Shown piece after piece: positions 1 to 64,000 of a stretch of 64,000 bases of DNA. This DNA is from an uncultured Flavobacteriales bacterium. GTDB lineage: Bacteria > Bacteroidota > Bacteroidia > Flavobacteriales_D > Crocinitomicaceae. Below the pieces are notes generated by a model that was not told where the DNA came from, did no database searches, and worked only from the letters and a program-made list of their open reading frames with translations. How positions within the stretch are numbered: the stretch's first letter is position 1; the number at the start of each line of letters is the position of its first letter. Where the stretch lies: the NCBI GenBank assembly GCA_903945495.1, contig CAJAVU010000070.1, positions 1 through 64,000 of the forward strand, given 5' to 3'. Position numbers and translations under genes: made by a program.

Positions 1-70
1 ACAGAGAAGTTAAGCCTGCTTGCGCTGATGGTACTGCCCTTTTGAGGGTGGGAGAGTAAGTCGACGCCGC
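1..70 (+). rRNA. rrf: 5S ribosomal RNA, 3' part
   Basis: The first 70 bases match the 3' two thirds of bacterial 5S rRNA: the AGAAGTTAAGC loop/helix segment, the GGTACTGC segment and the GGTGGGAGAGTA stretch are all in order. The 5' end lies outside the window, so a ribosomal operon on the plus strand probably ends here. A strong terminator follows within ten bases. Confidence 0.93.
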
Positions 71-76
71 TTTTTA

Positions 77-109
77 AACCCTTATCAGTTTTCTGGTAAG
101 GGTTTTTTT
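77..109 (+). terminator. Rho-independent terminator of the rRNA operon
   Basis: A 12-bp stem (AACCCTTATCAG with CTGGTAAGGGTT, one G-T pair) closes a TTTT loop and is followed by a run of T. It sits directly after the 5S rRNA. Confidence 0.9.
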
Positions 110-280
110 GTTCATTGTAATTAAGAAACTAATTTGGCATTCTAGGTTCACATGATAATAATTCTATGCCATTTGTAAAGCTTAGATAAAGAAGATATTC
201 CTTTTATAATTGTTAGGTGGATTTCAACGTTTTATTTGGTTTATTTGAAAAGAGATATGGCTTAAAACTGTATAATTGAC

Positions 281-288
281 TACTTTTG
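281..288 (+). promoter_or_regulatory. Possible -7 promoter element of gtrA-like gene
   Basis: TACTTTTG fits the Bacteroidota -7 consensus TAnnTTTG and lies 17 bases before the ATG of the GtrA gene. No TTG at the usual -33 spacing is visible, so this is weak support on its own. Confidence 0.35.
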
Positions 289-304
289 AACCTTAATATT
301 GAAC

Positions 305-796
305 ATGCAGAGTATTCTAATAAAATTAATTGATTCTTTCTATTTCATTTTTAAACGGTTTATGCCATTAAAAACATACCGTTATGCAGTTTGTGGTGGA
401 GGTAATCTTGTATTTGATTTAGTATTGTATTTTTTATTTTATCATTACATCTTTCATAAAGAGGATGTAAATCTTCATTATTTCGTACTTAGTTCTCATA
501 TCGCCTCATTATTTTTTGTTTTTCCTATTACTTTTTTAACAGGATTTCTATTAAACAAGTACATAACATTTCAGGATTCAAATATACCGGGAAGAGTTCA
601 ATTTGTAAGATATTTGATGGTGGCCTTAGGAGCAATCGGGTTAAGTTATCTGTGTATGAAGTTATTTGTAGACGTAATGAAGTTTTATCCCACGCCTTCA
701 AGACTGATAACCACTGTAATATCTGTAATATATAGTTACATACTACAAAGTACATTCAGCTTCGGTAAACGAAAGGAAAAAGAAGAATTTGAATAG
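305..796 (+). CDS. GtrA family membrane protein
   Basis: Small membrane protein of about 163 residues with four hydrophobic segments. The first, with YRYAVCGGGNLVFDLVLYF, and the later FLLNKYITF match the two conserved parts of the GtrA family (PF04138). These proteins are thought to help flip or present polyprenyl-linked sugars for cell-surface glycosylation. I chose the ATG at 305; a TTG two codons upstream is also in frame. No glycosyltransferase partner is adjacent, so the substrate is unknown. It is convergent with the histidine kinase, with only one base between the stop codons. Confidence 0.8.
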   Translation: MQSILIKLIDSFYFIFKRFMPLKTYRYAVCGGGNLVFDLVLYFLFYHYIFHKEDVNLHYFVLSSHIASLFFVFPITFLTGFLLNKYITFQDSNIPGRVQFVRYLMVALGAIGLSYLCMKLFVDVMKFYPTPSRLITTVISVIYSYILQSTFSFGKRKEKEEFE

Positions 797-797
797 T

Positions 798-1883
798 TTA
801 TTTGATCTGGATGCCTCTGGAAGAATATAGTCCTGCAGATTGAGTTTTACTTTTGTCTAAACTAAAAAAGAATGTACTACCAACTCCATATGTACTTCGG
901 ACGGAAATAGTTTGTCCATGTGATTCTATAATATGCTTACAGATTGCTAGACCTAATCCAGAACCACCGTCATTTCTGTTGCGACTTTTTTCAACACGGT
1001 AAAAGCGTTCAAATAATCTTGGAAGATGAGCGGCTTCAATACCAGGTCCGTTGTCAGAGACTTCAGTTGTGATCATGTCGTCCATTAAATAGAAACGAAC
1101 GATTGTCGTCCCGCCCTGGTTGCCATAAAAAATCGAGTTGGATATTAAATTGGTTAGAACTTGAGCAATTTTACTTTTATCACCTATGACGAATTTAGAT
1201 CCGTAATCTTTCGCAAAAGTTAAATTGATATTTTTCTCTTTAGCAATAATTTCTAAGGAATCAAAAACCTCTTTTGTCAATTCCACAATATCAAATGGAC
1301 GGAGTGCAAGTTTTAACGCATCCGCTTCAAGTTTGGTAATTTGGTCTAAATCTTCAATGATATTTACCATTCGATCAGTTGCTTTTGAAGCTCGTTCTAA
1401 AAATGATCTATTTACATTTTCGTCTTCTAATCCGCCGTCAAGTAACGTTAAAATATATCCTTGAATGGAAAATATAGGTGTTTTTAATTCATGTGCCAGA
1501 TTGCCGAGAAACTCGCGACGAAAGGCTTCTTGTTCTTTTAACTTGGAAATCTCTTTATTACGCTCTTCTGTCCATAATTGGGTTTCTTTTTCTGCATTTG
1601 CAATTACGTCATCTGTGATTTTAAATTGTAAATCGTTTTCAGGAGTAATTTTTCCTTTGCGAATAGATTTATACAGAACTTTTAATCGATCGTTTATGAA
1701 ATATTTAATGAAAAAGTAAAAAACGCCGAATGATATTAAGCCTGTTGTAAAGGGTAATCCTATTAATACCCAAAAAGGAAAATTCATCACCTGTATATCG
1801 ATGATGAATGTAATAATCAAGGTTAAGACAACGATAATTGCACTACCTCCGATTAATAAATGTATTGGTTTTAAATTTTTCAC
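798..1883 (-). CDS. PhoR-like sensor histidine kinase
   Basis: Inner-membrane histidine kinase of 361 residues. Two membrane segments (about 10-30 and 37-61) enclose a very short periplasmic loop, so there is no large extracytoplasmic sensor. The HisKA domain carries the phospho-acceptor H131 in HELKTP; the HATPase domain shows the N box (NLISNSIFYG), DNGPGIE and GSGLGLAI. This layout is typical of PhoR-type kinases in Flavobacteriia. Its start overlaps the stop of the upstream PhoB-like regulator by 4 bases (ATGA), so the two form an operon and a cognate pair. A phosphate-sensing role is inferred from the family and from the TonB receptor nearby, and is not shown by sequence. Confidence 0.85.
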   Translation of the reverse strand: MKNLKPIHLLIGGSAIIVVLTLIITFIIDIQVMNFPFWVLIGLPFTTGLISFGVFYFFIKYFINDRLKVLYKSIRKGKITPENDLQFKITDDVIANAEKETQLWTEERNKEISKLKEQEAFRREFLGNLAHELKTPIFSIQGYILTLLDGGLEDENVNRSFLERASKATDRMVNIIEDLDQITKLEADALKLALRPFDIVELTKEVFDSLEIIAKEKNINLTFAKDYGSKFVIGDKSKIAQVLTNLISNSIFYGNQGGTTIVRFYLMDDMITTEVSDNGPGIEAAHLPRLFERFYRVEKSRNRNDGGSGLGLAICKHIIESHGQTISVRSTYGVGSTFFFSLDKSKTQSAGLYSSRGIQIK

Positions 1884-2572
1884 TTTTCGCTGAAGGTATA
1901 TCCGACTCCTTTTATTGTACGAATATAATCATCTCCAAGCTTTTCTCGTAATTTTCTGATGTGAACATCAATAGTTCTTTCACCAACAATTGTTTCATTG
2001 CCCCAAACGATAGATAGAATTTGATCTCTGGTATAAACTTTACCTGGTCTGCTAGCCAACAATTCTAATAATTCAAATTCTTTTTTAGGTAGAAGAAGAC
2101 TTATACCATTCATTTCAACTTTGAATTTCTCGCGATCAATTTTTAATTTGGATTCAATCTGATCATTTGAATCGTTTACTGGTCTGTCTAATCTTCTTAA
2201 TAAAGACTCAACCTTGCTGATTAATAAACGAGGGCGAACAGGCTTTGAAATGTAATCATCTGCACCTGCTTCGAATCCTGCAATCTGTGAATAGTCTTCT
2301 GCACGTGATGTTAAAAAGGCAATAATAGGTTGAGTGATGTTTAAATCTTTACGGATAATTTGACACGTTTCAATTCCATCCATTTTGGGCATCATTACAT
2401 CTAGAAGTATTAATGATGGATGAATTTGTTGAACCATTTTCACTCCTTCTTCTCCGTTTGATGCACTGAATACTTTGTACCCTTCTTTTTTCAAATTATA
2501 AGTTAAAAACTCAATAATATCTGGCTCATCATCAATCAATAATAATGTGTGACCTTTGCTTGCTTGTTGCAT
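1880..2572 (-). CDS. PhoB/OmpR-type response regulator
   Basis: Response regulator of 230 residues: receiver domain (about 8-125) with the acidic pair DDE, phospho-acceptor D58 (LLLDVMMP) and the conserved lysine in SKPVRP, then a winged-helix DNA-binding domain with RTIDVHIRKLREKLG and the GVGYTF wing. It is co-transcribed with the PhoR-like kinase (4-base overlap). It closely resembles the regulator at 7660-8334 (shared YNLKKEGY, EDYSQIAG, GADDY, SKPVRP/AKPVRP), suggesting an old duplication around the TonB receptor block. A terminator just upstream (2590-2627) separates it from the beta-helix protein gene, so it should have its own promoter. Confidence 0.87.
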   Translation of the reverse strand: MQQASKGHTLLLIDDEPDIIEFLTYNLKKEGYKVFSASNGEEGVKMVQQIHPSLILLDVMMPKMDGIETCQIIRKDLNITQPIIAFLTSRAEDYSQIAGFEAGADDYISKPVRPRLLISKVESLLRRLDRPVNDSNDQIESKLKIDREKFKVEMNGISLLLPKKEFELLELLASRPGKVYTRDQILSIVWGNETIVGERTIDVHIRKLREKLGDDYIRTIKGVGYTFSEK

Positions 2573-2589
2573 AATTTGAAAACATTTTT

Positions 2590-2627
2590 AAAAAAAAGGA
2601 GATTACTCACAGTTATGAGCAATCTCC
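2590..2627 (-). terminator. Rho-independent terminator after the beta-helix protein gene
   Basis: On the minus strand GGAGATT and CTCA arms pair with TGAG and AATCTCC around a six-base loop, followed by eight T. It ends the transcript of the sorting-domain protein before the PhoB-like gene. Confidence 0.85.
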
Positions 2628-2641
2628 TAAATTCATTGATA

Positions 2642-4462
2642 TTATTTGTTAATCGCTAGTTTGATAGTTTTAGCAACTGAATTTTCTGTAGAGATAACCA
2701 CATTGTAGTATCCTGCTTTCAATGATGATGTATTCAAAGATTGAATGCTTTTACCTGCTAATAATGATGCGTTTTCAGTATAAACGATTTTTCCTGAATT
2801 GTCTACAATTGATAAAGTGATATTCGAATTTTCTTTCAAATTCATTTCAACATTAACATTATCAGATGCTGGGTTAGGGAATAATTTTACTGAGGAGATT
2901 GAAGTAATTTCTTCTAATCCAACTACTGTAATTACAACTTCGAATGAATCTACCGCTTCACAAGCTCCGTTCGTCGCTGTTAATGTAACAGTGTATGTTC
3001 CTGTTGCAGAATATTCATGAACAGGACTTGTAGTTGTAGATGTATTTCCGTCACCGAAATCCCAAGCATATGTTGTTGCTCCAACTGATGTGTTTGTGAA
3101 TGTTGCTACAGTATCAACAGATGAAACAGTTGCAGAAGCAGAAAGGCCGTAGTTTGCAACATTATAATTCTCATTTTGTGGATCAAAGTTTGACCAACAT
3201 GCTGTCCAATCGTTCGTTCCATCAAATGCTCCACGGTATGTTGTTGTTTCGAAGAATGAATTGTTCAAGTTCGGATAAGTAAAACTTGCTCCTGTTAATG
3301 CTGGAGAACCTGCACTTAATAAGAAATTAGGATTTGCGTAATTGTTTGGTGCGATAGCTTGTAACCCTTGTGGAGTCGATAAGACTGAGTTTCCACCTGC
3401 GTTAAACCAAGCAGCCATTCCAAAAGTCAATGTTGTAGAATCCAAAGGTGTGGGACAACCTGCAATAATATTGTTTTTAAATTGCAAAGAACCACTATTA
3501 GCATTGTTTCCTGTTGTTGTACCATCAATTTTCAAACCTACAGGGAATCCTGCAAAAATAGAATTGTATGTACAAGTTGAAGTACTTCTGCGCAAGTGTA
3601 AAGCTCTTTTAAAGTTTGAATTAAATCCATTACTGTTTTGTGTCGCCATTGGTCCGAAAACAGAAATGTTTGAGAAGATTGGTTTAGTAATTGGACCGTT
3701 TGTTGTTCCAGTTGCATCATTATCAGATTCAAATCCGTTTGACCCAGAGATATCAGCTACCAATGAATCGCTAACAGCAACTGCAAATTGAACACGACCA
3801 GTAAAACCATAATCTGTATCAAACATATCGTCAACAGTTTTGTTGACAATTAAGTGCTTACAGTTTACTGTTCCACCGAACCATTCAAAAGCATCATCAC
3901 CACCGTGACTAACTTGAACATAGTCAATAGTTGTTCCTAAACCAACAGCTCCCATTGTTAAACCGTTTGTTTCGTTGTTAGGTAAATAAGCAACTCCAGC
4001 GAATTCAATACGAACGTATTTCAAAACACCTGAATTGTCATTTACATCAGTACCACCGTACAAACCTTTAACTGGGTCAATTCCACCTTCAGCTAAACGC
4101 TCGCCAGCAGGATCATTTAAAGGAGCTCTACCACACAAGATAATTCCACCCCAATCTCCAGGGTTTCTGTTTCCAGCACTTTGGTATGAAGTGAATACAA
4201 TTGGTTGTGTTGCTGTTCCCTCAGCCATAAGTTTTGAACCTCTTGTTACAACTAAAGTTGCAGCATTTCCTTTAATAATTGTTCCTGGTTCAATTGTTAA
4301 AGTTGCATTGTTTGTTACGTAAATAAATCCACCTGTTAAAGTGTAAATATTGTTGTTAGTCCAAGTCGTATTTGAAGTAATATCACTTGAAATTGTTACT
4401 TGTGCATTCAAGCTTAAAAAGCTGATAATTGCGAAAGCTGTTAATAGTAAATTTCTTTTCAT
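2642..4462 (-). CDS. Secreted beta-helix/PKD protein with type IX sorting domain
   Basis: Secreted protein of about 606 residues. Start chosen at MKRNLLLTAFA, which gives a clean signal peptide ending at NAQ; an upstream in-frame start lacks one. Residues about 20-400 are rich in short T/N/G strands typical of right-handed parallel beta-helices, with acidic stretches GGDDAFEWFGG and DDMFDTDYGFTGR. A PKD domain (about 445-530, WDFGDGNTS) follows, and the last 75 residues (LFPNPASD ... AKTIKLAINK) are a type A sorting domain for export and anchoring by the type IX system. It lies between a TonB receptor and a PhoBR-like pair, so a role in binding or processing a nutrient for that receptor is plausible. 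No enzyme active site was recognised. Confidence 0.82.
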   Translation of the reverse strand: MKRNLLLTAFAIISFLSLNAQVTISSDITSNTTWTNNNIYTLTGGFIYVTNNATLTIEPGTIIKGNAATLVVTRGSKLMAEGTATQPIVFTSYQSAGNRNPGDWGGIILCGRAPLNDPAGERLAEGGIDPVKGLYGGTDVNDNSGVLKYVRIEFAGVAYLPNNETNGLTMGAVGLGTTIDYVQVSHGGDDAFEWFGGTVNCKHLIVNKTVDDMFDTDYGFTGRVQFAVAVSDSLVADISGSNGFESDNDATGTTNGPITKPIFSNISVFGPMATQNSNGFNSNFKRALHLRRSTSTCTYNSIFAGFPVGLKIDGTTTGNNANSGSLQFKNNIIAGCPTPLDSTTLTFGMAAWFNAGGNSVLSTPQGLQAIAPNNYANPNFLLSAGSPALTGASFTYPNLNNSFFETTTYRGAFDGTNDWTACWSNFDPQNENYNVANYGLSASATVSSVDTVATFTNTSVGATTYAWDFGDGNTSTTTSPVHEYSATGTYTVTLTATNGACEAVDSFEVVITVVGLEEITSISSVKLFPNPASDNVNVEMNLKENSNITLSIVDNSGKIVYTENASLLAGKSIQSLNTSSLKAGYYNVVISTENSVAKTIKLAINK

Positions 4463-4525
4463 TTTTAGTTTTAAAAAATTTTGGCAGTATTTTCTGGGAA
4501 GCTGCCTCACCCATTTTAGACACAC

Positions 4526-4533
4526 CAAAAGTA
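4526..4533 (-). promoter_or_regulatory. -7 promoter element of the beta-helix protein gene
   Basis: On the minus strand TACTTTTG matches TAnnTTTG. It lies about 64 bases before the chosen ATG. No TTG sits 17-23 bases upstream; instead there is a C-rich tract (minus strand), which would suit an activator-dependent promoter. Confidence 0.4.
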
Positions 4534-4591
4534 GGTTGATTGAATCGGGGGGAGGTTAGGGGTGAATTATTCTTAGTTTAAGAAATGATTA

Positions 4592-4627
4592 ATAAAAAAA
4601 ACCTCAATGTTAACATTGAGGTTTTTT
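4592..4627. terminator. Bidirectional hairpin terminator after the TonB receptor
   Basis: A perfect 10-bp stem, AACCTCAATG with CATTGAGGTT, closes a TTAA loop. On the minus strand it is followed by eight T, ending the TonB receptor transcript; it also has six T on the plus strand. Confidence 0.88.
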
Positions 4628-4646
4628 CGAAGCTTTTAATTCAATC

Positions 4647-7496
4647 TTAGAACTTGTACGAGAATGAAATGCTGAAATTTCTTCCGTATTTTATTCCTTG
4701 TATTACTTTATCTTCTTCCGCTTCGTATTTCTTAGAGCGGTTAAAATCTTGATAGAAAATTGCATTTTGATTAAAAATGTCGCTTGCATTAATTTTGATT
4801 TCGCCATTTTTGTTTTTGAAAACTGTTTTGGCAAGTTGTAAATCTAGCACTGTACGAGGGTTTTCATAAATATCTTGGTATCCATTTGTTCCAACAAAGG
4901 CAATTCGACGACCAATTCTATTTACCAACAAACTTGCTCCAAATCCTTTGTCGTCATTTTGGTAAACCAATCCACCATTAATTAAATAAGGAGATTGACC
5001 TTGCATTGGGCGATATTTTTCTTCATCTGTAACAGCTGTTGCTACATTTGATAAATCAACAACAGATTTTACCAATGTTAAGTTAGTGTAAAAAGTAAAG
5101 TTGTCTAATGCATTTGAGTTAAACAAAGAATCTATTTTACTCAACTTAGTGCGGTATTCTATTTCAATACCATAATCGACTGCATTAGCAACATTTCTAA
5201 ATGTATACGTTCTTGAACCAGACCCACCAAAGAACACTGTGTTTTCAATAGGATTTTTAAAGTCTTTATAGAAAACTGACGTTGAAATGATTTGTCCACT
5301 ACCAGGGAAGAATTCAAATCTCAAATCTACATTTGTGATATTTGCTGCTACCAGCGTGTCATTACCTACAACAGCGGATGATGTATTGAAGTCATAAAAA
5401 GAGAACGGTGCAAGTTCACGGAAATCTGGTCTAGCTACAGTTCGCGAAACGGCTCCTCTCAAATTTATTTTTTTATTTAATGCATATGTCAAGTTCAATG
5501 AAGGTAAATAGCTCAATGTTGTGTTATCAATATTAATTGAATCACCCCCATAACTAATAGAACTTAATTGTTGTCTGAAATTCTCAACACGTAAACCATA
5601 TACAGCTCTTAATTTTGACGTCAATTTTTGATCAGTCATAATGTATCCTGCATGTAAGTTTGTTGATGCTGAATATGAGTCAGATGGGTTCGTTGTTTCT
5701 CCTAATTTAAAACCTTTAGCACTGATATTTTCTTCAGCGAAGATTGAATCCTGTGGTAAAGTTAATAAGTCATAGTTAAATTGAGCAGGACTATTAATTG
5801 CGTAACCAAAAACGCGTGCATCAAATGCTCTATCTTTAATCGAACCAGCATATCCAAATTTTAAAGAACTTTTTTCTTTCAGGAAGTTATAAGGGATTGC
5901 AATTTCTGCCATAGCAGCATACAAATCTTCTCCTAGATTTGAGAAAAATTTACCTGCGAAATCAGGGGATGGTGATCCAAATGGCACGTATGCAGTGAAA
6001 ATAGAATCAGACATTGTACCTTGTGGAGTTCGGTTCTTGTAATAAAGCATTCTTTTTAAATTAGGAATTGTAGTCAAGGTTTTACTATAATTCAATCCCC
6101 ATTTAACTTTTAAAGATGTGCTATCAGAAACTTTAAGTAAATGTTCACCATTCAATTGTGATGTAAACATTTTACTTGATGTATATTGCATAGCAGTAGC
6201 CTCAATAATTTGATCAGCATCAATGTTTTCACCTGTTCTTAAAATAACCTGATCTGTAGAATTGTTACTAAATAAATTTTTCAAGGTAATTTTATTGTTC
6301 TTTCCGAATTTGTATGCAAAGTTCATCATTGCTCCCCATGAAACATTTTCGCGGTATGTAGCATCTTTATAGTCAAATACACGTGATGAATCTTCGTTAT
6401 AATCTTTACGAGTAACATCTAAATAACGACGTGTATAATTGTAACTTAAAGCACCAATAACTCCAAAAGCATTTGTCTTTGTTGAATCAGGACGTATTGT
6501 TTTAGCGAATCCTACTTGGTAATTTTGTCCAAGAGGAGAAGATTTTTGATTGTTAATTTGCCAATCATTCGAGAAAAGTTTACTGTTCTCAAATCGCGTA
6601 ACTGGATCTGAAAGTAAACCCTTAAATACAGTTGTAGAAGGCAACGCATCTGGATACATACGATCCTTAACGCCAAAACCAATCCAATCGTTTTTACTTC
6701 CGTCATAGTTAGAATATGATTTGAAAGTAGATTGAGTATTGTAATTTGTACCTGCACTGAATGATACAAAATCCTTGTCTGGAATTTCTTTGGTATTTAC
6801 TTGAATAACTCCTCCTGCAAAATCACCAGGCAAATCTGGAGATGCAGTTTTGTAAATCATCATATTGTCCAACATGGTAGATGGGAAGATGTCAAATGAA
6901 AAGGCTTTACGATCTGCTTCTGTTGAAGGTAAAGGCAATCCATTGATCATTGCTGTATTGTAACGGTCATTCAAACCACGAATAATAACAAATTTATTGT
7001 CCTGAACCGAAGCTCCACTAACACGTTTAAGAACAGCACTTGCATCTCTATCTGGAGATCGTTTAATTGCTTCTTGTGAAATCCCGTCAACTTGACCAGC
7101 AGCATTTCGTTGCATCTTGATCACATTATCCGTTGATTCTTTATTTACAGTTGCGGTAACTGTTACGGCTCCGATTTCTTTAACAATCGGTTCCATTACA
7201 ATTTCAAAACTCGTTACTTCATTTGATTTGACAGCGATATCAGAAATAATCTTTGTATTGTATCCATTATAATTGAATATTAAAGAGTATGTTCCAACAG
7301 GGATGTTTTGAAAAATAAAATTTCCATCCAAATCACTGATCATTCTGTAAGTTTGATTTTCAACTAAAATTTTAACACCTGGTAATGTTTCACTTGTTTT
7401 GCCATCAGTTACTTTTCCACTAATGGTTCCTGTTTGTCCAAAAATCCACGAACTCATGACAAGAGTTATGAAAATTGAAAGTGCTTTTAAGTTCAT
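4647..7496 (-). CDS. TonB-dependent outer-membrane receptor
   Basis: Outer-membrane transporter of about 949 residues. Start set at MNLKALSIFITL, which gives a signal peptide ending near FGQ. Order: signal peptide, carboxypeptidase-regulatory-like domain (about 22-105, TISGKVTDGKTSETLPGVKI), plug domain (about 130-240, with VIIRGLNDRYNTAMINGLPL and GDFAGGVIQV), then a long beta-barrel ending in aromatic SFSYKF. No SusD-like partner is adjacent; the next gene downstream is the beta-helix protein. Its promoter region has 11-bp-phased repeats of the kind PhoB-family regulators bind, and two PhoB-like genes flank the block. Phosphate or organophosphate uptake is a reasonable guess, but the substrate cannot be read from sequence. 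Confidence 0.87.
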   Translation of the reverse strand: MNLKALSIFITLVMSSWIFGQTGTISGKVTDGKTSETLPGVKILVENQTYRMISDLDGNFIFQNIPVGTYSLIFNYNGYNTKIISDIAVKSNEVTSFEIVMEPIVKEIGAVTVTATVNKESTDNVIKMQRNAAGQVDGISQEAIKRSPDRDASAVLKRVSGASVQDNKFVIIRGLNDRYNTAMINGLPLPSTEADRKAFSFDIFPSTMLDNMMIYKTASPDLPGDFAGGVIQVNTKEIPDKDFVSFSAGTNYNTQSTFKSYSNYDGSKNDWIGFGVKDRMYPDALPSTTVFKGLLSDPVTRFENSKLFSNDWQINNQKSSPLGQNYQVGFAKTIRPDSTKTNAFGVIGALSYNYTRRYLDVTRKDYNEDSSRVFDYKDATYRENVSWGAMMNFAYKFGKNNKITLKNLFSNNSTDQVILRTGENIDADQIIEATAMQYTSSKMFTSQLNGEHLLKVSDSTSLKVKWGLNYSKTLTTIPNLKRMLYYKNRTPQGTMSDSIFTAYVPFGSPSPDFAGKFFSNLGEDLYAAMAEIAIPYNFLKEKSSLKFGYAGSIKDRAFDARVFGYAINSPAQFNYDLLTLPQDSIFAEENISAKGFKLGETTNPSDSYSASTNLHAGYIMTDQKLTSKLRAVYGLRVENFRQQLSSISYGGDSINIDNTTLSYLPSLNLTYALNKKINLRGAVSRTVARPDFRELAPFSFYDFNTSSAVVGNDTLVAANITNVDLRFEFFPGSGQIISTSVFYKDFKNPIENTVFFGGSGSRTYTFRNVANAVDYGIEIEYRTKLSKIDSLFNSNALDNFTFYTNLTLVKSVVDLSNVATAVTDEEKYRPMQGQSPYLINGGLVYQNDDKGFGASLLVNRIGRRIAFVGTNGYQDIYENPRTVLDLQLAKTVFKNKNGEIKINASDIFNQNAIFYQDFNRSKKYEAEEDKVIQGIKYGRNFSISFSYKF

Positions 7497-7520
7497 CCGT
7501 TTCTTTGTTTTTTTACGATG

Positions 7521-7550
7521 CAAAGGAACGCTGATACTCTTATTGTACAA
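7521..7550 (-). promoter_or_regulatory. Promoter of the TonB receptor gene
   Basis: On the minus strand, TTG (7548-7550), 19 bases, then TTCCTTTG (7521-7528), which is close to TAnnTTTG. It lies 25 bases before the chosen ATG. The direct repeats at 7551-7598 are immediately upstream of the -33 element. Confidence 0.5.
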
Positions 7551-7598
7551 TTACTGAAAGGTTACTAGTTTATTAAATCGAGATAACATAGAGTTAAC
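7551..7598 (-). promoter_or_regulatory. Candidate PhoB-like operator: 11-bp-phased direct repeats
   Basis: On the minus strand GTTAACTC and GTTATCTC start 11 bases apart (7598 and 7587), and AGTAAC and AGTAAT start 11 bases apart (7566 and 7555). The two pairs are 21 bases apart and abut the -33 element of the TonB receptor promoter. OmpR/PhoB-family regulators bind head-to-tail to direct repeats with 11-bp spacing. The motif itself is not the E. coli pho box, so assignment to either flanking regulator is inference. Confidence 0.45.
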
Positions 7599-7659
7599 AC
7601 AACGGAAATAAATGCTTAATTTGAATAAAAGATAAAATTGAACGCAACAATTTTTGGAA

Positions 7660-8334
7660 TTAGTCCTGTTTTTCAACAAACTTATAACCAATACCTTTGA
7701 TTGTTTTAATGTAGTCGTCACCAATTTTTTCACGAAGCTTTCGAACATGAACATCAATTGTACGATCACCAACAACTATTTCTGACCCCCAAACTTTATC
7801 GAGAATAACATCTCTTTCAAAAACGTAATCTGGTCTAGAGGCAAGCAAGGCAAGTAGTTCAAATTCCTTTCTTGGTAAATGAATTATCTCACCATTTTTT
7901 TCAATAATGTATTTTTCACGGTTAATTACCAAATCTTTGTTGGTTGGCTCATCAACGGTTAACATCCCTTTTCTGCGAAGAAGAGCATTGATTCTACTGA
8001 TTAAAACTTTAGGACGAACAGGCTTAGCAACATAATCGTCGGCTCCAGCATCTAAACCAGCTATTTGACTATAGTCTTCGTTGCGGGCAGTTAAAAAACA
8101 AATGAGTGTTTGCTGAAAACCTTGGGTTGATCGAATTGCATCACAAACTTCAATTCCATCCATCCCCGGCATCATTACATCTAGAATAATTAAATCGGGT
8201 TTTAGCTCTTTCATCAGTGCTAATCCAACTTCACCATTTTCCGCAACTTCAACAAGATACCCCTCTTTTTTCAAATTGTATTTTAACAATTCACGGATAT
8301 CTTCTTCATCATCGATTATTAAGATTGAAACCAT
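7660..8334 (-). CDS. Second PhoB/OmpR-type response regulator
   Basis: Response regulator of 224 residues with receiver (about 1-120: IIDDEED, phospho-acceptor D52 in ILDVMMP, lysine in AKPVRP) and winged-helix domain (RTIDVHVRKLREKIG, GIGYKF). It is a close paralogue of the product of 1880-2572, yet no kinase gene is next to it; the PhoR-like kinase 6 kb away may serve both. It is read in the same direction as the TonB receptor, 163 bases upstream of it with no terminator seen between. Its own upstream region (8335-8732) is long and holds a perfect palindrome and a candidate small RNA. Confidence 0.86.
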   Translation of the reverse strand: MVSILIIDDEEDIRELLKYNLKKEGYLVEVAENGEVGLALMKELKPDLIILDVMMPGMDGIEVCDAIRSTQGFQQTLICFLTARNEDYSQIAGLDAGADDYVAKPVRPKVLISRINALLRRKGMLTVDEPTNKDLVINREKYIIEKNGEIIHLPRKEFELLALLASRPDYVFERDVILDKVWGSEIVVGDRTIDVHVRKLREKIGDDYIKTIKGIGYKFVEKQD

Positions 8335-8503
8335 AGTTGCGAGTATAAATCAATTATTCTTTATTCTGATATAAAGATAGCTAGAATATTGGATTCTTAA
8401 AAAAAGTTGAACTGTTAAAATTGTAAAAAAAACAATATAGATTTAATACGATTTGGTCCATTTGAAGGAATAAGTGAGTAAAAAAATCATTTTTTCTATA
8501 TAC

Positions 8504-8515
8504 TTACCTAGGTAA
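8504..8515. promoter_or_regulatory. Perfect 12-bp palindrome
   Basis: TTACCTAGGTAA is fully self-complementary. It lies between the divergent regulator genes and upstream of the candidate small RNA promoter, so it could be an operator, but no regulator can be assigned. Confidence 0.3.
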
Positions 8516-8572
8516 AAATGAAATACATTCTTAAGATTCTAAAAAGTAAAATTTTTTCGTTTTCAGTAATCT

Positions 8573-8604
8573 TGTTTCAAAATTGGAAAAAGTGTTTAAC
8601 TTTG
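8573..8604 (+). promoter_or_regulatory. Bacteroidota-type promoter of candidate small RNA
   Basis: TTG (8573-8575), 21 bases, then TAACTTTG (8597-8604), an exact fit to TTG-N(17-23)-TAnnTTTG. The predicted start site is about 8609. Confidence 0.6.
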
Positions 8605-8608
8605 TATC

Positions 8609-8676
8609 AGTAGTAGTAGGTTAGGTTGATTAGTGTACAAGAGCTTTGGACTCCCGTCCGAGGCTCTTGTTTTTTT
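8609..8676 (+). ncRNA. Candidate small RNA (about 68 nt)
   Basis: A promoter with both consensus elements is followed after about 30 bases by a strong intrinsic terminator, so the expected product is a short RNA with no room for a gene. The single-stranded 5' part contains AGTAGTAGG and TAGGTTAGGTTGATTAG. A second candidate at 62366-62496 has a similar AGGTTTAGGTT repeat ahead of its terminator. Alternatively this is a transcription attenuator for the response regulator gene starting at 8733. No known RNA family was recognised. Confidence 0.45.
8637..8676 (+). terminator. Strong intrinsic terminator or attenuator
   Basis: Fifteen consecutive pairs: ACAAGAGC with GCTCTTGT, then TTTGGAC with GTCCGAG (two G-T pairs), loop TCCC, followed by a run of T. 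It ends the candidate small RNA and lies 57 bases before the next start codon. Confidence 0.85.
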
Positions 8677-8732
8677 ATGGAATACCAAGTCAAACAAAGA
8701 TTTCAGTATATTTACACAACCAAACGAATTCC

Positions 8733-9419
8733 ATGAAAATTAAAATTCTTCTAGTCGAAGATGACACAAGTTTAGGCTTTGTAATATCTGATCAATTGAA
8801 ATCTGATGGATACCAGGTTACGTTATGCACTGATGGTGCAGAAGGGTTTAAACGTTTCAATGAAGAAAAATTTCACTTGTGTATTTTTGACGTCATGATG
8901 CCAAAGAAAGATGGATTTTCTTTAGCACGCGATATTCGTAAAATAAATACTGAAATCCCTATTTTGTTCCTTACAGCAAAATCCATGACTGAAGACAAGG
9001 TTGAGGGATTTAAAGCTGGGGGTGACGACTATTTAACAAAACCATTCAGTGTTGAAGAATTACAATTGCGCCTAGCGGCTTTGCTGAAGCGTGTAAATAT
9101 TATCGTTGCTAAAGAGGATGATTCAATTTTAACCATTGGTCAATATGTTTTTGACACTGTAAACTTTACATTGAAACATCTTTCTTTCGAAAAAACACTA
9201 ACGAAAAAAGAGGCTCAGATTTTAAAAATTCTAATGAAGTTCAAAAATCAAGTTGTAGCACGGGAAGTTGTGTTGAACGGAGTTTGGGGGCAAGATGATT
9301 ATTTCGTTGGAAGAAGTTTAGATGTGTTTATTACAAAATTGAGAAAATACTTAAAAGAAGATGAATCAATTCAAATTCTGAATATTCATGGTATAGGCTT
9401 CAAATTAGAAATTTCATAA
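8733..9419 (+). CDS. rprY: RprY-like OmpR-family response regulator
   Basis: Response regulator of 228 residues: receiver with VEDD, D53 in FDVMMPKKDGF and lysine in TKPFS, then a winged helix with LTKKEAQILKIL, ARSLDVF-like RSLDVFITKLRKYL and INIHGIGFKL. The FDVMMPKKDGF-LARDIR and RSLDVFITKLRK stretches recall RprY of Bacteroides, an orphan-like global regulator. I set the start at MKIKILLVEDD; the longer in-frame ORF runs back through the terminator hairpin. The stop overlaps the tsaB start (TAATG), so the two are co-translated. No kinase gene is adjacent. The symbol is a similarity judgement. Confidence 0.82.
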   Translation: MKIKILLVEDDTSLGFVISDQLKSDGYQVTLCTDGAEGFKRFNEEKFHLCIFDVMMPKKDGFSLARDIRKINTEIPILFLTAKSMTEDKVEGFKAGGDDYLTKPFSVEELQLRLAALLKRVNIIVAKEDDSILTIGQYVFDTVNFTLKHLSFEKTLTKKEAQILKILMKFKNQVVAREVVLNGVWGQDDYFVGRSLDVFITKLRKYLKEDESIQILNIHGIGFKLEIS

Positions 9420-10090
9420 TGGATTACATTTTACATCTTGAAACATCTACGAAAGCATGTTCTGTAGCTCTTTCCTGCAATGGCGAACTTGTTGAATTGA
9501 AGGAAAGCATAACGGATGCGTATTCACATAGCGAAAGTTTAACATTGTACATTCAAGAAGTGATGAGTTCTGCTAGAATAGAAATGAATCAATTAAAAGC
9601 AGTTTCTGTAACTTCTGGTCCAGGTTCTTATACAGGTTTACGTATTGGTGTTTCAACTGCAAAAGGATTATGTTATGCGCTAGGAATTCCGTTGATTGCC
9701 GTTGATTCATTAGTGTCAATGGGGACTTTAGCAAAAGAAAAATATCCGAATCAAAATTTGTGCGCCTTGATTGACGCACGACGTATGGAAGTGTTTAGCG
9801 CTATTTATTCTTCTGATTTGAGTATTTTAAAACCAATATCTGCAGACGTCCTGGAAGATGAAAACGAATATGCTCAGTTTGAACCATTCGTGTATTTCGG
9901 TGATGGTGCAATCAAAATGGAAGCGCATTGGAAAAACAGAAATTGTACTATCGACCCTGAAATTCATGCATCAGCAAAAGGTCAAATCTCAATTGCTTTT
10001 CAAAAATTTCAAAATGCTGAATTCGAAAATGTGGCCTATTTTGAACCGTTTTATTTGAAGGATTTTGTCAGTACCCAAAAGAAAGCGTAA
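9419..10090 (+). CDS. tsaB: tRNA threonylcarbamoyladenosine biosynthesis protein TsaB
   Basis: Protein of 223 residues of the ASKHA fold. It opens with ILHLETSTKACSVAL and has SVTSGPGSYTGLRIGVSTAKGL (the GPGSYTGLR motif is a hallmark of TsaB) at about 60-85. TsaB partners TsaD and TsaE in making t6A37 on ANN-decoding tRNAs in the cytoplasm. Length is normal. Its start overlaps the RprY-like gene stop by one base; the next gene is convergent and the stop codons are directly adjacent. Confidence 0.93.
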   Translation: MDYILHLETSTKACSVALSCNGELVELKESITDAYSHSESLTLYIQEVMSSARIEMNQLKAVSVTSGPGSYTGLRIGVSTAKGLCYALGIPLIAVDSLVSMGTLAKEKYPNQNLCALIDARRMEVFSAIYSSDLSILKPISADVLEDENEYAQFEPFVYFGDGAIKMEAHWKNRNCTIDPEIHASAKGQISIAFQKFQNAEFENVAYFEPFYLKDFVSTQKKA

Positions 10091-10804
10091 TTATTTCTTT
10101 TTACCGAAGTCGTGAACGTATGATAGGTTAATCACCAAATCAGTGTTACGGGCCGTTCGAAAATCTCTTAACATCAAACCAAGGTTGAGTTCATTGGATG
10201 AATTTAATTTTATATCTGTTCCGATTGTGTAGCGCATTTCATTCATTAATCCTTCTGTAACAAAATCATCACCAGATAAAAAATAATATTGGTTTGTTCT
10301 GTAAAATAACTCTGCACTGACGAATGGTTTAATGATTTTGCTTTTCAATTGAGGTTTAAGGGTCAACTTGTTTCTCCAATACCATTGATCACGCTTGAAT
10401 TTAAATGATTCAAATTGAACTCTACTGGATAGTTGAATCGCAAGAAACTTATCGGTTTTTATCCAATTAGAGGGTTCAAACTGAATTCCAAAAGCAGTGC
10501 GCTGTGATGTCATTTGTTTCTTTCCATCTAATAGCGCAAAATCATTTGTTTGCCATGAATTACGATACAAAAGCCCAACTTTTATTGATTTATTTATGGC
10601 AAATTTTGATTCAATGGTAAACAATGACTTTGAAAAACTTCGTTCCGTTAAATTCCATCGTCCTTGCACTTCCGCTGCAAAGGATAATTTTTTTGTGGCA
10701 TTAATTTTCCCGCCAATTGACGTGCGATTATAAATTGACCCCAATTGTGAAAAACTTGTTCCGTAAAATAGAACCGACAAAAAGATAGAAAAAAGGATCT
10801 TCAT
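10091..10804 (-). CDS. DUF2490 family outer-membrane-like protein
   Basis: Protein of 237 residues with a signal peptide (MKILFSIFLSVLFYGTSFS). The rest is alternating hydrophobic and polar strands with regularly spaced aromatic and arginine residues (VQGRWNL, LLYRNSW, SSRVQFE, WYWRNKLTLKP), as in DUF2490 proteins, which are predicted outer-membrane beta-barrels. It is the last gene of a three-gene operon: CotH protein, lipoprotein, DUF2490. Its start overlaps the lipoprotein stop by one base. Function unknown. Confidence 0.72.
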   Translation of the reverse strand: MKILFSIFLSVLFYGTSFSQLGSIYNRTSIGGKINATKKLSFAAEVQGRWNLTERSFSKSLFTIESKFAINKSIKVGLLYRNSWQTNDFALLDGKKQMTSQRTAFGIQFEPSNWIKTDKFLAIQLSSRVQFESFKFKRDQWYWRNKLTLKPQLKSKIIKPFVSAELFYRTNQYYFLSGDDFVTEGLMNEMRYTIGTDIKLNSSNELNLGLMLRDFRTARNTDLVINLSYVHDFGKKK

Positions 10805-11565
10805 TATTGAAATATTGAAAGAACGCCTACTTCGTTGACAGTTGCTTTTTCCGTAATTTCTATTTCTTGATAGACTGGAATCATTTCCCCTGTAGCTGCA
10901 TCTTTAGATAAGGCATATACTTTGTACTTACCAATTTGCAATCCTTCGAACGTGAATTTTCCATCGGCACCAGTTCGCGCAATATCATTGAAAACAGTTC
11001 CATCTCCATAAATCAAATAAACTTTTTCATCTGTAATTGCCATTTCTGCTCCATTGATATCAGATTTCCCCTGATTCGTAACATCAACATTGAAATTCGT
11101 AGTACCGTTATCAGCATCTGTGATTTCTGTATGAGCGAGACTTACCAATGTTAATATATCATTGTTTTGAGAAATTGTAAAATCACCGTTTAAAGCTGCA
11201 TCGATTGCTGTTAATGTAGCGTTGGCAATTTCAAGATTTGAATCGCTGTAATTGAAGTTTACCTGAATTCCAGTTCGACCTTGCAATTGTGGATCGCCAT
11301 TGCTTACCCATGTTGGATTGTTATACCAAACGTAATACAAGGTTCCTCCGGCAGGTCCATTGAAAAGAAAATAATCACCATGTTCGATGTCATTACCTTG
11401 TTTTATTGTTATGTCAATTATTTCCGACTCTCCTGTTGAATTATTCACTCCAATGACACTTCCTCTAATCGCTGATGTTCCACCTGGACCCGCAACTTTT
11501 TTACAACTTGAAAATGCTCCAACAAGAAGGAGTGATAAAAGACTGATTTTTAAATATAATTTCAT
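10804..11565 (-). CDS. Hypothetical lipoprotein with Ig-like/SdrD-B-type C-terminus
   Basis: Lipoprotein of 253 residues: signal sequence with lipobox ending FSSC21. The middle holds short strands with TITIK-like repeats and no recognised domain. The C-terminal 70 residues (YGDGTVFNDIARTGADGKFTFEGLQIGKYKVYALSKD) look like a carboxypeptidase-regulatory or SdrD B-like fold. It overlaps the CotH gene by 4 bases (ATGA) and the DUF2490 gene by 1, so the three products are probably made together and may act together at the cell surface. Function unknown. Confidence 0.72.
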   Translation of the reverse strand: MKLYLKISLLSLLLVGAFSSCKKVAGPGGTSAIRGSVIGVNNSTGESEIIDITIKQGNDIEHGDYFLFNGPAGGTLYYVWYNNPTWVSNGDPQLQGRTGIQVNFNYSDSNLEIANATLTAIDAALNGDFTISQNNDILTLVSLAHTEITDADNGTTNFNVDVTNQGKSDINGAEMAITDEKVYLIYGDGTVFNDIARTGADGKFTFEGLQIGKYKVYALSKDAATGEMIPVYQEIEITEKATVNEVGVLSIFQ

Positions 11566-13766
11566 TTTACTGTTATTTTAATTGTTTTGAAGAATCCGTT
11601 TTTTTGCTGAACTGTAACGAAATAAATTCCATCGCTATAAGTTGAAAAATCAAGCGTGGTTTCCTCGAAATTGCTAATTTCTTGAGATTGAATTAGAGTT
11701 CCCTGAGGAGAGACAACCAAAAGCGTAACATTTTTTAAATTATCATTCACCCGAAGTGTGATTTTATCATCGGTTGGGTTGGGATATGCCATTAGTTGTT
11801 TTTCATTTGAAAACTCATCAAAACCAAGGTCATTGCATGTCCCGAACATATTGTTATCCATCCAGGTTAAACGTGCGGTTAACCAATTTTTCATATAATC
11901 AATTTCTTCCTGATAAGTGTCTCCAATGAAATTGTTAGGCCAGACATAGGTCCCTAAAATTGGCCAGCGATTGTAATTTCTTGATGCTGGATCAGTTAGC
12001 AATAATGCCATGCTATCAATATAATTCATTAAGTAAGTGGTGCTCAGTGTTGTTTGGCGCAACTCAAGCCATCTGCATTTTACAGCATGTGAATAAGTTG
12101 AATCTTGTAATAAACGACTCCACCAAAATGGATTTTGCCATCCACCGCCACATACTGAATTGAAGTTTATTTCCCATCCGGTTGTATTTCCTCCTTGGCA
12201 ATAATCTGCATTTCCAAATCCCAAATTAAAATCCCACAGCGGCCCAGCAACGATTTCTCCACCTTCACTTACTCGATTTTTGTGCAAATAAGTTGAAATA
12301 CGATAACCATCAACATTTTTTGAAACCTCATTTACCAACATAAAATCAATGAAGGAAGCTTCGTCAATATAAGGTTTATAACCCAAAACAGGATCTGTGA
12401 AATTTGGTCCAGCTAAGGCATTTTCCCAATTTGTAACAAAATCCTCTATGTATTGAAGTTGTGATGGATGCATATCAATCGCTTCTGGATCATGTAATTG
12501 ATAGCCTATTGTGCTATTTCCGGGAACAGCACTCGCATATGGTGAGTTCCAAGAAACTACACCGCCGGCGGTCGTTTTGTCAATTTTAAAAATGTACCCA
12601 CCCGTAAGTTCATTGTTCAAGGTATCCGAATAATTCAAGGGATCAATATTTACGCGCCCTGGATTGACTTTAATTCGTTCCATGAAAACATACACGCCAA
12701 TATATTCGCCGTTCAACACTACTTCGCACAACTGAGTTCGCGGAGCCCATCTTCCCATTTCAGTACCAATTTTATAGGTAAGAACATTTCGAATAAGTGC
12801 TTTGTCTGTGTAGGGTGCGTATAAAATCCAATCATTATCAGCAGGCCAATCGAATACTGAAACATTGTAATTAATGTTCGTATCTGGACCTCTCGTTTCC
12901 AAACCATATGATTTCATCGGAAATGTATTGGACGATGAGCCTCTTCGTTCAATGGCAATTTGACCGTAAAATTCGTTGGTTGGATCTGTAATATGATTAA
13001 TTGCTCCTGGTCCATTATCGATAATTCCCATAAACCCATCGATTTTAGGTTCGTCAGGAATAGTAACTCCGTTTGTATTTAATATTACAATTGGCAAGTT
13101 AGATGTTGAAAGTTCAACTGGTGGAACAAACCAAGAAGGTGTCGGACCATAATTCGTTGAAGTATTCGAAATGCCGAATGACAAAAATGCACGTGACGTA
13201 AAATCTGACGACCCAGCAGTTTGATTATGTGTTTCAATGCATAAAACGTTTGGACCATTGACAATTGCCGATTGAACTTGGGTTTGTGTAAAAACAAATT
13301 GGTCAGGGTAACCACCAGAATACAACACGGCTTCATGTGAAATAGATGCCAATTGATTGTAAGTTGGCTGACCGGTTCCTGTAAGACCATTTCTAGCAAT
13401 TTCAATACCATTTAAATAGGCTACGAAACCATCATCGTGATCCATATTCAAGATTGCTTTTGTTAGTAATGAAACGTCTACAACATTGAATGTAATTCGT
13501 TGATAAACAGAGATTGTTCCAGTTGGAAGCGCGGTGTTGTCGTCACTGTCTCCAAAGCCAAATCCACCTGTTCCGGTATTCCAACCTGTAGCATTGAAAC
13601 TTGGCGAAATCCAATTTGTTGGTGTGGTAGCAGTTGGAATAATATAATTCCAAGTACTATTGTCGTAAACAACAGTTTCCCAATGATCTGATTGTGCATT
13701 TACTTGAAATGCAGCAATTAATAAACAAGAAAACAGAGTGGTTTTTTGTATAATGCGTATTAACAT
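11562..13766 (-). CDS. CotH family protein with type IX sorting domain
   Basis: Secreted protein of 734 residues. Signal peptide to about 25 (ending NAQ), an N-terminal jelly-roll-like module (about 26-205), a CotH domain (about 220-620) and a type A sorting domain (last 75 residues, AYPNPTDDKITL). CotH domains are atypical kinases; visible motifs are ERRGSSSNTFPMKSY, LYAPYTDKALIRNVL, GVYVFMERIKV and the metal-binding-like GPLWDFNLGFGN. In spores CotH phosphorylates coat proteins; substrates of secreted Bacteroidota members are not known to me. It is first in a tight operon with a lipoprotein and DUF2490 protein. Polysaccharide or glycoprotein modification is possible but unproven. Confidence 0.83.
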   Translation of the reverse strand: MLIRIIQKTTLFSCLLIAAFQVNAQSDHWETVVYDNSTWNYIIPTATTPTNWISPSFNATGWNTGTGGFGFGDSDDNTALPTGTISVYQRITFNVVDVSLLTKAILNMDHDDGFVAYLNGIEIARNGLTGTGQPTYNQLASISHEAVLYSGGYPDQFVFTQTQVQSAIVNGPNVLCIETHNQTAGSSDFTSRAFLSFGISNTSTNYGPTPSWFVPPVELSTSNLPIVILNTNGVTIPDEPKIDGFMGIIDNGPGAINHITDPTNEFYGQIAIERRGSSSNTFPMKSYGLETRGPDTNINYNVSVFDWPADNDWILYAPYTDKALIRNVLTYKIGTEMGRWAPRTQLCEVVLNGEYIGVYVFMERIKVNPGRVNIDPLNYSDTLNNELTGGYIFKIDKTTAGGVVSWNSPYASAVPGNSTIGYQLHDPEAIDMHPSQLQYIEDFVTNWENALAGPNFTDPVLGYKPYIDEASFIDFMLVNEVSKNVDGYRISTYLHKNRVSEGGEIVAGPLWDFNLGFGNADYCQGGNTTGWEINFNSVCGGGWQNPFWWSRLLQDSTYSHAVKCRWLELRQTTLSTTYLMNYIDSMALLLTDPASRNYNRWPILGTYVWPNNFIGDTYQEEIDYMKNWLTARLTWMDNNMFGTCNDLGFDEFSNEKQLMAYPNPTDDKITLRVNDNLKNVTLLVVSPQGTLIQSQEISNFEETTLDFSTYSDGIYFVTVQQKNGFFKTIKITVK

Positions 13767-13844
13767 GCCTATTGAATTAGGATATACAAAAGAAAAGGTG
13801 AAATTAATCTTATTTTTAAATTTATATTAAGAAATCGTTAAGGA

Positions 13845-14648
13845 TTATTTTTCCAGGTTTAAAAAAGACCTCAAAGCTTCCAGATAAGTTGCGTTCTCTT
13901 CAAAATTATTGTGGTCTTGTCCCTTAATGGGAACAAAAATGTCAGTTTTCTTTAACTCTTTTTTGAGTTGCAACGAACAATCAAAAGGTATCACAGGATC
14001 ATTGTCTCCGTGAACAAGTAAAATAGGCATCTTCACCTGTTGAACGTATTTGTAGGTGTCAAATTTATACTTCAACAAAAATGGAGGAATTACTTTATAG
14101 CGACGAATCGTCATATCCGAAAGGGAATAATAAGGTGCAATAAGAATGAGTTTTTTAGGATTGTTTTTAGATGCTAACATAGCTGCGGAACAAGTTCCGA
14201 GTGAATATCCAATCACAGTTATGTCTTTTTCTTTATAGGTCTTGTTTAGTTCATTATAAAAAGCCTGAACATCTGAGAAAAATTGTTGTTCGCTCTCAAC
14301 TTCACCAGTACTTTTCCCATAACCACGATAGTCAAACGAAAAGAAATCGAATCCTAAATCGGTATAAAATTTTGCTGCTTCAGCTTGTTTCAAAATGTTC
14401 CCAGAATTCCCATGGCAAAAGAAAACCAATCCTTTTGAATCCTTCACCTTAAACAAGGCTCCGTTCAACGTTTCTCCATTCGAAGTAATGTTCACTTCTT
14501 CAAACGCTTGATCGAATTTAAGAACAGTCGAAGTGTTTAACTTTTCAGGGTGAAAAATAAATGATTCTTGTTGAAAATACATGTAACCACAAGCGCCAAC
14601 ATATAGAATGACTAGAAGAAGTAGTAATCGTTTTATAAATTTTTTCAT
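13845..14648 (-). CDS. Membrane-anchored alpha/beta hydrolase
   Basis: Hydrolase of 267 residues with one N-terminal membrane segment (about 7-22) and the serine-hydrolase fold outside. Oxyanion motif HGNSGN (79-84), nucleophile elbow GYSLG with S149, acid in HGDNDPVIP and catalytic histidine in GQDHNNF near the end. It resembles the BEM46/YfhR type of serine hydrolase. The substrate is unknown. It is transcribed alone, divergent from the DAHP synthase gene. Confidence 0.82.
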   Translation of the reverse strand: MKKFIKRLLLLLVILYVGACGYMYFQQESFIFHPEKLNTSTVLKFDQAFEEVNITSNGETLNGALFKVKDSKGLVFFCHGNSGNILKQAEAAKFYTDLGFDFFSFDYRGYGKSTGEVESEQQFFSDVQAFYNELNKTYKEKDITVIGYSLGTCSAAMLASKNNPKKLILIAPYYSLSDMTIRRYKVIPPFLLKYKFDTYKYVQQVKMPILLVHGDNDPVIPFDCSLQLKKELKKTDIFVPIKGQDHNNFEENATYLEALRSFLNLEK

Positions 14649-14753
14649 TCGAATATCCTTTTGGAAAATTGAAAATTAACTTGCCCTAAAATAGCGAAAG
14701 AACTTAGAACATTGTACTTTTAACCTTTAGAAATTCTGTAAAACAGCAATTAA

Positions 14754-15836
14754 TTGAATTTAAGAAGCAAAATACGTGAAGGGAAGCGACCATTTTTAAT
14801 TTCTGGTCCATGCAGCGCTGAGTCTGAAGAGCAAATGTTTACCATTGTTGAAGGCTTAAAGAATAATACTTCGACCGAATTGATTCGAGCTGGGATTTGG
14901 AAGCCGCGCACACGACCAAATTCATTCGAAGGAATGGGTGAAGTTGCCTTGCCTTGGTTGATAGATGCTGCGAAAGCATTTAATTTACCTACTGCAGTAG
15001 AAATCGCTAACAAGCAACACGTTGAAGCTGCGTTAAAAGCTGGAGTTGATGTTTTGTGGATTGGTGCAAGAACGACTGTTAATCCATTTGCTGTTCAAGA
15101 AATTGCGGATTGTCTGCAAGGCGTTTCGATTCCTGTAATGATTAAAAATCCTGTCAATCCAGATTTGGAATTGTGGCTTGGGGCTTTTGAGCGATTAGCT
15201 CAGGCTGGAATTACTGATTTAACAGCAGTTCACAGAGGTTTTTCATTTTATAAGCATCCAAAATATAGAAATATTCCAAGTTGGGAAATTCCAATTGCTT
15301 TGCGCGAGCGATTGCCTGAAATTCCATTGATTTGCGATCCAAGTCATATCTCGGGAAGAAGAGATTTACTGCTTGAAGTTTCCCAAAAAGCAATGGATTT
15401 AAATTTCGATGGATTAATGATTGAAACCCATCCAAATCCGGATGAAGCATGGTCAGATGCAAAACAGCAAATTACAGCGCAAGGATTGGTAGAACTGATG
15501 AGTCAATTAGTTCTTCGTTCAAGTGATTTACCCTTGGAAGATGATTTATTGAAAGATTTACGTTCTAAAATTGGAATTTTGGATGACCGTTTGTTCGATT
15601 TGTTGTCTGAACGTATGCGCATTAGTGAGCAAGTTGGGAATTACAAACGCGAACACAATATGACGATTCTTCAACAGGAACTTTGGGCAAAAATGATTGT
15701 GAATCGTTTGGAAATGAGTCAAGAAATGAATTTATCAGAAATGTTTGTCCGCAAATTTATGGATGCAATGCACCAAGAATCCATTCGTCATCAAACGAAA
15801 GTGATGAACCCAAACTTGACGAAAAAAGAAGAATAA
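14754..15836 (+). CDS. Bifunctional DAHP synthase / chorismate mutase
   Basis: Fused aromatic amino acid enzyme of 360 residues. The N-terminal part (about 1-260) is a DAHP synthase (3-deoxy-7-phosphoheptulonate synthase) of the KDO8P-like type, with ISGPCSAES, RAGIWKPRTRP, WIGARTTVNPF and CDPSHISGRRDLL. The C-terminal 85 residues (LLKDLRSKIGILDDRLFDLLSERM) are an AroQ-type chorismate mutase helix bundle. An in-frame stop ends at 14753 and the next ATG comes after the first catalytic motif, so translation most likely starts at the TTG at 14754. The stop overlaps the aroA start by one base, making a shikimate operon. A gene symbol is not given because this fusion has no uniform name. Confidence 0.93.
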   Translation: MNLRSKIREGKRPFLISGPCSAESEEQMFTIVEGLKNNTSTELIRAGIWKPRTRPNSFEGMGEVALPWLIDAAKAFNLPTAVEIANKQHVEAALKAGVDVLWIGARTTVNPFAVQEIADCLQGVSIPVMIKNPVNPDLELWLGAFERLAQAGITDLTAVHRGFSFYKHPKYRNIPSWEIPIALRERLPEIPLICDPSHISGRRDLLLEVSQKAMDLNFDGLMIETHPNPDEAWSDAKQQITAQGLVELMSQLVLRSSDLPLEDDLLKDLRSKIGILDDRLFDLLSERMRISEQVGNYKREHNMTILQQELWAKMIVNRLEMSQEMNLSEMFVRKFMDAMHQESIRHQTKVMNPNLTKKEE

Positions 15837-17077
15837 TGCGGTTTCAAGTTCTTCCAAAAATCGTAAAAGGAAAAATTGTTGTTCCAGCTTCAAAAAGCGA
15901 CGCGCAACGCGCAATTATCGCGGCCTCTTTAGCGAATGGAAAATCTAAAATATCGAATTGTGGAACGAGCGAGGATGTTTTACATGTGTTAAAAGCGTGT
16001 GAACTTTTAGGCGCTAAAGTGGAATCGATTGGTTCCGACTCCTACATTATTTCTGGAGGAAAACTTGTAAATGTTACTGAACTAAATGTTGGAGAAAGTG
16101 GATTGGCAATTCGCTTGCTAACACCAATTGTCGCAACTCAAAACCATAAGACTTTATTGAATGGAAAAGGTTCTTTATTGAAACGTCCGTTACTTTATTT
16201 CGACGAGAATTTGCCAAAAATGAATGTTGAAGTCAAAACAACAAATGGCTTTTTACCTATTGAAGTTCAAGGACCGTTAAAAGGTGGAACCTATACAGTT
16301 GATGGTTCGCAAAGTTCGCAATATGTTTCAGGTTTATTGATGGCCTTGCCTTTAGTAGGTGATGCTTCTGATTTGTCGGTAGAAGAATTGGCGAGCAAAC
16401 CTTATGTGCAAATGACCTTGAATACTTTGGAGAAATTTGGTATTCAAATAGAAAACGACAAGTTTGAGCGATTTTTAATTGCTGGTAAGCAACAGTGTAT
16501 TCCGTGCGACTATCAAGTGGAAGGTGATTGGAGCGCGGCAAGTTATTGGCTTGTGGCAGCGGCATTAGGTGCGGATATTTCAATCTCTGGACTTTCTATG
16601 TCAAGTTTGCAAGCAGATAAGAAAATGTTAGATGCACTTATCGTGGCAGGTTGTAATCTGCAATTTTCATCGGACGGAATTTCTGTAAAGGGAAACGAAA
16701 AAAAGGCATTTCAGTTTGATGCAACACATTGTCCAGATTTGTTTCCAGCATTGGTTTCATTCGCCGCATTTTGTCCAGGTATTTCAGTGATTTCAGGTGT
16801 AAAGCGTTTGAAAAACAAAGAAAGTGATCGTGGAATTGCACTGAAAACGGAATTCGAAAAACTAGGCGTTTTAATTGAACTTCGCGAAGATGAAATGTAC
16901 ATTCACGGTGGAAATACAATTGAAGGCTGTAATGTTCACTCGCACAACGACCATCGCATAGCAATGTGTTTGGCGATTGTTGGATTATTTTCTGAAAAAG
17001 GGATTACAATCGAAAATTCTGATGCTGTAGCGAAAAGTTACCCTGATTTTTGGAAGGATTTGGAACTACTATCATAG
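15836..17077 (+). CDS. aroA: 3-phosphoshikimate 1-carboxyvinyltransferase (EPSP synthase)
   Basis: Transfers enolpyruvyl from PEP to shikimate-3-phosphate, the sixth shikimate-pathway step. About 413 residues. Visible motifs: PASKSDAQRAIIAASL at the N-terminus, GESGLAIRLLTPI (the glyphosate-region loop), DGSQSSQYVSGLLMALP, NKESDRG and HNDHRIAM near the C-terminus. The start is the ATG at 15836, which overlaps the DAHP synthase stop (TAATG); a longer in-frame ORF inside the upstream gene is not needed. Translational coupling with the DAHP synthase gene is likely. Confidence 0.95.
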   Translation: MRFQVLPKIVKGKIVVPASKSDAQRAIIAASLANGKSKISNCGTSEDVLHVLKACELLGAKVESIGSDSYIISGGKLVNVTELNVGESGLAIRLLTPIVATQNHKTLLNGKGSLLKRPLLYFDENLPKMNVEVKTTNGFLPIEVQGPLKGGTYTVDGSQSSQYVSGLLMALPLVGDASDLSVEELASKPYVQMTLNTLEKFGIQIENDKFERFLIAGKQQCIPCDYQVEGDWSAASYWLVAAALGADISISGLSMSSLQADKKMLDALIVAGCNLQFSSDGISVKGNEKKAFQFDATHCPDLFPALVSFAAFCPGISVISGVKRLKNKESDRGIALKTEFEKLGVLIELREDEMYIHGGNTIEGCNVHSHNDHRIAMCLAIVGLFSEKGITIENSDAVAKSYPDFWKDLELLS

Positions 17078-17140
17078 TTTTCTGAAAATTGAAACGTAAC
17101 TAATTTGACTTAAAGCGATTATAGTCCTAAACAAACTCGT

Positions 17141-18010
17141 ATGAAAACAATTCTACTTATTTTTCCATTGCTTACCTTTATCATTATAAGTTTCACAACC
17201 TCTGAGAAACTAGACAAGCAAATTAAAAAATCACTAGCGAAAAATATGTCGTATGTTCCTTCTGGAAATGTGTACGTGAATGATTCTCTAAAATCTGTTC
17301 AATCATTTTATATTTCGAAAACGGAAGTTTCAAATGCGGAATACAAACTGTTTTTGAACGAATTACAATTGGCTGGTGATCTCGAAAAATTGGCGATCGC
17401 CCAAATTGATTCCTTGAAATGGAATATTGGAGGAAGTTCGAATATGGCCTATGTTGACTATTACTTTTCACATCCAGCCTACAAAGATTATCCTGTTGTA
17501 AATGTTTCTTATGAAGCCGCTTTGTTGTATTGTGAATGGTTAAGTGCGAAATTCAATAAACAATACGGTTCAACGAAGTTTAAATTCCGTTTACCGACTA
17601 AAGAAGAATTTGTTCGAGCTGGAAGAGGGGACAATGAAACTGCAGGCTATGCTTGGGGGACAAATAAACTAAGAAATTCGACCGGACAAATGATGTGCAA
17701 TCATTTACAATTAGGGGCAGAAAGCATTCATCGAAATTCAACGACTGGTAAATACGAAATAATTCCAGTATTCGATGATTTTGCTACTGGAGGATTAGAT
17801 GTGACGGCACCTGTAAAGTCTTATTGGCCAAATCAATTTGATGTGTACAATTTGAATGGAAACGTTGCGGAAATGCTTTCAACAAAAGGGATTGCGATGG
17901 GCGGAGCTTGGCGAAACACAGGATATGACGTGCGTTTAGAATCTGAAACATCGTATACGGAAGTGGTACCAACAATTGGATTTCGCGTAATTACAACATG
18001 GGTGGAATAG
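17141..18010 (+). CDS. Formylglycine-generating-enzyme-like (SUMF1 fold) protein
   Basis: Exported protein of 289 residues with an N-terminal hydrophobic signal (about 1-20). It has the FGE-sulfatase fold landmarks: SFYISKTEVSNAEYKLFL, YPVVNVSYEAALLYCEWL, FRLPTKEEFVRAGR, YAWGTN, LNGNVAEML and the terminal TIGFRVI. Bacteroidota use such domains in GldJ and GldK of the gliding/type IX apparatus and in many unassigned proteins. The catalytic cysteine pair of true formylglycine enzymes is not evident, so a structural or binding role is more likely. It is too short for GldJ or GldK. Confidence 0.75.
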   Translation: MKTILLIFPLLTFIIISFTTSEKLDKQIKKSLAKNMSYVPSGNVYVNDSLKSVQSFYISKTEVSNAEYKLFLNELQLAGDLEKLAIAQIDSLKWNIGGSSNMAYVDYYFSHPAYKDYPVVNVSYEAALLYCEWLSAKFNKQYGSTKFKFRLPTKEEFVRAGRGDNETAGYAWGTNKLRNSTGQMMCNHLQLGAESIHRNSTTGKYEIIPVFDDFATGGLDVTAPVKSYWPNQFDVYNLNGNVAEMLSTKGIAMGGAWRNTGYDVRLESETSYTEVVPTIGFRVITTWVE

Positions 18011-18037
18011 GCCCTTTTTTTCATTCAAAGCAATTGT

Positions 18038-18045
18038 TATCTTTG
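18038..18045 (+). promoter_or_regulatory. -7 promoter element of MazG-like gene
   Basis: TATCTTTG matches TAnnTTTG, 17 bases before the ATG. No TTG at -33 was found. Confidence 0.4.
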
Positions 18046-18061
18046 AGTAAAATTTTGCAAA

Positions 18062-18454
18062 ATGACATTAAAGGAAACAATTGAAGCAGTGGAAACATTC
18101 CACAATGCATTTGGAATTGAAAACAATTATACACCAACAACGGAGTTAACTGAAGCTGAAATTTTATTGCGCTACAAGTTAATGCGCGAGGAAAATGAAG
18201 AGTATTTAGAAGCCGCTCAGAATGGTGATATCGTTGAAATTGCAGATGCCTTGGGTGATCAATTGTACATTCTTTGTGGAACAATCTTAAAACACGGTTT
18301 ACAGCATAAAATTGCAGAAGTCTTCCAAGAAATTCAACGTTCAAATATGAGTAAATTGGATGCTGATGGTAAACCAATCTATCGTGAAGATGGAAAAGTG
18401 ATGAAATCAGAATTGTATTTCAAGCCAAATATCAAAGACATTTTAGAAGCATAA
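18062..18454 (+). CDS. MazG-like nucleoside triphosphate pyrophosphohydrolase
   Basis: All-alpha NTP pyrophosphohydrolase-like protein of 130 residues. The metal-binding pattern EExxE followed by ExxD is visible as REENEEYLEAAQNGDIVEIADALGD (about 41-66). Such enzymes hydrolyse (d)NTPs to monophosphate and pyrophosphate, often clearing unusual nucleotides. It heads a tight cluster with an MmcQ/YjbR protein (one base apart) and a NUDIX protein, so nucleotide-pool cleaning is a sensible theme. Substrate unknown. Confidence 0.8.
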   Translation: MTLKETIEAVETFHNAFGIENNYTPTTELTEAEILLRYKLMREENEEYLEAAQNGDIVEIADALGDQLYILCGTILKHGLQHKIAEVFQEIQRSNMSKLDADGKPIYREDGKVMKSELYFKPNIKDILEA

Positions 18455-18455
18455 G

Positions 18456-18800
18456 ATGCTCGAAACCATTCTTGCTTTTGGAGAAAAATTACCAGGCACT
18501 TCAACCGACGTAAAATGGGAACATCACATTTGTTTGAACGTGGGCGATAAAATGTATCTGATTACAACTCCTGATGCCAATCCCATCAATGCTTCTGTAA
18601 AAGTTTCAGTTGAAAAATTTGATGATTTTTTGGAGAAAGAAGGTGTTCGTAGTGCGCCTTATTTGGGCCGTTACAAATGGATTGAAATTGATGACATAAA
18701 TCGTTTTTCAGTCTGTGAATGGGAATCGATATTGATTGAAGCGCATCAATTGATTGCTTTAAAATTAAGTGCGAAAAAAAAGAAAAGAACTTGGGTTTGA
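18456..18800 (+). CDS. MmcQ/YjbR family protein
   Basis: Protein of 114 residues matching the MmcQ/YjbR family (CyaY-like fold): LPGTSTDVKWEHHICLNVGDKMYLI near the N-terminus and SAPYLGRYKWIEI in the middle. The family is often labelled DNA-binding from structure, but its role is unsettled. It starts one base after the MazG-like gene and its TGA overlaps the TTG start of the NUDIX gene, so the three are one operon. Confidence 0.85.
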   Translation: MLETILAFGEKLPGTSTDVKWEHHICLNVGDKMYLITTPDANPINASVKVSVEKFDDFLEKEGVRSAPYLGRYKWIEIDDINRFSVCEWESILIEAHQLIALKLSAKKKKRTWV

Positions 18801-19249
18801 AAACTAATTTCAATATACGCGTTTACGGACTTTTGATCAATGATTTAAATCAAGTTCTGATTTCAGACGAATGTCGGAATGGATATGCGTTTACGAAATT
18901 TCCTGGTGGAGGAATGGAATTTGGTGAAGGATTTAAAGAAACATTGGTTAGGGAATTTCAAGAAGAACTGGACATTGAAATCGAAGTCAATGAATTATTC
19001 TATTTTAATGAGTTTTTTCAAGCATCAAAGTTCAATCCAAAGGATCAATTATTTTCGTTTTATTACCTTGTAACGTATTCCAATTGGCAATTAATCGTTA
19101 CTGATCAGCACCAAGTCCCATTAACCCAAGAAGGCGAAAAACACAGATGGATTTCAATAAAAGATTTGAATGAGGAACTTTTTACCTTTCCAATCGATAA
19201 GTTAGTGTGTTCACAATTGAAACGGTCACTCAATCCTCTTTTGGAGTGA
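18797..19249 (+). CDS. NUDIX hydrolase
   Basis: NUDIX protein of about 150 residues. The Nudix box is complete (GGMEFGEGFKETLVREF, then QEELDI): G-x5-E-x7-REUxEExGU with the catalytic glutamates in REFQEEL. The start is taken as the TTG at 18797, giving a TTGA overlap with the MmcQ/YjbR stop; another TTG lies two codons upstream and there is no ATG before the domain. It probably hydrolyses a nucleoside diphosphate derivative. The 3' end overlaps the convergent lipase gene by about 20 bases. Confidence 0.83.
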   Translation: MKTNFNIRVYGLLINDLNQVLISDECRNGYAFTKFPGGGMEFGEGFKETLVREFQEELDIEIEVNELFYFNEFFQASKFNPKDQLFSFYYLVTYSNWQLIVTDQHQVPLTQEGEKHRWISIKDLNEELFTFPIDKLVCSQLKRSLNPLLE

Positions 19250-20423
19250 TAAAATACTTTTCTTTCAGGGCGCCGTATTCTGATGGGAAATACATTTTTA
19301 AAAAAGCCGTGTAGTAATTGTATGGTTTGTGCTGAAGAATAACTTTATCCTTTTCATACAATGATTTGTCTTCAAAAACACCATTCGCATCACGTTTGTA
19401 AATGCGCATCAATGAATCATTCGCCAGAATACTGGAGTCTTTCAATGCCAATGGATAAACCGTTGGTGGAATGTAAATCGGTGCTGATGTATGCGTGTAG
19501 TTGATGTCTTTTTTGAAAACAGGCATTTGAATTGTTCCCAATTCTTTCCCAAGCTGTTTGTTTAGATTTTTAGCCAGAAAATTGGAGGTTTTGCTCAATG
19601 GATTTTCAAATGTGTTCATCGCGCCTTGTGCCAACATTTGTTTCATACTGAAATGCTCTTTATCAAATAATGCTGTTTGAAGATTCGATTTCCAGTAAGT
19701 AGAATCATTGTAACTCATCGGCATGCGCGGAACAATGTCTTCTGGATTATGAATTAAGAAACTCATTTCTGTTTTACAAAATTTAGCAGAATATTCGTTC
19801 GCAAACTCTTGATTCCCAACCATCGGATTGGCAAAGGCATACACTTTATAGGTGTTTCGTTTAGAAACTTTTGAAGCAGGTAAATATTCTACATAAGCAC
19901 GAAATAACTGCGCCAATGCTCCTCCTTGAGAATGTCCTGTTATAAAAATTGAATAAATCCCCTTTTCATTTAAGGCTTTGATCTGACGTAATAAATCTGC
20001 TTCTAAATAAGAAATTGCCAAAACATAACCTGCATGAACACCTGCAGCTGTATCAATTCCAACTTGGTAGTTAAATGCTTGATTATTAATGACGATTTCA
20101 TCTTTTACAGGAATCATTGAAGAATACATGTTCTCCAACCAACTCGATTTTTGGTCTGTGGATCCACGAAAATTGATCACACCAATGTTATCTTTTACAT
20201 ATACTTGAAATTTGTTATCCATTCCATAAACTGGAGAAGTGTAAATTTTCTTATACGCGCTTGGAACAATAAATGCATCACTTTGATCATTGTCTAAATA
20301 CGTAAACGAATTACAAATTGCTAGTAAATCTTTTGCTTCAGATGGTTTAAAACCAGGTGTTACTTGACTTATTCCATAACTACAGTATATGAAACACAAG
20401 AAAAAGGGAACTAATTTAAACAT
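19230..20423 (-). CDS. Secreted class 3 lipase-like protein
   Basis: Exported alpha/beta hydrolase of 397 residues with a signal peptide (about 1-19, ending GISQ). The lipase class 3 pattern is visible: VINFRGSTDQKSSWLENM as the oxyanion region, nucleophile elbow ITGHSQGG with S165, then FANPMVGNQEFA and the acid region IHNPEDIVPRMP. The C-terminal 130 residues hold no recognised domain. It is probably a periplasmic or surface lipase or esterase. It is transcribed alone and overlaps the convergent NUDIX gene end. Confidence 0.82.
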   Translation of the reverse strand: MFKLVPFFLCFIYCSYGISQVTPGFKPSEAKDLLAICNSFTYLDNDQSDAFIVPSAYKKIYTSPVYGMDNKFQVYVKDNIGVINFRGSTDQKSSWLENMYSSMIPVKDEIVINNQAFNYQVGIDTAAGVHAGYVLAISYLEADLLRQIKALNEKGIYSIFITGHSQGGALAQLFRAYVEYLPASKVSKRNTYKVYAFANPMVGNQEFANEYSAKFCKTEMSFLIHNPEDIVPRMPMSYNDSTYWKSNLQTALFDKEHFSMKQMLAQGAMNTFENPLSKTSNFLAKNLNKQLGKELGTIQMPVFKKDINYTHTSAPIYIPPTVYPLALKDSSILANDSLMRIYKRDANGVFEDKSLYEKDKVILQHKPYNYYTAFLKMYFPSEYGALKEKYFITPKED

Positions 20424-20496
20424 GATACGATGATTTGGAGAGACAACTAAAGAACATAAAAAAATATGTTTTATTGTTCTTTACAAAAAGAATGCC

Positions 20497-20871
20497 TCAA
20501 TAAAACGTATCCGAAACACGCTGACAAACCATTTGACTGATGCGCTTGTTTAATTCGGCGTGGTTGGCGTGATAATAGTTTAATTCTTCATTAGCTAACA
20601 TTCCGATTACGCTTCCAATTAATTGATGCTTAATATTTGCTTGATTTGAAATGAATTGAGAAATTTTATTCTGAAATTCAAGGCGTGATTTCTTTTCTTG
20701 AATCAACTTCAAAAATTGAGAATTGGATTTAAAATAATGCTCAAAAAAAGTATGTTGAAACTTCAAAATCGGACGTAATACCTCATTTTGAAAATGTTCA
20801 ATTTCTTTCGTGTTTTCAGTTAGTGCAGAAGGAATAAGCGGGCGTAATTCTTTGATTTGTTCTCTGTCCAT
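20497..20871 (-). CDS. Conserved-looking hypothetical helical protein
   Basis: Protein of 124 residues, predicted mostly alpha-helical and without a signal peptide or membrane segment. It begins MDREQIKELRPLIPSAL and is rich in N, Q, E and H. No domain or catalytic motif was recognised. It is last in a same-strand series after the half DEAD-box gene (25 bases apart), so it may be co-transcribed with the rsgA-dtd-MazG group. Function unknown. Confidence 0.6.
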   Translation of the reverse strand: MDREQIKELRPLIPSALTENTKEIEHFQNEVLRPILKFQHTFFEHYFKSNSQFLKLIQEKKSRLEFQNKISQFISNQANIKHQLIGSVIGMLANEELNYYHANHAELNKRISQMVCQRVSDTFY

Positions 20872-20896
20872 CGTTGGTGTTTATTCAATTAACAAC

Positions 20897-21508
20897 TCAT
20901 TCCTCAATAAGTTGTGGATTGATGACATAATCATCCATATAGCTTTCAATGCGTTCATCTTTAAAGCTATGCGAAAAAAGAATATGCTGACATTTTGGTA
21001 AACTTTCTGCAATTCGTTGTAAGCGCATTTTGTGACCTTCTTTGAATAAAGTAATTGCATCATCCAGAATGAAAAGCTTCATTTGACTTACATTAAATCC
21101 ATTTTGAATATACAATTCGTACAATCTTCGTGGTGTTCCAATGATGATTTCTGTTCCGTCAAACACGTCATTGCGTTGCTGTATGATGTTTCCTTTTTCA
21201 TGAACTAAATCTACTGTTAGATCTAAAAGGCGACAGATTTTATAGATTTCATCGTGTAATTCTTTAGCTTTTTCGTTGGACTTGCAAACAATAATAGCAC
21301 GAGGAGAACCTTCACCAGGCTCTACAATTTTAGCCAAAACACACAACATAGCAGCTTTCGTTTTTCCAGCTCCTTCATGTGCTTCAACCAATAGGTTTTT
21401 TCCCGATTTCATTGCGTCTATTACCTTGTTTTGCAATGCATTCAACTCTGTAATGCCTTTTGCAGGTAATATTTCAACTAATTCTGCACGTAATTTTGAT
21501 AAACCCAT
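20897..21508 (-). CDS. Half DEAD-box protein (RecA1 domain only, altered motif II)
   Basis: Protein of 203 residues covering only the first RecA-like domain of a DEAD-box helicase. In order: Q-motif-like ALQNKVI, Walker A AHEGAGKT (about 43-50), motif Ia-like IVCKSNEKAKEL, motif Ib GTPRRL, motif II changed from DEAD to DDAI (in LFILDDAI) and motif III SHS in place of SAT. There is no second RecA domain before the stop, and the next gene does not supply one. It overlaps the MazG-like gene start by one base, so it is a real member of the operon. It may bind ATP or act as a regulatory partner; full helicase activity is unlikely. Confidence 0.78.
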   Translation of the reverse strand: MGLSKLRAELVEILPAKGITELNALQNKVIDAMKSGKNLLVEAHEGAGKTKAAMLCVLAKIVEPGEGSPRAIIVCKSNEKAKELHDEIYKICRLLDLTVDLVHEKGNIIQQRNDVFDGTEIIIGTPRRLYELYIQNGFNVSQMKLFILDDAITLFKEGHKMRLQRIAESLPKCQHILFSHSFKDERIESYMDDYVINPQLIEE

Positions 21509-21834
21509 TATTTCAGTTTTTCATTTTCTTTATGTCGCGAGTGATCACGATTTGTTTTCTTATCTAAATTTTTGCGAAGAGCTTCTTCCAAATCAATACC
21601 TGTTTGATTCGCAAGGCAAATTAGCACAAACAACACATCGGACATTTCATCTCCTAAATCTTTCGACTTGTCAGATTCCTTTTCGCTTTGTTCACCATAA
21701 CGTCGTGCCATAATACGCGCAACTTCACCAACTTCTTCCATCAGCATGGCAGTGTTTGTCAATTCATTGAAATATCGAACGCCATATTCTTTAATCCAAT
21801 TGTCAACGATTGTTTGAGCTTCACTTATTTTCAT
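21508..21834 (-). CDS. MazG-type nucleotide pyrophosphohydrolase
   Basis: Protein of 108 residues with the MazG metal-binding pattern: LMEEVGEVARIMARRYGE (EExxE) and DLGDEMSDVLFVL (ExxD). It should hydrolyse nucleoside triphosphates with release of pyrophosphate; the one-domain length matches the short MazG-like family rather than full MazG. It is flanked by dtd (9 bases) and the half DEAD-box gene (1-base overlap) on the same strand. Confidence 0.87.
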   Translation of the reverse strand: MKISEAQTIVDNWIKEYGVRYFNELTNTAMLMEEVGEVARIMARRYGEQSEKESDKSKDLGDEMSDVLFVLICLANQTGIDLEEALRKNLDKKTNRDHSRHKENEKLK

Positions 21835-21843
21835 TTGCTTCGC

Positions 21844-22296
21844 TTAAATTTTATTCTTTGAATCAATGATGATTGTCACAGGGCCATCATTCACCAAACT
21901 CACTTTCATGTCTGCACCAAATTCTCCAGTTTCAACTTTCGAGGAACTTAAATTGCTCAATTGTCGAACAAAATAGTTGTACAAGGGAATTGCAACTTCT
22001 GGTCGCGCAGCTTGTATATAACTTGGTCGATTTCCTTTCTTCGTTGAAGCATGCAAGGTAAATTGACTGACCACCAAAAAACGTCCTCCGACATCTTCAT
22101 ACGACAAATTCATTTTACCTTCTTCATCACCAAAAATACGCAAACCAAGCACTTTTTGTACCAACCAATCGGCATCTTCGTTCGTATCTTCATGCTCAAT
22201 TCCGACAAGAATCAACATGCCTTTTGAAATATTCCCGACGATTTGATCATCGATTTTCACAGCAGCTTCACTAACACGTTGAATGACAATTTTCAT
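21844..22296 (-). CDS. dtd: D-aminoacyl-tRNA deacylase
   Basis: Cytoplasmic proofreading enzyme of 150 residues that frees tRNA from D-amino acids (and glycine from tRNA-Ala). It opens [16 protein letters not shown] and has the two active-site signatures SQFTLHA (about 78-84) and GPVTI near the C-terminus. Length is exactly that of the family. It lies 12 bases after rsgA on the same strand, in an operon. Confidence 0.95.
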
Positions 22297-22308
22297 TTGA
22301 AATTAAGA

Positions 22309-23256
22309 TTAGTGATTACTGCGGCGATACGTTTCATTCTCATCTTCCGTCATCAATTGAACGTATGTTTGATAACGACTTTCGCTAATTCGCCCTTCCT
22401 CAACACCTTCTTTTACCGCACATTTTGGTTCATTCAAATGTTGACAATTGTGGAATTTACATTCCCCAATTAATTCGCGCATTTCAGGAAAATAGTGCGA
22501 AATCACTTCTTTATTCAAATCGACAATTCCAAACGCACGAATTCCAGGAGTATCAATGATGTAACCACCTGAATTCAGTTTATGCATTTCTGCAAATGTC
22601 GTTGTGTGTTGACCTTGAAGATGTGCTTGAGAAATTTCTCCCGTACGTAAATCCAAGTCAGGATCTAAAGCATTCACCAACGTACTTTTTCCGACGCCAC
22701 TATGGCCAGAAATCATTACTTTTTTATCCTTAATTTCTTCTCGCAGAAAATCGATATTTGATTTATTTTCAGCTGATATTTTATGGCATTCGTAACCAAT
22801 TGAACTGTATAAATCACACAAGGCATCGATGTACAATAAATCATCTTCGTTGTATTGATCAATTTTATTGAAAAGTAAAGTTGTTGGAATACGAAACGAT
22901 TCTGCAGCGACTAAAAAACGGTCAATAAACGCAATGTGCGTAACTGGTGAATGAATCGTCACAAGCAAATAAGCGCGGTCAACATTCGCAGCAAGAATTT
23001 GCATTTGCTTGCTGAGGTTTGTTGATTTTCTGACAATGTAATTTTTGCGCTCTTCGAAATCAGAAATGGTTCGTTTTCCTTCTTCGTCTATCACATCATC
23101 AATTATTACGACATCACCAACCGCAATTGGATTTGTTGTACGCAAGCCTTCTAAACGAATTTTACCTCGAATTCGACAATTCACAATTGAACCATCTTCT
23201 AGCTCAACCGTGTACCATTTTCCTGTTGATTTTAATACGTTTCCTTTTACTGGCAT
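22309..23256 (-). CDS. rsgA: Ribosome small-subunit-dependent GTPase RsgA
   Basis: Circularly permuted GTPase of about 315 residues that helps mature the 30S subunit. N-terminal OB fold (GNVLKSTGKWYTVELEDG), then GTPase motifs in permuted order: G4 FNKID, G1 GHSGVGKST, G3 DTPG. The C-terminal zinc knuckle CKFHNCQHLNEPKC follows. I set the start at MPVKGNVLKS, where the OB fold begins; the ORF extends 21 codons further upstream with an unlikely hydrophobic leader that would run into the gldA promoter region. Confidence 0.94.
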   Translation of the reverse strand: MPVKGNVLKSTGKWYTVELEDGSIVNCRIRGKIRLEGLRTTNPIAVGDVVIIDDVIDEEGKRTISDFEERKNYIVRKSTNLSKQMQILAANVDRAYLLVTIHSPVTHIAFIDRFLVAAESFRIPTTLLFNKIDQYNEDDLLYIDALCDLYSSIGYECHKISAENKSNIDFLREEIKDKKVMISGHSGVGKSTLVNALDPDLDLRTGEISQAHLQGQHTTTFAEMHKLNSGGYIIDTPGIRAFGIVDLNKEVISHYFPEMRELIGECKFHNCQHLNEPKCAVKEGVEEGRISESRYQTYVQLMTEDENETYRRSNH

Positions 23257-23312
23257 TGGTACAAAGATAAGCAGAAAAGGACAAAGCACAACCGCCAATT
23301 CTTTATCCTTGA

Positions 23313-23343
23313 TTGGCAATTGCGTAATTAATCCTTATCTTCG
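23313..23343 (+). promoter_or_regulatory. Promoter of gldA-tyrS
   Basis: TTG (23313-23315), 20 bases, then TATCTTCG (23336-23343), one mismatch from TAnnTTTG. The predicted start is about 14 bases before the gldA ATG. Confidence 0.5.
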
Positions 23344-23361
23344 CCTTTCAAATTTATACGC

Positions 23362-24261
23362 ATGTCGATAGAGGTAAAAAACCTATTTAAATATTACGGA
23401 GATCAAGCTGCAGTTCGTGATGTTTCTTTTTCAATCGCAAAAGGAGAGATTGTTGGTTTTTTAGGACCAAATGGTGCTGGTAAATCAACGACTATGAAAA
23501 TTTTGACGGGATTTATTTCCGCGTCTTCAGGAGAAGTAAATGTTTGCGGTTTACCTGTGGATGTTGATTCCTTGAATACACGTCAAAAAATTGGTTATTT
23601 GCCAGAGCACAATCCTTTGTATTTGGATATGTATGTGAAGGAATATCTTCAGTTTGTAGGGAAAACGTACAAAGTAAAGGATTTGAAAAATCGTGTAAAC
23701 GAGATGATCAAAGCAGTTGGGTTGGATGTTGAACAAAACAAAAAATTAGGTGCTTTATCGAAAGGGTATCGTCAACGTGTTGGATTAGCAGCAGCAATTA
23801 TTCACGATCCTGAAGTATTGATTTTGGATGAGCCAACATCAGGTTTGGATCCAAATCAATTGGTTGAAATTCGTGAGTTGATTAAGAAAATTGGTAAATC
23901 GAAAACGGTGATGTTGTCAACGCACATAATGCAAGAAGTGGAAGCTATTTGTGATCGCGTTGTGATTATCAATAAAGGTCAAATTGTAGCGGATGACACA
24001 GCGTCGCATTTACAAATTGATTTATCGCATCAAACTGTTTACGCTGAATTTGACGGAGAGATAACGAAATCAACGCTTTCAAAAATTAAGCACGTTAGAA
24101 AAGTTGAAAAAGTAACGGATGGTTGGTTGATTGAGACAACAGATGATGTGGATTTACGTAAAATCCTTGCGAAATATGCACAAGAGAATAATCTTCTGAT
24201 ATTAACAATGAAGACAGAGGAGAAATCATTAGAAGAAGTATTTAAAGAATTAACAAAATAA
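23362..24261 (+). CDS. gldA: Gliding-motility-associated ABC transporter ATPase GldA
   Basis: ABC ATPase of 299 residues: Walker A GPNGAGKS, signature LSKGYRQRVGLAAA, Walker B VLILDEP, H-loop LSTH. The opening MSIEVKNLFKYYGDQAAVRDVSF and GYLPEHNPLYLDMYVKEYL closely follow GldA of Flavobacterium, which works with the membrane proteins GldF and GldG. Those genes are not next to it here. GldA is linked to gliding and type IX secretion, and in non-gliding relatives it persists with an unclear role. It is two bases from tyrS and shares its operon. Confidence 0.88.
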   Translation: MSIEVKNLFKYYGDQAAVRDVSFSIAKGEIVGFLGPNGAGKSTTMKILTGFISASSGEVNVCGLPVDVDSLNTRQKIGYLPEHNPLYLDMYVKEYLQFVGKTYKVKDLKNRVNEMIKAVGLDVEQNKKLGALSKGYRQRVGLAAAIIHDPEVLILDEPTSGLDPNQLVEIRELIKKIGKSKTVMLSTHIMQEVEAICDRVVIINKGQIVADDTASHLQIDLSHQTVYAEFDGEITKSTLSKIKHVRKVEKVTDGWLIETTDDVDLRKILAKYAQENNLLILTMKTEEKSLEEVFKELTK

Positions 24262-24263
24262 GA

Positions 24264-25544
24264 ATGCCTACAAATTTTATTGAAGAATTGAAATGGAGAG
24301 GGATGGTGCACGACATCATGCCTGGAACGGAAGAAGCCTTAAATAAAAAAGTTTCTAGCGGATACATTGGATTTGATCCAACTGCAGATTCATTGCATGT
24401 TGGGCATTTGGTACAAATTATGACTTTGGTTCATTTTCAACGCGCGGGACACAAACCGTTTGCATTGGTTGGAGGTGCAACTGGAATGGTTGGTGATCCA
24501 TCTGGAAAATCGAAAGAACGAAATTTATTGGACGCTGAGACATTGGATCACAACGTTGCGTGTGTAAAAGGTCAACTTGAGAAGTTTTTAGATTTTAATG
24601 CTGGAGAAAATTCAGCGGAAATGGTCAACAACTATGATTGGTTCAAAGACATGTCGTTTTTGGATTTCATCCGCGATGTTGGGAAACACATTTCAGTGAA
24701 CTACATGATGTCGAAGGATTCAGTGAAATCACGTTTAGAAACAGGAATGTCGTTTACAGAATTTTCGTACCAATTGGTGCAAGGTTACGATTTCTACTAC
24801 TTGAACAAACACAAAAATTGTATTGTACAGTTGGGCGGCTCAGACCAATGGGGAAATATCGTTACTGGAACTGAATTGATTCGCAGAAAAAGTGGAGGAG
24901 AAGCATACGCTGTTACAACTCCATTGATTAAAAAAGCGGATGGTACTAAATTCGGTAAAACTGAAGGAGGAAGTGTTTGGTTGGATTCTGAGAAAACTTC
25001 GCCGTATGAATTTTATCAATTTTGGTTGAATTCAAGTGATGCGGATTCTGTCAATTATGTGCGCATTTTCACCTTGAAATCGAAAGAAGAAATTGAAGCG
25101 ATTGAAGCTGAACATAATGAAGCGCCCCATTTACGTGTTTTACAAAAAGCGATTGCTGAAGATATTACGACACGTGTTCATGGTAAAGAAGCACTTGATG
25201 CTGCGATTGCTGCGTCGAACATCTTATTTGGAAAATCGACTTCTGAAGATTTGAAATCATTGTCAGAAAAAGATTTCTTTTCAGTTTTTGATGGTGTTCC
25301 TCAAGCGAAAATTTCAAAAGCAGATTTTGGAGATTCACTTTCAATTGTAGATGCACTTTCTGGTAAAACAGGATTTTTGTCTTCAAATGGTGAAGCAAAA
25401 CGTGAATTGAAGGCGAATGCAGTTTCTGTGAACAAAGAAAAAGTTGGTGAAGATTTTGCTTTAACAGCTGAACACCTAATCAATGGGAAATACGCTTTAT
25501 TGGGTAAAGGAAAAAAGAACAATTACATTCTGATTGTAGAGTAA
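24264..25544 (+). CDS. tyrS: Tyrosyl-tRNA synthetase
   Basis: Class I aminoacyl-tRNA synthetase of 426 residues charging tRNA-Tyr. The HIGH-type motif is HVGHL (about 47-51), followed by GGATGMVGDPSGK; tyrosine-binding FSYQLVQGYDF and QLGGSDQWGNI; the KMSKS-type loop reads KFGKT. A C-terminal S4-like RNA-binding segment (about 360-425) follows. Located two bases downstream of gldA; a terminator follows at 25565. Confidence 0.96.
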   Translation: MPTNFIEELKWRGMVHDIMPGTEEALNKKVSSGYIGFDPTADSLHVGHLVQIMTLVHFQRAGHKPFALVGGATGMVGDPSGKSKERNLLDAETLDHNVACVKGQLEKFLDFNAGENSAEMVNNYDWFKDMSFLDFIRDVGKHISVNYMMSKDSVKSRLETGMSFTEFSYQLVQGYDFYYLNKHKNCIVQLGGSDQWGNIVTGTELIRRKSGGEAYAVTTPLIKKADGTKFGKTEGGSVWLDSEKTSPYEFYQFWLNSSDADSVNYVRIFTLKSKEEIEAIEAEHNEAPHLRVLQKAIAEDITTRVHGKEALDAAIAASNILFGKSTSEDLKSLSEKDFFSVFDGVPQAKISKADFGDSLSIVDALSGKTGFLSSNGEAKRELKANAVSVNKEKVGEDFALTAEHLINGKYALLGKGKKNNYILIVE

Positions 25545-25564
25545 TTGAAATATAAATTAGTGTA

Positions 25565-25594
25565 AAAGCGAGTTCGAAAGGATTCGCTTTTTTT
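25565..25594 (+). terminator. Rho-independent terminator of gldA-tyrS
   Basis: AAAGCGA pairs with TCGCTTT around a 12-base loop and is followed by a T run, 20 bases after the tyrS stop. Confidence 0.75.
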
Positions 25595-25610
25595 GTGTTT
25601 GATGTTTTGT

Positions 25611-25670
25611 AAATCACAAATCACAAATCACAAATCACAAATCACAAATCACAAATCACAAATCACAAAT
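25611..25670. repeat. Tandem 7-bp repeat, 8.6 copies
   Basis: AAATCAC is repeated perfectly eight times with a partial ninth (AAAT). It lies between the convergent tyrS and truA genes, just after the tyrS terminator and 3 bases before the truA stop codon. It is a simple-sequence repeat likely to vary in copy number; there are no spacers, so it is not a CRISPR. Confidence 0.95.
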
Positions 25671-25672
25671 TA

Positions 25673-26404
25673 TTAGTACTCCACCTTCCACAAAAACAAT
25701 CCTCCAGAAGGCACCGAAATTGATGCAGCTTGACGGTTTTTCGCTTCCAAAATCGCAGGAAGATTTTCTGGTTGAATTTTTCCAAAACCAACATCTAACA
25801 ATGTTCCAACAGTTGCGCGAACCATATTTCTTAAAAAGCGATCTGCTGAAATCTCGAAATAAACGCCATTTTCATCCGTAAACCATTTTGCTGAGTGAAC
25901 GGTACAGATATTCGTTTTTACATCCGTATGCAATTTTGACAATGAAGTAAAATCTTGTGTACCGATGAGGTGTTTGGCAGCTTGATTCATTTTGTCCAAA
26001 TCAAATGGCGCTGCAACATAGGTACTGCTTTCCGTGATAAAGGCGTTTTTTTGGGTGTGAATAAAGTAGCGATAGGTTCGTTTTGTAGCACCGAAACGTG
26101 CATGAAAATCATTGTTTACTTCTTTGATAGAATGAATCACGATCGAATCGGGTAACATGCGGTTTAGTTTAAATAGCATCTGTTCAATTGACGCCATTTC
26201 TGGTAAATCAATGTGAAAGACGTAATGATGCGCATGAACTCCTGTATCTGTTCTTCCACATCCAACAAGTGGGTAGATCGTATTTGAATGTAACTTTCCG
26301 ATTGTTTCTTCTAAGACTTCTTGCACTGATAGTTGGTTTGGTTGACGTTGCCAGCCAAAGTATTTTGTGCCTTTATAGGAAATTTCGAAAAAGTAACGTT
26401 TCAT
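25673..26404 (-). CDS. truA: tRNA pseudouridine(38-40) synthase TruA
   Basis: Makes pseudouridine at positions 38-40 of the tRNA anticodon stem. 243 residues from the ATG of MKRYFFEISYKGTKYFGWQRQPN; seven extra codons upstream are probably untranslated. The catalytic aspartate is in GRTDTGVHA (about 50-58), with FHARFGATKRTYRYF following and a C-terminal FLRNMVRATVGTLLDVG. The stop codon is 2 bases from the 7-bp repeat array. Confidence 0.95.
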   Translation of the reverse strand: MKRYFFEISYKGTKYFGWQRQPNQLSVQEVLEETIGKLHSNTIYPLVGCGRTDTGVHAHHYVFHIDLPEMASIEQMLFKLNRMLPDSIVIHSIKEVNNDFHARFGATKRTYRYFIHTQKNAFITESSTYVAAPFDLDKMNQAAKHLIGTQDFTSLSKLHTDVKTNICTVHSAKWFTDENGVYFEISADRFLRNMVRATVGTLLDVGFGKIQPENLPAILEAKNRQAASISVPSGGLFLWKVEY

Positions 26405-26430
26405 GCTGCAAAAGTACAATTTCATTTTAA

Positions 26431-26460
26431 CAAAAAAGTCGATCCTTTCGAATCGACTTT
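26431..26460 (-). terminator. Rho-independent terminator after the DUF4139 gene
   Basis: A 9-bp perfect stem, AAAGTCGAT with ATCGACTTT, 8-base loop, T run on the minus strand. It separates the DUF4139 gene from truA. Confidence 0.85.
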
Positions 26461-26480
26461 CTCAGTTTTAATTAGTTGGT

Positions 26481-28478
26481 TTATTCAATGTAAAGCACTT
26501 TTCCATGCATGTAATCAACGGAGTAATCAAACAGCAATGATTTGCTTTGAGAAGGTGTTAGCAAGAATGACCAAGTTAAAATCCCTGTCTTCTCATCTAA
26601 TTTACCTTCCAAATAATCGCCTTTTTTCACTTTAATGTCGCTATCTGTAGAAATAGGGAATTGATCTTTGATGATGATTGGAATGGCCGCTCCACCATTA
26701 TTCTTCACTTTAATTTCCCAAGTCACTTCGAATTTTTGACGTGAACCAATTGTGCGATTAGTACTTTTCTCTTGAATACGTTTGCGCTCAATTTGGATTT
26801 TATTGTCTTTTCCTAGAGAGAACGAAAGCGTATCTTTTGTTGAGTTTACATCAATGAATGTTTTTCCAATATAAGTTCCGTCAAAATACAAATTCGATTC
26901 ACCATTCAATAAGTTCAATTTTTCCCATCCAGACACTTGTGCAGCCAAATAAACCGATGGATCCATTTTTGGTGCGGCGTGATATTCATAAGTTGCAGGT
27001 AACTCGTAGTTCGAAATGTGAACGCGGTGGTCAATTCCGTCAGAAGGAACACTAAATTTTGATTGAATAGCGTATTCTACACGCAAATCTTTTTTGGTAA
27101 CTGTTGTAGCAGCATTCGATGACCAAGTGTAACTTGAACTTCCATTTGCCGTGGCACCCGCTTCCATGTATTCTTTCGATCGTGATTTAGATTTTTTTAA
27201 ATCTCTGTTCCCTACGCCTGGAATACGCTGAATATCTTTTTTGCCATTCGATTGAACTTCAATTGCGTCATAGGATTCTGGAGCATATTTAGTATAATCC
27301 GATGCTACAACAACCTCTTCTAACATTAATTCTTGAGGCTGAATGAAAAACTTTAAGTAAGGTGCTGTGATACTTAACTGCGTTGAATTGTAGCCTACGT
27401 AACTTGCAGTAACATAGCGTTCGTTTTTCGGAACCATGATTTCAAATTTTCCATCAAAATCAGTAACGGTACCAACATTCGGGTTTGAAGGGAACGTGAT
27501 TTTTGCAAACGGTAAAGGTTCACCAGTTGAAGCATCAATTACTTCACCACGTAATTTCTCTCCAGAATAATCCGTTTGAGGAATTTGACGCTGATACACT
27601 TGTTGTTGTTGCGGATAATTGTAATACGTCAAATACCAAGGATTTAAAGTTGGTTCTTTTGAATTTTCGTAAGGATCATTCGTCGACAATACTAAATCTA
27701 CATTGTCCCATGCAATTCCAGTTGTTTGACTTACCAATGCCTTTGCTTCAAGACGAACTGGTTTTCCAATTCCATCGCTACGCATATCGTAATAAGGCTT
27801 CCAAGCTGCTTTAGGTGAAATGTAAGAAAAGAAAAATTCAGCTTTTGTTGCTTCTTCAACATCAATTTCGACAATAATTTCTGAGTAATTTACAACTGGT
27901 TTGCTTCGTTGACTTACAATTTCTTGTTCAATGCGATTCATTTCTTTTGTCAACTCATCCAATTCATTGTAAATCGCTGTTTGACGCGTACCAATTTCAG
28001 CAAGTTTCGTATGCATAAACGTATAGGCTTCTTTTAATTCGGAAACTTTCAAACCATTATCGGTTCCCTTCAAATCACGGTTGTGCATCAACAGATTTTT
28101 GTCCAAAGCAAGAATTTCATATTCATCACGAAGAACTTGATCCTTCAATTCAAGTTTTTTCTTTTTTGCATTCAATTCATCGATTTCTGAATCAGTCATT
28201 TTTAAATCCTCGTAATTTTTACGCGTACGAACAGATAGGATTGTCAAGTTGCCTATTGCTTTCACTTGAACTGAATTCGGATCGATAAAATCTGTTAGTT
28301 TTTGAAAAACAATTTCTTGCTTTCCGGCTTTTAATTCCGTCGATTTGTAATGTTCCAATTGTGCTCCTTGAAAAAATACGGTTACTTTTTTGATATCCGA
28401 AAGTAAACCAACTTCCTTTTGAGAAAATGAGGTGAATGCACCTAAAAAAGCGATTAAAAATAAAATTCTAGTTTTCAT
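26481..28478 (-). CDS. DUF4139/DUF4140 (MuiA-like) protein with inserted regulatory-like domain
   Basis: Exported protein of 665 residues, signal peptide to about 19 (TSFSQ). N-terminal DUF4140 (about 22-130, IKKVTVFFQGAQLEH ... LKAGKQEIVF) and a coiled-coil stretch (about 90-195) precede the DUF4139 region (about 200-665, with SYISPKAAWKPYYDMR, GIAWDNVDLVLSTNDP and VTWEIKVKNN). A carboxypeptidase-regulatory-like beta domain (about 310-395: LRGEVIDASTGEPLPFAKI, DFDGKFEIMVP, SYVGYNSTQLSI) is inserted in the middle of DUF4139. Related proteins are called mucoidy inhibitor A. Biochemical role unknown; an envelope location is likely. Confidence 0.83.
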   Translation of the reverse strand: MKTRILFLIAFLGAFTSFSQKEVGLLSDIKKVTVFFQGAQLEHYKSTELKAGKQEIVFQKLTDFIDPNSVQVKAIGNLTILSVRTRKNYEDLKMTDSEIDELNAKKKKLELKDQVLRDEYEILALDKNLLMHNRDLKGTDNGLKVSELKEAYTFMHTKLAEIGTRQTAIYNELDELTKEMNRIEQEIVSQRSKPVVNYSEIIVEIDVEEATKAEFFFSYISPKAAWKPYYDMRSDGIGKPVRLEAKALVSQTTGIAWDNVDLVLSTNDPYENSKEPTLNPWYLTYYNYPQQQQVYQRQIPQTDYSGEKLRGEVIDASTGEPLPFAKITFPSNPNVGTVTDFDGKFEIMVPKNERYVTASYVGYNSTQLSITAPYLKFFIQPQELMLEEVVVASDYTKYAPESYDAIEVQSNGKKDIQRIPGVGNRDLKKSKSRSKEYMEAGATANGSSSYTWSSNAATTVTKKDLRVEYAIQSKFSVPSDGIDHRVHISNYELPATYEYHAAPKMDPSVYLAAQVSGWEKLNLLNGESNLYFDGTYIGKTFIDVNSTKDTLSFSLGKDNKIQIERKRIQEKSTNRTIGSRQKFEVTWEIKVKNNGGAAIPIIIKDQFPISTDSDIKVKKGDYLEGKLDEKTGILTWSFLLTPSQSKSLLFDYSVDYMHGKVLYIE

Positions 28479-28494
28479 AAGTTAAATTTTAAAT

Positions 28495-28525
28495 AAAAAA
28501 AGCACCACTTGAAAGGTGATGCTTT
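28495..28525 (-). terminator. Rho-independent terminator after the TPR/PD40 gene
   Basis: AAAGCA and CACTT pair with AGGTG and TGCTTT (one mismatch between the two stems, one G-T pair) with a three-base loop and a T run on the minus strand. It lies between the TPR/PD40 and DUF4139 genes. Confidence 0.7.
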
Positions 28526-28567
28526 CAGGATGTTTTTACATCCAATATTCCATAAAGTTCAATCAAA

Positions 28568-29938
28568 TTATTTTCCAGTAGGCATTTTAAAATCGGTCAT
28601 ATCAATTTGATAAATATCCATACTTGCCTTTTGTCCAATAATTTCAAAACTTGACATAACAGCTTTGTTTAGTTCAGGATAGTATTGGAAATGTGAATCA
28701 TTGTTAACCGAATTCACTGTTGCGCCTAAATTGATAGGTTCTCCCCACGTGGATCCTAAATTTTCAACTACATAAACATCTAAACCTCCCATTCCTTGAC
28801 GACTGTCTGAGCTGAAAAATAAATAGCGACCATCGGCTGAAATGAATGGAGTTGTTTCTCTTCCTGTTGTATTAATTGTAAAAGGTAAAGGTTTTGGTTC
28901 TCCCCACGATTTACCAACTTTTTGAGAAACATAAATGTCTGTAGAGCTTTTATCTCCTTTTCTATCTGAAACAAAATACATTGTATTCCCGTCACCTGTC
29001 ATTGTTGCCGATCCTTCAAAAAAGCTTGTGTTGATTCCTTTTGATGAAATTCTTTTCGGCGTTGACCATTTGCTTTTAGTAGACATTTCAAACGTAAAAA
29101 TGTCAGACCCTTTGGTAACGGGTTTTTCTTCTACTGCAGAAGTGTTAATTGTCATCAATCCATAAAGTCCGTCTCTTGAAATGTAATTTAAACAATCAAA
29201 ACCAGTTGTATTTATTCTACCTAGTTCATTCGAAACTGAATCCCAAGAATTTGTAGATTCATTCCATACTGCATAATATGTGTCTTCGAAAAACTCTTGA
29301 TCATCAGGATTCATGTTACCACCTTTCGTGTCACTTCTTCTTGAAGTAAAATAAAGTGTTTTACCCTTGTTGATTAGTATCGGCGCATAGTCATTATAAC
29401 CTGTGTTGATTTCAGAAATGCCAACACGTTTAGATTTATTACCATTGGTCAATTCGGCTTTAGCAAAGAGACATTGTTCACTGTGTAATTTTACTTGCAA
29501 ATCATTTAATCGTGCATTTGATAATTTCTCTAGGGCGATGTTGTAATTAACCCAAGCGGAATCAAGTTCTCCCATTCGATGATATGAACGACCCAATAAT
29601 TCATAAACTTCTTTATCAACGTCCATCGGTTCAAGTCTTTGAGCATCCAACGCGTATTTCAAAGCTAAACCATAATTGTTTTGAGCATATTGACTTTGAG
29701 CAATCCAAAATGCAGCCTTCGAGCTATTTGGGTCTTTAATTGCTGCTTGACGAAAAATAATAAGTGCATCACGCACTTTTCCTTCATTAAACAAGGTACG
29801 TCCTTCCTCAATTAACAATAAGGATGCAGTTTTATCTACAATTGATGAAGTCGTATCTGGTGGCGTAATAGCATTGTTTGCTAAAGTAATTCCCGAAAAA
29901 AGGAATGTAACAACGAAAGAAATGTAAACTTTAATCAT
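28568..29938 (-). CDS. TPR and WD40-like (PD40) beta-propeller envelope protein
   Basis: Exported protein of 456 residues, signal peptide to about 20. Residues 40-165 form TPR-like helices (LFNEGKVRDALIIFRQAAIKDPNSSKAAFWIAQ; GLALKYALDAQRLEPMD). Residues about 185-445 contain PD40-type propeller blades with the recurring TLYFTSRRSDTKGG, MYFVSDRKGDKSSTDIYV and YLFFSSDSRQGMGGLDVYV patterns. This resembles the first two modules of PorE of the type IX system, but the peptidoglycan-binding OmpA domain of PorE is missing. It may be a truncated relative or a separate surface protein. Transcribed alone. Confidence 0.78.
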   Translation of the reverse strand: MIKVYISFVVTFLFSGITLANNAITPPDTTSSIVDKTASLLLIEEGRTLFNEGKVRDALIIFRQAAIKDPNSSKAAFWIAQSQYAQNNYGLALKYALDAQRLEPMDVDKEVYELLGRSYHRMGELDSAWVNYNIALEKLSNARLNDLQVKLHSEQCLFAKAELTNGNKSKRVGISEINTGYNDYAPILINKGKTLYFTSRRSDTKGGNMNPDDQEFFEDTYYAVWNESTNSWDSVSNELGRINTTGFDCLNYISRDGLYGLMTINTSAVEEKPVTKGSDIFTFEMSTKSKWSTPKRISSKGINTSFFEGSATMTGDGNTMYFVSDRKGDKSSTDIYVSQKVGKSWGEPKPLPFTINTTGRETTPFISADGRYLFFSSDSRQGMGGLDVYVVENLGSTWGEPINLGATVNSVNNDSHFQYYPELNKAVMSSFEIIGQKASMDIYQIDMTDFKMPTGK

Positions 29939-30050
29939 AATCGTTTATGTGTTTTACCTCATTATTTTTGAGATGGATACAAAAGAAAGCAATTTTTAGG
30001 TTCTAAAAAAATTTGAACTGTACATTTTTTAACTTCAATATTGGAAGTTG

Positions 30051-30872
30051 TTAACGTTTTTTCAAATCAACAATATCATTCATGGCGATTGTCGCAGAAA
30101 CAATAGCAAGAATAGGAGCTGTTGCAGCAAAAATCCATAATAGTAAATGCAGGAAGAAGCCACCAATTCCCACAAGAAAACTTTCGTTTTTAAAACTTGA
30201 AAAACTAAAAATCACACTTAAATCAACGGGCATTAAAATTAATATGGAATAGATCATTCCGATTGCAACGGCTAAACCTCTGTTTTGTCTAACAAAATGG
30301 ATACTTTCATCCATATTGAGTTTTCGTCGTTCGTTCACGTAATCGATAAAACTGAAACCATAATAATAGAAGGCGATAGCATAAATCAGATAGAAAACAG
30401 GCGCTTTTTCAGGTTCTTTCCATCCAATGGCGGAAACTAAAAAAATGATTAGGAAGAAAAAGTATTGCCATATTAAATTTCGCACAGCAATTCGAATTCC
30501 TCTTCGCACATCATGAAACAATTGTTGAAAATTGAATGGATATGTATTTCCCGTTAATATGCGTTCTGTTTTTTCGGATAAATGCGCCAGCAATGGCGAT
30601 AACAAAATGACAACAAGGTACTTAGCGAAATTCATCAAAAGTAAGGCAATTGAAATCTCGATCATCATGTGTATTAAAAACCAAATGATTTCATTCATGT
30701 TCGTTACTTCCACATGAACTGCCTTTTGTTGAATATGTTCCCCAATTTTATAAATACCCAACATTAGAACTGCTGGAATAAGAATGTACCAATAGAGCTT
30801 GTGTTCACGAATGAAACGTATAGCTTTAAAATAAGCTCTGAGTCCGATAAGCAAATTTTTAAAAAATCGCAT
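30051..30872 (-). CDS. EI24-like multi-pass membrane protein
   Basis: Integral membrane protein of about 273 residues with five or six hydrophobic segments. It opens with FFKNLLIGLRAYFKAIRFIREHKLYWYILIPAVLML, as in the EI24/CysZ-like family (PF07264), and has YGFSFIDYVNERRKL in the middle. Role unknown in this group; CysZ members carry sulfate. I took the ATG at 30872 because the family usually starts there and a TAAATTTG -7 element lies 3 bases before it, which would give a near-leaderless mRNA. A start at 30899 is also possible. Divergent from purB. Confidence 0.75.
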   Translation of the reverse strand: MRFFKNLLIGLRAYFKAIRFIREHKLYWYILIPAVLMLGIYKIGEHIQQKAVHVEVTNMNEIIWFLIHMMIEISIALLLMNFAKYLVVILLSPLLAHLSEKTERILTGNTYPFNFQQLFHDVRRGIRIAVRNLIWQYFFFLIIFLVSAIGWKEPEKAPVFYLIYAIAFYYYGFSFIDYVNERRKLNMDESIHFVRQNRGLAVAIGMIYSILILMPVDLSVIFSFSSFKNESFLVGIGGFFLHLLLWIFAATAPILAIVSATIAMNDIVDLKKR

Positions 30873-30926
30873 GGTCAAATTTAATGATTGCTTAAACATT
30901 GTCCTACCTTTTCCTAAAGGATTTCT

Positions 30927-30934
30927 TATCTTTG
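30927..30934 (+). promoter_or_regulatory. -7 promoter element of purB
   Basis: TATCTTTG fits TAnnTTTG, 39 bases before the purB ATG. The nearest TTG upstream is 25 bases away, slightly long for the -33 element. Confidence 0.45.
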
Positions 30935-30973
30935 CATTTTTCCTTTTGGAAGTATGTTTTAAATTAAATGATC

Positions 30974-32326
30974 ATGAATTTTAGTAGTCTTACAGCCATT
31001 TCGCCAATTGATGGAAGGTACCAACGAAAAACAGTTGAATTACAAAAGTATTTCTCCGAGTTTGGGTTAATTAAATACCGTGTAATTGTTGAGGTTGAAT
31101 ATTTAATTGCTTTGGTTGAATCGGGTATTGAACCGTTAAAAGATTTTCCAAGAGAGGCGTTTGATGCTTTAAGATTGATTTGTACTAATTTTTCTGAAGA
31201 GGATGCTAATTGGATTAAAGACACTGAAAAAGTTACCAATCACGATGTGAAAGCAGTTGAGTATTTTTTGAAAGAAAAATTGACTGCTCTAGGATTGGAA
31301 AAACATTTAGAATTCGTTCATTTTGGATTGACTTCTCAGGATATCAATAATACGTCCATTCCTTTATCTTTAAAGGAAGCGATTGAGAATGAATATTTGC
31401 CGTTGATGTATCAGCTTGTAGATAAGTTGACAGCCTACCAAGAAGATTGGAAAGATATTTCAATGCTGGCTCGAACACATGGTCAACCTGCTTCACCTAC
31501 ACGTTTAGGAAAAGAAATCAAAGTTTTCACTGAGCGATTAACAATTCAATTGAATCAGTTGAAAGCAATTCCTTTCTCTGCTAAGTTTGGTGGTGCAACT
31601 GGTAATTTTAATGCACATAACGTTGCGTTTCCTAATAGTAATTGGGTTGATTTCGCCAATGATTTTGTAAACAACAAACTTGGATTGTCAAGAAGTCAAA
31701 CGACAACACAAATTGAACATTACGATAATTTGGCCGCTTTGTTCGATTGTATGAAACGCATCAATACAATTATCCTTGATTTGGATCGCGACATGTGGAC
31801 GTATATTTCAATGGAATATTTTAAGCAAAAATTGAAAGAAGGAGAAATTGGTTCATCGGCAATGCCACATAAGGTGAATCCAATTGATTTTGAAAATTCA
31901 GAAGGAAATATCGGAATTGCGAATGCCTTGTTTGAACATCTGGCAGCAAAACTTCCTGTATCTCGTTTACAAAGAGATTTGACAGATTCTACGGTTTTAA
32001 GAACTGTTGGAATGCCAATCGCACATACATTTATTGCGGTTAAGTCAACGATTACAGGTTTAGAAAAATTATTATTGAATGAATCAGCGTTCAGCAAAGA
32101 TTTAGAAAATAATTGGGCTGTTGTTGCGGAAGCAATTCAAACAATTCTTCGTAGAGAAGGGTTTCCAAAACCATATGAGGCATTGAAAGGGTTAACACGT
32201 AAAAATGAGGCGGTGACAATGGAGTCTGTTCATGAATTCGTAAACACGTTGCCAATATCGGATGAATTGAAGCAAGAATTAAAAAACATCACGCCACATA
32301 ATTATACGGGGATTCAATTGGTTTAA
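30974..32326 (+). CDS. purB: Adenylosuccinate lyase
   Basis: Purine-pathway enzyme of about 450 residues that releases fumarate from SAICAR and from adenylosuccinate. The fumarase/aspartase superfamily signature GSSAMPHKVNPIDFENSEGN is present at about 290-310, together with HFGLTSQDINNT and ARTHGQPASPTRLGKE. I chose MNFSSLTAISPIDGRYQ (ATG 30974); an in-frame ATG two codons upstream is possible. Confidence 0.96.
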   Translation: MNFSSLTAISPIDGRYQRKTVELQKYFSEFGLIKYRVIVEVEYLIALVESGIEPLKDFPREAFDALRLICTNFSEEDANWIKDTEKVTNHDVKAVEYFLKEKLTALGLEKHLEFVHFGLTSQDINNTSIPLSLKEAIENEYLPLMYQLVDKLTAYQEDWKDISMLARTHGQPASPTRLGKEIKVFTERLTIQLNQLKAIPFSAKFGGATGNFNAHNVAFPNSNWVDFANDFVNNKLGLSRSQTTTQIEHYDNLAALFDCMKRINTIILDLDRDMWTYISMEYFKQKLKEGEIGSSAMPHKVNPIDFENSEGNIGIANALFEHLAAKLPVSRLQRDLTDSTVLRTVGMPIAHTFIAVKSTITGLEKLLLNESAFSKDLENNWAVVAEAIQTILRREGFPKPYEALKGLTRKNEAVTMESVHEFVNTLPISDELKQELKNITPHNYTGIQLV

Positions 32327-32352
32327 TTGGTATATTACGTTAAAAATTGATC

Positions 32353-33921
32353 ATGAAAATTTTTGCCTTACTTGTCGTTCTTGCTTTTTCATCGATGTCA
32401 ATGAGTCAAAACAATTCCATCGAATGGGGAACTATTGAACAAGCGAGTGGAAGAATGATTGCGATCTTACCAAAAAGTGGAAAGGATTTTTATTCGTTAA
32501 GATGGACGGGTGGTGCGTTTATGGGAAGCTATAAATTGAGCAATCATCAAGATTTTAAAATTACTGCGACCGGAAAAATTGAAGTGAAAGCTGATGGAGG
32601 CTTGGCAAATTTTGAAGATGCCGAAGTCGTCAATGATCAACTTTTGGTATTCTTATCCGACAAGAAAGAAGGTAAGAATCATTTTTATATGCAGAAATAT
32701 GGAAATGATATGTTGCCAAATGGTGATGCGATTGAAATTGCGAGTTATGATTTAGAAAAAGGTCGCTCAAAAGGATTTTTTAACATCATAAGTTCAAGGG
32801 ATAAAAATTATTTTGGGGTTGTTTGGGAAATCAGTGGAAAGAAAGACGAAAAGGATCGATACGGTTTCAAAATATTCGATAAAGAACTAAAAGAATTCAC
32901 TGATGGTGATTATAAATTGCCGTTTGCAGGTAAACTTTCAGTCATCAATCAGCATTACCTTTCGAATACAGGAGATTATTTTATTAACGTAACTGAATTT
33001 ACGGAACCAGCTGAAAAGAAGTTGTTTAAGTCTTATTTGAATTATAAGGCGATGCACATTTTGCATATCACATCAGATGATTTAGTTGATTTCGAAATTA
33101 ATCTGGAAGGTAGACGAGTTGAAGCAATGACAATGAATTCGGATAATAATCGCTTGTTTACAGTTACCGGAATTTATGGAGAACAAGGAAAGGCGGGTGT
33201 ATCAGGCTTATTTTATTTAAGAGCAAATTTTGACAAGCAAGAAGTTGTAGATGAGGGGTTTGAAAAATTTGGCAAAGATTTTATTACGCAAGATTGGTCA
33301 GATCGACAAAAAGTAAAAGCAGAAAAACGAGAGCAAAAAGGTAAAGGTGAACCACAATTGTATAATTATCAAATGCGTCAAACAGAAGTGTTAGAGGATG
33401 GCAGTTTGGTTGGTTCAATGGAGCAATATTATGTTGTTGTGACGCAATATTCAGATCCTCGAACTGGTTCGACAAGAACAACGTATACGTATTATTACAA
33501 CGATATTATTGCATTCAAAGTTGGTGTGAATGGAGGATTTGAATGGCTGAAGAAGATTAACAAATACCAAGTTTCAACAAATGATGGAGGGCCGTATAGT
33601 TCGTATGCGCGTTATTCGAGTAATGGAAAATTAAGCTTCATTTTCAATGACCATGTAAAAAATTATAATGAAAAAGGTGAGTATATCGATTCTGATCGTC
33701 CATATCCTGCAAATTTCAGTAAAAAGAAAAATGTTGTGGCCTATGTGGAATTGGATTTATCGAATGGCTCAATTTCACGAAAAACATTTTTTGATAGAAA
33801 TGAAATTTCAGCATTAGCAGTACCGAAGTTGTTTCAAGTCGATTACACGAATAAAGAGATGTTGCTTTACTCCGTTATTGGTCGCAAGGAAAAATTTGGT
33901 ATTCTAAAATTCAATGAATAA
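32353..33921 (+). CDS. Hypothetical exported protein, probable beta-propeller
   Basis: Exported protein of about 522 residues. Signal peptide MKIFALLVVLAFSSMSMSQ; start set at this ATG rather than at a TTG two codons upstream. The rest consists of repeated short beta strands with aromatic and glycine turns (FYSLRWTGGAFMGSYKL, NYFGVVWEISGKKDEK, KLSFIFNDHVKNYNEKGEY), which suggests a beta-propeller, but no named family was recognised. No sorting domain or lipobox. It ends two bases before the convergent lnt gene. Function unknown. Confidence 0.65.
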   Translation: MKIFALLVVLAFSSMSMSQNNSIEWGTIEQASGRMIAILPKSGKDFYSLRWTGGAFMGSYKLSNHQDFKITATGKIEVKADGGLANFEDAEVVNDQLLVFLSDKKEGKNHFYMQKYGNDMLPNGDAIEIASYDLEKGRSKGFFNIISSRDKNYFGVVWEISGKKDEKDRYGFKIFDKELKEFTDGDYKLPFAGKLSVINQHYLSNTGDYFINVTEFTEPAEKKLFKSYLNYKAMHILHITSDDLVDFEINLEGRRVEAMTMNSDNNRLFTVTGIYGEQGKAGVSGLFYLRANFDKQEVVDEGFEKFGKDFITQDWSDRQKVKAEKREQKGKGEPQLYNYQMRQTEVLEDGSLVGSMEQYYVVVTQYSDPRTGSTRTTYTYYYNDIIAFKVGVNGGFEWLKKINKYQVSTNDGGPYSSYARYSSNGKLSFIFNDHVKNYNEKGEYIDSDRPYPANFSKKKNVVAYVELDLSNGSISRKTFFDRNEISALAVPKLFQVDYTNKEMLLYSVIGRKEKFGILKFNE

Positions 33922-33922
33922 A

Positions 33923-35521
33923 TTATTCCTTCTTGAATCTGTTTTTAAACATTGACATCAAGAGAAGAATGAACCCCATTATTGTGCATGTTTTGCCCAA
34001 AAGATCGCCTGTAGAACTATAAAAAGTTACATTTTTATTCAAGTTAATGTTTCCTTTTATAACTGCACTTTTCCAATATTCAGTTTGGGTAATAACGTCG
34101 CCACGTTGATCAATAATGCAGCTTGTTCCTGTGTTTGCAGATCGCGCAACTGATCGTCGGTTTTCAATCGCTCTTAATCTAGAAAAGCTCATATGTTGTT
34201 TGTATCCAGGCGTGTCGCCCCACCAACCATCGTTCGTAATTACAATTATTGCTTCAGCTCCTTTTTTTACTTGTTCGGCGTTAAATTCGCCATAAATAGA
34301 TTCATAACAAATCAATGGAGCAAATGTAAAGTTATTGGTATGCATAACTTGTGGCTCTTCTTCTATTCCCAGCGTGCCACTTGTTCCACCGTTTTCAATC
34401 GACAATTCTTCTAAGAATGGCAACCAATCAGAAAATGGTAACTTTTCTACACCGAGAACTAGCTTTGACTTATGTAAAAATGAATAGTTGCTTGCGCTAT
34501 CCATTAATAAAGAACTGTTATAGCTTTCGAAGAAACCGGGTCCACCTTCTAAAGGTCGACTTGCTCTGGAGTGCGACTTTTTGAAAATTCGTAAAGTACT
34601 TGCACCTGATAAAAAATAAGCGTCACCCCAATTGCTTACTCTATTTTTTAAATAAGGATAAAATGGTAATCTAGCGAAATCTTCTTCATAAAAACTCCAA
34701 CTAATAGCTGTTTCTGGTGCAACAACCAAATCAGTATTGGCCGTAACTTTTGAATCTGCCAAATCAAGCATTTTATCGAGTTGACTTTCTAACGAGGCTG
34801 TGAATTTTTCGTTGTAAGGATCTATGTTTGGTTGTAATAAGACTACTTCAATTGGTCGTTTTTCTTCTTTGTAGGTTGAATATAAAACGAGTGAAATCAG
34901 GAGTGGAAGAACTAGTACCAATATTAAACTCCAAATGGCAGGACGCATCTTTTGGAAAGTAGTAGTGTTGCCTTTCCAATCCGTAATGATTTTAAAGACG
35001 AGAAGATTGGCAATTAAAACCCATAATGTTCCGCCGAGTGAACCTGTAAATTCATACCACTGAATCCAGGTTGTTCGAATCGAAAAGATATTTCCGAAAC
35101 TTAACCATGGCCATGACAATTCCCAATAGTAGTGCACGTATTCAAATCCAATCCAAACTATTGGTAAAACAAGATAACTTACCTTTTTGCCAAGTTTTTT
35201 CTTGATAATATGGAATATATAAAAAGCGATAGCCATTAAAAGTGCATTCAAAATAAAGGCCATTAATGCGCCACCTGAGCTAGCATTCCAGATCCACCAT
35301 GTTGTTCCAATGTTGTAAACTAAAAATGTTATATAGGCATGAATAAAAACCTTTCCAGAGCGATAATTGTTGCGTGCAATAGTGTTTTCAACTAAAAGTA
35401 GAGGAACGAATGAAACAAAGATGAGCGGCGTTAAACTTCCTGTATATGGAAATGAAAGAACCATAAGTAAACCAGAAAGTAAACTCAATAAATAGCGCTG
35501 GTATCGTGTGATTTTTAACAT
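33923..35521 (-). CDS. lnt: Apolipoprotein N-acyltransferase
   Basis: Inner-membrane enzyme of 532 residues adding the third acyl chain to lipoproteins. About six membrane segments in the first 230 residues are followed by a nitrilase-like domain with the catalytic triad in VVAPETAISW (Glu), VEKLPFSDWLP (Lys) and LICYESIYGEF (Cys). The motif NDGWWGDTPGYKQHM is also typical. It is transcribed alone and convergent with the preceding hypothetical gene. Confidence 0.93.
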   Translation of the reverse strand: MLKITRYQRYLLSLLSGLLMVLSFPYTGSLTPLIFVSFVPLLLVENTIARNNYRSGKVFIHAYITFLVYNIGTTWWIWNASSGGALMAFILNALLMAIAFYIFHIIKKKLGKKVSYLVLPIVWIGFEYVHYYWELSWPWLSFGNIFSIRTTWIQWYEFTGSLGGTLWVLIANLLVFKIITDWKGNTTTFQKMRPAIWSLILVLVLPLLISLVLYSTYKEEKRPIEVVLLQPNIDPYNEKFTASLESQLDKMLDLADSKVTANTDLVVAPETAISWSFYEEDFARLPFYPYLKNRVSNWGDAYFLSGASTLRIFKKSHSRASRPLEGGPGFFESYNSSLLMDSASNYSFLHKSKLVLGVEKLPFSDWLPFLEELSIENGGTSGTLGIEEEPQVMHTNNFTFAPLICYESIYGEFNAEQVKKGAEAIIVITNDGWWGDTPGYKQHMSFSRLRAIENRRSVARSANTGTSCIIDQRGDVITQTEYWKSAVIKGNINLNKNVTFYSSTGDLLGKTCTIMGFILLLMSMFKNRFKKE

Positions 35522-35552
35522 GGTCCAAAATTAATTTAAAATTCAACATCCA

Positions 35553-35583
35553 CAAAAAAAGGGTCAACTTGCGCTGACCCTTT
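35553..35583 (-). terminator. Rho-independent terminator after the OmpA-family gene
   Basis: AAAGGGTCA pairs with TGACCCTTT around an 8-base loop, with a T run on the minus strand. Confidence 0.85.
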
Positions 35584-35601
35584 CGATTTTGTTAATTCGA
35601 C

Positions 35602-38115
35602 TTATTTGAAGATGATTTTCATCTCAACACGTCTATTTTTCTGACGTCCTTCTGGAGTATCATTTGTAGCAATCGGTTGAGTTTCTCCAAAGTAAAGTGT
35701 ATTTAGTCGTGAAGCATCAATGCCTTTGGTTATCATATAATTTTTTACTGCTTCAGCACGTTTCTTGGAGAGAATCAAATTCTTTTGATCATCACCAACA
35801 TTATCTGTATGTCCAGCCATTTGTAATCCCCAAGTAGACTTTTTCTTAAGAACTTCAGCTAATTCATCCAATGATGAGAATGATTCTGGTTTGATAATAT
35901 CTTTTCCATTTTCGAACTCTAGGTCATTAAATGCTGTTTTAAGAATTTCTTCAACTTCTTTGTCAATTACAGGACATCCTTTGTTTGATGCAGGACCAGC
36001 TGTATTAGGACAATCATCATCTTTGTCTAAGACACCATCGTTGTCTGTATCTTGGTATGGGCAACCTTTGTTTTTGATTGGTCCAGCTAAATAAGGACAA
36101 TCATCGTCTTTATCCAACAATCCATCATTGTCTGTATCTGGCCAAGGACAACCTTTGTTTTCTTTTGGACCATACGTTTCAGGACAACCATCTAAGAAGT
36201 CAAAAATTCCGTCGTTATCTGTATCTGGACATCCTTGATTTACAAGTGGACCAGCAACATCTGGACAAGCATCTTCGTCATCTTTGATTCCATCACCATC
36301 TGTATCTGGACAACCATTGAACGCTGCAATACCTGGAGTGTCTGGACAATCATCTTTTGGATCGATAATACTGTCGTTATCTCTGTCTGGACAACCTTTG
36401 AATTTCATGTCACCTGCTAAATCTGGACATAAATCGTCTTTATCTGCAATTTTATCTCCGTCTTTATCTGGACATCCTTTGAATTCAGCTAAACCAGCCT
36501 CTTGTGGACAAAGATCTTCTAAATCTTTAATTCCGTCGCCATCTGTATCAGGACATCCTTTGAATGACCAAATTCCAGGTACAACCTCACATTCATCAAC
36601 TTTGTCAGAAACTTTATCACCATCAACATCGGAAGGATGAGTGTAAAGTACTGGAACACGAAGGCCAGCGAAAAACTCTGCTCCACGAACTTGACCAGTT
36701 GCAAATAACGTTTTAAAATCAGTCATTCCTAGTGTTAGCGGACCAAGTCTTGTAGCAACACCTGCTTTAAATCCTGAATATGAATTAATTGAAACAGGGA
36801 TATGTAAACCGAACCAAGCATAATCGAAGCTAGGTGTTATAGACCACTGATTTGCAACATGTACATGATTACCGCTCTTTTTAGATAATAAATTAATCAT
36901 CCCTGTAGTGTTAACATAGAACCATTTCCAAATATGGTAGTCGAACTGAAGGCTAAGAGCAGTTGGTGTCTTCATGAAGAATGTAGACGAAGTATTTTGA
37001 TCTGATGTCCAATCTGGTGAGTTTGTTATTAAACTGTCGATTGTACCGTCCATATCTGCTAACGATGTGTCTTGGTCAAATACATGTAAATCAAATAAAT
37101 TATTAGAGTTTACAGAAAAATTCCTACTCAAACCACCTTTTTGAAATTTCATTCCACCAATGTCAACAATTGAAACACCTGCACGGATTTTATATTTTTC
37201 TTGGTCACGTCTCCAAAGATTCGTTTCACCATCCATATCATATTTGTATTCTTTCCAATTAGGACGCCATTCATAAACAAAACCTAAATCCAACCCTAGA
37301 CCAAATTTAGAAGCTTGTTTTGGAAAGCCAGTATTTCCACTTCCCATGTTGTCGATGTTTCCAGAATAACCATAGTCGAAGTCACCTTGAAGAACCATGG
37401 AAGTATCTGCATTTTCCAGTTTGTATTGAAAATTATCGGTCCATAAATACCCTGCAGCCAAGCCTGAAAGATATTTGGCACGTCCTCCAATTTTCATGAA
37501 ATGTTCTCCATCGTCTTTTAAAACTTGAGCATAGTTGATTCCATATTCCAACCATGTTAAGTGATTCACTGAAAGCAATTCTTCATTTAATTGTACATTC
37601 CACAAAGCAGAATAATCAAGCGCGTTTTCAGCAAGAACAGCTAGTTTAGGATCGATGTTATCAATGTTTGTGATTGAACGCATTTTTGCAGAAAAACCAA
37701 TTGCGATTGTAGGTTTAATATGAAACATAAAGTTCAACACATCTATTTGCACATTGTTATATACACCCAACAACTTTGATGAGTTGGTATCATAACGTTT
37801 TACAAAATAACGATCTGCAAAAGTTGAATCAGGCTTTGCCCAACTATTATAAATGGAAGTGTCTAAGAATGACTTTTTCCACCATTTAGGCATGTCTTTC
37901 GTATCGAAAGCACCGGCATTGTTGTAAAAGTTAAAATTGAAACTTGCGAGGTTTAAATCAAAGACAAATCGACTGTCAACAAAACTTGCAGGTTGAATAT
38001 CTGTTCCCATTACCCCAGCATAATTACTGCTTTGTACACCTAAATAATTTTGTGCGGAGATAGAAAAGGAGAGACAGATACTAAAAAATAGAATTACTTT
38101 TTGAATGGTTTTCAT
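35602..38115 (-). CDS. OmpA-family protein with DUF5723-like barrel and thrombospondin type 3 repeats
   Basis: Outer-membrane protein of about 837 residues. Start at MKTIQKVILFFSICLSF (ATG 38115), giving a signal peptide ending SAQ and a 10-base gap to the upstream gene. Residues about 22-490 resemble DUF5723 (YLGVQSSNYAGVMGTDIQP, AGLRVPVLY), a predicted barrel. Eight thrombospondin type 3 repeats (DTDGDGIKDLEDLCP-type, Ca2+-binding) span about 495-710. The last 110 residues form an OmpA peptidoglycan-binding domain (LSKKRAEAV, EGRQKNRRVEM). It probably anchors the outer membrane to the cell wall. Confidence 0.88.
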   Translation of the reverse strand: MKTIQKVILFFSICLSFSISAQNYLGVQSSNYAGVMGTDIQPASFVDSRFVFDLNLASFNFNFYNNAGAFDTKDMPKWWKKSFLDTSIYNSWAKPDSTFADRYFVKRYDTNSSKLLGVYNNVQIDVLNFMFHIKPTIAIGFSAKMRSITNIDNIDPKLAVLAENALDYSALWNVQLNEELLSVNHLTWLEYGINYAQVLKDDGEHFMKIGGRAKYLSGLAAGYLWTDNFQYKLENADTSMVLQGDFDYGYSGNIDNMGSGNTGFPKQASKFGLGLDLGFVYEWRPNWKEYKYDMDGETNLWRRDQEKYKIRAGVSIVDIGGMKFQKGGLSRNFSVNSNNLFDLHVFDQDTSLADMDGTIDSLITNSPDWTSDQNTSSTFFMKTPTALSLQFDYHIWKWFYVNTTGMINLLSKKSGNHVHVANQWSITPSFDYAWFGLHIPVSINSYSGFKAGVATRLGPLTLGMTDFKTLFATGQVRGAEFFAGLRVPVLYTHPSDVDGDKVSDKVDECEVVPGIWSFKGCPDTDGDGIKDLEDLCPQEAGLAEFKGCPDKDGDKIADKDDLCPDLAGDMKFKGCPDRDNDSIIDPKDDCPDTPGIAAFNGCPDTDGDGIKDDEDACPDVAGPLVNQGCPDTDNDGIFDFLDGCPETYGPKENKGCPWPDTDNDGLLDKDDDCPYLAGPIKNKGCPYQDTDNDGVLDKDDDCPNTAGPASNKGCPVIDKEVEEILKTAFNDLEFENGKDIIKPESFSSLDELAEVLKKKSTWGLQMAGHTDNVGDDQKNLILSKKRAEAVKNYMITKGIDASRLNTLYFGETQPIATNDTPEGRQKNRRVEMKIIFK
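35970..36640 (-). repeat. Eight tandem thrombospondin type 3 coding repeats
   Basis: About 75-80 bases per unit, encoding Asp-rich D-x-D-x-D-G loops ended by CP and GCP. The repetition gives long spurious open frames on the plus strand here, and recombination between units could change repeat number. Confidence 0.8.
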
Positions 38116-38125
38116 TTTTCGTAGC

Positions 38126-40300
38126 TTATAAATTAATTTCATATTGGACAATATAATTCTCAATGATAGAGGTTAGAATCAAATGGTTTCCTTGAGTAGA
38201 TAAAACACATTTTTTACTTCCTTCCAATTTCGATTGAGGTAATTTCCGTCCGTTTAAGTCGTACAAATATACATTATTCTCTAAACCGTCAATAACCGAA
38301 ACGTAACTTCTTGAATTTATGGTAGTAATACTCACTCCGTCTACAGATGTGAAATCAACTTTTAAATTCGTTTTTAGCACTCCTTTGTTATCTAAAATTA
38401 CAATGTGATTTGATTGTATTGCGCATAGATAATCAATCAATAAATTATCGTAGATTTTAAATAAACTTCCGGATAAGGATACAGGAAGTTCGGTTTTTAT
38501 ACCTTTTTGATTAATTGAAATTAGTGTGCCATTTTCGCGACCAAATTGAACTAATTCGTTTGATGTCGTAATTGATTGGGTCTCGGTTGGTATAGAAAAA
38601 CTGCGATGTTCTCTTCGTTTATCAGCTTCGAACATTTTGAAGGTTGAAGAATTCCGTACTCCATAGAATAATTTATTCTGACTAATCCATGAATCTATTT
38701 CAGAGGAAATATCAGTCATTTTTGATCCAATTACCGAATGTTGTTTACCATCGGAATTGAGCGTTACAATATCACCATTTCTTGTTGGGTAAACTAAGAA
38801 TTCACGGCCTTTGTATCTATAGAAATGAGCAGGCTGAGCAGCTGGCTTTGATGCTATGTTTATAATTCCTCCAAATTTGTAATTACCTTGAACATCTAAT
38901 ATGTGAATGGAATTGTTACATGTAATAACGAATGTTTTACCGTCCATTATTTGCTGAATTTTGCCAATCATTCGGCCACTAACTAACTTTGACCAAACCG
39001 CTTTTCCGTTTTGAAACGATTTTAGTCTACCGTCTTTGGTCAATGAAACAATGTTTCCACCACCATTAAATGCAATGAAATCTTCAATGAAACCGTCTGT
39101 GTCCATGGTGATTGAAGGCGTTTCTTCTTCTTTATCTGCTTCCTCATCTTTTACGGTTGCATTTGAAGCTAAATGCGTTTCAAGTATGCGCGATTTATAA
39201 ATCGTTTTAGTGTATTTTTGATTTCGATTGACATTTCGTTCAGAAACACGTTTTGGTAAATTGGAGAATAAAGCATTACTTGTTTCTTCATCAGTAGCTA
39301 AAGTTTTTTCCAATTTGTTATCGGCAACCACATTTTCACAAATGGATTGATTTTCTGCAATGACAACAAATCCATTTAAAGAATATACATGGAATCCATT
39401 CTTTTTATTCTTAGGAAATGTTTTGGTTAAAGAAATCCCCGTAAAATGGTCATGTGAATCATTTTCAGTTTGTTCATTCGTGAAATCATACAAGACATTC
39501 AAAGGCTCTTGACCTGTTTTAAAGTCGGAAATGAGCACTTTTTCTCCTTTGTAATCTATTTCAACAAATCCCTTGTCAATCCACGTGAACATTGGGCTAT
39601 TCTTAAAAACGGGGTCAATACAGCTTAAATAGTCTTTTTCATAAAAATGATAACTTTCTAATTCGTTGGGAACGACCATGGAGAAAAGCTCGAAATCGTT
39701 TATTTCTCTACCTTTAATATTCGCATCATTTGAAATGTTGAATTCAATGGTGTTATTTTGCGTTTTATATATTTCGGTAACTGCAAATTTATCGGATAAT
39801 GTTAAAATGGATGCGGAGGATTTTTTATCAAACTTGATCCAATTTTCAATTGTTGTTGTCGAGTATTCTTGTTCGGAGAAGTACAAATAGTTTTTTACAA
39901 ATTTGACTGTGTAACCCTTCGCTTTTAGTGACTTAAAACTTGTTTTTTCAAATGGAATGTTAGCTTGATTGAATATTCTTGTTATTTCATTCAATGTCCA
40001 GTTAACAGAGGATTCTACTAGAAAGTGATTTCGTTTAGCACTTATATAAACAGATTTGAATTCTAATCCGTTTGAAAATAATTCACCAACAATTGTTTTG
40101 TTTTTTAATGTTGTTTGAAAGTGATAATCTTCCCATTCAAATTCGCTCAATCGATTAATGACAAGCAATTGTTCGTCTTCTTTTCCAAAAAGAGTAGAGG
40201 GAGAATAGGCTTCTTTTTTATTCACGAGGTCCATCGCAACATAACCAATCCATGCACAGCTGATTAGCGCTAGAATAATAAAAAAATAACGAGCAAACAT
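38126..40300 (-). CDS. Hypothetical membrane-anchored protein, propeller-like C-terminus
   Basis: Protein of 724 residues with one N-terminal membrane segment (about 5-25). The first half has mixed alpha/beta sequence with no recognised family. The second half (about 390-724) shows recurring strand patterns such as GFIEDFIAFNGGGNIVSLTKDGRL and NSIHILDVQGNYKFGG that suggest a WD40/PQQ-type beta-propeller. Its stop lies 10 bases before the start of the OmpA-family gene on the same strand, so the two are probably one operon. Function unknown. Confidence 0.7.
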   Translation of the reverse strand: MFARYFFIILALISCAWIGYVAMDLVNKKEAYSPSTLFGKEDEQLLVINRLSEFEWEDYHFQTTLKNKTIVGELFSNGLEFKSVYISAKRNHFLVESSVNWTLNEITRIFNQANIPFEKTSFKSLKAKGYTVKFVKNYLYFSEQEYSTTTIENWIKFDKKSSASILTLSDKFAVTEIYKTQNNTIEFNISNDANIKGREINDFELFSMVVPNELESYHFYEKDYLSCIDPVFKNSPMFTWIDKGFVEIDYKGEKVLISDFKTGQEPLNVLYDFTNEQTENDSHDHFTGISLTKTFPKNKKNGFHVYSLNGFVVIAENQSICENVVADNKLEKTLATDEETSNALFSNLPKRVSERNVNRNQKYTKTIYKSRILETHLASNATVKDEEADKEEETPSITMDTDGFIEDFIAFNGGGNIVSLTKDGRLKSFQNGKAVWSKLVSGRMIGKIQQIMDGKTFVITCNNSIHILDVQGNYKFGGIINIASKPAAQPAHFYRYKGREFLVYPTRNGDIVTLNSDGKQHSVIGSKMTDISSEIDSWISQNKLFYGVRNSSTFKMFEADKRREHRSFSIPTETQSITTSNELVQFGRENGTLISINQKGIKTELPVSLSGSLFKIYDNLLIDYLCAIQSNHIVILDNKGVLKTNLKVDFTSVDGVSITTINSRSYVSVIDGLENNVYLYDLNGRKLPQSKLEGSKKCVLSTQGNHLILTSIIENYIVQYEINL

Positions 40301-40380
40301 AACAATAGAGTTTGTTCAAAATTAGGTGAAAGAAGTACGTGAGAAATCGATGTATACTTTTAAAATGAACAATCGAATGT

Positions 40381-40989
40381 TTAATCGAATAAACTCAATT
40401 GTTCCGGCGCTAAGAGTGTAAAGGACATGCGATGAAATTTGGTTGGTCCAAACTTCTGAATTGCTTCCCTATGTGCTTTAGTTGGGTATCCTTTGTTTTG
40501 TTTCCACGAATATTCGGGAAATTCTTCGGCAATTTGATCCATGTATTCATCGCGGTATGTTTTGGCTAAAATGGATGCTGCCGCAATATTCAAATATTTA
40601 CCATCGCCTTTTATGATACAATGATGAGGAATGCTTGAATAAGGAATAAAACGATTTCCATCGATTAACAATGATTCGGGTTTGATGCTTAATTTGTCAA
40701 CTGCGCGATGCATTGCGAAAAAACTTGCCTTTAAAATATTTATTTCATCAATTTCTTCCGGTCCAATAAACGAAACAGAATAGGCAATTGCCTCAGATTC
40801 AATTATTGGTCGTAATAATTCTCTTTTTTTTTCGCTTAATTGTTTCGAATCATTTAAAAAAGGATGTGTGAAATCTTTAGGTAAAATCACAGCAGCTGCA
40901 ACCACAGGGCCAGCTAAACAGCCTCTTCCAGCCTCATCGCAACCGGCTTCGATCTTAAATTCATCAAAAAATGGCAAAAGTTTTTTCAT
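40381..40989 (-). CDS. rnhB: Ribonuclease HII
   Basis: Enzyme of 202 residues cutting RNA in RNA-DNA hybrids and at misincorporated ribonucleotides. The active-site stretch [18 protein letters not shown] (about 18-35) supplies D and E; LIDGNRF and [13 protein letters not shown] supply further conserved residues. Length is normal. Transcribed toward the hypothetical operon downstream but with an 80-base gap. Confidence 0.95.
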
Positions 40990-41087
40990 ACCTGAAACAA
41001 AATTGGCAAAAATATTGTAGATTAGCCTTCAAATGATGATACAACTTTATGAATAGTTTGTACGTCTAGCTATTAAAATTATAAAAC

Positions 41088-41462
41088 ATGAAAACATTCT
41101 TCTTATCATTAATTGCTGTAATTGGACTTTCAACAGTTTCTTTTGCTCAGGATGGTTCAAATTCTGCAACAGCACAATCTAAAACTCAATTAGCTTCTGC
41201 AAAAGAAAGCGGAGTGTATACTTTTGTCATGCCTTCTACACTTACAGCAGAAGATGTAACAAAGAATTCTAAATACTATGTGCATTATTTTACAACAGAA
41301 TTCAATGCTTCAACAAAAGAAGTGAAATTGAAAATGGTTGCAAATGATGAATTAGGACGTCGCGTTATTACTCGTTTTTTAGCATCTTGTGGTGTTCAAA
41401 ATGTAATCGTTGATGGAAACACAATGATCACGGAAGATTTCTTCAATTCATACTTGAAATAA
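41088..41462 (+). CDS. Small hypothetical exported protein
   Basis: Protein of 124 residues with a clear signal peptide (MKTFFLSLIAVIGLSTVSFAQ). The mature part is about 103 residues with a Ser/Thr/Ala-rich start and a C-terminal segment (VITRFLASCGVQNVIVDGNTMITEDFF) that looks like a small alpha/beta fold, with one cysteine. No family recognised. Monocistronic with its own terminator at 41471-41497. Confidence 0.72.
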   Translation: MKTFFLSLIAVIGLSTVSFAQDGSNSATAQSKTQLASAKESGVYTFVMPSTLTAEDVTKNSKYYVHYFTTEFNASTKEVKLKMVANDELGRRVITRFLASCGVQNVIVDGNTMITEDFFNSYLK

Positions 41463-41470
41463 AAAAACTA

Positions 41471-41497
41471 AAAAGACCGCTCAAAAGGCGGTCTTTT
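41471..41497 (+). terminator. Rho-independent terminator of the small exported protein gene
   Basis: AAAAGACCGC pairs perfectly with GCGGTCTTTT around a 7-base loop, 8 bases after the stop codon. Confidence 0.9.
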
Positions 41498-41538
41498 TCA
41501 TATTCAAAAAGTTCTACTACTATTTACTTATGAAAAAC

Positions 41539-41569
41539 AAAAAGCGTCAGCCTAAGCCGACGCTTTTTT
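41539..41569. terminator. Bidirectional terminator, mainly for the acyl-CoA dehydrogenase gene
   Basis: AAAAAGCGTC pairs with GACGCTTTTT, with T runs on both strands. It lies 17 bases beyond the stop codon of the minus-strand acyl-CoA dehydrogenase gene. Confidence 0.88.
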
Positions 41570-41585
41570 GTTATATTAGTTTTTG

Positions 41586-43376
41586 TTAATAGCAATATTT
41601 GTTTGCTTCAATTATTTTCTCAGCGATTTTTTGTCTAGCTGCTTTAGGATTGAACGTTTCAGTTTTTGTGAATCGTTTTAAGCCCATCAACATCATTCGC
41701 AATTCATCTCCTTCTGCAAAAGAATTCAACGCATCTTTACCAGCTTTATCAATTTTATCTGCGGCATCGTAGAAGAATGTTTTAACGATTGCGATTTGTG
41801 CTTCGCAAGCCGCTTCTCCTTTTAATTCAATCATTTTTTCAACACGTAAAAGAACTGATTCTGCCTGATACGTGATAATTGACATATCAGCAATGTTCAT
41901 TAGTACCTCTTGCTCCTTTGAAAGTGTTTGCATTAATTTTTGAACAGCGCTACCTGCAACCATCAATATGGTTTTCTTAAATCCTTCTAAATATTTATGT
42001 TCTGCACCGAATACTCCTGTTGGAGCATCGCCCATTTCTGGAATTGACATTAATTCACCGGCCACTTTCATCGCTGGCCCCATCAAATCCAATTCACCTT
42101 TCATCGCACGGCGCAAAATCATATCAACCGTTAACATGCGATTGATTTCATTTGTACCTTCAAAAATTCGATTGATACGAGAATCACGGTAAGCTCTTTC
42201 AACTGGTGATTCAGCTGAATATCCCATTCCACCATATACTTGAACTGCTTCGTCAACCACATAATCCAAACACTCAGATCCTGCAACTTTTAACATTGCA
42301 CATTCTGCGGCAAATTGTTCAATTCCTTTTAATGTTGCTTGACCTTTAGGCATTCCAGAAGCAATTAATCCTTCAATTGCATCTTCAATGTTTTGTCCAG
42401 CGCGATAAGTTGCAGATTCCAAAACGAACGTTCGGATTGCTTGTTCAGCTAATTTATAACGAATTGCACCATATTTAGAAATTGGACGACCGAACTGTTC
42501 ACGTTCGTTAGCGTATTTTACAGTGTCATTGATAGCACCTTTTGAACCACCTAAAACGCCTGCTGCTAATTTAATGCGACCAATGTTTAGAATGTTAATC
42601 GCAATTTTAAATCCATTTTCACGCTCAGAAAGCATGTTTTCGACAGGAACTTTTACATTGTTGAAGAAAACTTGACGCGTAGATGAACCTTTAATTCCCA
42701 TTTTCTTTTCTTCAGGGTTTAAAGAGATTCCTTCTGTATCCGCTTCAACTAAAAAGGCAGTAAGGTTTTTGTCATCATCAATTTTCGCGAAAACAGTCAT
42801 GAAATTTGCAAAACCACCATTGGTGATCCACATTTTCTGACCATTTAAAATATAATGTTTACCATCTTCTGAAAGCACGGCCTTGGTTTTCCCAGAGTTG
42901 GCGTCGGAACCCGAACCTGGTTCAGTTAAACAATAGGCAGCTTTCCATTCTCCAGAAGCAAGTTTTGGGATGTATTTCGCTTTTTGTTCTTCATTTCCAT
43001 AATAGAGTAGTGGTAAAGTACCAATTCCAGTATGTGCTCCATAAGCAACTGAAAATGAATAACCTTTTCCAAGATGTTCAGTTGCTAATAAAGATGTTTT
43101 GAAATCAACACCCATTCCTCCAAATTCTTCAGGAACAGTCATTCCTAACATGCCTAGTTCTCCAGCTTTTTCCATTAAGCTTTGCATGAAACCTTCTTCC
43201 ATCTTGTCAATACGATCAAGATTTGGTTGGATTTCTTGTGCAATAAAATCATCACACATTTGTGCAATCATCTTTTGTTCTTCGTTCCATTCTTCAGGAA
43301 TGAAAATTTCACTCGGTAACGTTTTACGGATAAGAAATTCTCCGCCTTTGATTGGATTGTTATTCGTTGGTTCCAT
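41586..43376 (-). CDS. Acyl-CoA dehydrogenase
   Basis: FAD enzyme of 596 residues for the first step of fatty acid beta-oxidation. N-terminal and middle domains show GMTVPEEFGGMGVDF, AAYCLTEPGSGSDAN, and WITNGGFANFMTVFAK. The flavin/C-terminal domain contains YANEREQFGRPISKYGAIRYKLAE and QVYGGMGYSAESPVERAYRDSRINRIFEGTNEI with the expected catalytic Glu. The C-terminal 170-residue extension is as in VLCAD-like members common in Bacteroidota. The fadB-fadA genes are 4 kb away, so it is part of the same pathway but not the same operon. Confidence 0.93.
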   Translation of the reverse strand: MEPTNNNPIKGGEFLIRKTLPSEIFIPEEWNEEQKMIAQMCDDFIAQEIQPNLDRIDKMEEGFMQSLMEKAGELGMLGMTVPEEFGGMGVDFKTSLLATEHLGKGYSFSVAYGAHTGIGTLPLLYYGNEEQKAKYIPKLASGEWKAAYCLTEPGSGSDANSGKTKAVLSEDGKHYILNGQKMWITNGGFANFMTVFAKIDDDKNLTAFLVEADTEGISLNPEEKKMGIKGSSTRQVFFNNVKVPVENMLSERENGFKIAINILNIGRIKLAAGVLGGSKGAINDTVKYANEREQFGRPISKYGAIRYKLAEQAIRTFVLESATYRAGQNIEDAIEGLIASGMPKGQATLKGIEQFAAECAMLKVAGSECLDYVVDEAVQVYGGMGYSAESPVERAYRDSRINRIFEGTNEINRMLTVDMILRRAMKGELDLMGPAMKVAGELMSIPEMGDAPTGVFGAEHKYLEGFKKTILMVAGSAVQKLMQTLSKEQEVLMNIADMSIITYQAESVLLRVEKMIELKGEAACEAQIAIVKTFFYDAADKIDKAGKDALNSFAEGDELRMMLMGLKRFTKTETFNPKAARQKIAEKIIEANKYCY

Positions 43377-43432
43377 TCTATAGATGTAATTTAAAGTGTC
43401 ATGCTACTAAGATAATAAAAGAATTCAATTAT

Positions 43433-43444
43433 TATGCATGCATA
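43433..43444. promoter_or_regulatory. Perfect 12-bp palindrome upstream of the acyl-CoA dehydrogenase gene
   Basis: TATGCATGCATA is fully self-complementary and lies 57 bases before the start codon. It could be an operator, but no matching copy was noticed near the MarR-fadB genes. Confidence 0.25.
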
Positions 43445-43453
43445 CTTAAAATT

Positions 43454-44473
43454 CTATTTTTTCTTTTCAGAAAGAAATGGATTTGCCAAATAATTTTGAT
43501 CCGTAAGTGTATTTAAGAAAGTAATTAAATCCTGTTTTTCCTGAGTTGTGAAATTAAATCCTGTCCCCAAACTAGTGGCTAAAGTTGAGCTTTGAACAAT
43601 GCCATTGCTATAGTGATCGAGAACTTGATTCAATGTAAAGAAACGACCATCGTGCATATAAGGGTATGTCAGTGCTACATTTCTCAACGAAGGAATTCTA
43701 AATTTTCCATTATCATTCGGGTCTTGTGTTACCAAGCCTCTGCCTAAATCATTCGTGAAATCACTGTCTAAACCATTGTTTGCAAAGCCAAAAGAACTTG
43801 TTAAAGGTTCTGTATGACAAGAGGCACAATGCGTTTTGAATAATTGTAATCCATTTTCTTCGGCGCTAGTAAATGTTGTTTTACCTAATACGTAATTGTC
43901 GTATTTTGATTCTGCAGAAATCATCATTGCCATGAATTGAGCAAGTGCTTTCAACAGTTTTTGATCTGTTACAGTTTCACTTCCATATGCCTTCTTGAAT
44001 TTTTCTTTATAGTGCGCACTGGCATTTAATTTGGCAACAACGTTAGTCATTGTTTCATGCATTTCTAAAGGATTTGTAATCGGCGCGAACGAAAACGTTT
44101 CGATATGATTAATACCACCATCCCACATGAAGTTTGGATACCATGCCAAATTAGATAAAGCTGGAGAGTTTCTTTTTCCAACAGTATTGTTTACTCCTAA
44201 ACTAAAATTTACATTATGATCTGCGAATCCATGGGTTTGCGCATGACACTTTGCACAAGAAATGGTGCTATCCAATGATAAAATCGGATCATAAAATAAT
44301 TCACGACCTAAATCAAAACGATCGTAGGTTTGAGTATTGTTTTCAAATTTGTAATGCGGTTCTGGAAAATGTGAAGGTTTTTCAAATCCCCATTCTTTGT
44401 AATTTTCAATTTCCGCTTTTTTACATGAAAATAGAAAAGCACTAATCGCAACTATGAATAATATTGTTCTCAT
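43454..44473 (-). CDS. MbnH-like diheme cytochrome c peroxidase family lipoprotein
   Basis: Periplasmic lipoprotein of about 339 residues; start at MRTILFIVAISAFLFSC with lipobox cysteine 17 (the longer in-frame ORF would read through a terminator). Two c-type heme motifs: CAKCH (C73, C76, H77) and CASCH (C216, C219, H220), as in the CcpA/MauG family. The gene directly upstream encodes an MbnP-like protein, which is the known partner of MbnH, a MauG relative that oxidises a tryptophan of MbnP to kynurenine in copper acquisition. The MbnH assignment rests on this pairing. Ordinary peroxidase activity is the alternative. Confidence 0.83.
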   Translation of the reverse strand: MRTILFIVAISAFLFSCKKAEIENYKEWGFEKPSHFPEPHYKFENNTQTYDRFDLGRELFYDPILSLDSTISCAKCHAQTHGFADHNVNFSLGVNNTVGKRNSPALSNLAWYPNFMWDGGINHIETFSFAPITNPLEMHETMTNVVAKLNASAHYKEKFKKAYGSETVTDQKLLKALAQFMAMMISAESKYDNYVLGKTTFTSAEENGLQLFKTHCASCHTEPLTSSFGFANNGLDSDFTNDLGRGLVTQDPNDNGKFRIPSLRNVALTYPYMHDGRFFTLNQVLDHYSNGIVQSSTLATSLGTGFNFTTQEKQDLITFLNTLTDQNYLANPFLSEKKK

Positions 44474-44479
44474 ATTTTG

Positions 44480-44510
44480 AAAAAAATCCCCTCTGTCAAA
44501 CAGAGGGGAA
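44480..44510 (-). terminator. Rho-independent terminator or attenuator between mbnP-like and mbnH-like genes
   Basis: A 9-bp perfect stem, TCCCCTCTG with CAGAGGGGA, closes a five-base loop, followed by a T run on the minus strand. It lies between the stop of the MbnP-like gene and the start of the MbnH-like gene, so it may lower MbnH expression relative to MbnP. Confidence 0.8.
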
Positions 44511-44516
44511 TGATTA

Positions 44517-45281
44517 TTATTCGTGGATGTGATCAAAAGCGATACCACCATAGAAATCTGTCGCCATTGTTTTTGCAGTAGCACCTGGCATCATCAAAGA
44601 ACTTGTAGTTGCTAAAGAAGCAGAAGAATGCCAAAGTTTAGCAGGATTTACAGTCATATGAACTTCTGAAGTGTGTCCACCAGTTACTGTCAAAGAGTTT
44701 CCAGCAAAATTAACTGTCTTAACAGTTACAACATTGTTACTTCCCATAAATCCACCTAAATGGAATGCAAAAGAACCAGAACCAGAATTAGGCGAAGTTC
44801 CTTCAGCTTTCACCATGATATATCCTGAATTCCAACTCCAGAACATATTATTTGCAACAGCTAAAGCACCTGATTGTGCACCTGATACATTTCTTAAACT
44901 ATCTACACCCATTGTATATTCCATGTCAGTATATTCGCCAGTAGGAACATTTGGAATTGATAAAATTTCTGAACCTGCAGTCGCTAAATCAACTAAGAAA
45001 TAACTTTCAGGGTGAACATACCAACTTCCGTCCGCTTTTTTGAATTTAATGTTCGAAACGTAATATTTAAATGTTGTAAAGGTCATTGTGTCTTGCGTCA
45101 TAGGGTGAACTAATTCCATGTTTAACAAGAAATTGTCCGCACCCATTCCCCATCGGTGAGCCATGTTAAGTTCAACAGTACCTGTTGTCTCTGTTGGTGT
45201 TGTGTCTTTATCATCTTTTTTACATGACGATACGGAAAGTGCGGACACAACAAGTGCCGCAGAAATAAATAAATTTTTCAT
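44517..45281 (-). CDS. MbnP-like copper-associated lipoprotein
   Basis: Lipoprotein of 254 residues (lipobox VSSC20). The MbnP family (PF20243) pattern is visible: VELNMAHRWG, TFTTFKYYVSNIKFKKADGSW, DSLRNVSGAQSGAL, NNMFWSWNSGYIMVKAEG and FHLGG near 180, with several His and Met residues. Family members bind copper, and one tryptophan is converted to kynurenine by MbnH; the W residues in FWSWNSGY are candidates. It sits between a small Cys-rich protein gene and the diheme enzyme gene on one strand, so the three probably form a copper-related unit. Confidence 0.85.
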   Translation of the reverse strand: MKNLFISAALVVSALSVSSCKKDDKDTTPTETTGTVELNMAHRWGMGADNFLLNMELVHPMTQDTMTFTTFKYYVSNIKFKKADGSWYVHPESYFLVDLATAGSEILSIPNVPTGEYTDMEYTMGVDSLRNVSGAQSGALAVANNMFWSWNSGYIMVKAEGTSPNSGSGSFAFHLGGFMGSNNVVTVKTVNFAGNSLTVTGGHTSEVHMTVNPAKLWHSSASLATTSSLMMPGATAKTMATDFYGGIAFDHIHE

Positions 45282-45351
45282 GTTTTTTACTAATTGCCCG
45301 AAGGCGAGTTAACTAATTAATTTTTCAATAAGAGTATTCAAATAGTTATCA

Positions 45352-45747
45352 TTAGCAAGGAGGATGATCAATAGTTTGATTTATATCAAAATCATAATGA
45401 TCACTATAATAGTAATTAGTGCTTTTTGTTATGTAGTAACCGTCATTCGAAATGGATGGAAATTCTGGTTTAAGCAAGGTGAATTCAGCTTGTTTCGTTT
45501 TAAACTCCTTTTTGGATTGATTTTTACCTTTCGAATCAAGCAGATTAATTTCATTTTCAACCTTACGCAATTTTTTTGCTAGTTGACATTGCCCATTACA
45601 TTTTAGTTCTGGTTTGTTCTTGTTAACACAATAACGTGCAGTTATAAAATCTTGGTTTACTTTCCAATCAATCATAATAAGTGTCTGAATTACCGCTTGA
45701 AAGCAGATAATTACAGCAAATAATACTATGATTGATTTTTTAAGCAT
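45352..45747 (-). CDS. Small Cys-containing membrane-anchored protein
   Basis: Protein of 131 residues with an N-terminal hydrophobic segment (about 5-27) and a conserved-looking cluster CVNKNKPELKCNGQCQLAKKL (C40, C50, C54), then a Lys-rich helix (about 55-85). The C-terminus ends HPPC. Similar small proteins with N-KPEL-CxGxC motifs are, as far as I recall, found near copper genes in Bacteroidota. It is 70 bases upstream of the MbnP-like gene on the same strand. The Cys pattern suggests metal binding, but this is inference. Confidence 0.7.
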   Translation of the reverse strand: MLKKSIIVLFAVIICFQAVIQTLIMIDWKVNQDFITARYCVNKNKPELKCNGQCQLAKKLRKVENEINLLDSKGKNQSKKEFKTKQAEFTLLKPEFPSISNDGYYITKSTNYYYSDHYDFDINQTIDHPPC

Positions 45748-45751
45748 TTTG

Positions 45752-45759
45752 CAAAATTA
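45752..45759 (-). promoter_or_regulatory. -7 promoter element of the Cys-containing protein gene
   Basis: On the minus strand TAATTTTG fits TAnnTTTG only 4 bases before the ATG, which would give a leaderless mRNA. No -33 TTG is present; the inverted repeat at 45769-45811 takes that place. Confidence 0.4.
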
Positions 45760-45768
45760 AATCTTTTT

Positions 45769-45811
45769 TGGTGGAGATATTATGATTTAGCTCATAAAAT
45801 CAGCTCCACCA
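45769..45811. promoter_or_regulatory. Nested inverted repeat, possible operator
   Basis: TGGTGGAG pairs with CTCCACCA, and inside it TGATTT pairs with AAATCA. There is no T run on either strand, so it is not a terminator. It lies just upstream of the -7 element of the Cys-containing protein gene and could bind a regulator of the copper-linked unit. Confidence 0.4.
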
Positions 45812-45832
45812 TAGAATTACAATTACATTCCT

Positions 45833-47155
45833 TTATTTCGAAATAGCAATTTTTAGTTTTTTACCTTTCACTTTTTCAATTCGAATTTTTCCAAGAAGGC
45901 TGTTGATGTTTTTGCGTTTAACTGCTACATACGAAGTGAAATCTTGAACGGAAATTAATCCAATTTCTTCTTTCTTTAAACCACCTTTTTGTCCCAAGAA
46001 CCCCACAAGATCAATTTTATTAATCTTGTCTTTTTTACCGCCGCTGAAATACAAGGTAATCCAAGGACTTTCTGTTGGTCCCATCAAATCATTTGGAATA
46101 CGGTATTCTGTATCTGGAATTTGAATATAATCTGGTGTGTTTTCTTCTTTGTTAATTAACAAATACGATGAACCATTTGCTTTCATTCTTGCAGTTCGTC
46201 CGTTGCGATGAATAAATGCTTCTTCACTGTGCGGATATTGGAAATGCACCACATGTTGAATTTCAGGAATGTCCAAACCACGAGATCCTAAATCTGTACA
46301 AATTAAGGTATGATAACTTCCATTTCTAAATTTAATCAGCGCTCGTTCGCGTTCATCCTGTTCCATTCCTCCATGATAAATAATGGATTCATAGCCGTTT
46401 TCATTTAAATATTCAGAAACACTTTCCGTGGCTTCTCTGAAATTGCAAAAAACAATCGTTAATTCGCCATTGAACGAGCATAATAAATCAAACAAACGCT
46501 CAAACTTGGTGCTTGTTTTCACTGGGAAATTCCAAAATGTAATTGATGGCTCTTGCGAATTCGACAGGTGATTAATGATTGTTGGAGCGTTGAAATCCAA
46601 ATAGGCAGGAAATTCTTTGTGCTCAGTTGCAGAAACTAATGTAGTTTGTCTTAAATCAGTAAATTCTTGATAGATAAACTTGATTTGATCCTCGAAACCA
46701 AACTCTAAACTTTTGTCATATTCGTCAACAATAAATTGCTTTACATTCGACAAGTCGATTGTGTTTCGCGTGATGTGATCGCAGATTCTACCTGGAGTTC
46801 CGATTAAAACAGCAGGGGATTCTGATAAACTATTTTTTTCAACTTGCATTGAGTGTCCGCCGTAACAAGTTAGAACTTTGAAGTTCGTTTTCATAGCGCG
46901 AAAAACGCTTTCAATTTGTATGGCTAATTCTCTTGAAGGAGCAAGGATGACTGCTTGAATATCTGTTACTTGTTGGTCTAAACGTAAGAAAAGTGGTAAT
47001 AGAAAAGCGAATGTTTTTCCTGAACCGGTTTGAGAAAGGAGCATCATGTTTTTTGACGTTTCACTTTTCTCAAGTGTTTCCTGTTGAAGTTGATTTAATT
47101 CAGAGAATCCGATAGAACTCAAAATTGAATCGATTTGATGTTGATGTTTATTCAT
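45833..47155 (-). CDS. DbpA-like DEAD-box RNA helicase (motif II DEYD)
   Basis: RNA helicase of 440 residues with both RecA domains: Q motif LNQLQQETLE, Walker A SQTGSGKT, PSRELA, GTPGRI, motif II reading VDEYD instead of DEAD, SAT in VSATEHKE, GSRGLDIPE and HRNGRTARM. The C-terminal 75 residues (VTLYFSGGKKDKINKIDLVGFL) match the DbpA RNA-binding domain, which recognises hairpin 92 of 23S rRNA. A role in 50S ribosome assembly follows from the family. The Ala to Tyr change in motif II is unusual but keeps the catalytic DE. Confidence 0.87.
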   Translation of the reverse strand: MNKHQHQIDSILSSIGFSELNQLQQETLEKSETSKNMMLLSQTGSGKTFAFLLPLFLRLDQQVTDIQAVILAPSRELAIQIESVFRAMKTNFKVLTCYGGHSMQVEKNSLSESPAVLIGTPGRICDHITRNTIDLSNVKQFIVDEYDKSLEFGFEDQIKFIYQEFTDLRQTTLVSATEHKEFPAYLDFNAPTIINHLSNSQEPSITFWNFPVKTSTKFERLFDLLCSFNGELTIVFCNFREATESVSEYLNENGYESIIYHGGMEQDERERALIKFRNGSYHTLICTDLGSRGLDIPEIQHVVHFQYPHSEEAFIHRNGRTARMKANGSSYLLINKEENTPDYIQIPDTEYRIPNDLMGPTESPWITLYFSGGKKDKINKIDLVGFLGQKGGLKKEEIGLISVQDFTSYVAVKRKNINSLLGKIRIEKVKGKKLKIAISK

Positions 47156-47217
47156 ACCACAAAGATAAGATTATTGTTAGAGCTCAATACGAACTGCAAC
47201 TAGGTAAAATCAAACAC

Positions 47218-47253
47218 AAAAAAAAGCCGTCTTCATTGATGAAAGCGGCTTTT
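47218..47253 (-). terminator. Rho-independent terminator of the fad operon
   Basis: AAAGCCG and TTCAT pair with ATGAA and CGGCTTT (two 2-base internal mismatches), with a T run on the minus strand, 18 bases after the fadA stop. Confidence 0.85.
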
Positions 47254-47270
47254 AACTATAACTTATTTTG

Positions 47271-48449
47271 TTAAATCATTTCTATAACGCCAGCTGCACC
47301 TTGTCCGGTTCCAACACACATAGTAACAATACCATATTTTTGTTGACGTTTTTTCAATTCATTCATGATTTGAACTGATAGTTTTGCGCCTGTACAGCCT
47401 AGTGGATGACCAAGAGCCAAAGCACCACCGTTTACGTTTACTATTTCTGGATTGATTCCTGTTTCACGAATAACAGCCAACGATTGAGAAGCAAATGCTT
47501 CATTCAATTCGAATAAATTAATATCGTTTAATGACAAACCAGCTGCTTTAATTGCTTTTGGAATTGCATCAACAGGTCCAATACCCATGATTCGTGGTTC
47601 AACTCCAACAACGGAATACGACGCCAAACGCGCAATTGGTTCCAAATTCAATTCTTTTACCATACGTTCAGACATGACCAATACGAATGCTGCTCCATCA
47701 GATGTTTGTGAAGAATTTCCTGCAGTAACTGAACCTCCATTTGCGAAAACGGGCTTCAAATTTCCTAAGGCTTCTATGCTACTAACGCGTGGACCTTCAT
47801 CTGTATCCACAATGTATTTTTCTACTTGGCGTTTTTCGTTTGCGTCTAAAAAGATGCGTTCAACTTCTACTGGAACAATATCATCCTTAAATCTGCCAGA
47901 TTGAATTGCTGCCAAAGCTTTGTTGTGTGAGTGAACTGCAAATGCATCTTGTTCTTCTCGTGTAACTTTATATTGTTGCGCAACCGCTTCAGCCGTTAGT
48001 CCCATTCCCCAATACCAATTCGGATTTTCTTTGCCCACTTTTGGATTTGGAACAATTCTCCAACCACCCATTGCCATAACAGACATTGATTCAACGCCTC
48101 CTGCAATGATACATTCAGCCATTCCACTTTCGATTTTTGCTGTGGCAATTGCAATGGTTTCCAATCCTGATGAACAATAACGATTTACCGTCATTCCAGG
48201 AACTTTGTCTGTATTCATTCCCATTAAAGAAATCATACGTCCAACGTTCAAACCTTGTTCAGCTTCAGGAGTGGCATTTCCAACAATTACATCGTCAACA
48301 CGCAATTTATCTAATTGAGGAACAGAAGCCATTAAATGTTTAATTACATCTGCTGCCAAATCATCAGGTCGGTAAAAACGAAATCCGCCTTTACCTGCTT
48401 TGCCAACTGCAGATCTGAAACCTGCTACTATATATGCTCTTTGTCCCAT
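47271..48449 (-). CDS. fadA: Acetyl-CoA acyltransferase (3-ketoacyl-CoA thiolase)
   Basis: Thiolase of 392 residues for the last step of beta-oxidation. Catalytic cysteine in NRYCSSGLETIAIA (about 90), GGVESMSVMAMGG, NEAFASQSLAV, and the C-terminal NGGALALGHPLGCTGAKL and MCVGTGQGAAGV with the second active-site Cys. It follows fadB in the operon, but an S23-type gene and its repeats lie between them. fadA belongs to the marR-fadB-fadA group. Confidence 0.94.
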   Translation of the reverse strand: MGQRAYIVAGFRSAVGKAGKGGFRFYRPDDLAADVIKHLMASVPQLDKLRVDDVIVGNATPEAEQGLNVGRMISLMGMNTDKVPGMTVNRYCSSGLETIAIATAKIESGMAECIIAGGVESMSVMAMGGWRIVPNPKVGKENPNWYWGMGLTAEAVAQQYKVTREEQDAFAVHSHNKALAAIQSGRFKDDIVPVEVERIFLDANEKRQVEKYIVDTDEGPRVSSIEALGNLKPVFANGGSVTAGNSSQTSDGAAFVLVMSERMVKELNLEPIARLASYSVVGVEPRIMGIGPVDAIPKAIKAAGLSLNDINLFELNEAFASQSLAVIRETGINPEIVNVNGGALALGHPLGCTGAKLSVQIMNELKKRQQKYGIVTMCVGTGQGAAGVIEMI

Positions 48450-48460
48450 TTTTTTAGATA

Positions 48461-48492
48461 TTAAGATGTTAAGATTTTAAGATTTTAGGACT
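48461..48492 (+). repeat. Left inverted-repeat arm: four 8-bp units
   Basis: Four near-identical units TTAAGATG, TTAAGATT, TTAAGATT, TTAGGACT. The arm ends 22 bases from the S23 stop codon and starts 12 bases before the fadA start. Its complement is repeated at 48898-48926. Confidence 0.85.
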
Positions 48493-48514
48493 CAAACCTT
48501 AACATCAATATTAT

Positions 48515-48898
48515 TTACTTTTCTGTTTTTAGTATTCTCTTGAAAGCACCGATCATCTTCTGAAGTGTTTCTAACTCTATTAATATTGACTTAGTTTGAA
48601 TTTTGAAAATATCTTCAATTAAGATTAATTGTGTCTCAAGTTCATAAGAAGAAGATATCGCAATATTTAAAAAATGAAGAAATTCCTTTTCAGTAGTTCT
48701 ACCAGAACCTTCAGCAATATTTGAAGGAATAGAAACGGCACAACGATTAATTTGAGATACTAATCCAAACTTTTCATCTTTTGGTAATTGGGAAGTAAGA
48801 AGATAAACATTCTTAACTAGAACCAATGATTCTTTCCAAATTTTCAATTCCCGGAAATTATGTACTTTCTTCAAATCACAATTTTTTACTTCATTCAA
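48515..48898 (-). CDS. S23/IVP-type four-helix-bundle protein
   Basis: Protein of about 127 residues of the four-helix-bundle family first seen as ORFs in 23S rRNA intervening sequences (also related to Avd of diversity-generating retroelements). Family landmarks: HNFRELKIWKESLVL, QINRCAVSIPSNIAEGSGR and a C-terminal LIELETLQKMIGAFKRIL. Function in the cell is unknown. The start is TTG at 48898 (an in-frame stop lies two codons upstream) or a later TTG; no in-frame ATG precedes the domain. The TTG lies at the inner edge of the right repeat arm, so the repeats and gene look like one unit. Confidence 0.85.
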   Translation of the reverse strand: MNEVKNCDLKKVHNFRELKIWKESLVLVKNVYLLTSQLPKDEKFGLVSQINRCAVSIPSNIAEGSGRTTEKEFLHFLNIAISSSYELETQLILIEDIFKIQTKSILIELETLQKMIGAFKRILKTEK

Positions 48899-48926
48899 GT
48901 CTTAAAATCTTAAAATCTTAAAATCC
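48898..48926 (-). repeat. Right inverted-repeat arm
   Basis: On the minus strand: a partial unit (GGATT), then TTAAGATT, TTAAGATT, TTAAGACT. It matches the left arm at 48461-48492 in inverted orientation over about 24 bases with one or two differences. Confidence 0.85.
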
Positions 48927-48940
48927 TTCAATCATAAAGT

Positions 48941-51346
48941 CTAATTCCGAAGGATTTTACCGTTTTTTACTAGACTTTCCAATCGTTCTAAGGTTTTGCG
49001 TTCAGCACAAAGCTCAACAAATGCCTTGCGTTCTAAGTCAAGCAGATATTGCTCTGAAACAACAGTGTTTTCACTTAAATCACCACCACAAAGAACAAAA
49101 CCTAGTTTCTCAGAAATCACACGATCGTGGTCTGACATATAATTTCCAGAAAGCATTGAATTCGCACCAACGTAAACAATTCCAAGACCTTCTTGTCCCA
49201 TCACGGTTATGTTTTTCTCACGTTTTGGTGCGATATAGCCTTTGTTTGCTAATTCAATTGCGGCAGCTTTTGCACGTGCAAGTTGGTGATCACGACTCAC
49301 AACTACTTCATCGATACCATTTCTTAAATAACCAAGGTCGAATGCTTCATATGCAGAAGTAGAAACTTTTGCTTGACCAATGGTTAAGAAGCGCTCTCTC
49401 AAACGGTTGATTTTGATATCACCTTCTTTTAATTCTTCAGATAAACGTTTTGCGTATTCTTTGGAACCACCGCCACCTGGAATTAAACCAACTCCAAATT
49501 CAACTAATCCCATGTACAATTCAGCATGCGCTACGACCTTATCTGCGTGCATTGACATTTCACATCCACCACCTAAAGCCATGTTGTGAGGAGCAACGAT
49601 TACAGGAATGTTCGAATAGCGAATGCGCATCATTGTATCTTGGAATGCTTTTACAGCAAAATTCAATTCATCATAATCTTGCTCAATTGCCATCATGAAA
49701 ATCATTCCAACATTGGCTCCAGCTGAGAAATTTTGTCCGGTATTTGAAATCACCAAACCTTTGTATTCTTTTTCTGCTAAGTCGATCGCCTTGTTAATTC
49801 CTTCAATTACTCCACCGCCAATTGTATTCATTTTTGTGTGGAATTCTAAGTTCAAAATTCCATCACCAAGATTGACAAGTGTTGTATCAGAATTGCCCCA
49901 AACTTTATTTTCAGAGCGCAAAGCATCTAATAGAACTAGGTTTTCGGTTCCCGGAATTGTTTTGTAGGATTTGGATTGAACATCATAATACATTTTTTGG
50001 CCTTTTTCCAATTTGTAGAATGATGTAATTCCAGCAGCTTTCATATCTGAAATCCACGCAGCTGCAGTTTTGTTATTGTCTGCTATTAATTTTAATCCTT
50101 GATCTAAACCGAGAATATCCCATGTTTCAAACGGACCAAGTTCCCAACCAAATCCTGCTTTTAACGCATCGTCGATTTTGTAAAGATCATCTGTTATTTC
50201 AGGTAAACGATTGGAAACGTAGGCGAATAGTCCTCCAAACAATTTTCGGTAGAATTCACCGGCCTTATCCATTCCCATGAATAACATTTTTGTGCGTTGT
50301 TTTAAGTCATCGATTGGCTTTGTCATTTCTAAGGTTGCGAATTTCACCTTTTCAGACGCACGATATTCTAACGTTTTTAAATCTAACGCATGAATTTCAC
50401 TTTTGCCATCCGCTGTTTTTACTTTTTTGTAGAAACCTTGTCCAGATTTAGATCCAAGCCAATTGTTTTCAACCATTTTGGAAATGTAACCAGGCAATTC
50501 AAACAATGCTTTTTCTTCATCTGAAGGACAATTTGCTTTCAAGCCATTTGCTACGTGAACCAAGGTGTCCAAACCAACAACATCACATGTTCTGAAAGTG
50601 GCAGATTTTGGGCGACCTAAAACAGGTCCAGTTAATTTATCAACTTCTTCAACTGTTAAACCCATTTCTGAAACAGCATGGAAAAGTGCCATGATTGAAT
50701 AAACCCCAACTCGATTTGCGATGAAAGCTGGTGTGTCTTTGCACAATACTGTTTTCTTACCAAGGAAGCGTGAGCCATAATCCATCAAGAAGTCAATTAC
50801 TTCAGGTTTTGTTGATGGAGTAGGGATGATTTCCAATAATTGTAAATAGCGCGGTGGATTGAAAAAATGTGTTCCACAGAAATATGCTTTGAAATCGTCT
50901 GATCTTCCATCCAACATCATGTGAATTGGAATTCCAGATGTATTTGATGTAATAAGCGTTCCAGGAGTTCTGTATTTTTCAACTTGTTCGAAAACAAGTT
51001 TTTTGATATCCAAACGCTCAATCACCACTTCAATGACCCAATCACAATTTGCAATTTTCGCCATATCATCGTCAAAGTTTCCAGTCACAATACGTTGCGC
51101 AAATGATTTACGATAAATTGGTGATGGATTTGATTTTACTGCGGTTTCAAGAGATTGATTGACAATTCTGTTTCGAACAGCTTTTGAGTCAAGGCTTAAT
51201 CCTTTTTTTGTTTCGTCAGCTGTCAGTTCTTTTGGAGCAATGTCCAATAGAATTACTTCACAGCCAATGTTGGCAAAATGACAAGCAATTCTTGAACCCA
51301 TAACACCAGAACCGAGAACGGCAACCTTTTTAATGTGTGTGTTCAT
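48941..51346 (-). CDS. fadB: 3-hydroxyacyl-CoA dehydrogenase / enoyl-CoA hydratase
   Basis: Bifunctional beta-oxidation enzyme of 801 residues. The N-terminal Rossmann domain has VAVLGSGVMGSRIACHFA, followed by FCGTHFFNPPRYLQLLEIIP and DVVGLDTLVHVANGL of the hydroxyacyl-CoA dehydrogenase. The C-terminal half is crotonase-like (about 480-720), with the oxyanion regions SAGANVGMIFMMA and IPVIVAPHNMALGGGCEMSMHADKVVAH. The domain order (dehydrogenase first) is the opposite of E. coli FadB and typical of Bacteroidota. It follows the marR gene by 10 bases. Confidence 0.93.
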   Translation of the reverse strand: MNTHIKKVAVLGSGVMGSRIACHFANIGCEVILLDIAPKELTADETKKGLSLDSKAVRNRIVNQSLETAVKSNPSPIYRKSFAQRIVTGNFDDDMAKIANCDWVIEVVIERLDIKKLVFEQVEKYRTPGTLITSNTSGIPIHMMLDGRSDDFKAYFCGTHFFNPPRYLQLLEIIPTPSTKPEVIDFLMDYGSRFLGKKTVLCKDTPAFIANRVGVYSIMALFHAVSEMGLTVEEVDKLTGPVLGRPKSATFRTCDVVGLDTLVHVANGLKANCPSDEEKALFELPGYISKMVENNWLGSKSGQGFYKKVKTADGKSEIHALDLKTLEYRASEKVKFATLEMTKPIDDLKQRTKMLFMGMDKAGEFYRKLFGGLFAYVSNRLPEITDDLYKIDDALKAGFGWELGPFETWDILGLDQGLKLIADNNKTAAAWISDMKAAGITSFYKLEKGQKMYYDVQSKSYKTIPGTENLVLLDALRSENKVWGNSDTTLVNLGDGILNLEFHTKMNTIGGGVIEGINKAIDLAEKEYKGLVISNTGQNFSAGANVGMIFMMAIEQDYDELNFAVKAFQDTMMRIRYSNIPVIVAPHNMALGGGCEMSMHADKVVAHAELYMGLVEFGVGLIPGGGGSKEYAKRLSEELKEGDIKINRLRERFLTIGQAKVSTSAYEAFDLGYLRNGIDEVVVSRDHQLARAKAAAIELANKGYIAPKREKNITVMGQEGLGIVYVGANSMLSGNYMSDHDRVISEKLGFVLCGGDLSENTVVSEQYLLDLERKAFVELCAERKTLERLESLVKNGKILRN

Positions 51347-51356
51347 ACTTTTCAGG

Positions 51357-51806
51357 TTAATCTATTTTATTGTTTTTTAATTCTTCTTCTATCAATTCGT
51401 CTACTTGAGCTGCAACTTCGAAAAATGCTTGAAGCTTCGATTTCGGAATCTTTGCATAAATACGCTCATTGAAACCAACGACGAAATTGCGCACCATTTT
51501 ACGCATTTCAACACCGTCAGGAGTCAAAAAGATTAAGACTTTACGCTTGTCAACTAAATCTTCTTCACGACGAATTAAACCACGTTCTTCCATGGTTTTA
51601 ATCGTTCTAGAAAGCGAAGTTGGTTCCATTCCCATGCGAGGGCCGAGTTGCGTACTTGGTGTACCTTCTTTGTCAACAGACATTAAAATGAAACCAATCG
51701 ACATGGTTAAATCGTGTTCTGCTGCACGTTGGTTATACATTCGAGAAATTCGATGCCACGAATGTCTCACTACAAAATCAAATAATAATTCAGGTTTTTC
51801 TGCCAT
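51357..51806 (-). CDS. MarR family transcriptional regulator
   Basis: DNA-binding regulator of 149 residues. The winged helix-turn-helix is at about 55-110 (LGPRMGMEPTSLSRTIKTMEERGLIRR, EDLVDKRKVLIFLTPDGVEMRK). It is first in the marR-fadB-fadA operon, so it probably controls fatty acid degradation in response to acyl-CoA or fatty acid. An inverted repeat overlaps its own promoter region (51811-51842), which suggests autorepression. Confidence 0.87.
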   Translation of the reverse strand: MAEKPELLFDFVVRHSWHRISRMYNQRAAEHDLTMSIGFILMSVDKEGTPSTQLGPRMGMEPTSLSRTIKTMEERGLIRREEDLVDKRKVLIFLTPDGVEMRKMVRNFVVGFNERIYAKIPKSKLQAFFEVAAQVDELIEEELKNNKID

Positions 51807-51810
51807 ACAT

Positions 51811-51842
51811 ATATTTTAGCACGCTTAAATGTACTAAAATAT
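51811..51842. promoter_or_regulatory. Candidate MarR operator: inverted repeat
   Basis: ATATTTTAG and CTAAAATAT are perfect complements separated by 14 bases, starting 5 bases upstream of the MarR start codon. A weak -7-like TACATTTA (minus strand) lies inside it. Placement fits autorepression by the MarR protein; not tested. Confidence 0.45.
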
Positions 51843-51905
51843 TTTATGCTTGCATATAAAAATTGATTTTTTTCAAGAAAAGATTGAACTTGAAATTATG
51901 CCTGT

Positions 51906-52313
51906 TTACCAGCAATCTTGGGAAATGTGGACAGTACCTTTAAATAGAGAGATTAACTTGTTTTCTTGATTGGTAATTTCCACTTCGTAAATTCCAGTTG
52001 TTCTGCCACGATGCATTTCTTTAGCCTTTGCCGTTAAAACATCACCTAATTTAGCAGGGCGAATGTGTGAAATGGAAGTTTCAAGACTTACGCATTTGTT
52101 GCCGCGTGAATTAGATGCGAATGCCAAAGCAGAATCAGAAAGGGAATAGGAAATACCTCCGTGAAGAATTTCGAAGCCGTTTAGCATTTCGGCATGCACA
52201 GTTGTGGATAGTTCACAAAATCCTAAACCAAGTGAATGAACTGATAAATTCATCCACTTGCTAAAGGCATCTTTTTCAAGCATGATTCCGACAATTTCTT
52301 CAGGCGATTTCAT
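51906..52313 (-). CDS. PaaI-type hotdog-fold thioesterase
   Basis: Acyl-CoA thioesterase-like protein of 135 residues. The hotdog signature is clear: MLNGFEILHGGISYSLSDSALAFASNSRG with the H-G-G and D residues, followed by ISHIRPAKLGDVLTAKAKEMHRGRTTGIYEVEI. PaaI members hydrolyse hydroxylated phenylacetyl-CoA and related thioesters. It lies near the fad genes, so a housekeeping role in acyl-CoA clearance is plausible. Confidence 0.88.
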   Translation of the reverse strand: MKSPEEIVGIMLEKDAFSKWMNLSVHSLGLGFCELSTTVHAEMLNGFEILHGGISYSLSDSALAFASNSRGNKCVSLETSISHIRPAKLGDVLTAKAKEMHRGRTTGIYEVEITNQENKLISLFKGTVHISQDCW

Positions 52314-52337
52314 GGTTGTAATATGTTGAGAAAGCGA

Positions 52338-52817
52338 TTATGCTTCGATTGCACGATTTAACAATGTAATCATTGCTAATGTTACAATAAATAATTGTGT
52401 TGCTGTTTCGTCATCCAATGTCGTTCCATCTTCATCTTCTGTTGAAATTTCCATGGCCATGAATTGTGTTAATTCAGGTTGATCACAGAAATCTTCCAAT
52501 ACTTCGTCGTCGTCATTTTCAAAATATGCATCCAACATGTCGAAGTATGGTTCTTCGAAAGCATCAATATCTTCTTCTGTTACGAGTCTGATTTTTAATC
52601 CTTCAGTATCAAAACATTCAGAAATAAGACAATAATAATAGATTAGTAAACCTTCTAATTTTTCGTTTTGATATTCGATTGCAGCTGACATGACGTAGCT
52701 CAATAATGTTTGCTGTGCGAGAGCATATTTTTCTGATAATTGCTCTAAACCATCGTCATCTAAATTGTCAACTTTCTTAATTGCAGTTTCAATACTTGCG
52801 AAGGATACGTGTTTCAT
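52338..52817 (-). CDS. Acidic hypothetical protein
   Basis: Protein of 159 residues, strongly acidic (long D/E runs such as AYFENDDDEVLEDF and EISTEDEDGTTLDDE), predicted helical, with no signal peptide. No domain was recognised. It is 24 bases upstream of the PaaI-like gene on the same strand and probably co-transcribed with it. Confidence 0.65.
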   Translation of the reverse strand: MKHVSFASIETAIKKVDNLDDDGLEQLSEKYALAQQTLLSYVMSAAIEYQNEKLEGLLIYYYCLISECFDTEGLKIRLVTEEDIDAFEEPYFDMLDAYFENDDDEVLEDFCDQPELTQFMAMEISTEDEDGTTLDDETATQLFIVTLAMITLLNRAIEA

Positions 52818-52902
52818 CTTTACTAATTTTTGGTAAAGTTACTGAATATTTGGGAATGAGAAGTTTTCAAAAAAAGCATAGCAACGATTCTTCAAAATCT
52901 CT

Positions 52903-52910
52903 TACATTTG
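52903..52910 (+). promoter_or_regulatory. -7 promoter element of the DUF2461 gene
   Basis: TACATTTG fits TAnnTTTG, 16 bases before the ATG. No -33 TTG was seen. Confidence 0.4.
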
Positions 52911-52926
52911 AATAAATTAAAATACC

Positions 52927-53601
52927 ATGGCATTTTTTACCCCTGATTTTTTACAGTTTTTCATTGAATTAGCACCGAACAATCACAAAGATTGGTTTGA
53001 TTTGAATCGCAAACGTTATGAAAAATCTGTTAAAGAACCTTTTAAGGATTTTGTGGAACACATGATCAAAGAAATTGCTAAAACCGACGCAAGTTTCAAA
53101 GATTTGGAGGCAAAGGATTGTATTTTTCGAATCAATCGCGATATCCGTTTTTCAAAAGATAAAACTCCTTACAAAATGAATGTTTCAGCAGTTGTTGCTC
53201 CTGAAGGAAAGAAAAGCAAGGCTGTAAATGGTGTTTATTTTGAGTTTGGTCCTGAGCATGTGCGCGTTTATGGAGGAGTTTATGAAATCGATAAAGAGGA
53301 TTTATTGACAGTTCGTGAAGGAATCGCAAATGATTTGAAAGGTTTTCAAGAAGCGTATTCAAATCCGAGATTCAAAAAAGTATTTGGAACGATTTTAGGA
53401 GAAAAAAATAAAGTAATTCCAAAAGAATTGAAAGAAGCAGCAGAGAAAGAGCCCTTGATTTTTAATAAACAATGGTATTTTTACGCGCAATTTGATGCTG
53501 AAACAGTGTTGGATCCGAAATTAGATCAATTGTTGTTGGATTGTTTTGAAGCAGGAAAACCGGTTGAGCACTACTTTAATAAATTAATAAAACGAAATTA
53601 A
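52927..53601 (+). CDS. DUF2461 domain-containing protein
   Basis: Cytoplasmic protein of 224 residues matching DUF2461 (PF09365): FFIELAPNNHKDWFDLNRKRYEKSVKEPFKDFV at the start and FRINRDIRFSKDKTPYKMNVSAVVAPEGKK in the middle, ending with LDCFEAGKPVEHYF. The family is widespread in Bacteroidota with unknown function. Transcribed alone; the S9 peptidase gene follows 40 bases later. Confidence 0.9.
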   Translation: MAFFTPDFLQFFIELAPNNHKDWFDLNRKRYEKSVKEPFKDFVEHMIKEIAKTDASFKDLEAKDCIFRINRDIRFSKDKTPYKMNVSAVVAPEGKKSKAVNGVYFEFGPEHVRVYGGVYEIDKEDLLTVREGIANDLKGFQEAYSNPRFKKVFGTILGEKNKVIPKELKEAAEKEPLIFNKQWYFYAQFDAETVLDPKLDQLLLDCFEAGKPVEHYFNKLIKRN

Positions 53602-53641
53602 TCACACGCTAGAAAGTCACTTTTTAGTTAAATAACACGAT

Positions 53642-55774
53642 ATGTTTAAACACATTTTACTTATTGGAGCACTTGTATTAACGAGTGGAACTTTTGCTCA
53701 GAAGAAAGAGTTAACGTTAAAAGACGCTGTGTCGAATCAGTACCGTTCGCTTGGTCCAGATCGATTGTATGGTTTTCAATGGATTCCAAATACAGATGCT
53801 TATTCTTTTTTCAGCAAGAACTATCAAACAGTTTACAAGTCATCTGCAATAACGAAAGAAGATCGTGAGTTGCTTACAATTCAAGCGTTTAATACAGCTT
53901 GTAAAAGCGAGATGACTAGTTTCTTTGGATTGCAATGGAAAAATGAGAATGAGTTTTACTTGAATGATGGAGTACATTATTATTTGTATAACACATCTAC
54001 TGGAGTTGGTAAAATGCTTCATACGATAGATGGAGAAGTTGGAGCGACCTTGTTTTCAAACGCAACAGAAAACGTGGCGTATACCATTGAAAATAATGTG
54101 TTCATTCATACATTGGATGGTTTGAAACTGGTTGTTACATCAAATTCAGACAAAAACATCGTTTCTGGTCAAGCAATTGCGCGCAGTGAGTTTGGAATTT
54201 CTGGAGGTTTATTTTGGTCTCCAAATGGACAGCACCTAGCTTTTTACCAAAAAGATGAAACGAATGTACACGATTATCCATTAGTTGATATCAATCAAAC
54301 ACCGGGTGAATTGACGCCGATTAAATATCCAATGGCAGGACAAAAATCAGAGAATCCTAAAGTTGGAATTTACCATTTGGCAAAAAAAGCAACTGTTTTT
54401 ATTACACCAAAAGGGGCTGCGGATGACTATTTAACGAATATCACTTTTACGCCAGATAACAATTATGTTGTGATCGCAGAAGTGAACAGAGATCAAAATC
54501 ACATGTGGTTAAATGTCTATGATGTTAAAACAGGTGTTTTTGTTAAAACGTTGTTGGAAGAATCAAATGACAAATGGGTAGAACCAGAACATCCAGCATA
54601 TTTCCCAAGTGAAAAGTCAAACAACTTCATTTGGATTTCTGAAATCGATGGGTTTAATAACTTGTATTACTATGATTTCACTGGGAAATTGATTAAAAAG
54701 TTGACTTCAAACAAATTTGTTGCAAAAGACATATTGGAAACGAAAAACGGAGGCAAATTGATTTATTTCTCAGCAACTGGACCAAATGGAATGAATACCA
54801 TGGTTTATTCGGTTGATTTGTCAGCGAAACAAACATTGGTTACCAAAATGGAAGGTACGCATGAGTTTTCTTTGACGACAAGCGGTAAATATTTCTATGA
54901 TGCTTTTTCTAGCCATACTGTTCCGCATAAAGCAGAGATTTTTGCAGCAAATGGAAAAACTATTAAATTCTTAATTGAGAGCAAAGAGAAATTAGCTGAT
55001 TATGCAATTGGAACTGCGGATATTTCAACATTAACAGGTAAGGATGGTTCAATTTTGTATACACGTTTGATTAAACCAAGCAACTTCGATCCAACAAAAA
55101 AATACCCAGTTCTTGTATATGTTTACGGAGGTCCACATGCGCAACTTGTGACAAATTCATGGTTGGATGGCGCGAATTTATGGATGTATTGGATGGCTGA
55201 ACAAGGGTATCTAGTTTACACATTGGATGGTCGTGGATCAGGTGAAAGAGGTTTTGCATTTGAATCACAAATCCACCGCCAATTAGGAACTGTTGAAATG
55301 GAAGATCAATTGACGGGGGTTAACTATTTGAAATCTTTACCTTATGTTGATGCAAATCGTTTAGCTGTTCACGGTTGGTCATTTGGAGGATTCATGACAA
55401 CTTCATTGATGTTGAGAAATCCAGGAGTGTTCCAAGTTGGTGTTGCTGGTGGACCTGTAACGGATTGGAAGTATTATGAAATTATGTACGGAGAGCGTTA
55501 CATGGATCGTCCAGAACAAAATCCAAAAGGATATGAGCAAGCAAGTTTGTTGACACATGCTGGAAATCTAAAAGGAGATTTGTTATTGATTCATGGAACT
55601 GTTGATGATGTGGTTGTGATGCAACACAATTTTGCCTTGGTGAAAAAGTTTGTTGATCTTGGAATTCAAATGGATTTCTTCCCGTATCCAATGCATAAGC
55701 ACAATGTGACAGGTAAAGATCGCGTTCATTTGATGGAAAAAGTGTTGACCTATGTGATTGAAAATAATAAATAA
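53642..55774 (+). CDS. S9 family peptidase (dipeptidyl-peptidase IV-like)
   Basis: Exported serine peptidase of 710 residues; signal peptide to about 20 (GTFAQ). Residues about 45-460 form the DPP IV-type beta-propeller with repeated FGLQWKNENEFYLNDG-like blades; the alpha/beta hydrolase follows with nucleophile S580 in HGWSFGGFM, acid in IHGTVDDVV and histidine in YPMHKHN. Cuts dipeptides after proline or alanine, probably in the periplasm. A terminator follows at 55791. Confidence 0.93.
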   Translation: MFKHILLIGALVLTSGTFAQKKELTLKDAVSNQYRSLGPDRLYGFQWIPNTDAYSFFSKNYQTVYKSSAITKEDRELLTIQAFNTACKSEMTSFFGLQWKNENEFYLNDGVHYYLYNTSTGVGKMLHTIDGEVGATLFSNATENVAYTIENNVFIHTLDGLKLVVTSNSDKNIVSGQAIARSEFGISGGLFWSPNGQHLAFYQKDETNVHDYPLVDINQTPGELTPIKYPMAGQKSENPKVGIYHLAKKATVFITPKGAADDYLTNITFTPDNNYVVIAEVNRDQNHMWLNVYDVKTGVFVKTLLEESNDKWVEPEHPAYFPSEKSNNFIWISEIDGFNNLYYYDFTGKLIKKLTSNKFVAKDILETKNGGKLIYFSATGPNGMNTMVYSVDLSAKQTLVTKMEGTHEFSLTTSGKYFYDAFSSHTVPHKAEIFAANGKTIKFLIESKEKLADYAIGTADISTLTGKDGSILYTRLIKPSNFDPTKKYPVLVYVYGGPHAQLVTNSWLDGANLWMYWMAEQGYLVYTLDGRGSGERGFAFESQIHRQLGTVEMEDQLTGVNYLKSLPYVDANRLAVHGWSFGGFMTTSLMLRNPGVFQVGVAGGPVTDWKYYEIMYGERYMDRPEQNPKGYEQASLLTHAGNLKGDLLLIHGTVDDVVVMQHNFALVKKFVDLGIQMDFFPYPMHKHNVTGKDRVHLMEKVLTYVIENNK

Positions 55775-55790
55775 ACTAGACATTAATTTG

Positions 55791-55823
55791 AAAAGAGGTA
55801 ACGAAAAGTTGCCTCTTTTTTTT
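55791..55823 (+). terminator. Rho-independent terminator of the S9 peptidase gene
   Basis: AAAAGAGG and AAC pair with GTT and CCTCTTTT (one mismatch), loop gaaaa, followed by eight T. The T run overlaps the -33 element of the next promoter. Confidence 0.85.
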
Positions 55824-55854
55824 GTCTAATAAATAAAAATGACTAAATTTGTCA
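55822..55854 (+). promoter_or_regulatory. Promoter and possible autoregulatory operator of the XRE-Fic gene
   Basis: TTG (55822-55824), 19 bases, then TAAATTTG (55844-55851): an exact Bacteroidota-type promoter, start site about 55857. The -7 element lies inside the near-palindrome TGACTAAATTTGTCA (55840-55854; TGAC and GTCA arms). A repressor bound here would block the promoter, and the gene encodes its own helix-turn-helix domain. Confidence 0.55.
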
Positions 55855-55868
55855 AGAATTAAAATGTC

Positions 55869-56915
55869 ATGAAAACTTTATTGAAAACACAACGCAAAGC
55901 ACTCGGTTTAAAATCTCGTGAATTGGCACAATTAATTGGTGTTGATCAAGCTTTGATTTCAAAATTTGAAAGTGGAGAGCGAATTCCAACAGAAATTCAG
56001 GTTATAAGTTTGGAAAGTGTTTTAAAAATTCAAGATAAACAATTGACAATTTTGTGGTTGAAGGAAAAAATTCTTCAAGAATTAAACTACCATCCAAATG
56101 CATCAGATGCAATTCAATTGGTAAGAGAAGAAATTGAATCATATTCCAAACAATCCACTATTACTTTATCTCAAGATATTAATGATTTACTTGAAGAAAT
56201 TGATGCGTTAAAGGCACAACTGGATAATATTCGTCAAATGGATAGCTACAGAATAACGGAAGCGCTAGAATTAGAATATACATTTGAAAGCAATCGCATC
56301 GAAGGAAATACATTGACATTGCAAGAAACAGATTTAGTAATCAATGAAGGTCTGACCATTTCAGGAAAAAGTATGCGCGAGCATCTTGAGGCTGTAAATC
56401 ATAATGAAGCCATTGAATACATTAAAGATTTGATGAAACGCGCTATTTCTATGAATGAAAGAGAATTGTTGGTTGTTCACAATTTAATTCTGCGTGGAAT
56501 TATGCCGGAACATGCTGGAAAGTATAGAAATGTGCAAGTGATGATCAAAGGAAGTTCTCACATGCCTCCACAACCTTATCTTGTTTCAAAACAAATGGAG
56601 GACTTGTTTGCGTGGTATGCACAAGTAAAAAACCAATTGCATCCAGTTGTTTTAGCTGCAGAAATGCATGAGCGTCTTGTAACAATTCATCCATTTATTG
56701 ATGGAAATGGCAGAACATCACGTTTGTTAATGAATTTGATTTTGTTAAGTTCTGGTTATGTAATTGCAAACATTAAAGGCGATTATGAAAGCCGAAAAGC
56801 ATATTACACAGCACTAGAAAGTGTCCAGGTCAATAAAAGTAAAGATGAATTTATTCGACTTGTTGCAAATGTTGAAAAGCAATGCCTGGTAAGATACTTG
56901 TCAATTTTAACATAA
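55869..56915 (+). CDS. XRE-Fic fusion protein (Fic domain, N-terminal helix-turn-helix)
   Basis: Protein of 348 residues. An XRE-type helix-turn-helix (about 1-55: LGLKSRELAQLIGVDQALISKFESGERIP) is followed by a linker and a Fic domain. The Fic motif HPFIDGNGRTSR (H274) is intact; the inhibitory motif S141-xxx-E145-G146 (ESNRIEGN) precedes it, as in class II Fic proteins that inhibit themselves. Fic enzymes transfer AMP or related groups to target proteins. A -7 element inside an inverted repeat upstream suggests autorepression. The target is unknown, and there is no antitoxin gene because the inhibitory helix is built in. Toxin-antitoxin-like or signalling roles are possible. Confidence 0.88.
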   Translation: MKTLLKTQRKALGLKSRELAQLIGVDQALISKFESGERIPTEIQVISLESVLKIQDKQLTILWLKEKILQELNYHPNASDAIQLVREEIESYSKQSTITLSQDINDLLEEIDALKAQLDNIRQMDSYRITEALELEYTFESNRIEGNTLTLQETDLVINEGLTISGKSMREHLEAVNHNEAIEYIKDLMKRAISMNERELLVVHNLILRGIMPEHAGKYRNVQVMIKGSSHMPPQPYLVSKQMEDLFAWYAQVKNQLHPVVLAAEMHERLVTIHPFIDGNGRTSRLLMNLILLSSGYVIANIKGDYESRKAYYTALESVQVNKSKDEFIRLVANVEKQCLVRYLSILT

Positions 56916-56944
56916 AGGTTCAGAATTAAAAGCTGGACCTTTTT
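56914..56944. terminator. Bidirectional hairpin between the Fic and histidine kinase genes
   Basis: AAAGGT and CAG pair with CTG and ACCTTT (one mismatch), with a T run on the plus strand. It ends the Fic transcript; the convergent kinase gene stops at 56943. Confidence 0.75.
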
Positions 56945-58193
56945 ATATTTCATCGTAATAAAAGGGAAATTCGAAACTAAATACAATACCATTTTCTGGA
57001 TTATTTTTAAAATCTACTGAGCCATCTAATTGCTCTGTTAATGTTTCAATTAATTCCAAACCGAAACCTTTTTCTACTGTAGATGTGAAACCTTTTCCAT
57101 TGTCTTTAAAGGTCAAATGAACGTTAGCAGCAGTTTTTACAGATTTTATTGTTATTATTCCAGTAGCATCTATCCCATGTTTTAGTGAGTTTGAAACCAA
57201 TTCATTCAAAATGAGTCCAAACGGTACAATATTATTTTGAGGAACAATTCCATCTTGAACATCTATTTCTAATGTTATTTTTTGATTGTTTTGATAAAGA
57301 GCAATCAAATCCTTTATAAGAAGTTTTAAATAGTTAGCTGTGATTGAATAGCTCATTTTATCTAATGTGTACAATCGCTCATGGATCAAGGCCATAGCGT
57401 GAATTCTTTTTTGCGACAATTCAAAAACTTCTAGAGCAGCAGGATCTTTAATCTCATGGGATTGTAATCGAAGAATACTATTCACCACCTGAAGATTATT
57501 TTTTACACGATGATGAATTTCTTTCAACATGATTGTTTTCTCTGCGTGTTGCTCTTCGATTAATTTATTTTTTGCAATTAGTAAGTTGTTTTGTTCTTTC
57601 AGTGCTACCTCAGAATTTCGAGACGTCAATAAATACAATTGTGTTAGGTAAAGTATTAAAAAGGTAGTTAAAGTTACCTCAACAATGAACGTAACTAAGT
57701 GAATGTTTGGGTCGAAATGTGCGAGCTCCATTGCATGATACATTTCAAAATGTCGGTATAAAACATAGGCTGCAGAACCAATTATACCAAATCCGATTCC
57801 CCAATAAATACCTAGGTTAAACACAACGAAAAGCAATAACATACAAAGCCAATAAGGGTAGCCGATGTGAAGAATGGTCTCATTGAAAAGTAGGTTTGTT
57901 ACAGCTAGAATTAATATCACAACCGACAAGAAAATGGATGATATCTTTATATTCTTTGAATATTTCAAGTAAAATAAAAACATTAATCCCATGAACCAGC
58001 TTCCTGAAACCGTAAAAACTGAAAAATTTGCACCAACTGCGAAAAGCAGAATTGAGAATAAAATAAATAAACTTAACGTGAAAAAAGGGAAGTCAAAAAT
58101 TAAATTAATCTTGGCTTTTTGGTAAAAATCATCTGTTTCATTGAGTAGTTCACCAATGAACCAATCCTTAATATTTCGATAGAGTTTTATCAT
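56943..58193 (-). CDS. HisKA_2-type sensor histidine kinase
   Basis: Membrane histidine kinase of about 416 residues; ATG at 58193 preferred over an upstream TTG. Six or seven hydrophobic segments (about 28-205), then a HisKA_2/HWE-like dimerisation domain with the phospho-acceptor H in KEIHHRVKNNLQVVNSILRL and a HATPase domain (NELVSNSLKHGID, FKDNGKGF). This type often signals to regulators other than OmpR and includes light- or stress-sensing kinases. No response regulator is adjacent. The stimulus is unknown. Confidence 0.87.
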   Translation of the reverse strand: MIKLYRNIKDWFIGELLNETDDFYQKAKINLIFDFPFFTLSLFILFSILLFAVGANFSVFTVSGSWFMGLMFLFYLKYSKNIKISSIFLSVVILILAVTNLLFNETILHIGYPYWLCMLLLFVVFNLGIYWGIGFGIIGSAAYVLYRHFEMYHAMELAHFDPNIHLVTFIVEVTLTTFLILYLTQLYLLTSRNSEVALKEQNNLLIAKNKLIEEQHAEKTIMLKEIHHRVKNNLQVVNSILRLQSHEIKDPAALEVFELSQKRIHAMALIHERLYTLDKMSYSITANYLKLLIKDLIALYQNNQKITLEIDVQDGIVPQNNIVPFGLILNELVSNSLKHGIDATGIITIKSVKTAANVHLTFKDNGKGFTSTVEKGFGLELIETLTEQLDGSVDFKNNPENGIVFSFEFPFYYDEI

Positions 58194-58400
58194 GTGTGAT
58201 TTGTGGTCGAAGTGCAAGTTAAAAACAATTTTTTGAAATTAATCTGATTCTATAATGGAATCCTCTGAAAAACAATAATAAAGAATCAATATAATTAACT
58301 TTTATTTTATTTGAAGGTTTATGATTTAACATGTTTGAAACATGTCGTGTTTTTACGCTAATCTCAATTAGTGAAGGATACTCCACATTCATGTTTTTAG

Positions 58401-58408
58401 TATATTTG
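58401..58408 (+). promoter_or_regulatory. -7 promoter element of the E1 fusion gene
   Basis: TATATTTG fits TAnnTTTG, 25 bases before the ATG. No TTG at -33 spacing. Confidence 0.45.
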
Positions 58409-58433
58409 CGCGAGCATTTAGGACATACGGATA

Positions 58434-60527
58434 ATGGAAGAAACAGCCACAAAAACAACAAAAAAAGCGAGTAAAGTGTCAAAAGAGAACTTTTTAGAAG
58501 CATTTAAATTGATGTGTACAGCCAAAACTTTGGCGGAAAAGTACGAAGCAAATAAAGAAATTACTGCTAAATATGTTCATGCTACTTCTCGTGGTCATGA
58601 AGCAATTCAAATTGCTGTTGGAATGCAATTGAAACCACAAGATTGGGTTTCTCCGTATTATAGAGATGATAGTATTTTGTTGAGTATTGGCATGACTCCG
58701 TATGAATTAATGCTTCAAGTTTTTGCTAAAAAAGATGATCCGTTTTCAGGTGGTAGAACGTATTACAGTCATCCATCTCTGAATCGTGATAATATGCCAA
58801 AAATTCCGCATCAAAGTTCTGCAACAGGGATGCAAGCGATTCCAACTACTGGAATTGCAATGGGGATTCAATACAAAGAAAAAACTGGGATTGCTGTTGA
58901 TTATAATGGCGAAAATCCTGTTGTTGTTTGTTCACTTGGAGATGCTTCTTGCACAGAAGGTGAAGTTTCGGAAGCACTACAAATGGCAGCTTTAAAACAA
59001 TTTCCAATTGTCTATTTAGTACAAGATAATGGTTGGGATATTTCAGCAAATGCTGCGGAGACGCGAGCACAAGATATGACATTTTATGCGCAAGGATTCA
59101 ATGGAATCGAAGTGCGAACAATTGATGGAAGTGACTTTAAAACGTCGTTTGATACTGTTGAAGAAGTGTTCGCAATTGTGCGTAAAGAACGTCGTCCATT
59201 CATTATTCATGCAAAAGTTCCATTGCTTGGACATCATACTTCTGGTGTTCGAAAAGAATGGTACCGTGATGATTTAGAAGAAGCTGCAACACGTGATCCT
59301 TATCCTAAATTGAAAGATTTATTGCGTGAAAATGGAATAGGAGAAGCAGATATAATTAATATTGAGGCAGATACACGCAAATTGGTTGATACTGACTATG
59401 ACCGTGCTTTAAATGCAGAAGATCCAGATCCAGCATCTGTTACTGACTTTATCTTTGCTCCAACACCTGTCACAGAAGAGAAAGGTGAACGTGAACCAAA
59501 GGGCAAGAAGAAAACTGTGATGGTTGATTCAGCTCTTTTTGCTGTACGCGAAATTATGGGGAAACACCCTGAAGCATTGTTATACGGGCAAGATGTTGGC
59601 GGACGTTTAGGGGGTGTTTTTAGAGAAGCAGCAACTTTAGCACAGACTTTTGGAGATGACCGTGTATTTAACACACCAATTCAAGAAGCATTTATTATCG
59701 GTTCCACGGTTGGAATGTCAGCTGTTGGTTTAAAACCGTTTGTTGAGGTTCAATTTGCCGATTATATTTGGCCAGGATTGAATCAATTATTCACTGAGGT
59801 TTCTCGTTCTTATTATTTATCGAATGGTAAATGGCCAGTAAGTTGTGTCATACGTGTTCCAATTGGAGCATATGGTTCTGGAGGACCTTATCATTCATCG
59901 AGTGTGGAGTCGGTTTTGACAAATATTAGAGGCGTAAAAGTTGCTTATCCATCGAATGGAGCGGATTTGAAAGGTTTGATGAAAGCAGCCTTTTACGATC
60001 CAAATCCAGTAGTTATGTTGGAGCATAAAGGATTGTATTGGTCAAAAATTCCAGGAACGGAAGGGGCAATGTCAATTGAGCCAGATGAAGATTATATTAT
60101 TCCTTTTGGAAAAGCTAGAGTTGTTCAAGAAGCAAATCAAGCTGCAATAGATAAAGGTGAATCTGCTGTTGTTATTACGTATGGTCGAGGTGTATACTGG
60201 GCGTTGGAGGCAACAAAAGAGTTTGAGGGGCGCGTTGAAATTGTTGATTTACGCACCTTGAATCCTTTGGATCATGATAAGATTAATGAGGTTTCTCAAA
60301 AACATGGGAAAGTAATGTTGGTGACAGAAGAATCAACTGAAGCTTCATTCACGCTTGGTTTGGCTGGAAGAATTCAACGTGATAATTTTAAATTCTTGGA
60401 TGCACCTGTTTCAATTGTTGGTTCTGTTGATACTCCTGCAATTCCATTGAACTCAACGTTGGAAGCAGCATTATTAACGAATGCAGAAAAGGTTAAAACG
60501 GCTCTAAAAGATTTATTGAATTACTAA
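58434..60527 (+). CDS. Fused alpha/beta E1 of a 2-oxoacid dehydrogenase
   Basis: Thiamine-diphosphate enzyme of 697 residues in which the alpha and beta E1 subunits are one chain. The alpha part (about 1-330) has SRGHEAIQIAVGMQL, WVSPYYRDDSILLSIG and the ThDP motif GDASCTEGEVSEALQMAALKQFPIVYLVQDN. The beta part (about 355-697) has ALLYGQDVGGRLGGVF, VQFADYIWPGLNQL and TYGRGVYWALEA. It most likely decarboxylates branched-chain 2-oxoacids (or pyruvate). E2 and E3 genes are not nearby. Such fusions are common in Bacteroidota. Confidence 0.9.
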   Translation: MEETATKTTKKASKVSKENFLEAFKLMCTAKTLAEKYEANKEITAKYVHATSRGHEAIQIAVGMQLKPQDWVSPYYRDDSILLSIGMTPYELMLQVFAKKDDPFSGGRTYYSHPSLNRDNMPKIPHQSSATGMQAIPTTGIAMGIQYKEKTGIAVDYNGENPVVVCSLGDASCTEGEVSEALQMAALKQFPIVYLVQDNGWDISANAAETRAQDMTFYAQGFNGIEVRTIDGSDFKTSFDTVEEVFAIVRKERRPFIIHAKVPLLGHHTSGVRKEWYRDDLEEAATRDPYPKLKDLLRENGIGEADIINIEADTRKLVDTDYDRALNAEDPDPASVTDFIFAPTPVTEEKGEREPKGKKKTVMVDSALFAVREIMGKHPEALLYGQDVGGRLGGVFREAATLAQTFGDDRVFNTPIQEAFIIGSTVGMSAVGLKPFVEVQFADYIWPGLNQLFTEVSRSYYLSNGKWPVSCVIRVPIGAYGSGGPYHSSSVESVLTNIRGVKVAYPSNGADLKGLMKAAFYDPNPVVMLEHKGLYWSKIPGTEGAMSIEPDEDYIIPFGKARVVQEANQAAIDKGESAVVITYGRGVYWALEATKEFEGRVEIVDLRTLNPLDHDKINEVSQKHGKVMLVTEESTEASFTLGLAGRIQRDNFKFLDAPVSIVGSVDTPAIPLNSTLEAALLTNAEKVKTALKDLLNY

Positions 60528-61693
60528 TCGACAGTCCAATGAAACAAGGGTTGTAAAAGCGCCATTTTTTTCCAATGAAGAGCTTTGCATTTAATCTGTT
60601 GTTGCCCATTTTTGAGGCAAAGAATACGCGTGTTTGGGTTATATGAAATATCGAAATTCTGAATTTTTTGATTGTAGTCAATTACTTGTATTTTCGAATG
60701 AGTTGCATTCAATTCAAAATAAAAATCTTCAAATTGGTCATTCGTGTCTTGAAAGATGAGGTAATTGTCTCGATGAATAAATACTCTTTTGAGATCCGCC
60801 GAATGTGGTGAAAGCGTATCCGTGGCGATGATAACTGATTCAACTTGATAGGCGCCGTGATAAATAGGTCGCGGAGCAATATCATCATTGAAATTTCCAC
60901 TTTTAATAAATGGATATAAACTTTCGAAGCATATTCCCACAATCAGAAATGCTTTTAACCAATTCTTTGTTTTGAAATTCTCAATTCTTTGTTTAGAGGT
61001 GGAAATATTTTGAATAGGTTGATTGCTAAGAAATAGCCACAAATTTGAAGCGAAAGGATAGGCAAGATATCCACTCATTAAAAGTAAAAAGCAAACAAAA
61101 AATTTGACCGAAATATCAAACCCAATGTTTAAAGCAAACACATTTACGAATACACCAATTGCAATTAAAATTCCAAGATTTCGTGTCTTTTTGAACAACA
61201 AAAGAATGGCTGGAGTAATTTCAAATACACCTGTAATAATAGAGTAGATATACGAACTTCCCATACTCGTCCAAAAGAGCATATCCCTATCTAAATCTCC
61301 TACTTTTGAGTAGAGAATATTAGGTTCAGGGGAATAGAATTGGGCTTTAAAAAGCTTATCGAATCCATATTTTATTAAAACCCAGGATAAATAGTACGTA
61401 ATAACAATCCTAGCAATTTGATTGAGTTTTTCAGAAAATTCATATCCTTTTTTCTTCAATAGAAAAGTAATAGGAAGACTTATAATCAATAGCCAAGCAT
61501 ACAATAAAACTCCTCGCACCGAGTCAGAGGAAAAATCATTTAATTCCCATGAGAAGCCAAGTTGATTTGCAGTCCAAGTTGTAAGGTTTCCGAACAAGAA
61601 TTCTGTTAAGTCAACCTGAAGAGTGTAAAATTGAAATGAGAACGGGACAAATAGAATTCCCAAGACTAAAAATATACTGAAGTATAATCTCAT
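60524..61693 (-). CDS. Multi-pass membrane protein, DoxX-like
   Basis: Integral membrane protein of 389 residues with about seven hydrophobic segments in the first 250. SWVLIKYGFDKLFKAQFYSPEPNILYSKVGDLDRDMLFWTSMGSS recalls the DoxX/DoxD-like group, with FEITPAILLLFKKTRNLG following. The C-terminal 130 residues form a soluble beta-rich tail. It is convergent with the E1 gene, overlapping it by 4 bases. Function unknown. Confidence 0.65.
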   Translation of the reverse strand: MRLYFSIFLVLGILFVPFSFQFYTLQVDLTEFLFGNLTTWTANQLGFSWELNDFSSDSVRGVLLYAWLLIISLPITFLLKKKGYEFSEKLNQIARIVITYYLSWVLIKYGFDKLFKAQFYSPEPNILYSKVGDLDRDMLFWTSMGSSYIYSIITGVFEITPAILLLFKKTRNLGILIAIGVFVNVFALNIGFDISVKFFVCFLLLMSGYLAYPFASNLWLFLSNQPIQNISTSKQRIENFKTKNWLKAFLIVGICFESLYPFIKSGNFNDDIAPRPIYHGAYQVESVIIATDTLSPHSADLKRVFIHRDNYLIFQDTNDQFEDFYFELNATHSKIQVIDYNQKIQNFDISYNPNTRILCLKNGQQQIKCKALHWKKMALLQPLFHWTVD

Positions 61694-61702
61694 TTGTGAA
61701 TT

Positions 61703-62323
61703 TTAAAAATGACAGTTACAAATCACTGAGAAGATTGAAAGCACAAAAATCATAAAAAGCGAAGATGATTTTTTGGGTGTTTCAGTATTCGGAATTTCTT
61801 CTTGTCTTTCTTTTTGTTTAATTACTTCTCTTGGTATAGATTTTACCTTAATTTTTTTTGGAGTCTCTTTGTAATATTCTCCATCAAAACCAAGAAACAC
61901 AACTGAATCAATTGGGTTAGCGAAAAAGTACTCTTGTTTTAAGGTTCGTTTAATTTCTGAAATACTCTTTCCAGAATTAAAAACTGGATGGTCGTAAACC
62001 GTATCCTTTCCGGCACCCCAGAGCATCCCGTTAGATCGATCACCACCGCCATAATCTTCGTAATGACAGTATTCACTTGTAATCATAATGGCTTTTTTCT
62101 CCGAAACGAGGATCACTGTATCCAATTTTGAATTTCTTACCATTCGCTGTGGAGCCATACCAAAATTTGATTCACCAATTGAAAAAAGATTCCGCGACAA
62201 AGCTGTATTAAAATTCCGTTTATTACCGCTATGACTTTTATAGGAAATGAATTTTGTTTGAGCTTGGACTAAATTTGTGAATGCGAAAATTGCCCAAAAA
62301 GACAGTTTAAAAAGATGTTTCAT
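61703..62323 (-). CDS. Hypothetical exported protein with C-terminal membrane segment
   Basis: Protein of about 206 residues. Start taken at MKHLFKLSFWAIFAFTNLVQAQ, a signal peptide; the in-frame ORF upstream crosses a terminator. The middle has charged and aromatic stretches with no recognised domain (SEYCHYEDYGGGDRSNGMLWG, FLGFDGEYYKETPKKIKVKS). It ends in a hydrophobic segment (LFMIFVLSIFSVICNCHF) that may anchor it. It is 10 bases upstream of the DoxX-like gene and probably co-transcribed. Confidence 0.65.
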   Translation of the reverse strand: MKHLFKLSFWAIFAFTNLVQAQTKFISYKSHSGNKRNFNTALSRNLFSIGESNFGMAPQRMVRNSKLDTVILVSEKKAIMITSEYCHYEDYGGGDRSNGMLWGAGKDTVYDHPVFNSGKSISEIKRTLKQEYFFANPIDSVVFLGFDGEYYKETPKKIKVKSIPREVIKQKERQEEIPNTETPKKSSSLFMIFVLSIFSVICNCHF

Positions 62324-62365
62324 TGTGTAGTTTTTACTACTTACACTTAACCTCATTTTAGGTTC

Positions 62366-62396
62366 AAAAAAAAAGGATGACCATCTGACCATCCTT
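62366..62396 (-). terminator. Rho-independent terminator of the second candidate small RNA
   Basis: On the minus strand AAGGATG pairs with CATCCTT, loop of 10 bases that holds a repeat of GATGGTCA, followed by nine T. Confidence 0.85.
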
Positions 62397-62399
62397 ATT

Positions 62400-62432
62400 A
62401 ACCTAAACCTAACCTAAACCTAACCTAAACCT
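62400..62432 (-). repeat. Three perfect 11-bp tandem repeats
   Basis: AACCTAAACCT is repeated exactly three times on the plus strand (AGGTTTAGGTT on the minus). It lies within the candidate small RNA. Confidence 0.95.
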
Positions 62433-62500
62433 TAACAATTATATGCTCGAGGTGCTTAAAAATGATTGATTAAGTAATTCACCTCAAATCGACTACATGA

Positions 62501-62546
62501 CAAAAATACTTCACTAAAACGGTTTATACTGAGGTGCTAGCCCCTC
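62501..62546 (-). promoter_or_regulatory. Promoter element and palindrome upstream of candidate small RNA
   Basis: TATTTTTG (62501-62508, minus strand) fits TAnnTTTG. No -33 TTG follows; instead an imperfect 16-bp palindrome GAGGTGCTAGCCCCTC (62531-62546) is placed where an activator could bind. CCTCAAATC occurs both beside this palindrome and at 62482. Confidence 0.35.
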
Positions 62547-62593
62547 AAATCTGGTATTGTGAAAAAATAAACAAACGATTAAGTTTTTGAAAA

Positions 62594-63472
62594 TTAATTC
62601 GGTTCGATGTGAATTAATATGTCGGCAATGTCTGGGATGTCATTCATCAGTGCATCTTTGACATTATGAGCGATTTGATGGCCTTCAAACACGGTTAGGT
62701 CTTTTTGAACGATTACGTGTAAGTCAACAATATAGTGCATTCCCATTTTTCGAACCTTACATTTCTCTGTTGCAATAACACCTTCGACTTTTGTACATTG
62801 AGCACGAATTTCCCCAATAATATCATCGTGAAGGTGTTCATCCATGATTTCACCAAGCGCTGGTCGAAAAATTAAATAAGCATTGTAAACAATAAATAAT
62901 GAAGCTAATAGAGCCGCCCAATCATCTGCTGTTTCATATCCTTTACCGAAAAATAGAGCAATACTGATTCCTATAAATGCCATCAATGAAGTTACAGCGT
63001 CGCTTCTATGATGCCATGCATCTGCTTTCAAGGAAGTAGAATTTGTTTCCTTACTTTTCTGAATGACATAGCGATACGACGCTTCTTTGAATAAAATTAT
63101 TGCTCCTAAAACAATTAACGTAAACGGTTTTGGAATGCTATGTGGTTTCTGAATATTGTGAATACTTTCAATAAAAATGATAGTCGCAGAGACAACCAAA
63201 AAACCAACGACGGCAAAGGTAATGAGTGGTTCTGCTTTTCCATGTCCATAAGGATGGTTTTCATCGGCTGGTTTTGCCGCGTATTTTAATCCGAAGAGTA
63301 CCAAAAGTGATGAGAAAATATCAGTAGTTGATTCAATTGCATCTGCGATTAATGCATACGAATTCCCAAAAATTCCAGCAATACCTTTCGTGATCGCTAA
63401 GAAAGTGTTTCCAGCAATGCTCCAATAGGTTGTACGTATCGCTTTTTCGCTCTTTGTTTCTGGTTTTTTCAT
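62594..63472 (-). CDS. Cation diffusion facilitator transporter
   Basis: Inner-membrane metal/proton antiporter of 292 residues with six membrane segments (about 20-205) and a cytosolic C-terminal domain. The family signature ALIADAIESTTDIFSSLLVL and HPYGHGKAEPLI is present, as is the second site HHRSDAVTSL with the metal-binding His and Asp. It exports Zn2+, Fe2+, Mn2+ or a similar divalent metal; the exact metal cannot be told. It is divergent from lpxD. Confidence 0.9.
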   Translation of the reverse strand: MKKPETKSEKAIRTTYWSIAGNTFLAITKGIAGIFGNSYALIADAIESTTDIFSSLLVLFGLKYAAKPADENHPYGHGKAEPLITFAVVGFLVVSATIIFIESIHNIQKPHSIPKPFTLIVLGAIILFKEASYRYVIQKSKETNSTSLKADAWHHRSDAVTSLMAFIGISIALFFGKGYETADDWAALLASLFIVYNAYLIFRPALGEIMDEHLHDDIIGEIRAQCTKVEGVIATEKCKVRKMGMHYIVDLHVIVQKDLTVFEGHQIAHNVKDALMNDIPDIADILIHIEPN

Positions 63473-63611
63473 CGTTTTACAAACCTACAATTTTAATGTG
63501 AATTTACTTTTAAAAAGTACAAATCTGCTATTAACACTTTGCAGGTGAAAAGTCTAGTGTTTTGAGTGAGATATGGACTCATTTGATTGTAATTTTACAA
63601 AAAAAAGCGCG

Positions 63612-64000
63612 ATGAAATTAAACACTCCACATACCTTAAAAGAAATTGCTGATTTGATCAAGTGTGAATTTGTTGGTGACCCAAATCACGTGGTTACAGG
63701 AATCAATGAAATTCATGTGGTTGTCCCTGGCGATTTGGTTTTTGTGGATCATCCGAAATATTATCAGAAAGCATTAAATAGCGCCGCGACAACGATTTTA
63801 ATAGATCAAAAAGTGGAATGTCCAGATGGAAAAGGTTTGATAATTTCGAAAGCACCTTTTGATGATTTCAATCGTCTTACACGTCATTTTTCGCCTTTTA
63901 AACCACAAGCGCAAGCAATTGGAGAGGAAACGGTTATTGACGAGTCAGCCATGATTTATCCAAATGTGTTTATTGGCCATCGTGTGAAAATTGGTAAAAA
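63612..64000 (+). CDS. lpxD: UDP-3-O-acylglucosamine N-acyltransferase, 5' part
   Basis: The window ends inside this gene, leaving the first 129 residues. They match LpxD: an N-terminal uridine-binding domain (LKEIADLIKCEFVGDPNHVVTGINEI, PGDLVFVDHPKYYQKAL) and the start of the hexapeptide-repeat beta-helix (SAMIYPNVFIGHRVKIGK). The enzyme adds the N-linked hydroxyacyl chain in lipid A synthesis. It is divergent from the cation transporter gene. Confidence 0.88.
   Translation, partial: MKLNTPHTLKEIADLIKCEFVGDPNHVVTGINEIHVVVPGDLVFVDHPKYYQKALNSAATTILIDQKVECPDGKGLIISKAPFDDFNRLTRHFSPFKPQAQAIGEETVIDESAMIYPNVFIGHRVKIGK

Follow-up and report, generated by a model that had tools for sequence, protein, structure and literature searches.

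A conserved array of TTAAC-type direct repeats upstream of a TonB-dependent receptor gene, a predicted Pho box of the Bacteroidota

The locus described here lies in a 64-kb window, by which we mean the whole stretch of DNA analysed, from an uncultured member of the Flavobacteriales. Its central gene encodes a TonB-dependent receptor (4647..7496, minus strand; PF07715, PF13715, PF00593), the reading frame of which is listed from 7550 with the likely ATG at 7496; the receptor protein query that we used started at 7487, three codons inside this ATG. Upstream of the receptor lies the gene for a PhoB-type response regulator with no kinase adjacent, RR2 (7660..8334, minus; PF00072, PF00486; VVGDRTIDVHVRKLREK). 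Downstream, the gap before the next gene contains a palindrome, CCTCAATGTTAACATTGAGG, with a T run behind it (4602..4621, minus); this is a probable terminator, and it was not listed by the terminator scan. The next gene encodes a T9SS-secreted protein with a PKD domain (2642..4462, minus; PF18911, PF18962; ATG at 4462), and on its 3' side the same scan placed a terminator-like hairpin (2597..2628, minus). Beyond it are a second PhoB-type response regulator, RR1 (1880..2572, minus; IVGERTIDVHIRKLREK), and, overlapping the RR1 gene, that of the adjoining sensor histidine kinase (798..1883, minus; PF00512, PF02518). On the other side of RR2 an RprY-like regulator (8733-9419, plus strand; 274.6 bits, below the cut-off of 370) also lacks an adjoining kinase and is directly followed by a TsaB-like gene; the place of RprY is kept through the genus. 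In those loci of the genus that reach far enough, the order is TsaB and RprY (divergent), RR2, the repeat array described below, the receptor, the secreted protein, RR1 and the kinase. In the more remote loci L189 and L191, a regulator-kinase pair is divergent from the receptor.

The promoter region of the receptor, which reads GTTAACTCTATGTTATCTCGATTTAATAAACTAGTAACCTTTCAGTAATTGTACAATAAGAGTATCAGCGTTCCTTTG on the minus strand from 5' to 3', carries a six-unit array of direct repeats (7539..7597, minus). Its TTAAC-like units are TTAAC (7597-7593), TTATC (7586-7582), TTAAT (7576-7572), GTAAC (7565-7561), GTAAT (7554-7550) and ATAAG (7543-7539), and they succeed each other in steps of 11, 10, 11, 11 and 11 bp toward the -7 promoter element TTCCTTTG (7521..7528, minus). 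The initial annotation had recognized two repeat pairs here, GTTAACTC/GTTATCTC and AGTAAC/AGTAAT, with the members of each pair starting 11 nt apart and the pairs separated by 21 nt. All of these repeats and distances are exact on the minus strand, and the 21 nt resolve into 11 plus 10 once the third unit, TTAAT, is counted between the pairs; the extent of the array had been underestimated, since this unit and the final ATAAG after the second pair make it six units rather than four.

The array is conserved without gaps across the genus. The receptor was searched for in 60 genomes (the window's own and its relatives), from which the loci of the 30 best matches were taken, together with 18 more loci from named genomes. 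After the loci had been oriented, 28 promoters were anchored on the -7 element, and position counts were made on the 19 of these that align to it without gaps, all of the genus and with the window's own included. In these 19 promoters the TTA of unit 2, the TTAA of unit 3 and the TAA of unit 4 are invariant; the TTAA of unit 1 and the TAA of unit 5 are so with a single exception each, and three of the four positions of ATxA in unit 6 do not vary. As to phasing, among 16 representative receptor promoters (up to 300 bp each), 24 pairs of KTAAY are found at a lag of 11 bp, in 15 of the 16, whereas 500 shuffles averaged 0.45 pairs and never gave more than 3. Other lags between 6 and 20 gave 5 pairs (lag 10), 4 pairs (lag 17) or 0-2 pairs (all the rest). 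In 612 kb of neighbouring sequence, with both strands counted, there were 50 such pairs at lag 11 (0.08 per kb), no more than at lag 18. A strict lag-11 pair is present in 30 of 35 receptor-promoter rows, in which L001/L020 and L002/L026, apparently the same two genomes with identical upstream sequence, are each counted twice; it is absent in L032 and in the remote L044, L045, L047 and L048. The tandem direct repeats of 11-nt period that characterize a Pho box are thus found in this promoter, both in its steps and in their conservation.

As a bare repeat pattern, the array is neither rare nor exceptional. An 8-mer recurs at lag 11, with seven or more of its eight letters matching, at 52 places on the minus strand of the window; at five of these a second pair, of 6-mers, follows after 22-44 nt. 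A repeat scan of the window did not list a direct-repeat family at the array. These counts speak for a chance arrangement in AT-rich DNA, a reading contradicted by the conservation of the array and the enrichment of the same spacing across operons, and one to which we give hardly any credence. What makes the array significant is the identity of its motif, its phasing and its conservation, not the pattern alone. Across the window's own genome, GTTAACTN4GTTAACT with up to three mismatches gave 345 matches against 1902 for the reversed control, and a four-unit KTAAY pattern gave 142 against 276; since these ladder patterns are rarer genome-wide than their reversed controls, we do not trust single-genome matches outside conserved promoters. 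Two one-mismatch ladder matches were taken as chance, one on contig C23 before a GldM-like gene (named by eye) and one on contig C110 with no gene in suitable orientation nearby. A profile, R1, trained on 18 promoters including the window's own (alignment A1, from which L036 was left out as a near-duplicate), finds the window site at 2e-19 and no other match below 0.05 in the same genome.

Three further ladder-like sequences deserve mention in their own right. The tandem CCTAAA/CCTAAC simple repeat at 62390-62440 mimics a ladder, and as a CCTAAA-type simple repeat the candidate at about 62430 was rejected as an operator. A weaker ladder of TTAAC, TTAAT, TTAAA and TTAAT (13841-13800, minus) precedes a T9SS CotH gene (11562-13766) and was set aside because it is common to only some of the orthologues. 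The only exact four-unit 11-bp ladder of the genome, also a weak R1 match, is at G000:C102:16418-16455 (locus L131), upstream of a cluster of ExbB-like, ExbD, ExbD-like, TonB-like and PBP_like_2 genes, of which ExbD and PBP were named by model and the rest by eye. In relatives this ladder is clear in G008, and elsewhere it is a two-unit remnant at most; we keep this possible operator before an exbB/exbD/tonB-like/PBP operon only as a lead.

The position of the array relative to the promoter elements is instructive. The -7 element conforms to TTYCTTTG in all 19 aligned promoters. We take the Bacteroidetes promoter consensus to be TTG at -33 and TAnnTTTG at -7; against this, the receptor element is invariant yet has T where TA has A, and the secreted-protein gene has TACTTTTG. 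The initial annotation had placed a -33 element at the TTG of 7550-7548 (7548..7550, minus), 19 nt from TTCCTTTG; this sequence is there, but its G occurs in only one of the 19 promoters, so that it does not hold as a conserved -33 element. Measured back from the final base of the -7 element, the array extends from roughly 76 nt to 19 nt upstream, and its units 5 and 6 sit in place of the -33 element. The receptor promoter lacks a conserved -33 sequence and is probably dependent on an activator.

It is of importance that the same ladder occurs upstream of pstC. Of 149 genomes of the class Bacteroidia, 69 gave a PstC match, and all 30 loci obtained from these 69 were used. Within 1500 bp upstream of pstC there were 25 KTAAY pairs at lag 11, in 18 of the 30 loci and 13 of 20 families, compared with a mean of 1.7 and a maximum of 7 in 200 shuffles of these regions; other lags from 6 to 20 gave 0-4 pairs, and in the 133 kb made up of pstC itself and the sequence downstream of it, these loci held 2 lag-11 pairs. 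The remaining 12 loci had no strict lag-11 pair upstream of pstC. The element thus precedes phosphate-regulon genes in the class, not in the window's own genome, where pstC has no match. A reverse-strand control on the pst loci was dropped as invalid, GTTAAC being its own reverse complement. A weight matrix was also derived solely from the pst units, with no contribution from the receptor promoters. With five-unit ladders, this matrix ranked the receptor site first in the 64-kb window (18.6), followed by the CCTAAA-type simple repeat (17.9) and the next candidate (11.7), and the maximum in 60 simulated windows was 15.2. With four units, the simple repeat came first and the receptor site second, its score then lying on the other strand, as GTTAAC is self-complementary. 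The rank obtained with the pst-only matrix links the array to the Pho-box kind by an argument that is not circular.

With regard to the proteins that may bind the array, RR1 and RR2 have the receiver and winged-helix domains of the PhoB type (PF00072 and PF00486) with a PhoB-like recognition helix, align with E. coli PhoB and match the PhoB DNA-binding domain chains 1gxp and 3t72. Both fall below the cut-offs of the PhoB equivalog TIGR02154 (202.2 bits for RR1 and 205 bits for RR2, cut-off 296.2) and of NF053854 (202.3 and 200.9 bits, cut-off 270), and we therefore file them as PhoB-type regulators, not as certified PhoB. Though below the cut-off, they are the genome's two best matches to the Bacteroidota PhoB model. 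The two are 59% identical and fall into separate clades of a regulator tree that is weak at its base owing to long branches. The recognition helix RTIDVH[IV]RKLREK is found in RR1, in RR2 and in the regulator beside the pst operon of locus L215. The residues that precede the helix are VVGDRT in RR2 and in the L215 regulator and IVGERT in RR1; the loop at this place is presumably the one that touches sigma in E. coli PhoB. Because VVGDRT is common to RR2 and the L215 regulator, and because RR2 has a constant place next to the array, RR2 appears somewhat more probable than RR1 as the direct regulator, if not both act. The kinase of RR2 may be the one beside RR1, for which the PnpS/PhoR-like models scored below their cut-offs. 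The divergent RprY-like regulator, which stays next to RR2 throughout the genus, could be proposed to bind the array instead of RR1 or RR2; however, its recognition helix differs (GRSLDVFITKLRK), it is not adjacent to the receptor promoter and no ladder lies upstream of its own gene, so that we regard its involvement as very improbable.

Direct repeats of this kind have well known parallels. The PhoP box of B. subtilis consists of TTAACA-type repeats, with a similar TTAAC core and the same 11-bp period, though in another phylum and with another promoter type. In the available portion of a review on the Pho boxes that serve PhoB in E. coli and PhoP in S. coelicolor, a phosphorylated PhoB-family regulator sits head to tail on 11-nt direct repeats (PMC4415409). 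The 11-nt direct repeats are common to those boxes and to ours; the part played by a bound regulator is known there and predicted here, and our array differs from them in its TTAAC-like core, in contrast to CTGTCAT or GTTCACC, its six units, its one 10-bp step and its Bacteroidota -7 element. In Riemerella anatipestifer, the accessible part of a DAP-seq study reports genome-wide binding of PhoP with a core TTTAACA, and a shifted TonB-receptor promoter (PMC9603813); core and target resemble ours, the part consulted gives no repeat spacing, and the motif was reported there as ArcA-like. For B. fragilis, the portion at hand describes the shift of a 512-bp pstC promoter fragment by PhoB (PMC3547664), a likeness in that a Bacteroidetes PhoB binds a pst promoter, with no box sequence to compare. 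Apart from the Riemerella core, a TTAAC-type Pho box for the Bacteroidota was not found described in the accessible parts of the open-access literature.

The closest counterpart in gene content is found in Flavobacterium johnsoniae, in which Fjoh_0543-0546 encode PhoR, PhoB, a TonB receptor and FII according to the part of the article available (PMC8115612). In its Table 1 the receptor has a first value of 8.02 and FII one of 9.91, which we take as the transcript log2 change on phosphate depletion (PMC8115612). There, as here, a kinase, a PhoB-type regulator, a TonB receptor and a secreted protein stand side by side; in F. johnsoniae the receptor and FII are phosphate-responsive. The comparison of the two loci is one of gene content. 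Our locus differs in that two regulators flank the receptor, the gene order is another and the regulator genes have no ladder. Taken with the pstC ladders, the neighbourhood and the recognition helix, the strong induction of the F. johnsoniae receptor fits the earlier suggestion that one or both of the flanking PhoB-family regulators use the array as their operator. The array is supported as a real operator of the kind first named, though larger than described.

A signal other than phosphate must be considered for such an operator. A PhoB/OmpR-family regulator might instead serve WalRK-like or envelope-stress control of surface proteins, and it is consistent with this that WalR/YycF sites likewise consist of TGTTAA-like units in direct repeat, at a distance of about 11 bp, as stated in the accessible text of PMC5405149, that RR1 and RR2 also match the YycF and MtrA models, and that the Riemerella PhoP sites are ArcA-like in the part of PMC9603813 consulted. 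Moreover, PhoU, PstC, PhoX and PhoA families have no match in the window's genome (G000), which is rated 99.99% complete and contains one PBP-like protein; the classical Pst branch seems absent from it, and the phosphate reading thus draws on relatives. Those relatives argue the other way, with the same ladder enriched ahead of the pstC gene in 13 of 20 families and, as far as the available part of PMC8115612 goes, a phosphate-responsive counterpart locus in F. johnsoniae. We regard the non-phosphate alternative as unlikely, if more credible than the chance arrangement or the RprY-like regulator. It is our preferred and, from sequence and analogy, quite probable reading that the array is a Bacteroidota Pho box, the predicted operator of a PhoB-type regulator that would activate the TonB receptor.

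The secreted-protein gene may belong to the same regulatory unit. Between the probable terminator of the receptor gene and the -7 element TACTTTTG of the secreted-protein gene (4526..4533, minus), a second ladder (4555..4592, minus) runs through TTAAT (4592), TTAAA (4581), ATAAT (4570) and CTAAC (4559) in steps of 11, 11 and 11. In 12 upstream regions of this gene, about one per clade from the window and 23 loci, the ladder score was 11.9 at period 11, compared with -3.7 for shuffled sequence, and below zero at all other periods from 7 to 16; among the secreted-gene loci tried, one yielded an empty row and another no match, and the comparison also used 12 receptor promoters. No ladder was present in the upstream regions of RR1, RprY, TsaB, the kinase and RR2. 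We regard the secreted protein as the positional counterpart of F. johnsoniae FII, a link that rests on position. Its structure model (mean pLDDT 60.9) is too uncertain to use, and Foldseek with that poor model returned poor TM-scores, with no beta-helix among the matches listed (the FII family being a pectin-lyase-like beta-helix).

We infer that subunits of the regulator would bind head to tail on the TTAAC-like units, about one per helical turn, after phosphorylation that would most plausibly occur under phosphate limitation. The phosphorylated regulator would then recruit RNA polymerase and turn on the TonB receptor, and through the second ladder the secreted protein behind it would be turned on too. 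Together, the two proteins would presumably take up a phosphorus-containing ligand. It is conceivable, if rather doubtful, that this represents a stripped-down Pho regulon, without detectable PhoU, PstC, PhoA or PhoX, in which both PhoB-type paralogues act on the array that replaces the -33 element and drive the receptor and its secreted partner, the outer membrane and not Pst being the place where phosphorus is gained. The two paralogues have been kept with nearly one recognition helix and differing preceding loops.

These findings offer a candidate sequence for the Bacteroidota Pho box, a series of TTAAC-type units at 11-bp intervals that is positioned to stand in for the -33 region. With such a box, prediction of the phosphate regulon would come within reach for many Bacteroidota genomes, and phosphorus uptake could be assigned to TonB receptors whose ligand is unknown.

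What the first reader, a model, noticed from the sequence alone, without database searches (positions are those of the whole stretch)
48461..48926. S23-type gene inside a cassette of inverted 8-bp repeat arrays splitting the fadB-fadA operon
Seen: TTAAGATT-type units are repeated four times on the left and about three and a half times in inverted orientation on the right, tightly enclosing one S23/four-helix-bundle gene between fadB and fadA; the TTG start touches the right arm. Known: S23 proteins were first found in 23S rRNA intervening sequences, and this family has no accepted cellular role. Inferred: the gene with its repeats may be a small mobile cassette that inserts between genes, and its mRNA could fold into a long hairpin.
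Basis: partly seen in the sequence, partly recalled or inferred. Interest (0 to 1): 0.65.

Follow-up and report, generated by a model that had tools for sequence, protein, structure and literature searches.

The report
Hitch-hiking gene cassette with matched arms
A small gene framed by two mirror-image arrays of a 7-8 letter word sits between fadB and fadA; the same kind of cassette, each copy with its own word but matching arms, recurs inside operons across several bacterial phyla and once inside a 23S ribosomal RNA gene, so the classic 'intervening sequence' of ribosomal RNA looks like one special case of a widespread element.

Summary
The two arms (48453-48492, 48898-48938) are the best inverted pair at that spacing in the 64 kb. 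The enclosed gene is an S23/IVP protein (PF05635, 115.8 bits). The 491-bp unit fills the fadB-fadA junction exactly; four relatives have only 2 nt between the two genes there. It is not a one-off: most of this genome's nine S23 genes have such arms, and in Bacteroidota-rich, cyanobacterial and pseudomonadotal samples 64-76% of S23 genes have arms matching each other better than 95% of swapped arms (49% in the genus itself). The word (7 nt, sometimes 8) differs from element to element. Elements sit in sense orientation in operons (164 with both neighbours co-oriented, 6 with both opposed). Within this genus they moved between fadBA, rpsO-pnp and another site, and words travel with the gene. A copy inside a real 23S rRNA gene has heptad-array stems too. 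I conclude this is an IVS-type S23 cassette in mRNA context. Architecture, site-to-site movement, polarity and better-than-orthologue arm matching are shown; how it moves, what S23 does, and RNase III processing are inferred. A G.U-wobble test does not support selection for RNA pairing, and reverse transcriptase is absent from several S23-bearing genomes.

The parts
48450..48940 (-). whole S23 cassette, from fadB stop to fadA ATG (491 bp)
   Evidence: Relatives G001, G006, G015 and G016 have only 2 nt between fadB stop and fadA ATG; eleven genomes carry the cassette
48898..48938 (-). 5' arm in the S23 sense: GATTTTAA-type octad array
   Evidence: TRF period 8, 3.2 copies; inverted alignment to the other arm
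48515..48871 (-). S23/IVP four-helix-bundle gene, likely start TTG at 48871 (118 aa); the longer ORF runs to 48898
   Evidence: PF05635 115.8 bits, TIGR02436 110.8 bits; conserved start; dN/dS 0.12 and 0.23 against its two closest orthologues
48453..48492 (-). 3' arm in the S23 sense: AATCTTAA-type array, reverse complement of the 5' arm
   Evidence: TRF period 8, 4.6 copies; site score 27 against a window 99.9th percentile of 17.7
48941..51346 (-). upstream gene fadB (3-hydroxyacyl-CoA dehydrogenase/enoyl-CoA hydratase), same strand
   Evidence: ORF; orthologue alignment; function from sequence recognition, not a database match
47271..48449 (-). downstream gene fadA (thiolase), same strand
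   Evidence: ORF; orthologues in 16 of 26 genomes; function from sequence recognition

Best explanation
It is an IVS-type S23 cassette in an mRNA context: a small selfish or passenger unit made of an S23 gene plus two inverted arrays of a 7-8 nt word, landed in sense orientation between two co-transcribed genes. Shown: the unit is present or absent at a precise junction; closely related units occur at other operon junctions; the same architecture is found inside a 23S rRNA gene; the arms of one element match each other although the word differs between elements; and the arms match each other better than they match the arms of same-site relatives. Inferred: (a) the word turns over by array slippage and is copied from one arm to the other through the palindrome (hairpin template switching, 'quasipalindrome correction'); (b) the transcript of the unit folds back and, by analogy with rRNA IVSs, is cut at the stem by RNase III, leaving the neighbouring reading frames intact; (c) the S23 protein, a relative of the DGR accessory protein Avd, binds the cassette's own hairpin or RNA and helps its spread. 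The mechanism of insertion is unknown.
For: Unit at one junction: 11 filled, 4 clean empty sites. rpsO|pnp: filled in G000, clean empty in G024 (pnp 97% identical), internally deleted remnant in G007; sdhA|sdhB: filled in G000, empty in G007 (SdhB 98%). Movement: the rpsO|pnp elements nest inside the fadBA clade (99/85), and the elements upstream of a 3-hydroxyacyl-CoA-dehydrogenase-like gene (L026, L027, L057, L058) join L022_fad (92/72, weaker). Own arms against swapped arms: genus 17.7 vs 11.6 (n=75), named set 19.4 vs 10.9 (n=78), Cyanobacteriota 24.8 vs 11.4 (n=29), Pseudomonadota 23.5 vs 11.7 (n=28). Same-site groups: own arms better than orthologues' arms, mean +2.0 over 29 groups, Wilcoxon p=0.0017; fadBA 19.0 vs 12.4, nuoC|nuoD 21.8 vs 13.2. 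Orientation: both neighbours co-oriented 123+22+19, both opposed 4+2+0. 23S rRNA copy: L306/L307, Rfam RF02541 1685.8 bits across the locus, with arms GATTCAGGAATCAGAGTTCAGGAATTAGG / CCTGATCCCTGACCTCTGATTCCTGA. Literature: the Coxiella 23S IVS has tandem heptamers (GACAGAT) upstream of its S23 ORF, inverted-repeat ends forming a 28-bp stem, and RNase III cleavage (PMC4990558).
Against: No excess of sense-strand G.U over A.C in arm mismatches (122 vs 173), so selection for RNA pairing is not supported. No target-site duplication or excision product was demonstrated. About 30% of S23 genes in the broad samples, and half in the genus, lack significant arms. Some same-site groups (for example carAB and sdhAB) show little own-versus-cross difference. 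In groups that mix distant S23 clades, such as fadBA, independent insertions could produce the own-versus-cross difference without concerted evolution. S23 binding of its arms is untested.
Confidence: 0.72

Rival explanations
1. Iteron model: the arrays are DNA binding sites for the S23 protein (autoregulation or transposition), and protein and word co-evolve.
For: Elements at different sites share words when their S23 proteins are at least 60% identical (7.6-18% of pairs with strong arm similarity, against about 0.5% otherwise). Inverted arrays of short period resemble iterons. No RNA-wobble signal.
Against: Below 60% identity no relation between protein and word remains (Mantel-like rho -0.03), and words vary from GATTTTAA to AGGTGAC to GTAGGCA. 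Common descent of recently moved copies explains the sharing equally well.
Confidence: 0.2
2. Frame-independent stop array: the 5' arm is kept because a 7-nt word with TAG or TGA puts stop codons in all three frames, insulating the upstream gene and making insertions tolerable; the 3' arm follows by pairing or copying.
For: 5' arms carry 223 stop triplets against 177.5 (sd 11.3) when the letters of the unit are permuted (p=0.001); three-frame stops in 34 of 48 arms against 23.2. The signal remains in the reverse complement of the 3' arm (257 vs 198.7) and after removal of the outer 12 nt (154 vs 128.1). Periods 7 and 8, not multiples of 3, make up 45 of 47 periodic arms.
Against: The excess is modest (about 25%), some words lack stops, and a strong G-over-C skew of the 5' arm (44 of 46) suggests another polarity-setting cause. 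It does not explain why both arms match.
Confidence: 0.2
3. REPIN/RAYT-like system: S23 acts in trans on S23-less hairpins scattered in the genome.
For: S23-less inverted heptad arrays occupy the same junctions in relatives (L179-L182 at rpsO|pnp, L209-L211 at sdhA|sdhB).
Against: Words differ per element, so sequence-specific action in trans is unlikely; the window holds no such short-spaced hairpin above threshold. The solo forms could be internal deletions (compare L175).
Confidence: 0.12
4. RT-dependent retroelement, as in diversity-generating retroelements where the relative Avd works with a reverse transcriptase.
For: Weak but significant match to the Avd model NF033474 (23.1 bits, cut-off 80).
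Against: RVT_1 is absent from S23-carrying genomes of 94-99% completeness (G003, G008, G013, G021, G022, G024).
Confidence: 0.05
5. Ordinary operon gene next to chance repeats.
For: S23 is under purifying selection (dN/dS 0.05-0.23 in pairs involving the window gene, though most dS values are saturated) and is long-lived at some sites.
Against: Arm matching recurs across three large samples and an rRNA locus; clean empty sites; own arm score far above the rest of the window.
Confidence: 0.02

Closest known systems
23S rRNA intervening sequence (IVS) with S23p ORF (Coxiella, Leptospira; PMC4990558)
   Same: S23 ORF in a 0.4-0.5 kb unit with complementary ends; Coxiella IVS has tandem heptamers GACAGAT before the ORF; L306/L307 here show heptad-array stems in a 23S rRNA gene
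   Different: The window unit lies between protein genes, not in rRNA; excision by RNase III is not shown here; the word is element-specific
REP/REPIN elements with RAYT transposases
   Same: Short intergenic palindromes, a single-copy type protein gene, S23-less forms at some sites
   Different: S23 has no recognised nuclease motif; words are not shared genome-wide; period-7 arrays instead of REP tetranucleotide-tagged hairpins
MITE / IS elements with terminal inverted repeats
   Same: Inverted ends around a segment that is present or absent as a unit
   Different: Ends differ from copy to copy, no TSD found, no transposase; strong sense orientation
DGR accessory protein Avd (NF033474)
   Same: Same four-helix-bundle superfamily (23.1 bits, far below cut-off)
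   Different: No reverse transcriptase or template/variable repeat needed nearby; RT absent from several genomes
Heptamer repeats of cyanobacteria, Beggiatoaceae and Xanthomonas (TAACTGA, GGGAATC; PMC4679880, PMC4692102)
   Same: Intergenic tandem heptads, often between co-oriented genes; unexplained in those papers
   Different: Those papers do not mention S23; their repeats are mostly direct, single-word arrays

Membership tests
S23/IVP protein family (PF05635, TIGR02436) | Profile score above curated cut-off | tested here: met
   115.8 bits vs 33.8; 110.8 vs 24
23S rRNA IVS | S23 ORF framed by complementary ends | tested here: met
   arms align over 40 nt; RNA duplex -36.4 kcal/mol vs mean -14.7 with others' 3' arms
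23S rRNA IVS | Location inside an rRNA gene | tested here: not met
   Window copy lies between fadB and fadA, no Rfam match in 44000-54000; so it works like an IVS but is not a 23S IVS. Relatives L306/L307 do lie in 23S rRNA
23S rRNA IVS | Excision from precursor RNA by RNase III | not testable with these tools
   Known for Coxiella (PMC4990558)
MITE/IS element | Conserved terminal inverted repeats among copies, and target-site duplication | tested here: not met
   Words differ between copies; no duplication visible in filled/empty alignments
REPIN/RAYT | Many copies of one palindrome in the genome recognised by the linked transposase | tested here: not met
   Own-genome S23 loci have different words; no short-spaced hairpin above threshold in the window
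Diversity-generating retroelement (Avd) | Linked reverse transcriptase, Avd model above cut-off | tested here: not met
   NF033474 23.1 bits vs cut-off 80; RT absent from several S23 genomes

The most novel reading that the evidence does not exclude
S23 cassettes are a phylum-spanning class of selfish element whose inverted heptad arms are not a fixed recognition sequence but a self-renewing one: each element evolves its own word and keeps both arms identical by copying through its own palindrome, obeying only a grammar (period 7-8, G over C and stop triplets in the 5' arm, sense orientation in operons). rRNA intervening sequences are the subset that landed in rRNA, and many unexplained intergenic heptamer arrays are remains of such cassettes.
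Probability: 0.4. Interest if true: 0.87.

Novelty: new variant of a known kind. Interest (0 to 1): 0.75.

Why it matters
S23/IVP genes have had no accepted role, and rRNA intervening sequences have been seen as curiosities of rRNA. If the cassettes outside rRNA are the same element, the two puzzles become one, and it can be tested in cultured bacteria that carry the cassette between carA-carB, nuoC-nuoD or leuC-leuD. Matching arms with a private word per copy are also an unusual natural test of how palindromes and tandem arrays co-evolve.

Tried and rejected
Arms as remnants of target sequence: 5' arm against left flank was slightly above swapped controls (7.9 vs 7.3, p=0.002), but the other comparisons were weak or null and a few loci with arrays reaching into the flank drive it. 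RNA pairing selection: G.U excess sought, opposite found. Reverse transcriptase partner: not consistent. Word as a shared recognition sequence: no relation to S23 below 60% identity. Rfam: no family in the region. Solo hairpins in the window: none above threshold. Literature: seven searches found no paper linking S23 genes outside rRNA with heptad arms; the library lacks most subscription journals, so an earlier report cannot be excluded.

Full report
WHAT IS THERE. The window holds fadB (48941-51346, minus) and fadA (47271-48449, minus) with 491 bp between them. In the middle lies an S23/IVP gene (PF05635 115.8 bits; TIGR02436). On both sides lie arrays of an 8-nt word, inverted relative to each other. 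At this spacing the pair is the best in the whole 64 kb: score 27, against a 99.9th percentile of 17.7. Read in the gene's sense, the 5' arm is GATTTTAAGATTTTAAGATTTTAAGAC and the 3' arm GTCCTAAAATCTTAAAATCTTAACATCTTAA. The start is probably the TTG at 48871, because orthologous frames are closed above it. The RNA of the unit is predicted to fold back with 34 arm-arm pairs. The closest solved structure is 2GSC, XCC0516; the pentameric ring of four-helix bundles is from the literature cited in PMC4990558.

EMPTY AND FILLED SITES. Of 16 genomes of the genus with a fadA match, eleven carry S23 exactly between fadB stop and fadA ATG, four have 2 nt between the genes, and one has an unrelated palindrome. 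At rpsO|pnp two genomes (G000, G022) are filled; G024, whose pnp is 97% identical to the window genome's, is clean; G007 (98%) keeps the 3' arm but has lost the gene. At sdhA|sdhB seven are filled, others empty, and some carry remnants; G007 is empty there although its SdhB is 98% identical. In some relatives the same junctions hold an inverted heptad array without S23 (L179-L182, L209-L211).

MOVEMENT. In a tree of 154 S23 proteins the rpsO|pnp elements L006 and L023 fall inside the fadBA clade (99/85), and elements at a fourth junction group with a fadBA element with weaker support (92/72). Sphingobacteria carry S23 at the same fadB|fadA junction but from a different S23 clade, so this junction was hit more than once. 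Between elements at different sites, words are shared when the S23 proteins are at least 60% identical and not below: the arms travel with the gene, then drift.

ARMS MATCH EACH OTHER, NOT A CONSENSUS. Own 5' and 3' arms were scored against each other and against arms of other elements. Genus: 17.7 vs 11.6. Named, mostly Bacteroidota set: 19.4 vs 10.9, 69% with p<0.05. Cyanobacteriota: 24.8 vs 11.4, 22 of 29. Pseudomonadota: 23.5 vs 11.7, 18 of 28. In the genus the fraction is 49%. Forty-six long ORFs of the window give 12.3 with the same measure. Among 74 arms, 36 have period 7 and 9 have period 8; shuffled arms show neither peak. Within 29 same-site groups the own arms match better than swapped arms of relatives (mean +2.0, p=0.0017), most clearly where words have diverged. 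Where a group mixes distant S23 clades this may reflect independent insertions rather than concerted change.

POLARITY. Across 200 loci 164 have both neighbours in the S23 direction and 6 have both against it (neighbours called by longest open frame). By my reading of the flanking proteins the junctions include sdhA|sdhB, rpsO|pnp, carA|carB, nuoC|nuoD, hisA|hisF and leuC|leuD. In 44 of 46 periodic 5' arms G exceeds C. Stop triplets in 5' arms exceed unit-permuted controls, 223 vs 177.5, also in the reverse complement of the 3' arm.

LINK TO rRNA IVS. L306 and L307 (two copies in one pseudomonadotal genome) are S23 genes inside a 23S rRNA gene (RF02541, 1685.8 bits). Their stems are degenerate heptad arrays. 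The Coxiella IVS described in PMC4990558 has three tandem heptamers before its S23 ORF, terminal inverted repeats forming a 28-bp stem, and RNase III cleavage at the first repeat. I therefore read the window unit as the same kind of element in an mRNA.

MECHANISM. Shown: unit, movement, polarity, matched private words. Inferred: slippage plus template copying through the palindrome as the cause of matched words; RNase III processing; an S23 role in binding its own cassette. Against an RNA-level constraint: mismatches in arms are not biased to G.U on the sense strand (122 vs 173 A.C). Against an RT partner: several near-complete S23 genomes have none.

LIMITS. Most genomes are metagenome assemblies. 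p-values are ranks within small swap sets (minimum about 0.007-0.02). The samples are best-hit samples, not a census. The literature library lacks most subscription journals.

Noticed in passing
25611-25670: Intergenic tandem heptad array (AAATCAC)x8.6 with no inverted partner and no S23 gene nearby; could be a one-arm remnant or an unrelated array.
   Followed up: no
62399-62436: Tandem array TAACCTAAACC, about 3 copies, reported by Tandem Repeats Finder.
   Followed up: no
L291-L301 (genome G148): A cyanobacterium with at least nine near-identical S23 copies at different sites; their upstream flanks diverge at TAACTGACGTTACGCA, and L301 ends in TGCGTAACATCAGTTA, so S23 seems to ride in an element with terminal inverted repeats.
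   Followed up: partly
L045 (genome G017): fadB-fadA junction holds a different palindrome (CCCCCTTTAAAGGGGGATTGAGGGGG ... CCCTCCTTAATCCTCCCTCAAGGGAGG) instead of S23.
   Followed up: no
L179-L182 and L209-L211: Inverted heptad arrays without any S23 gene at junctions that carry S23 in relatives.
   Followed up: partly
L103, L118, L130, L166: Some loci hold complete nested hairpins within one flank, as if several array elements had been inserted side by side.
   Followed up: no
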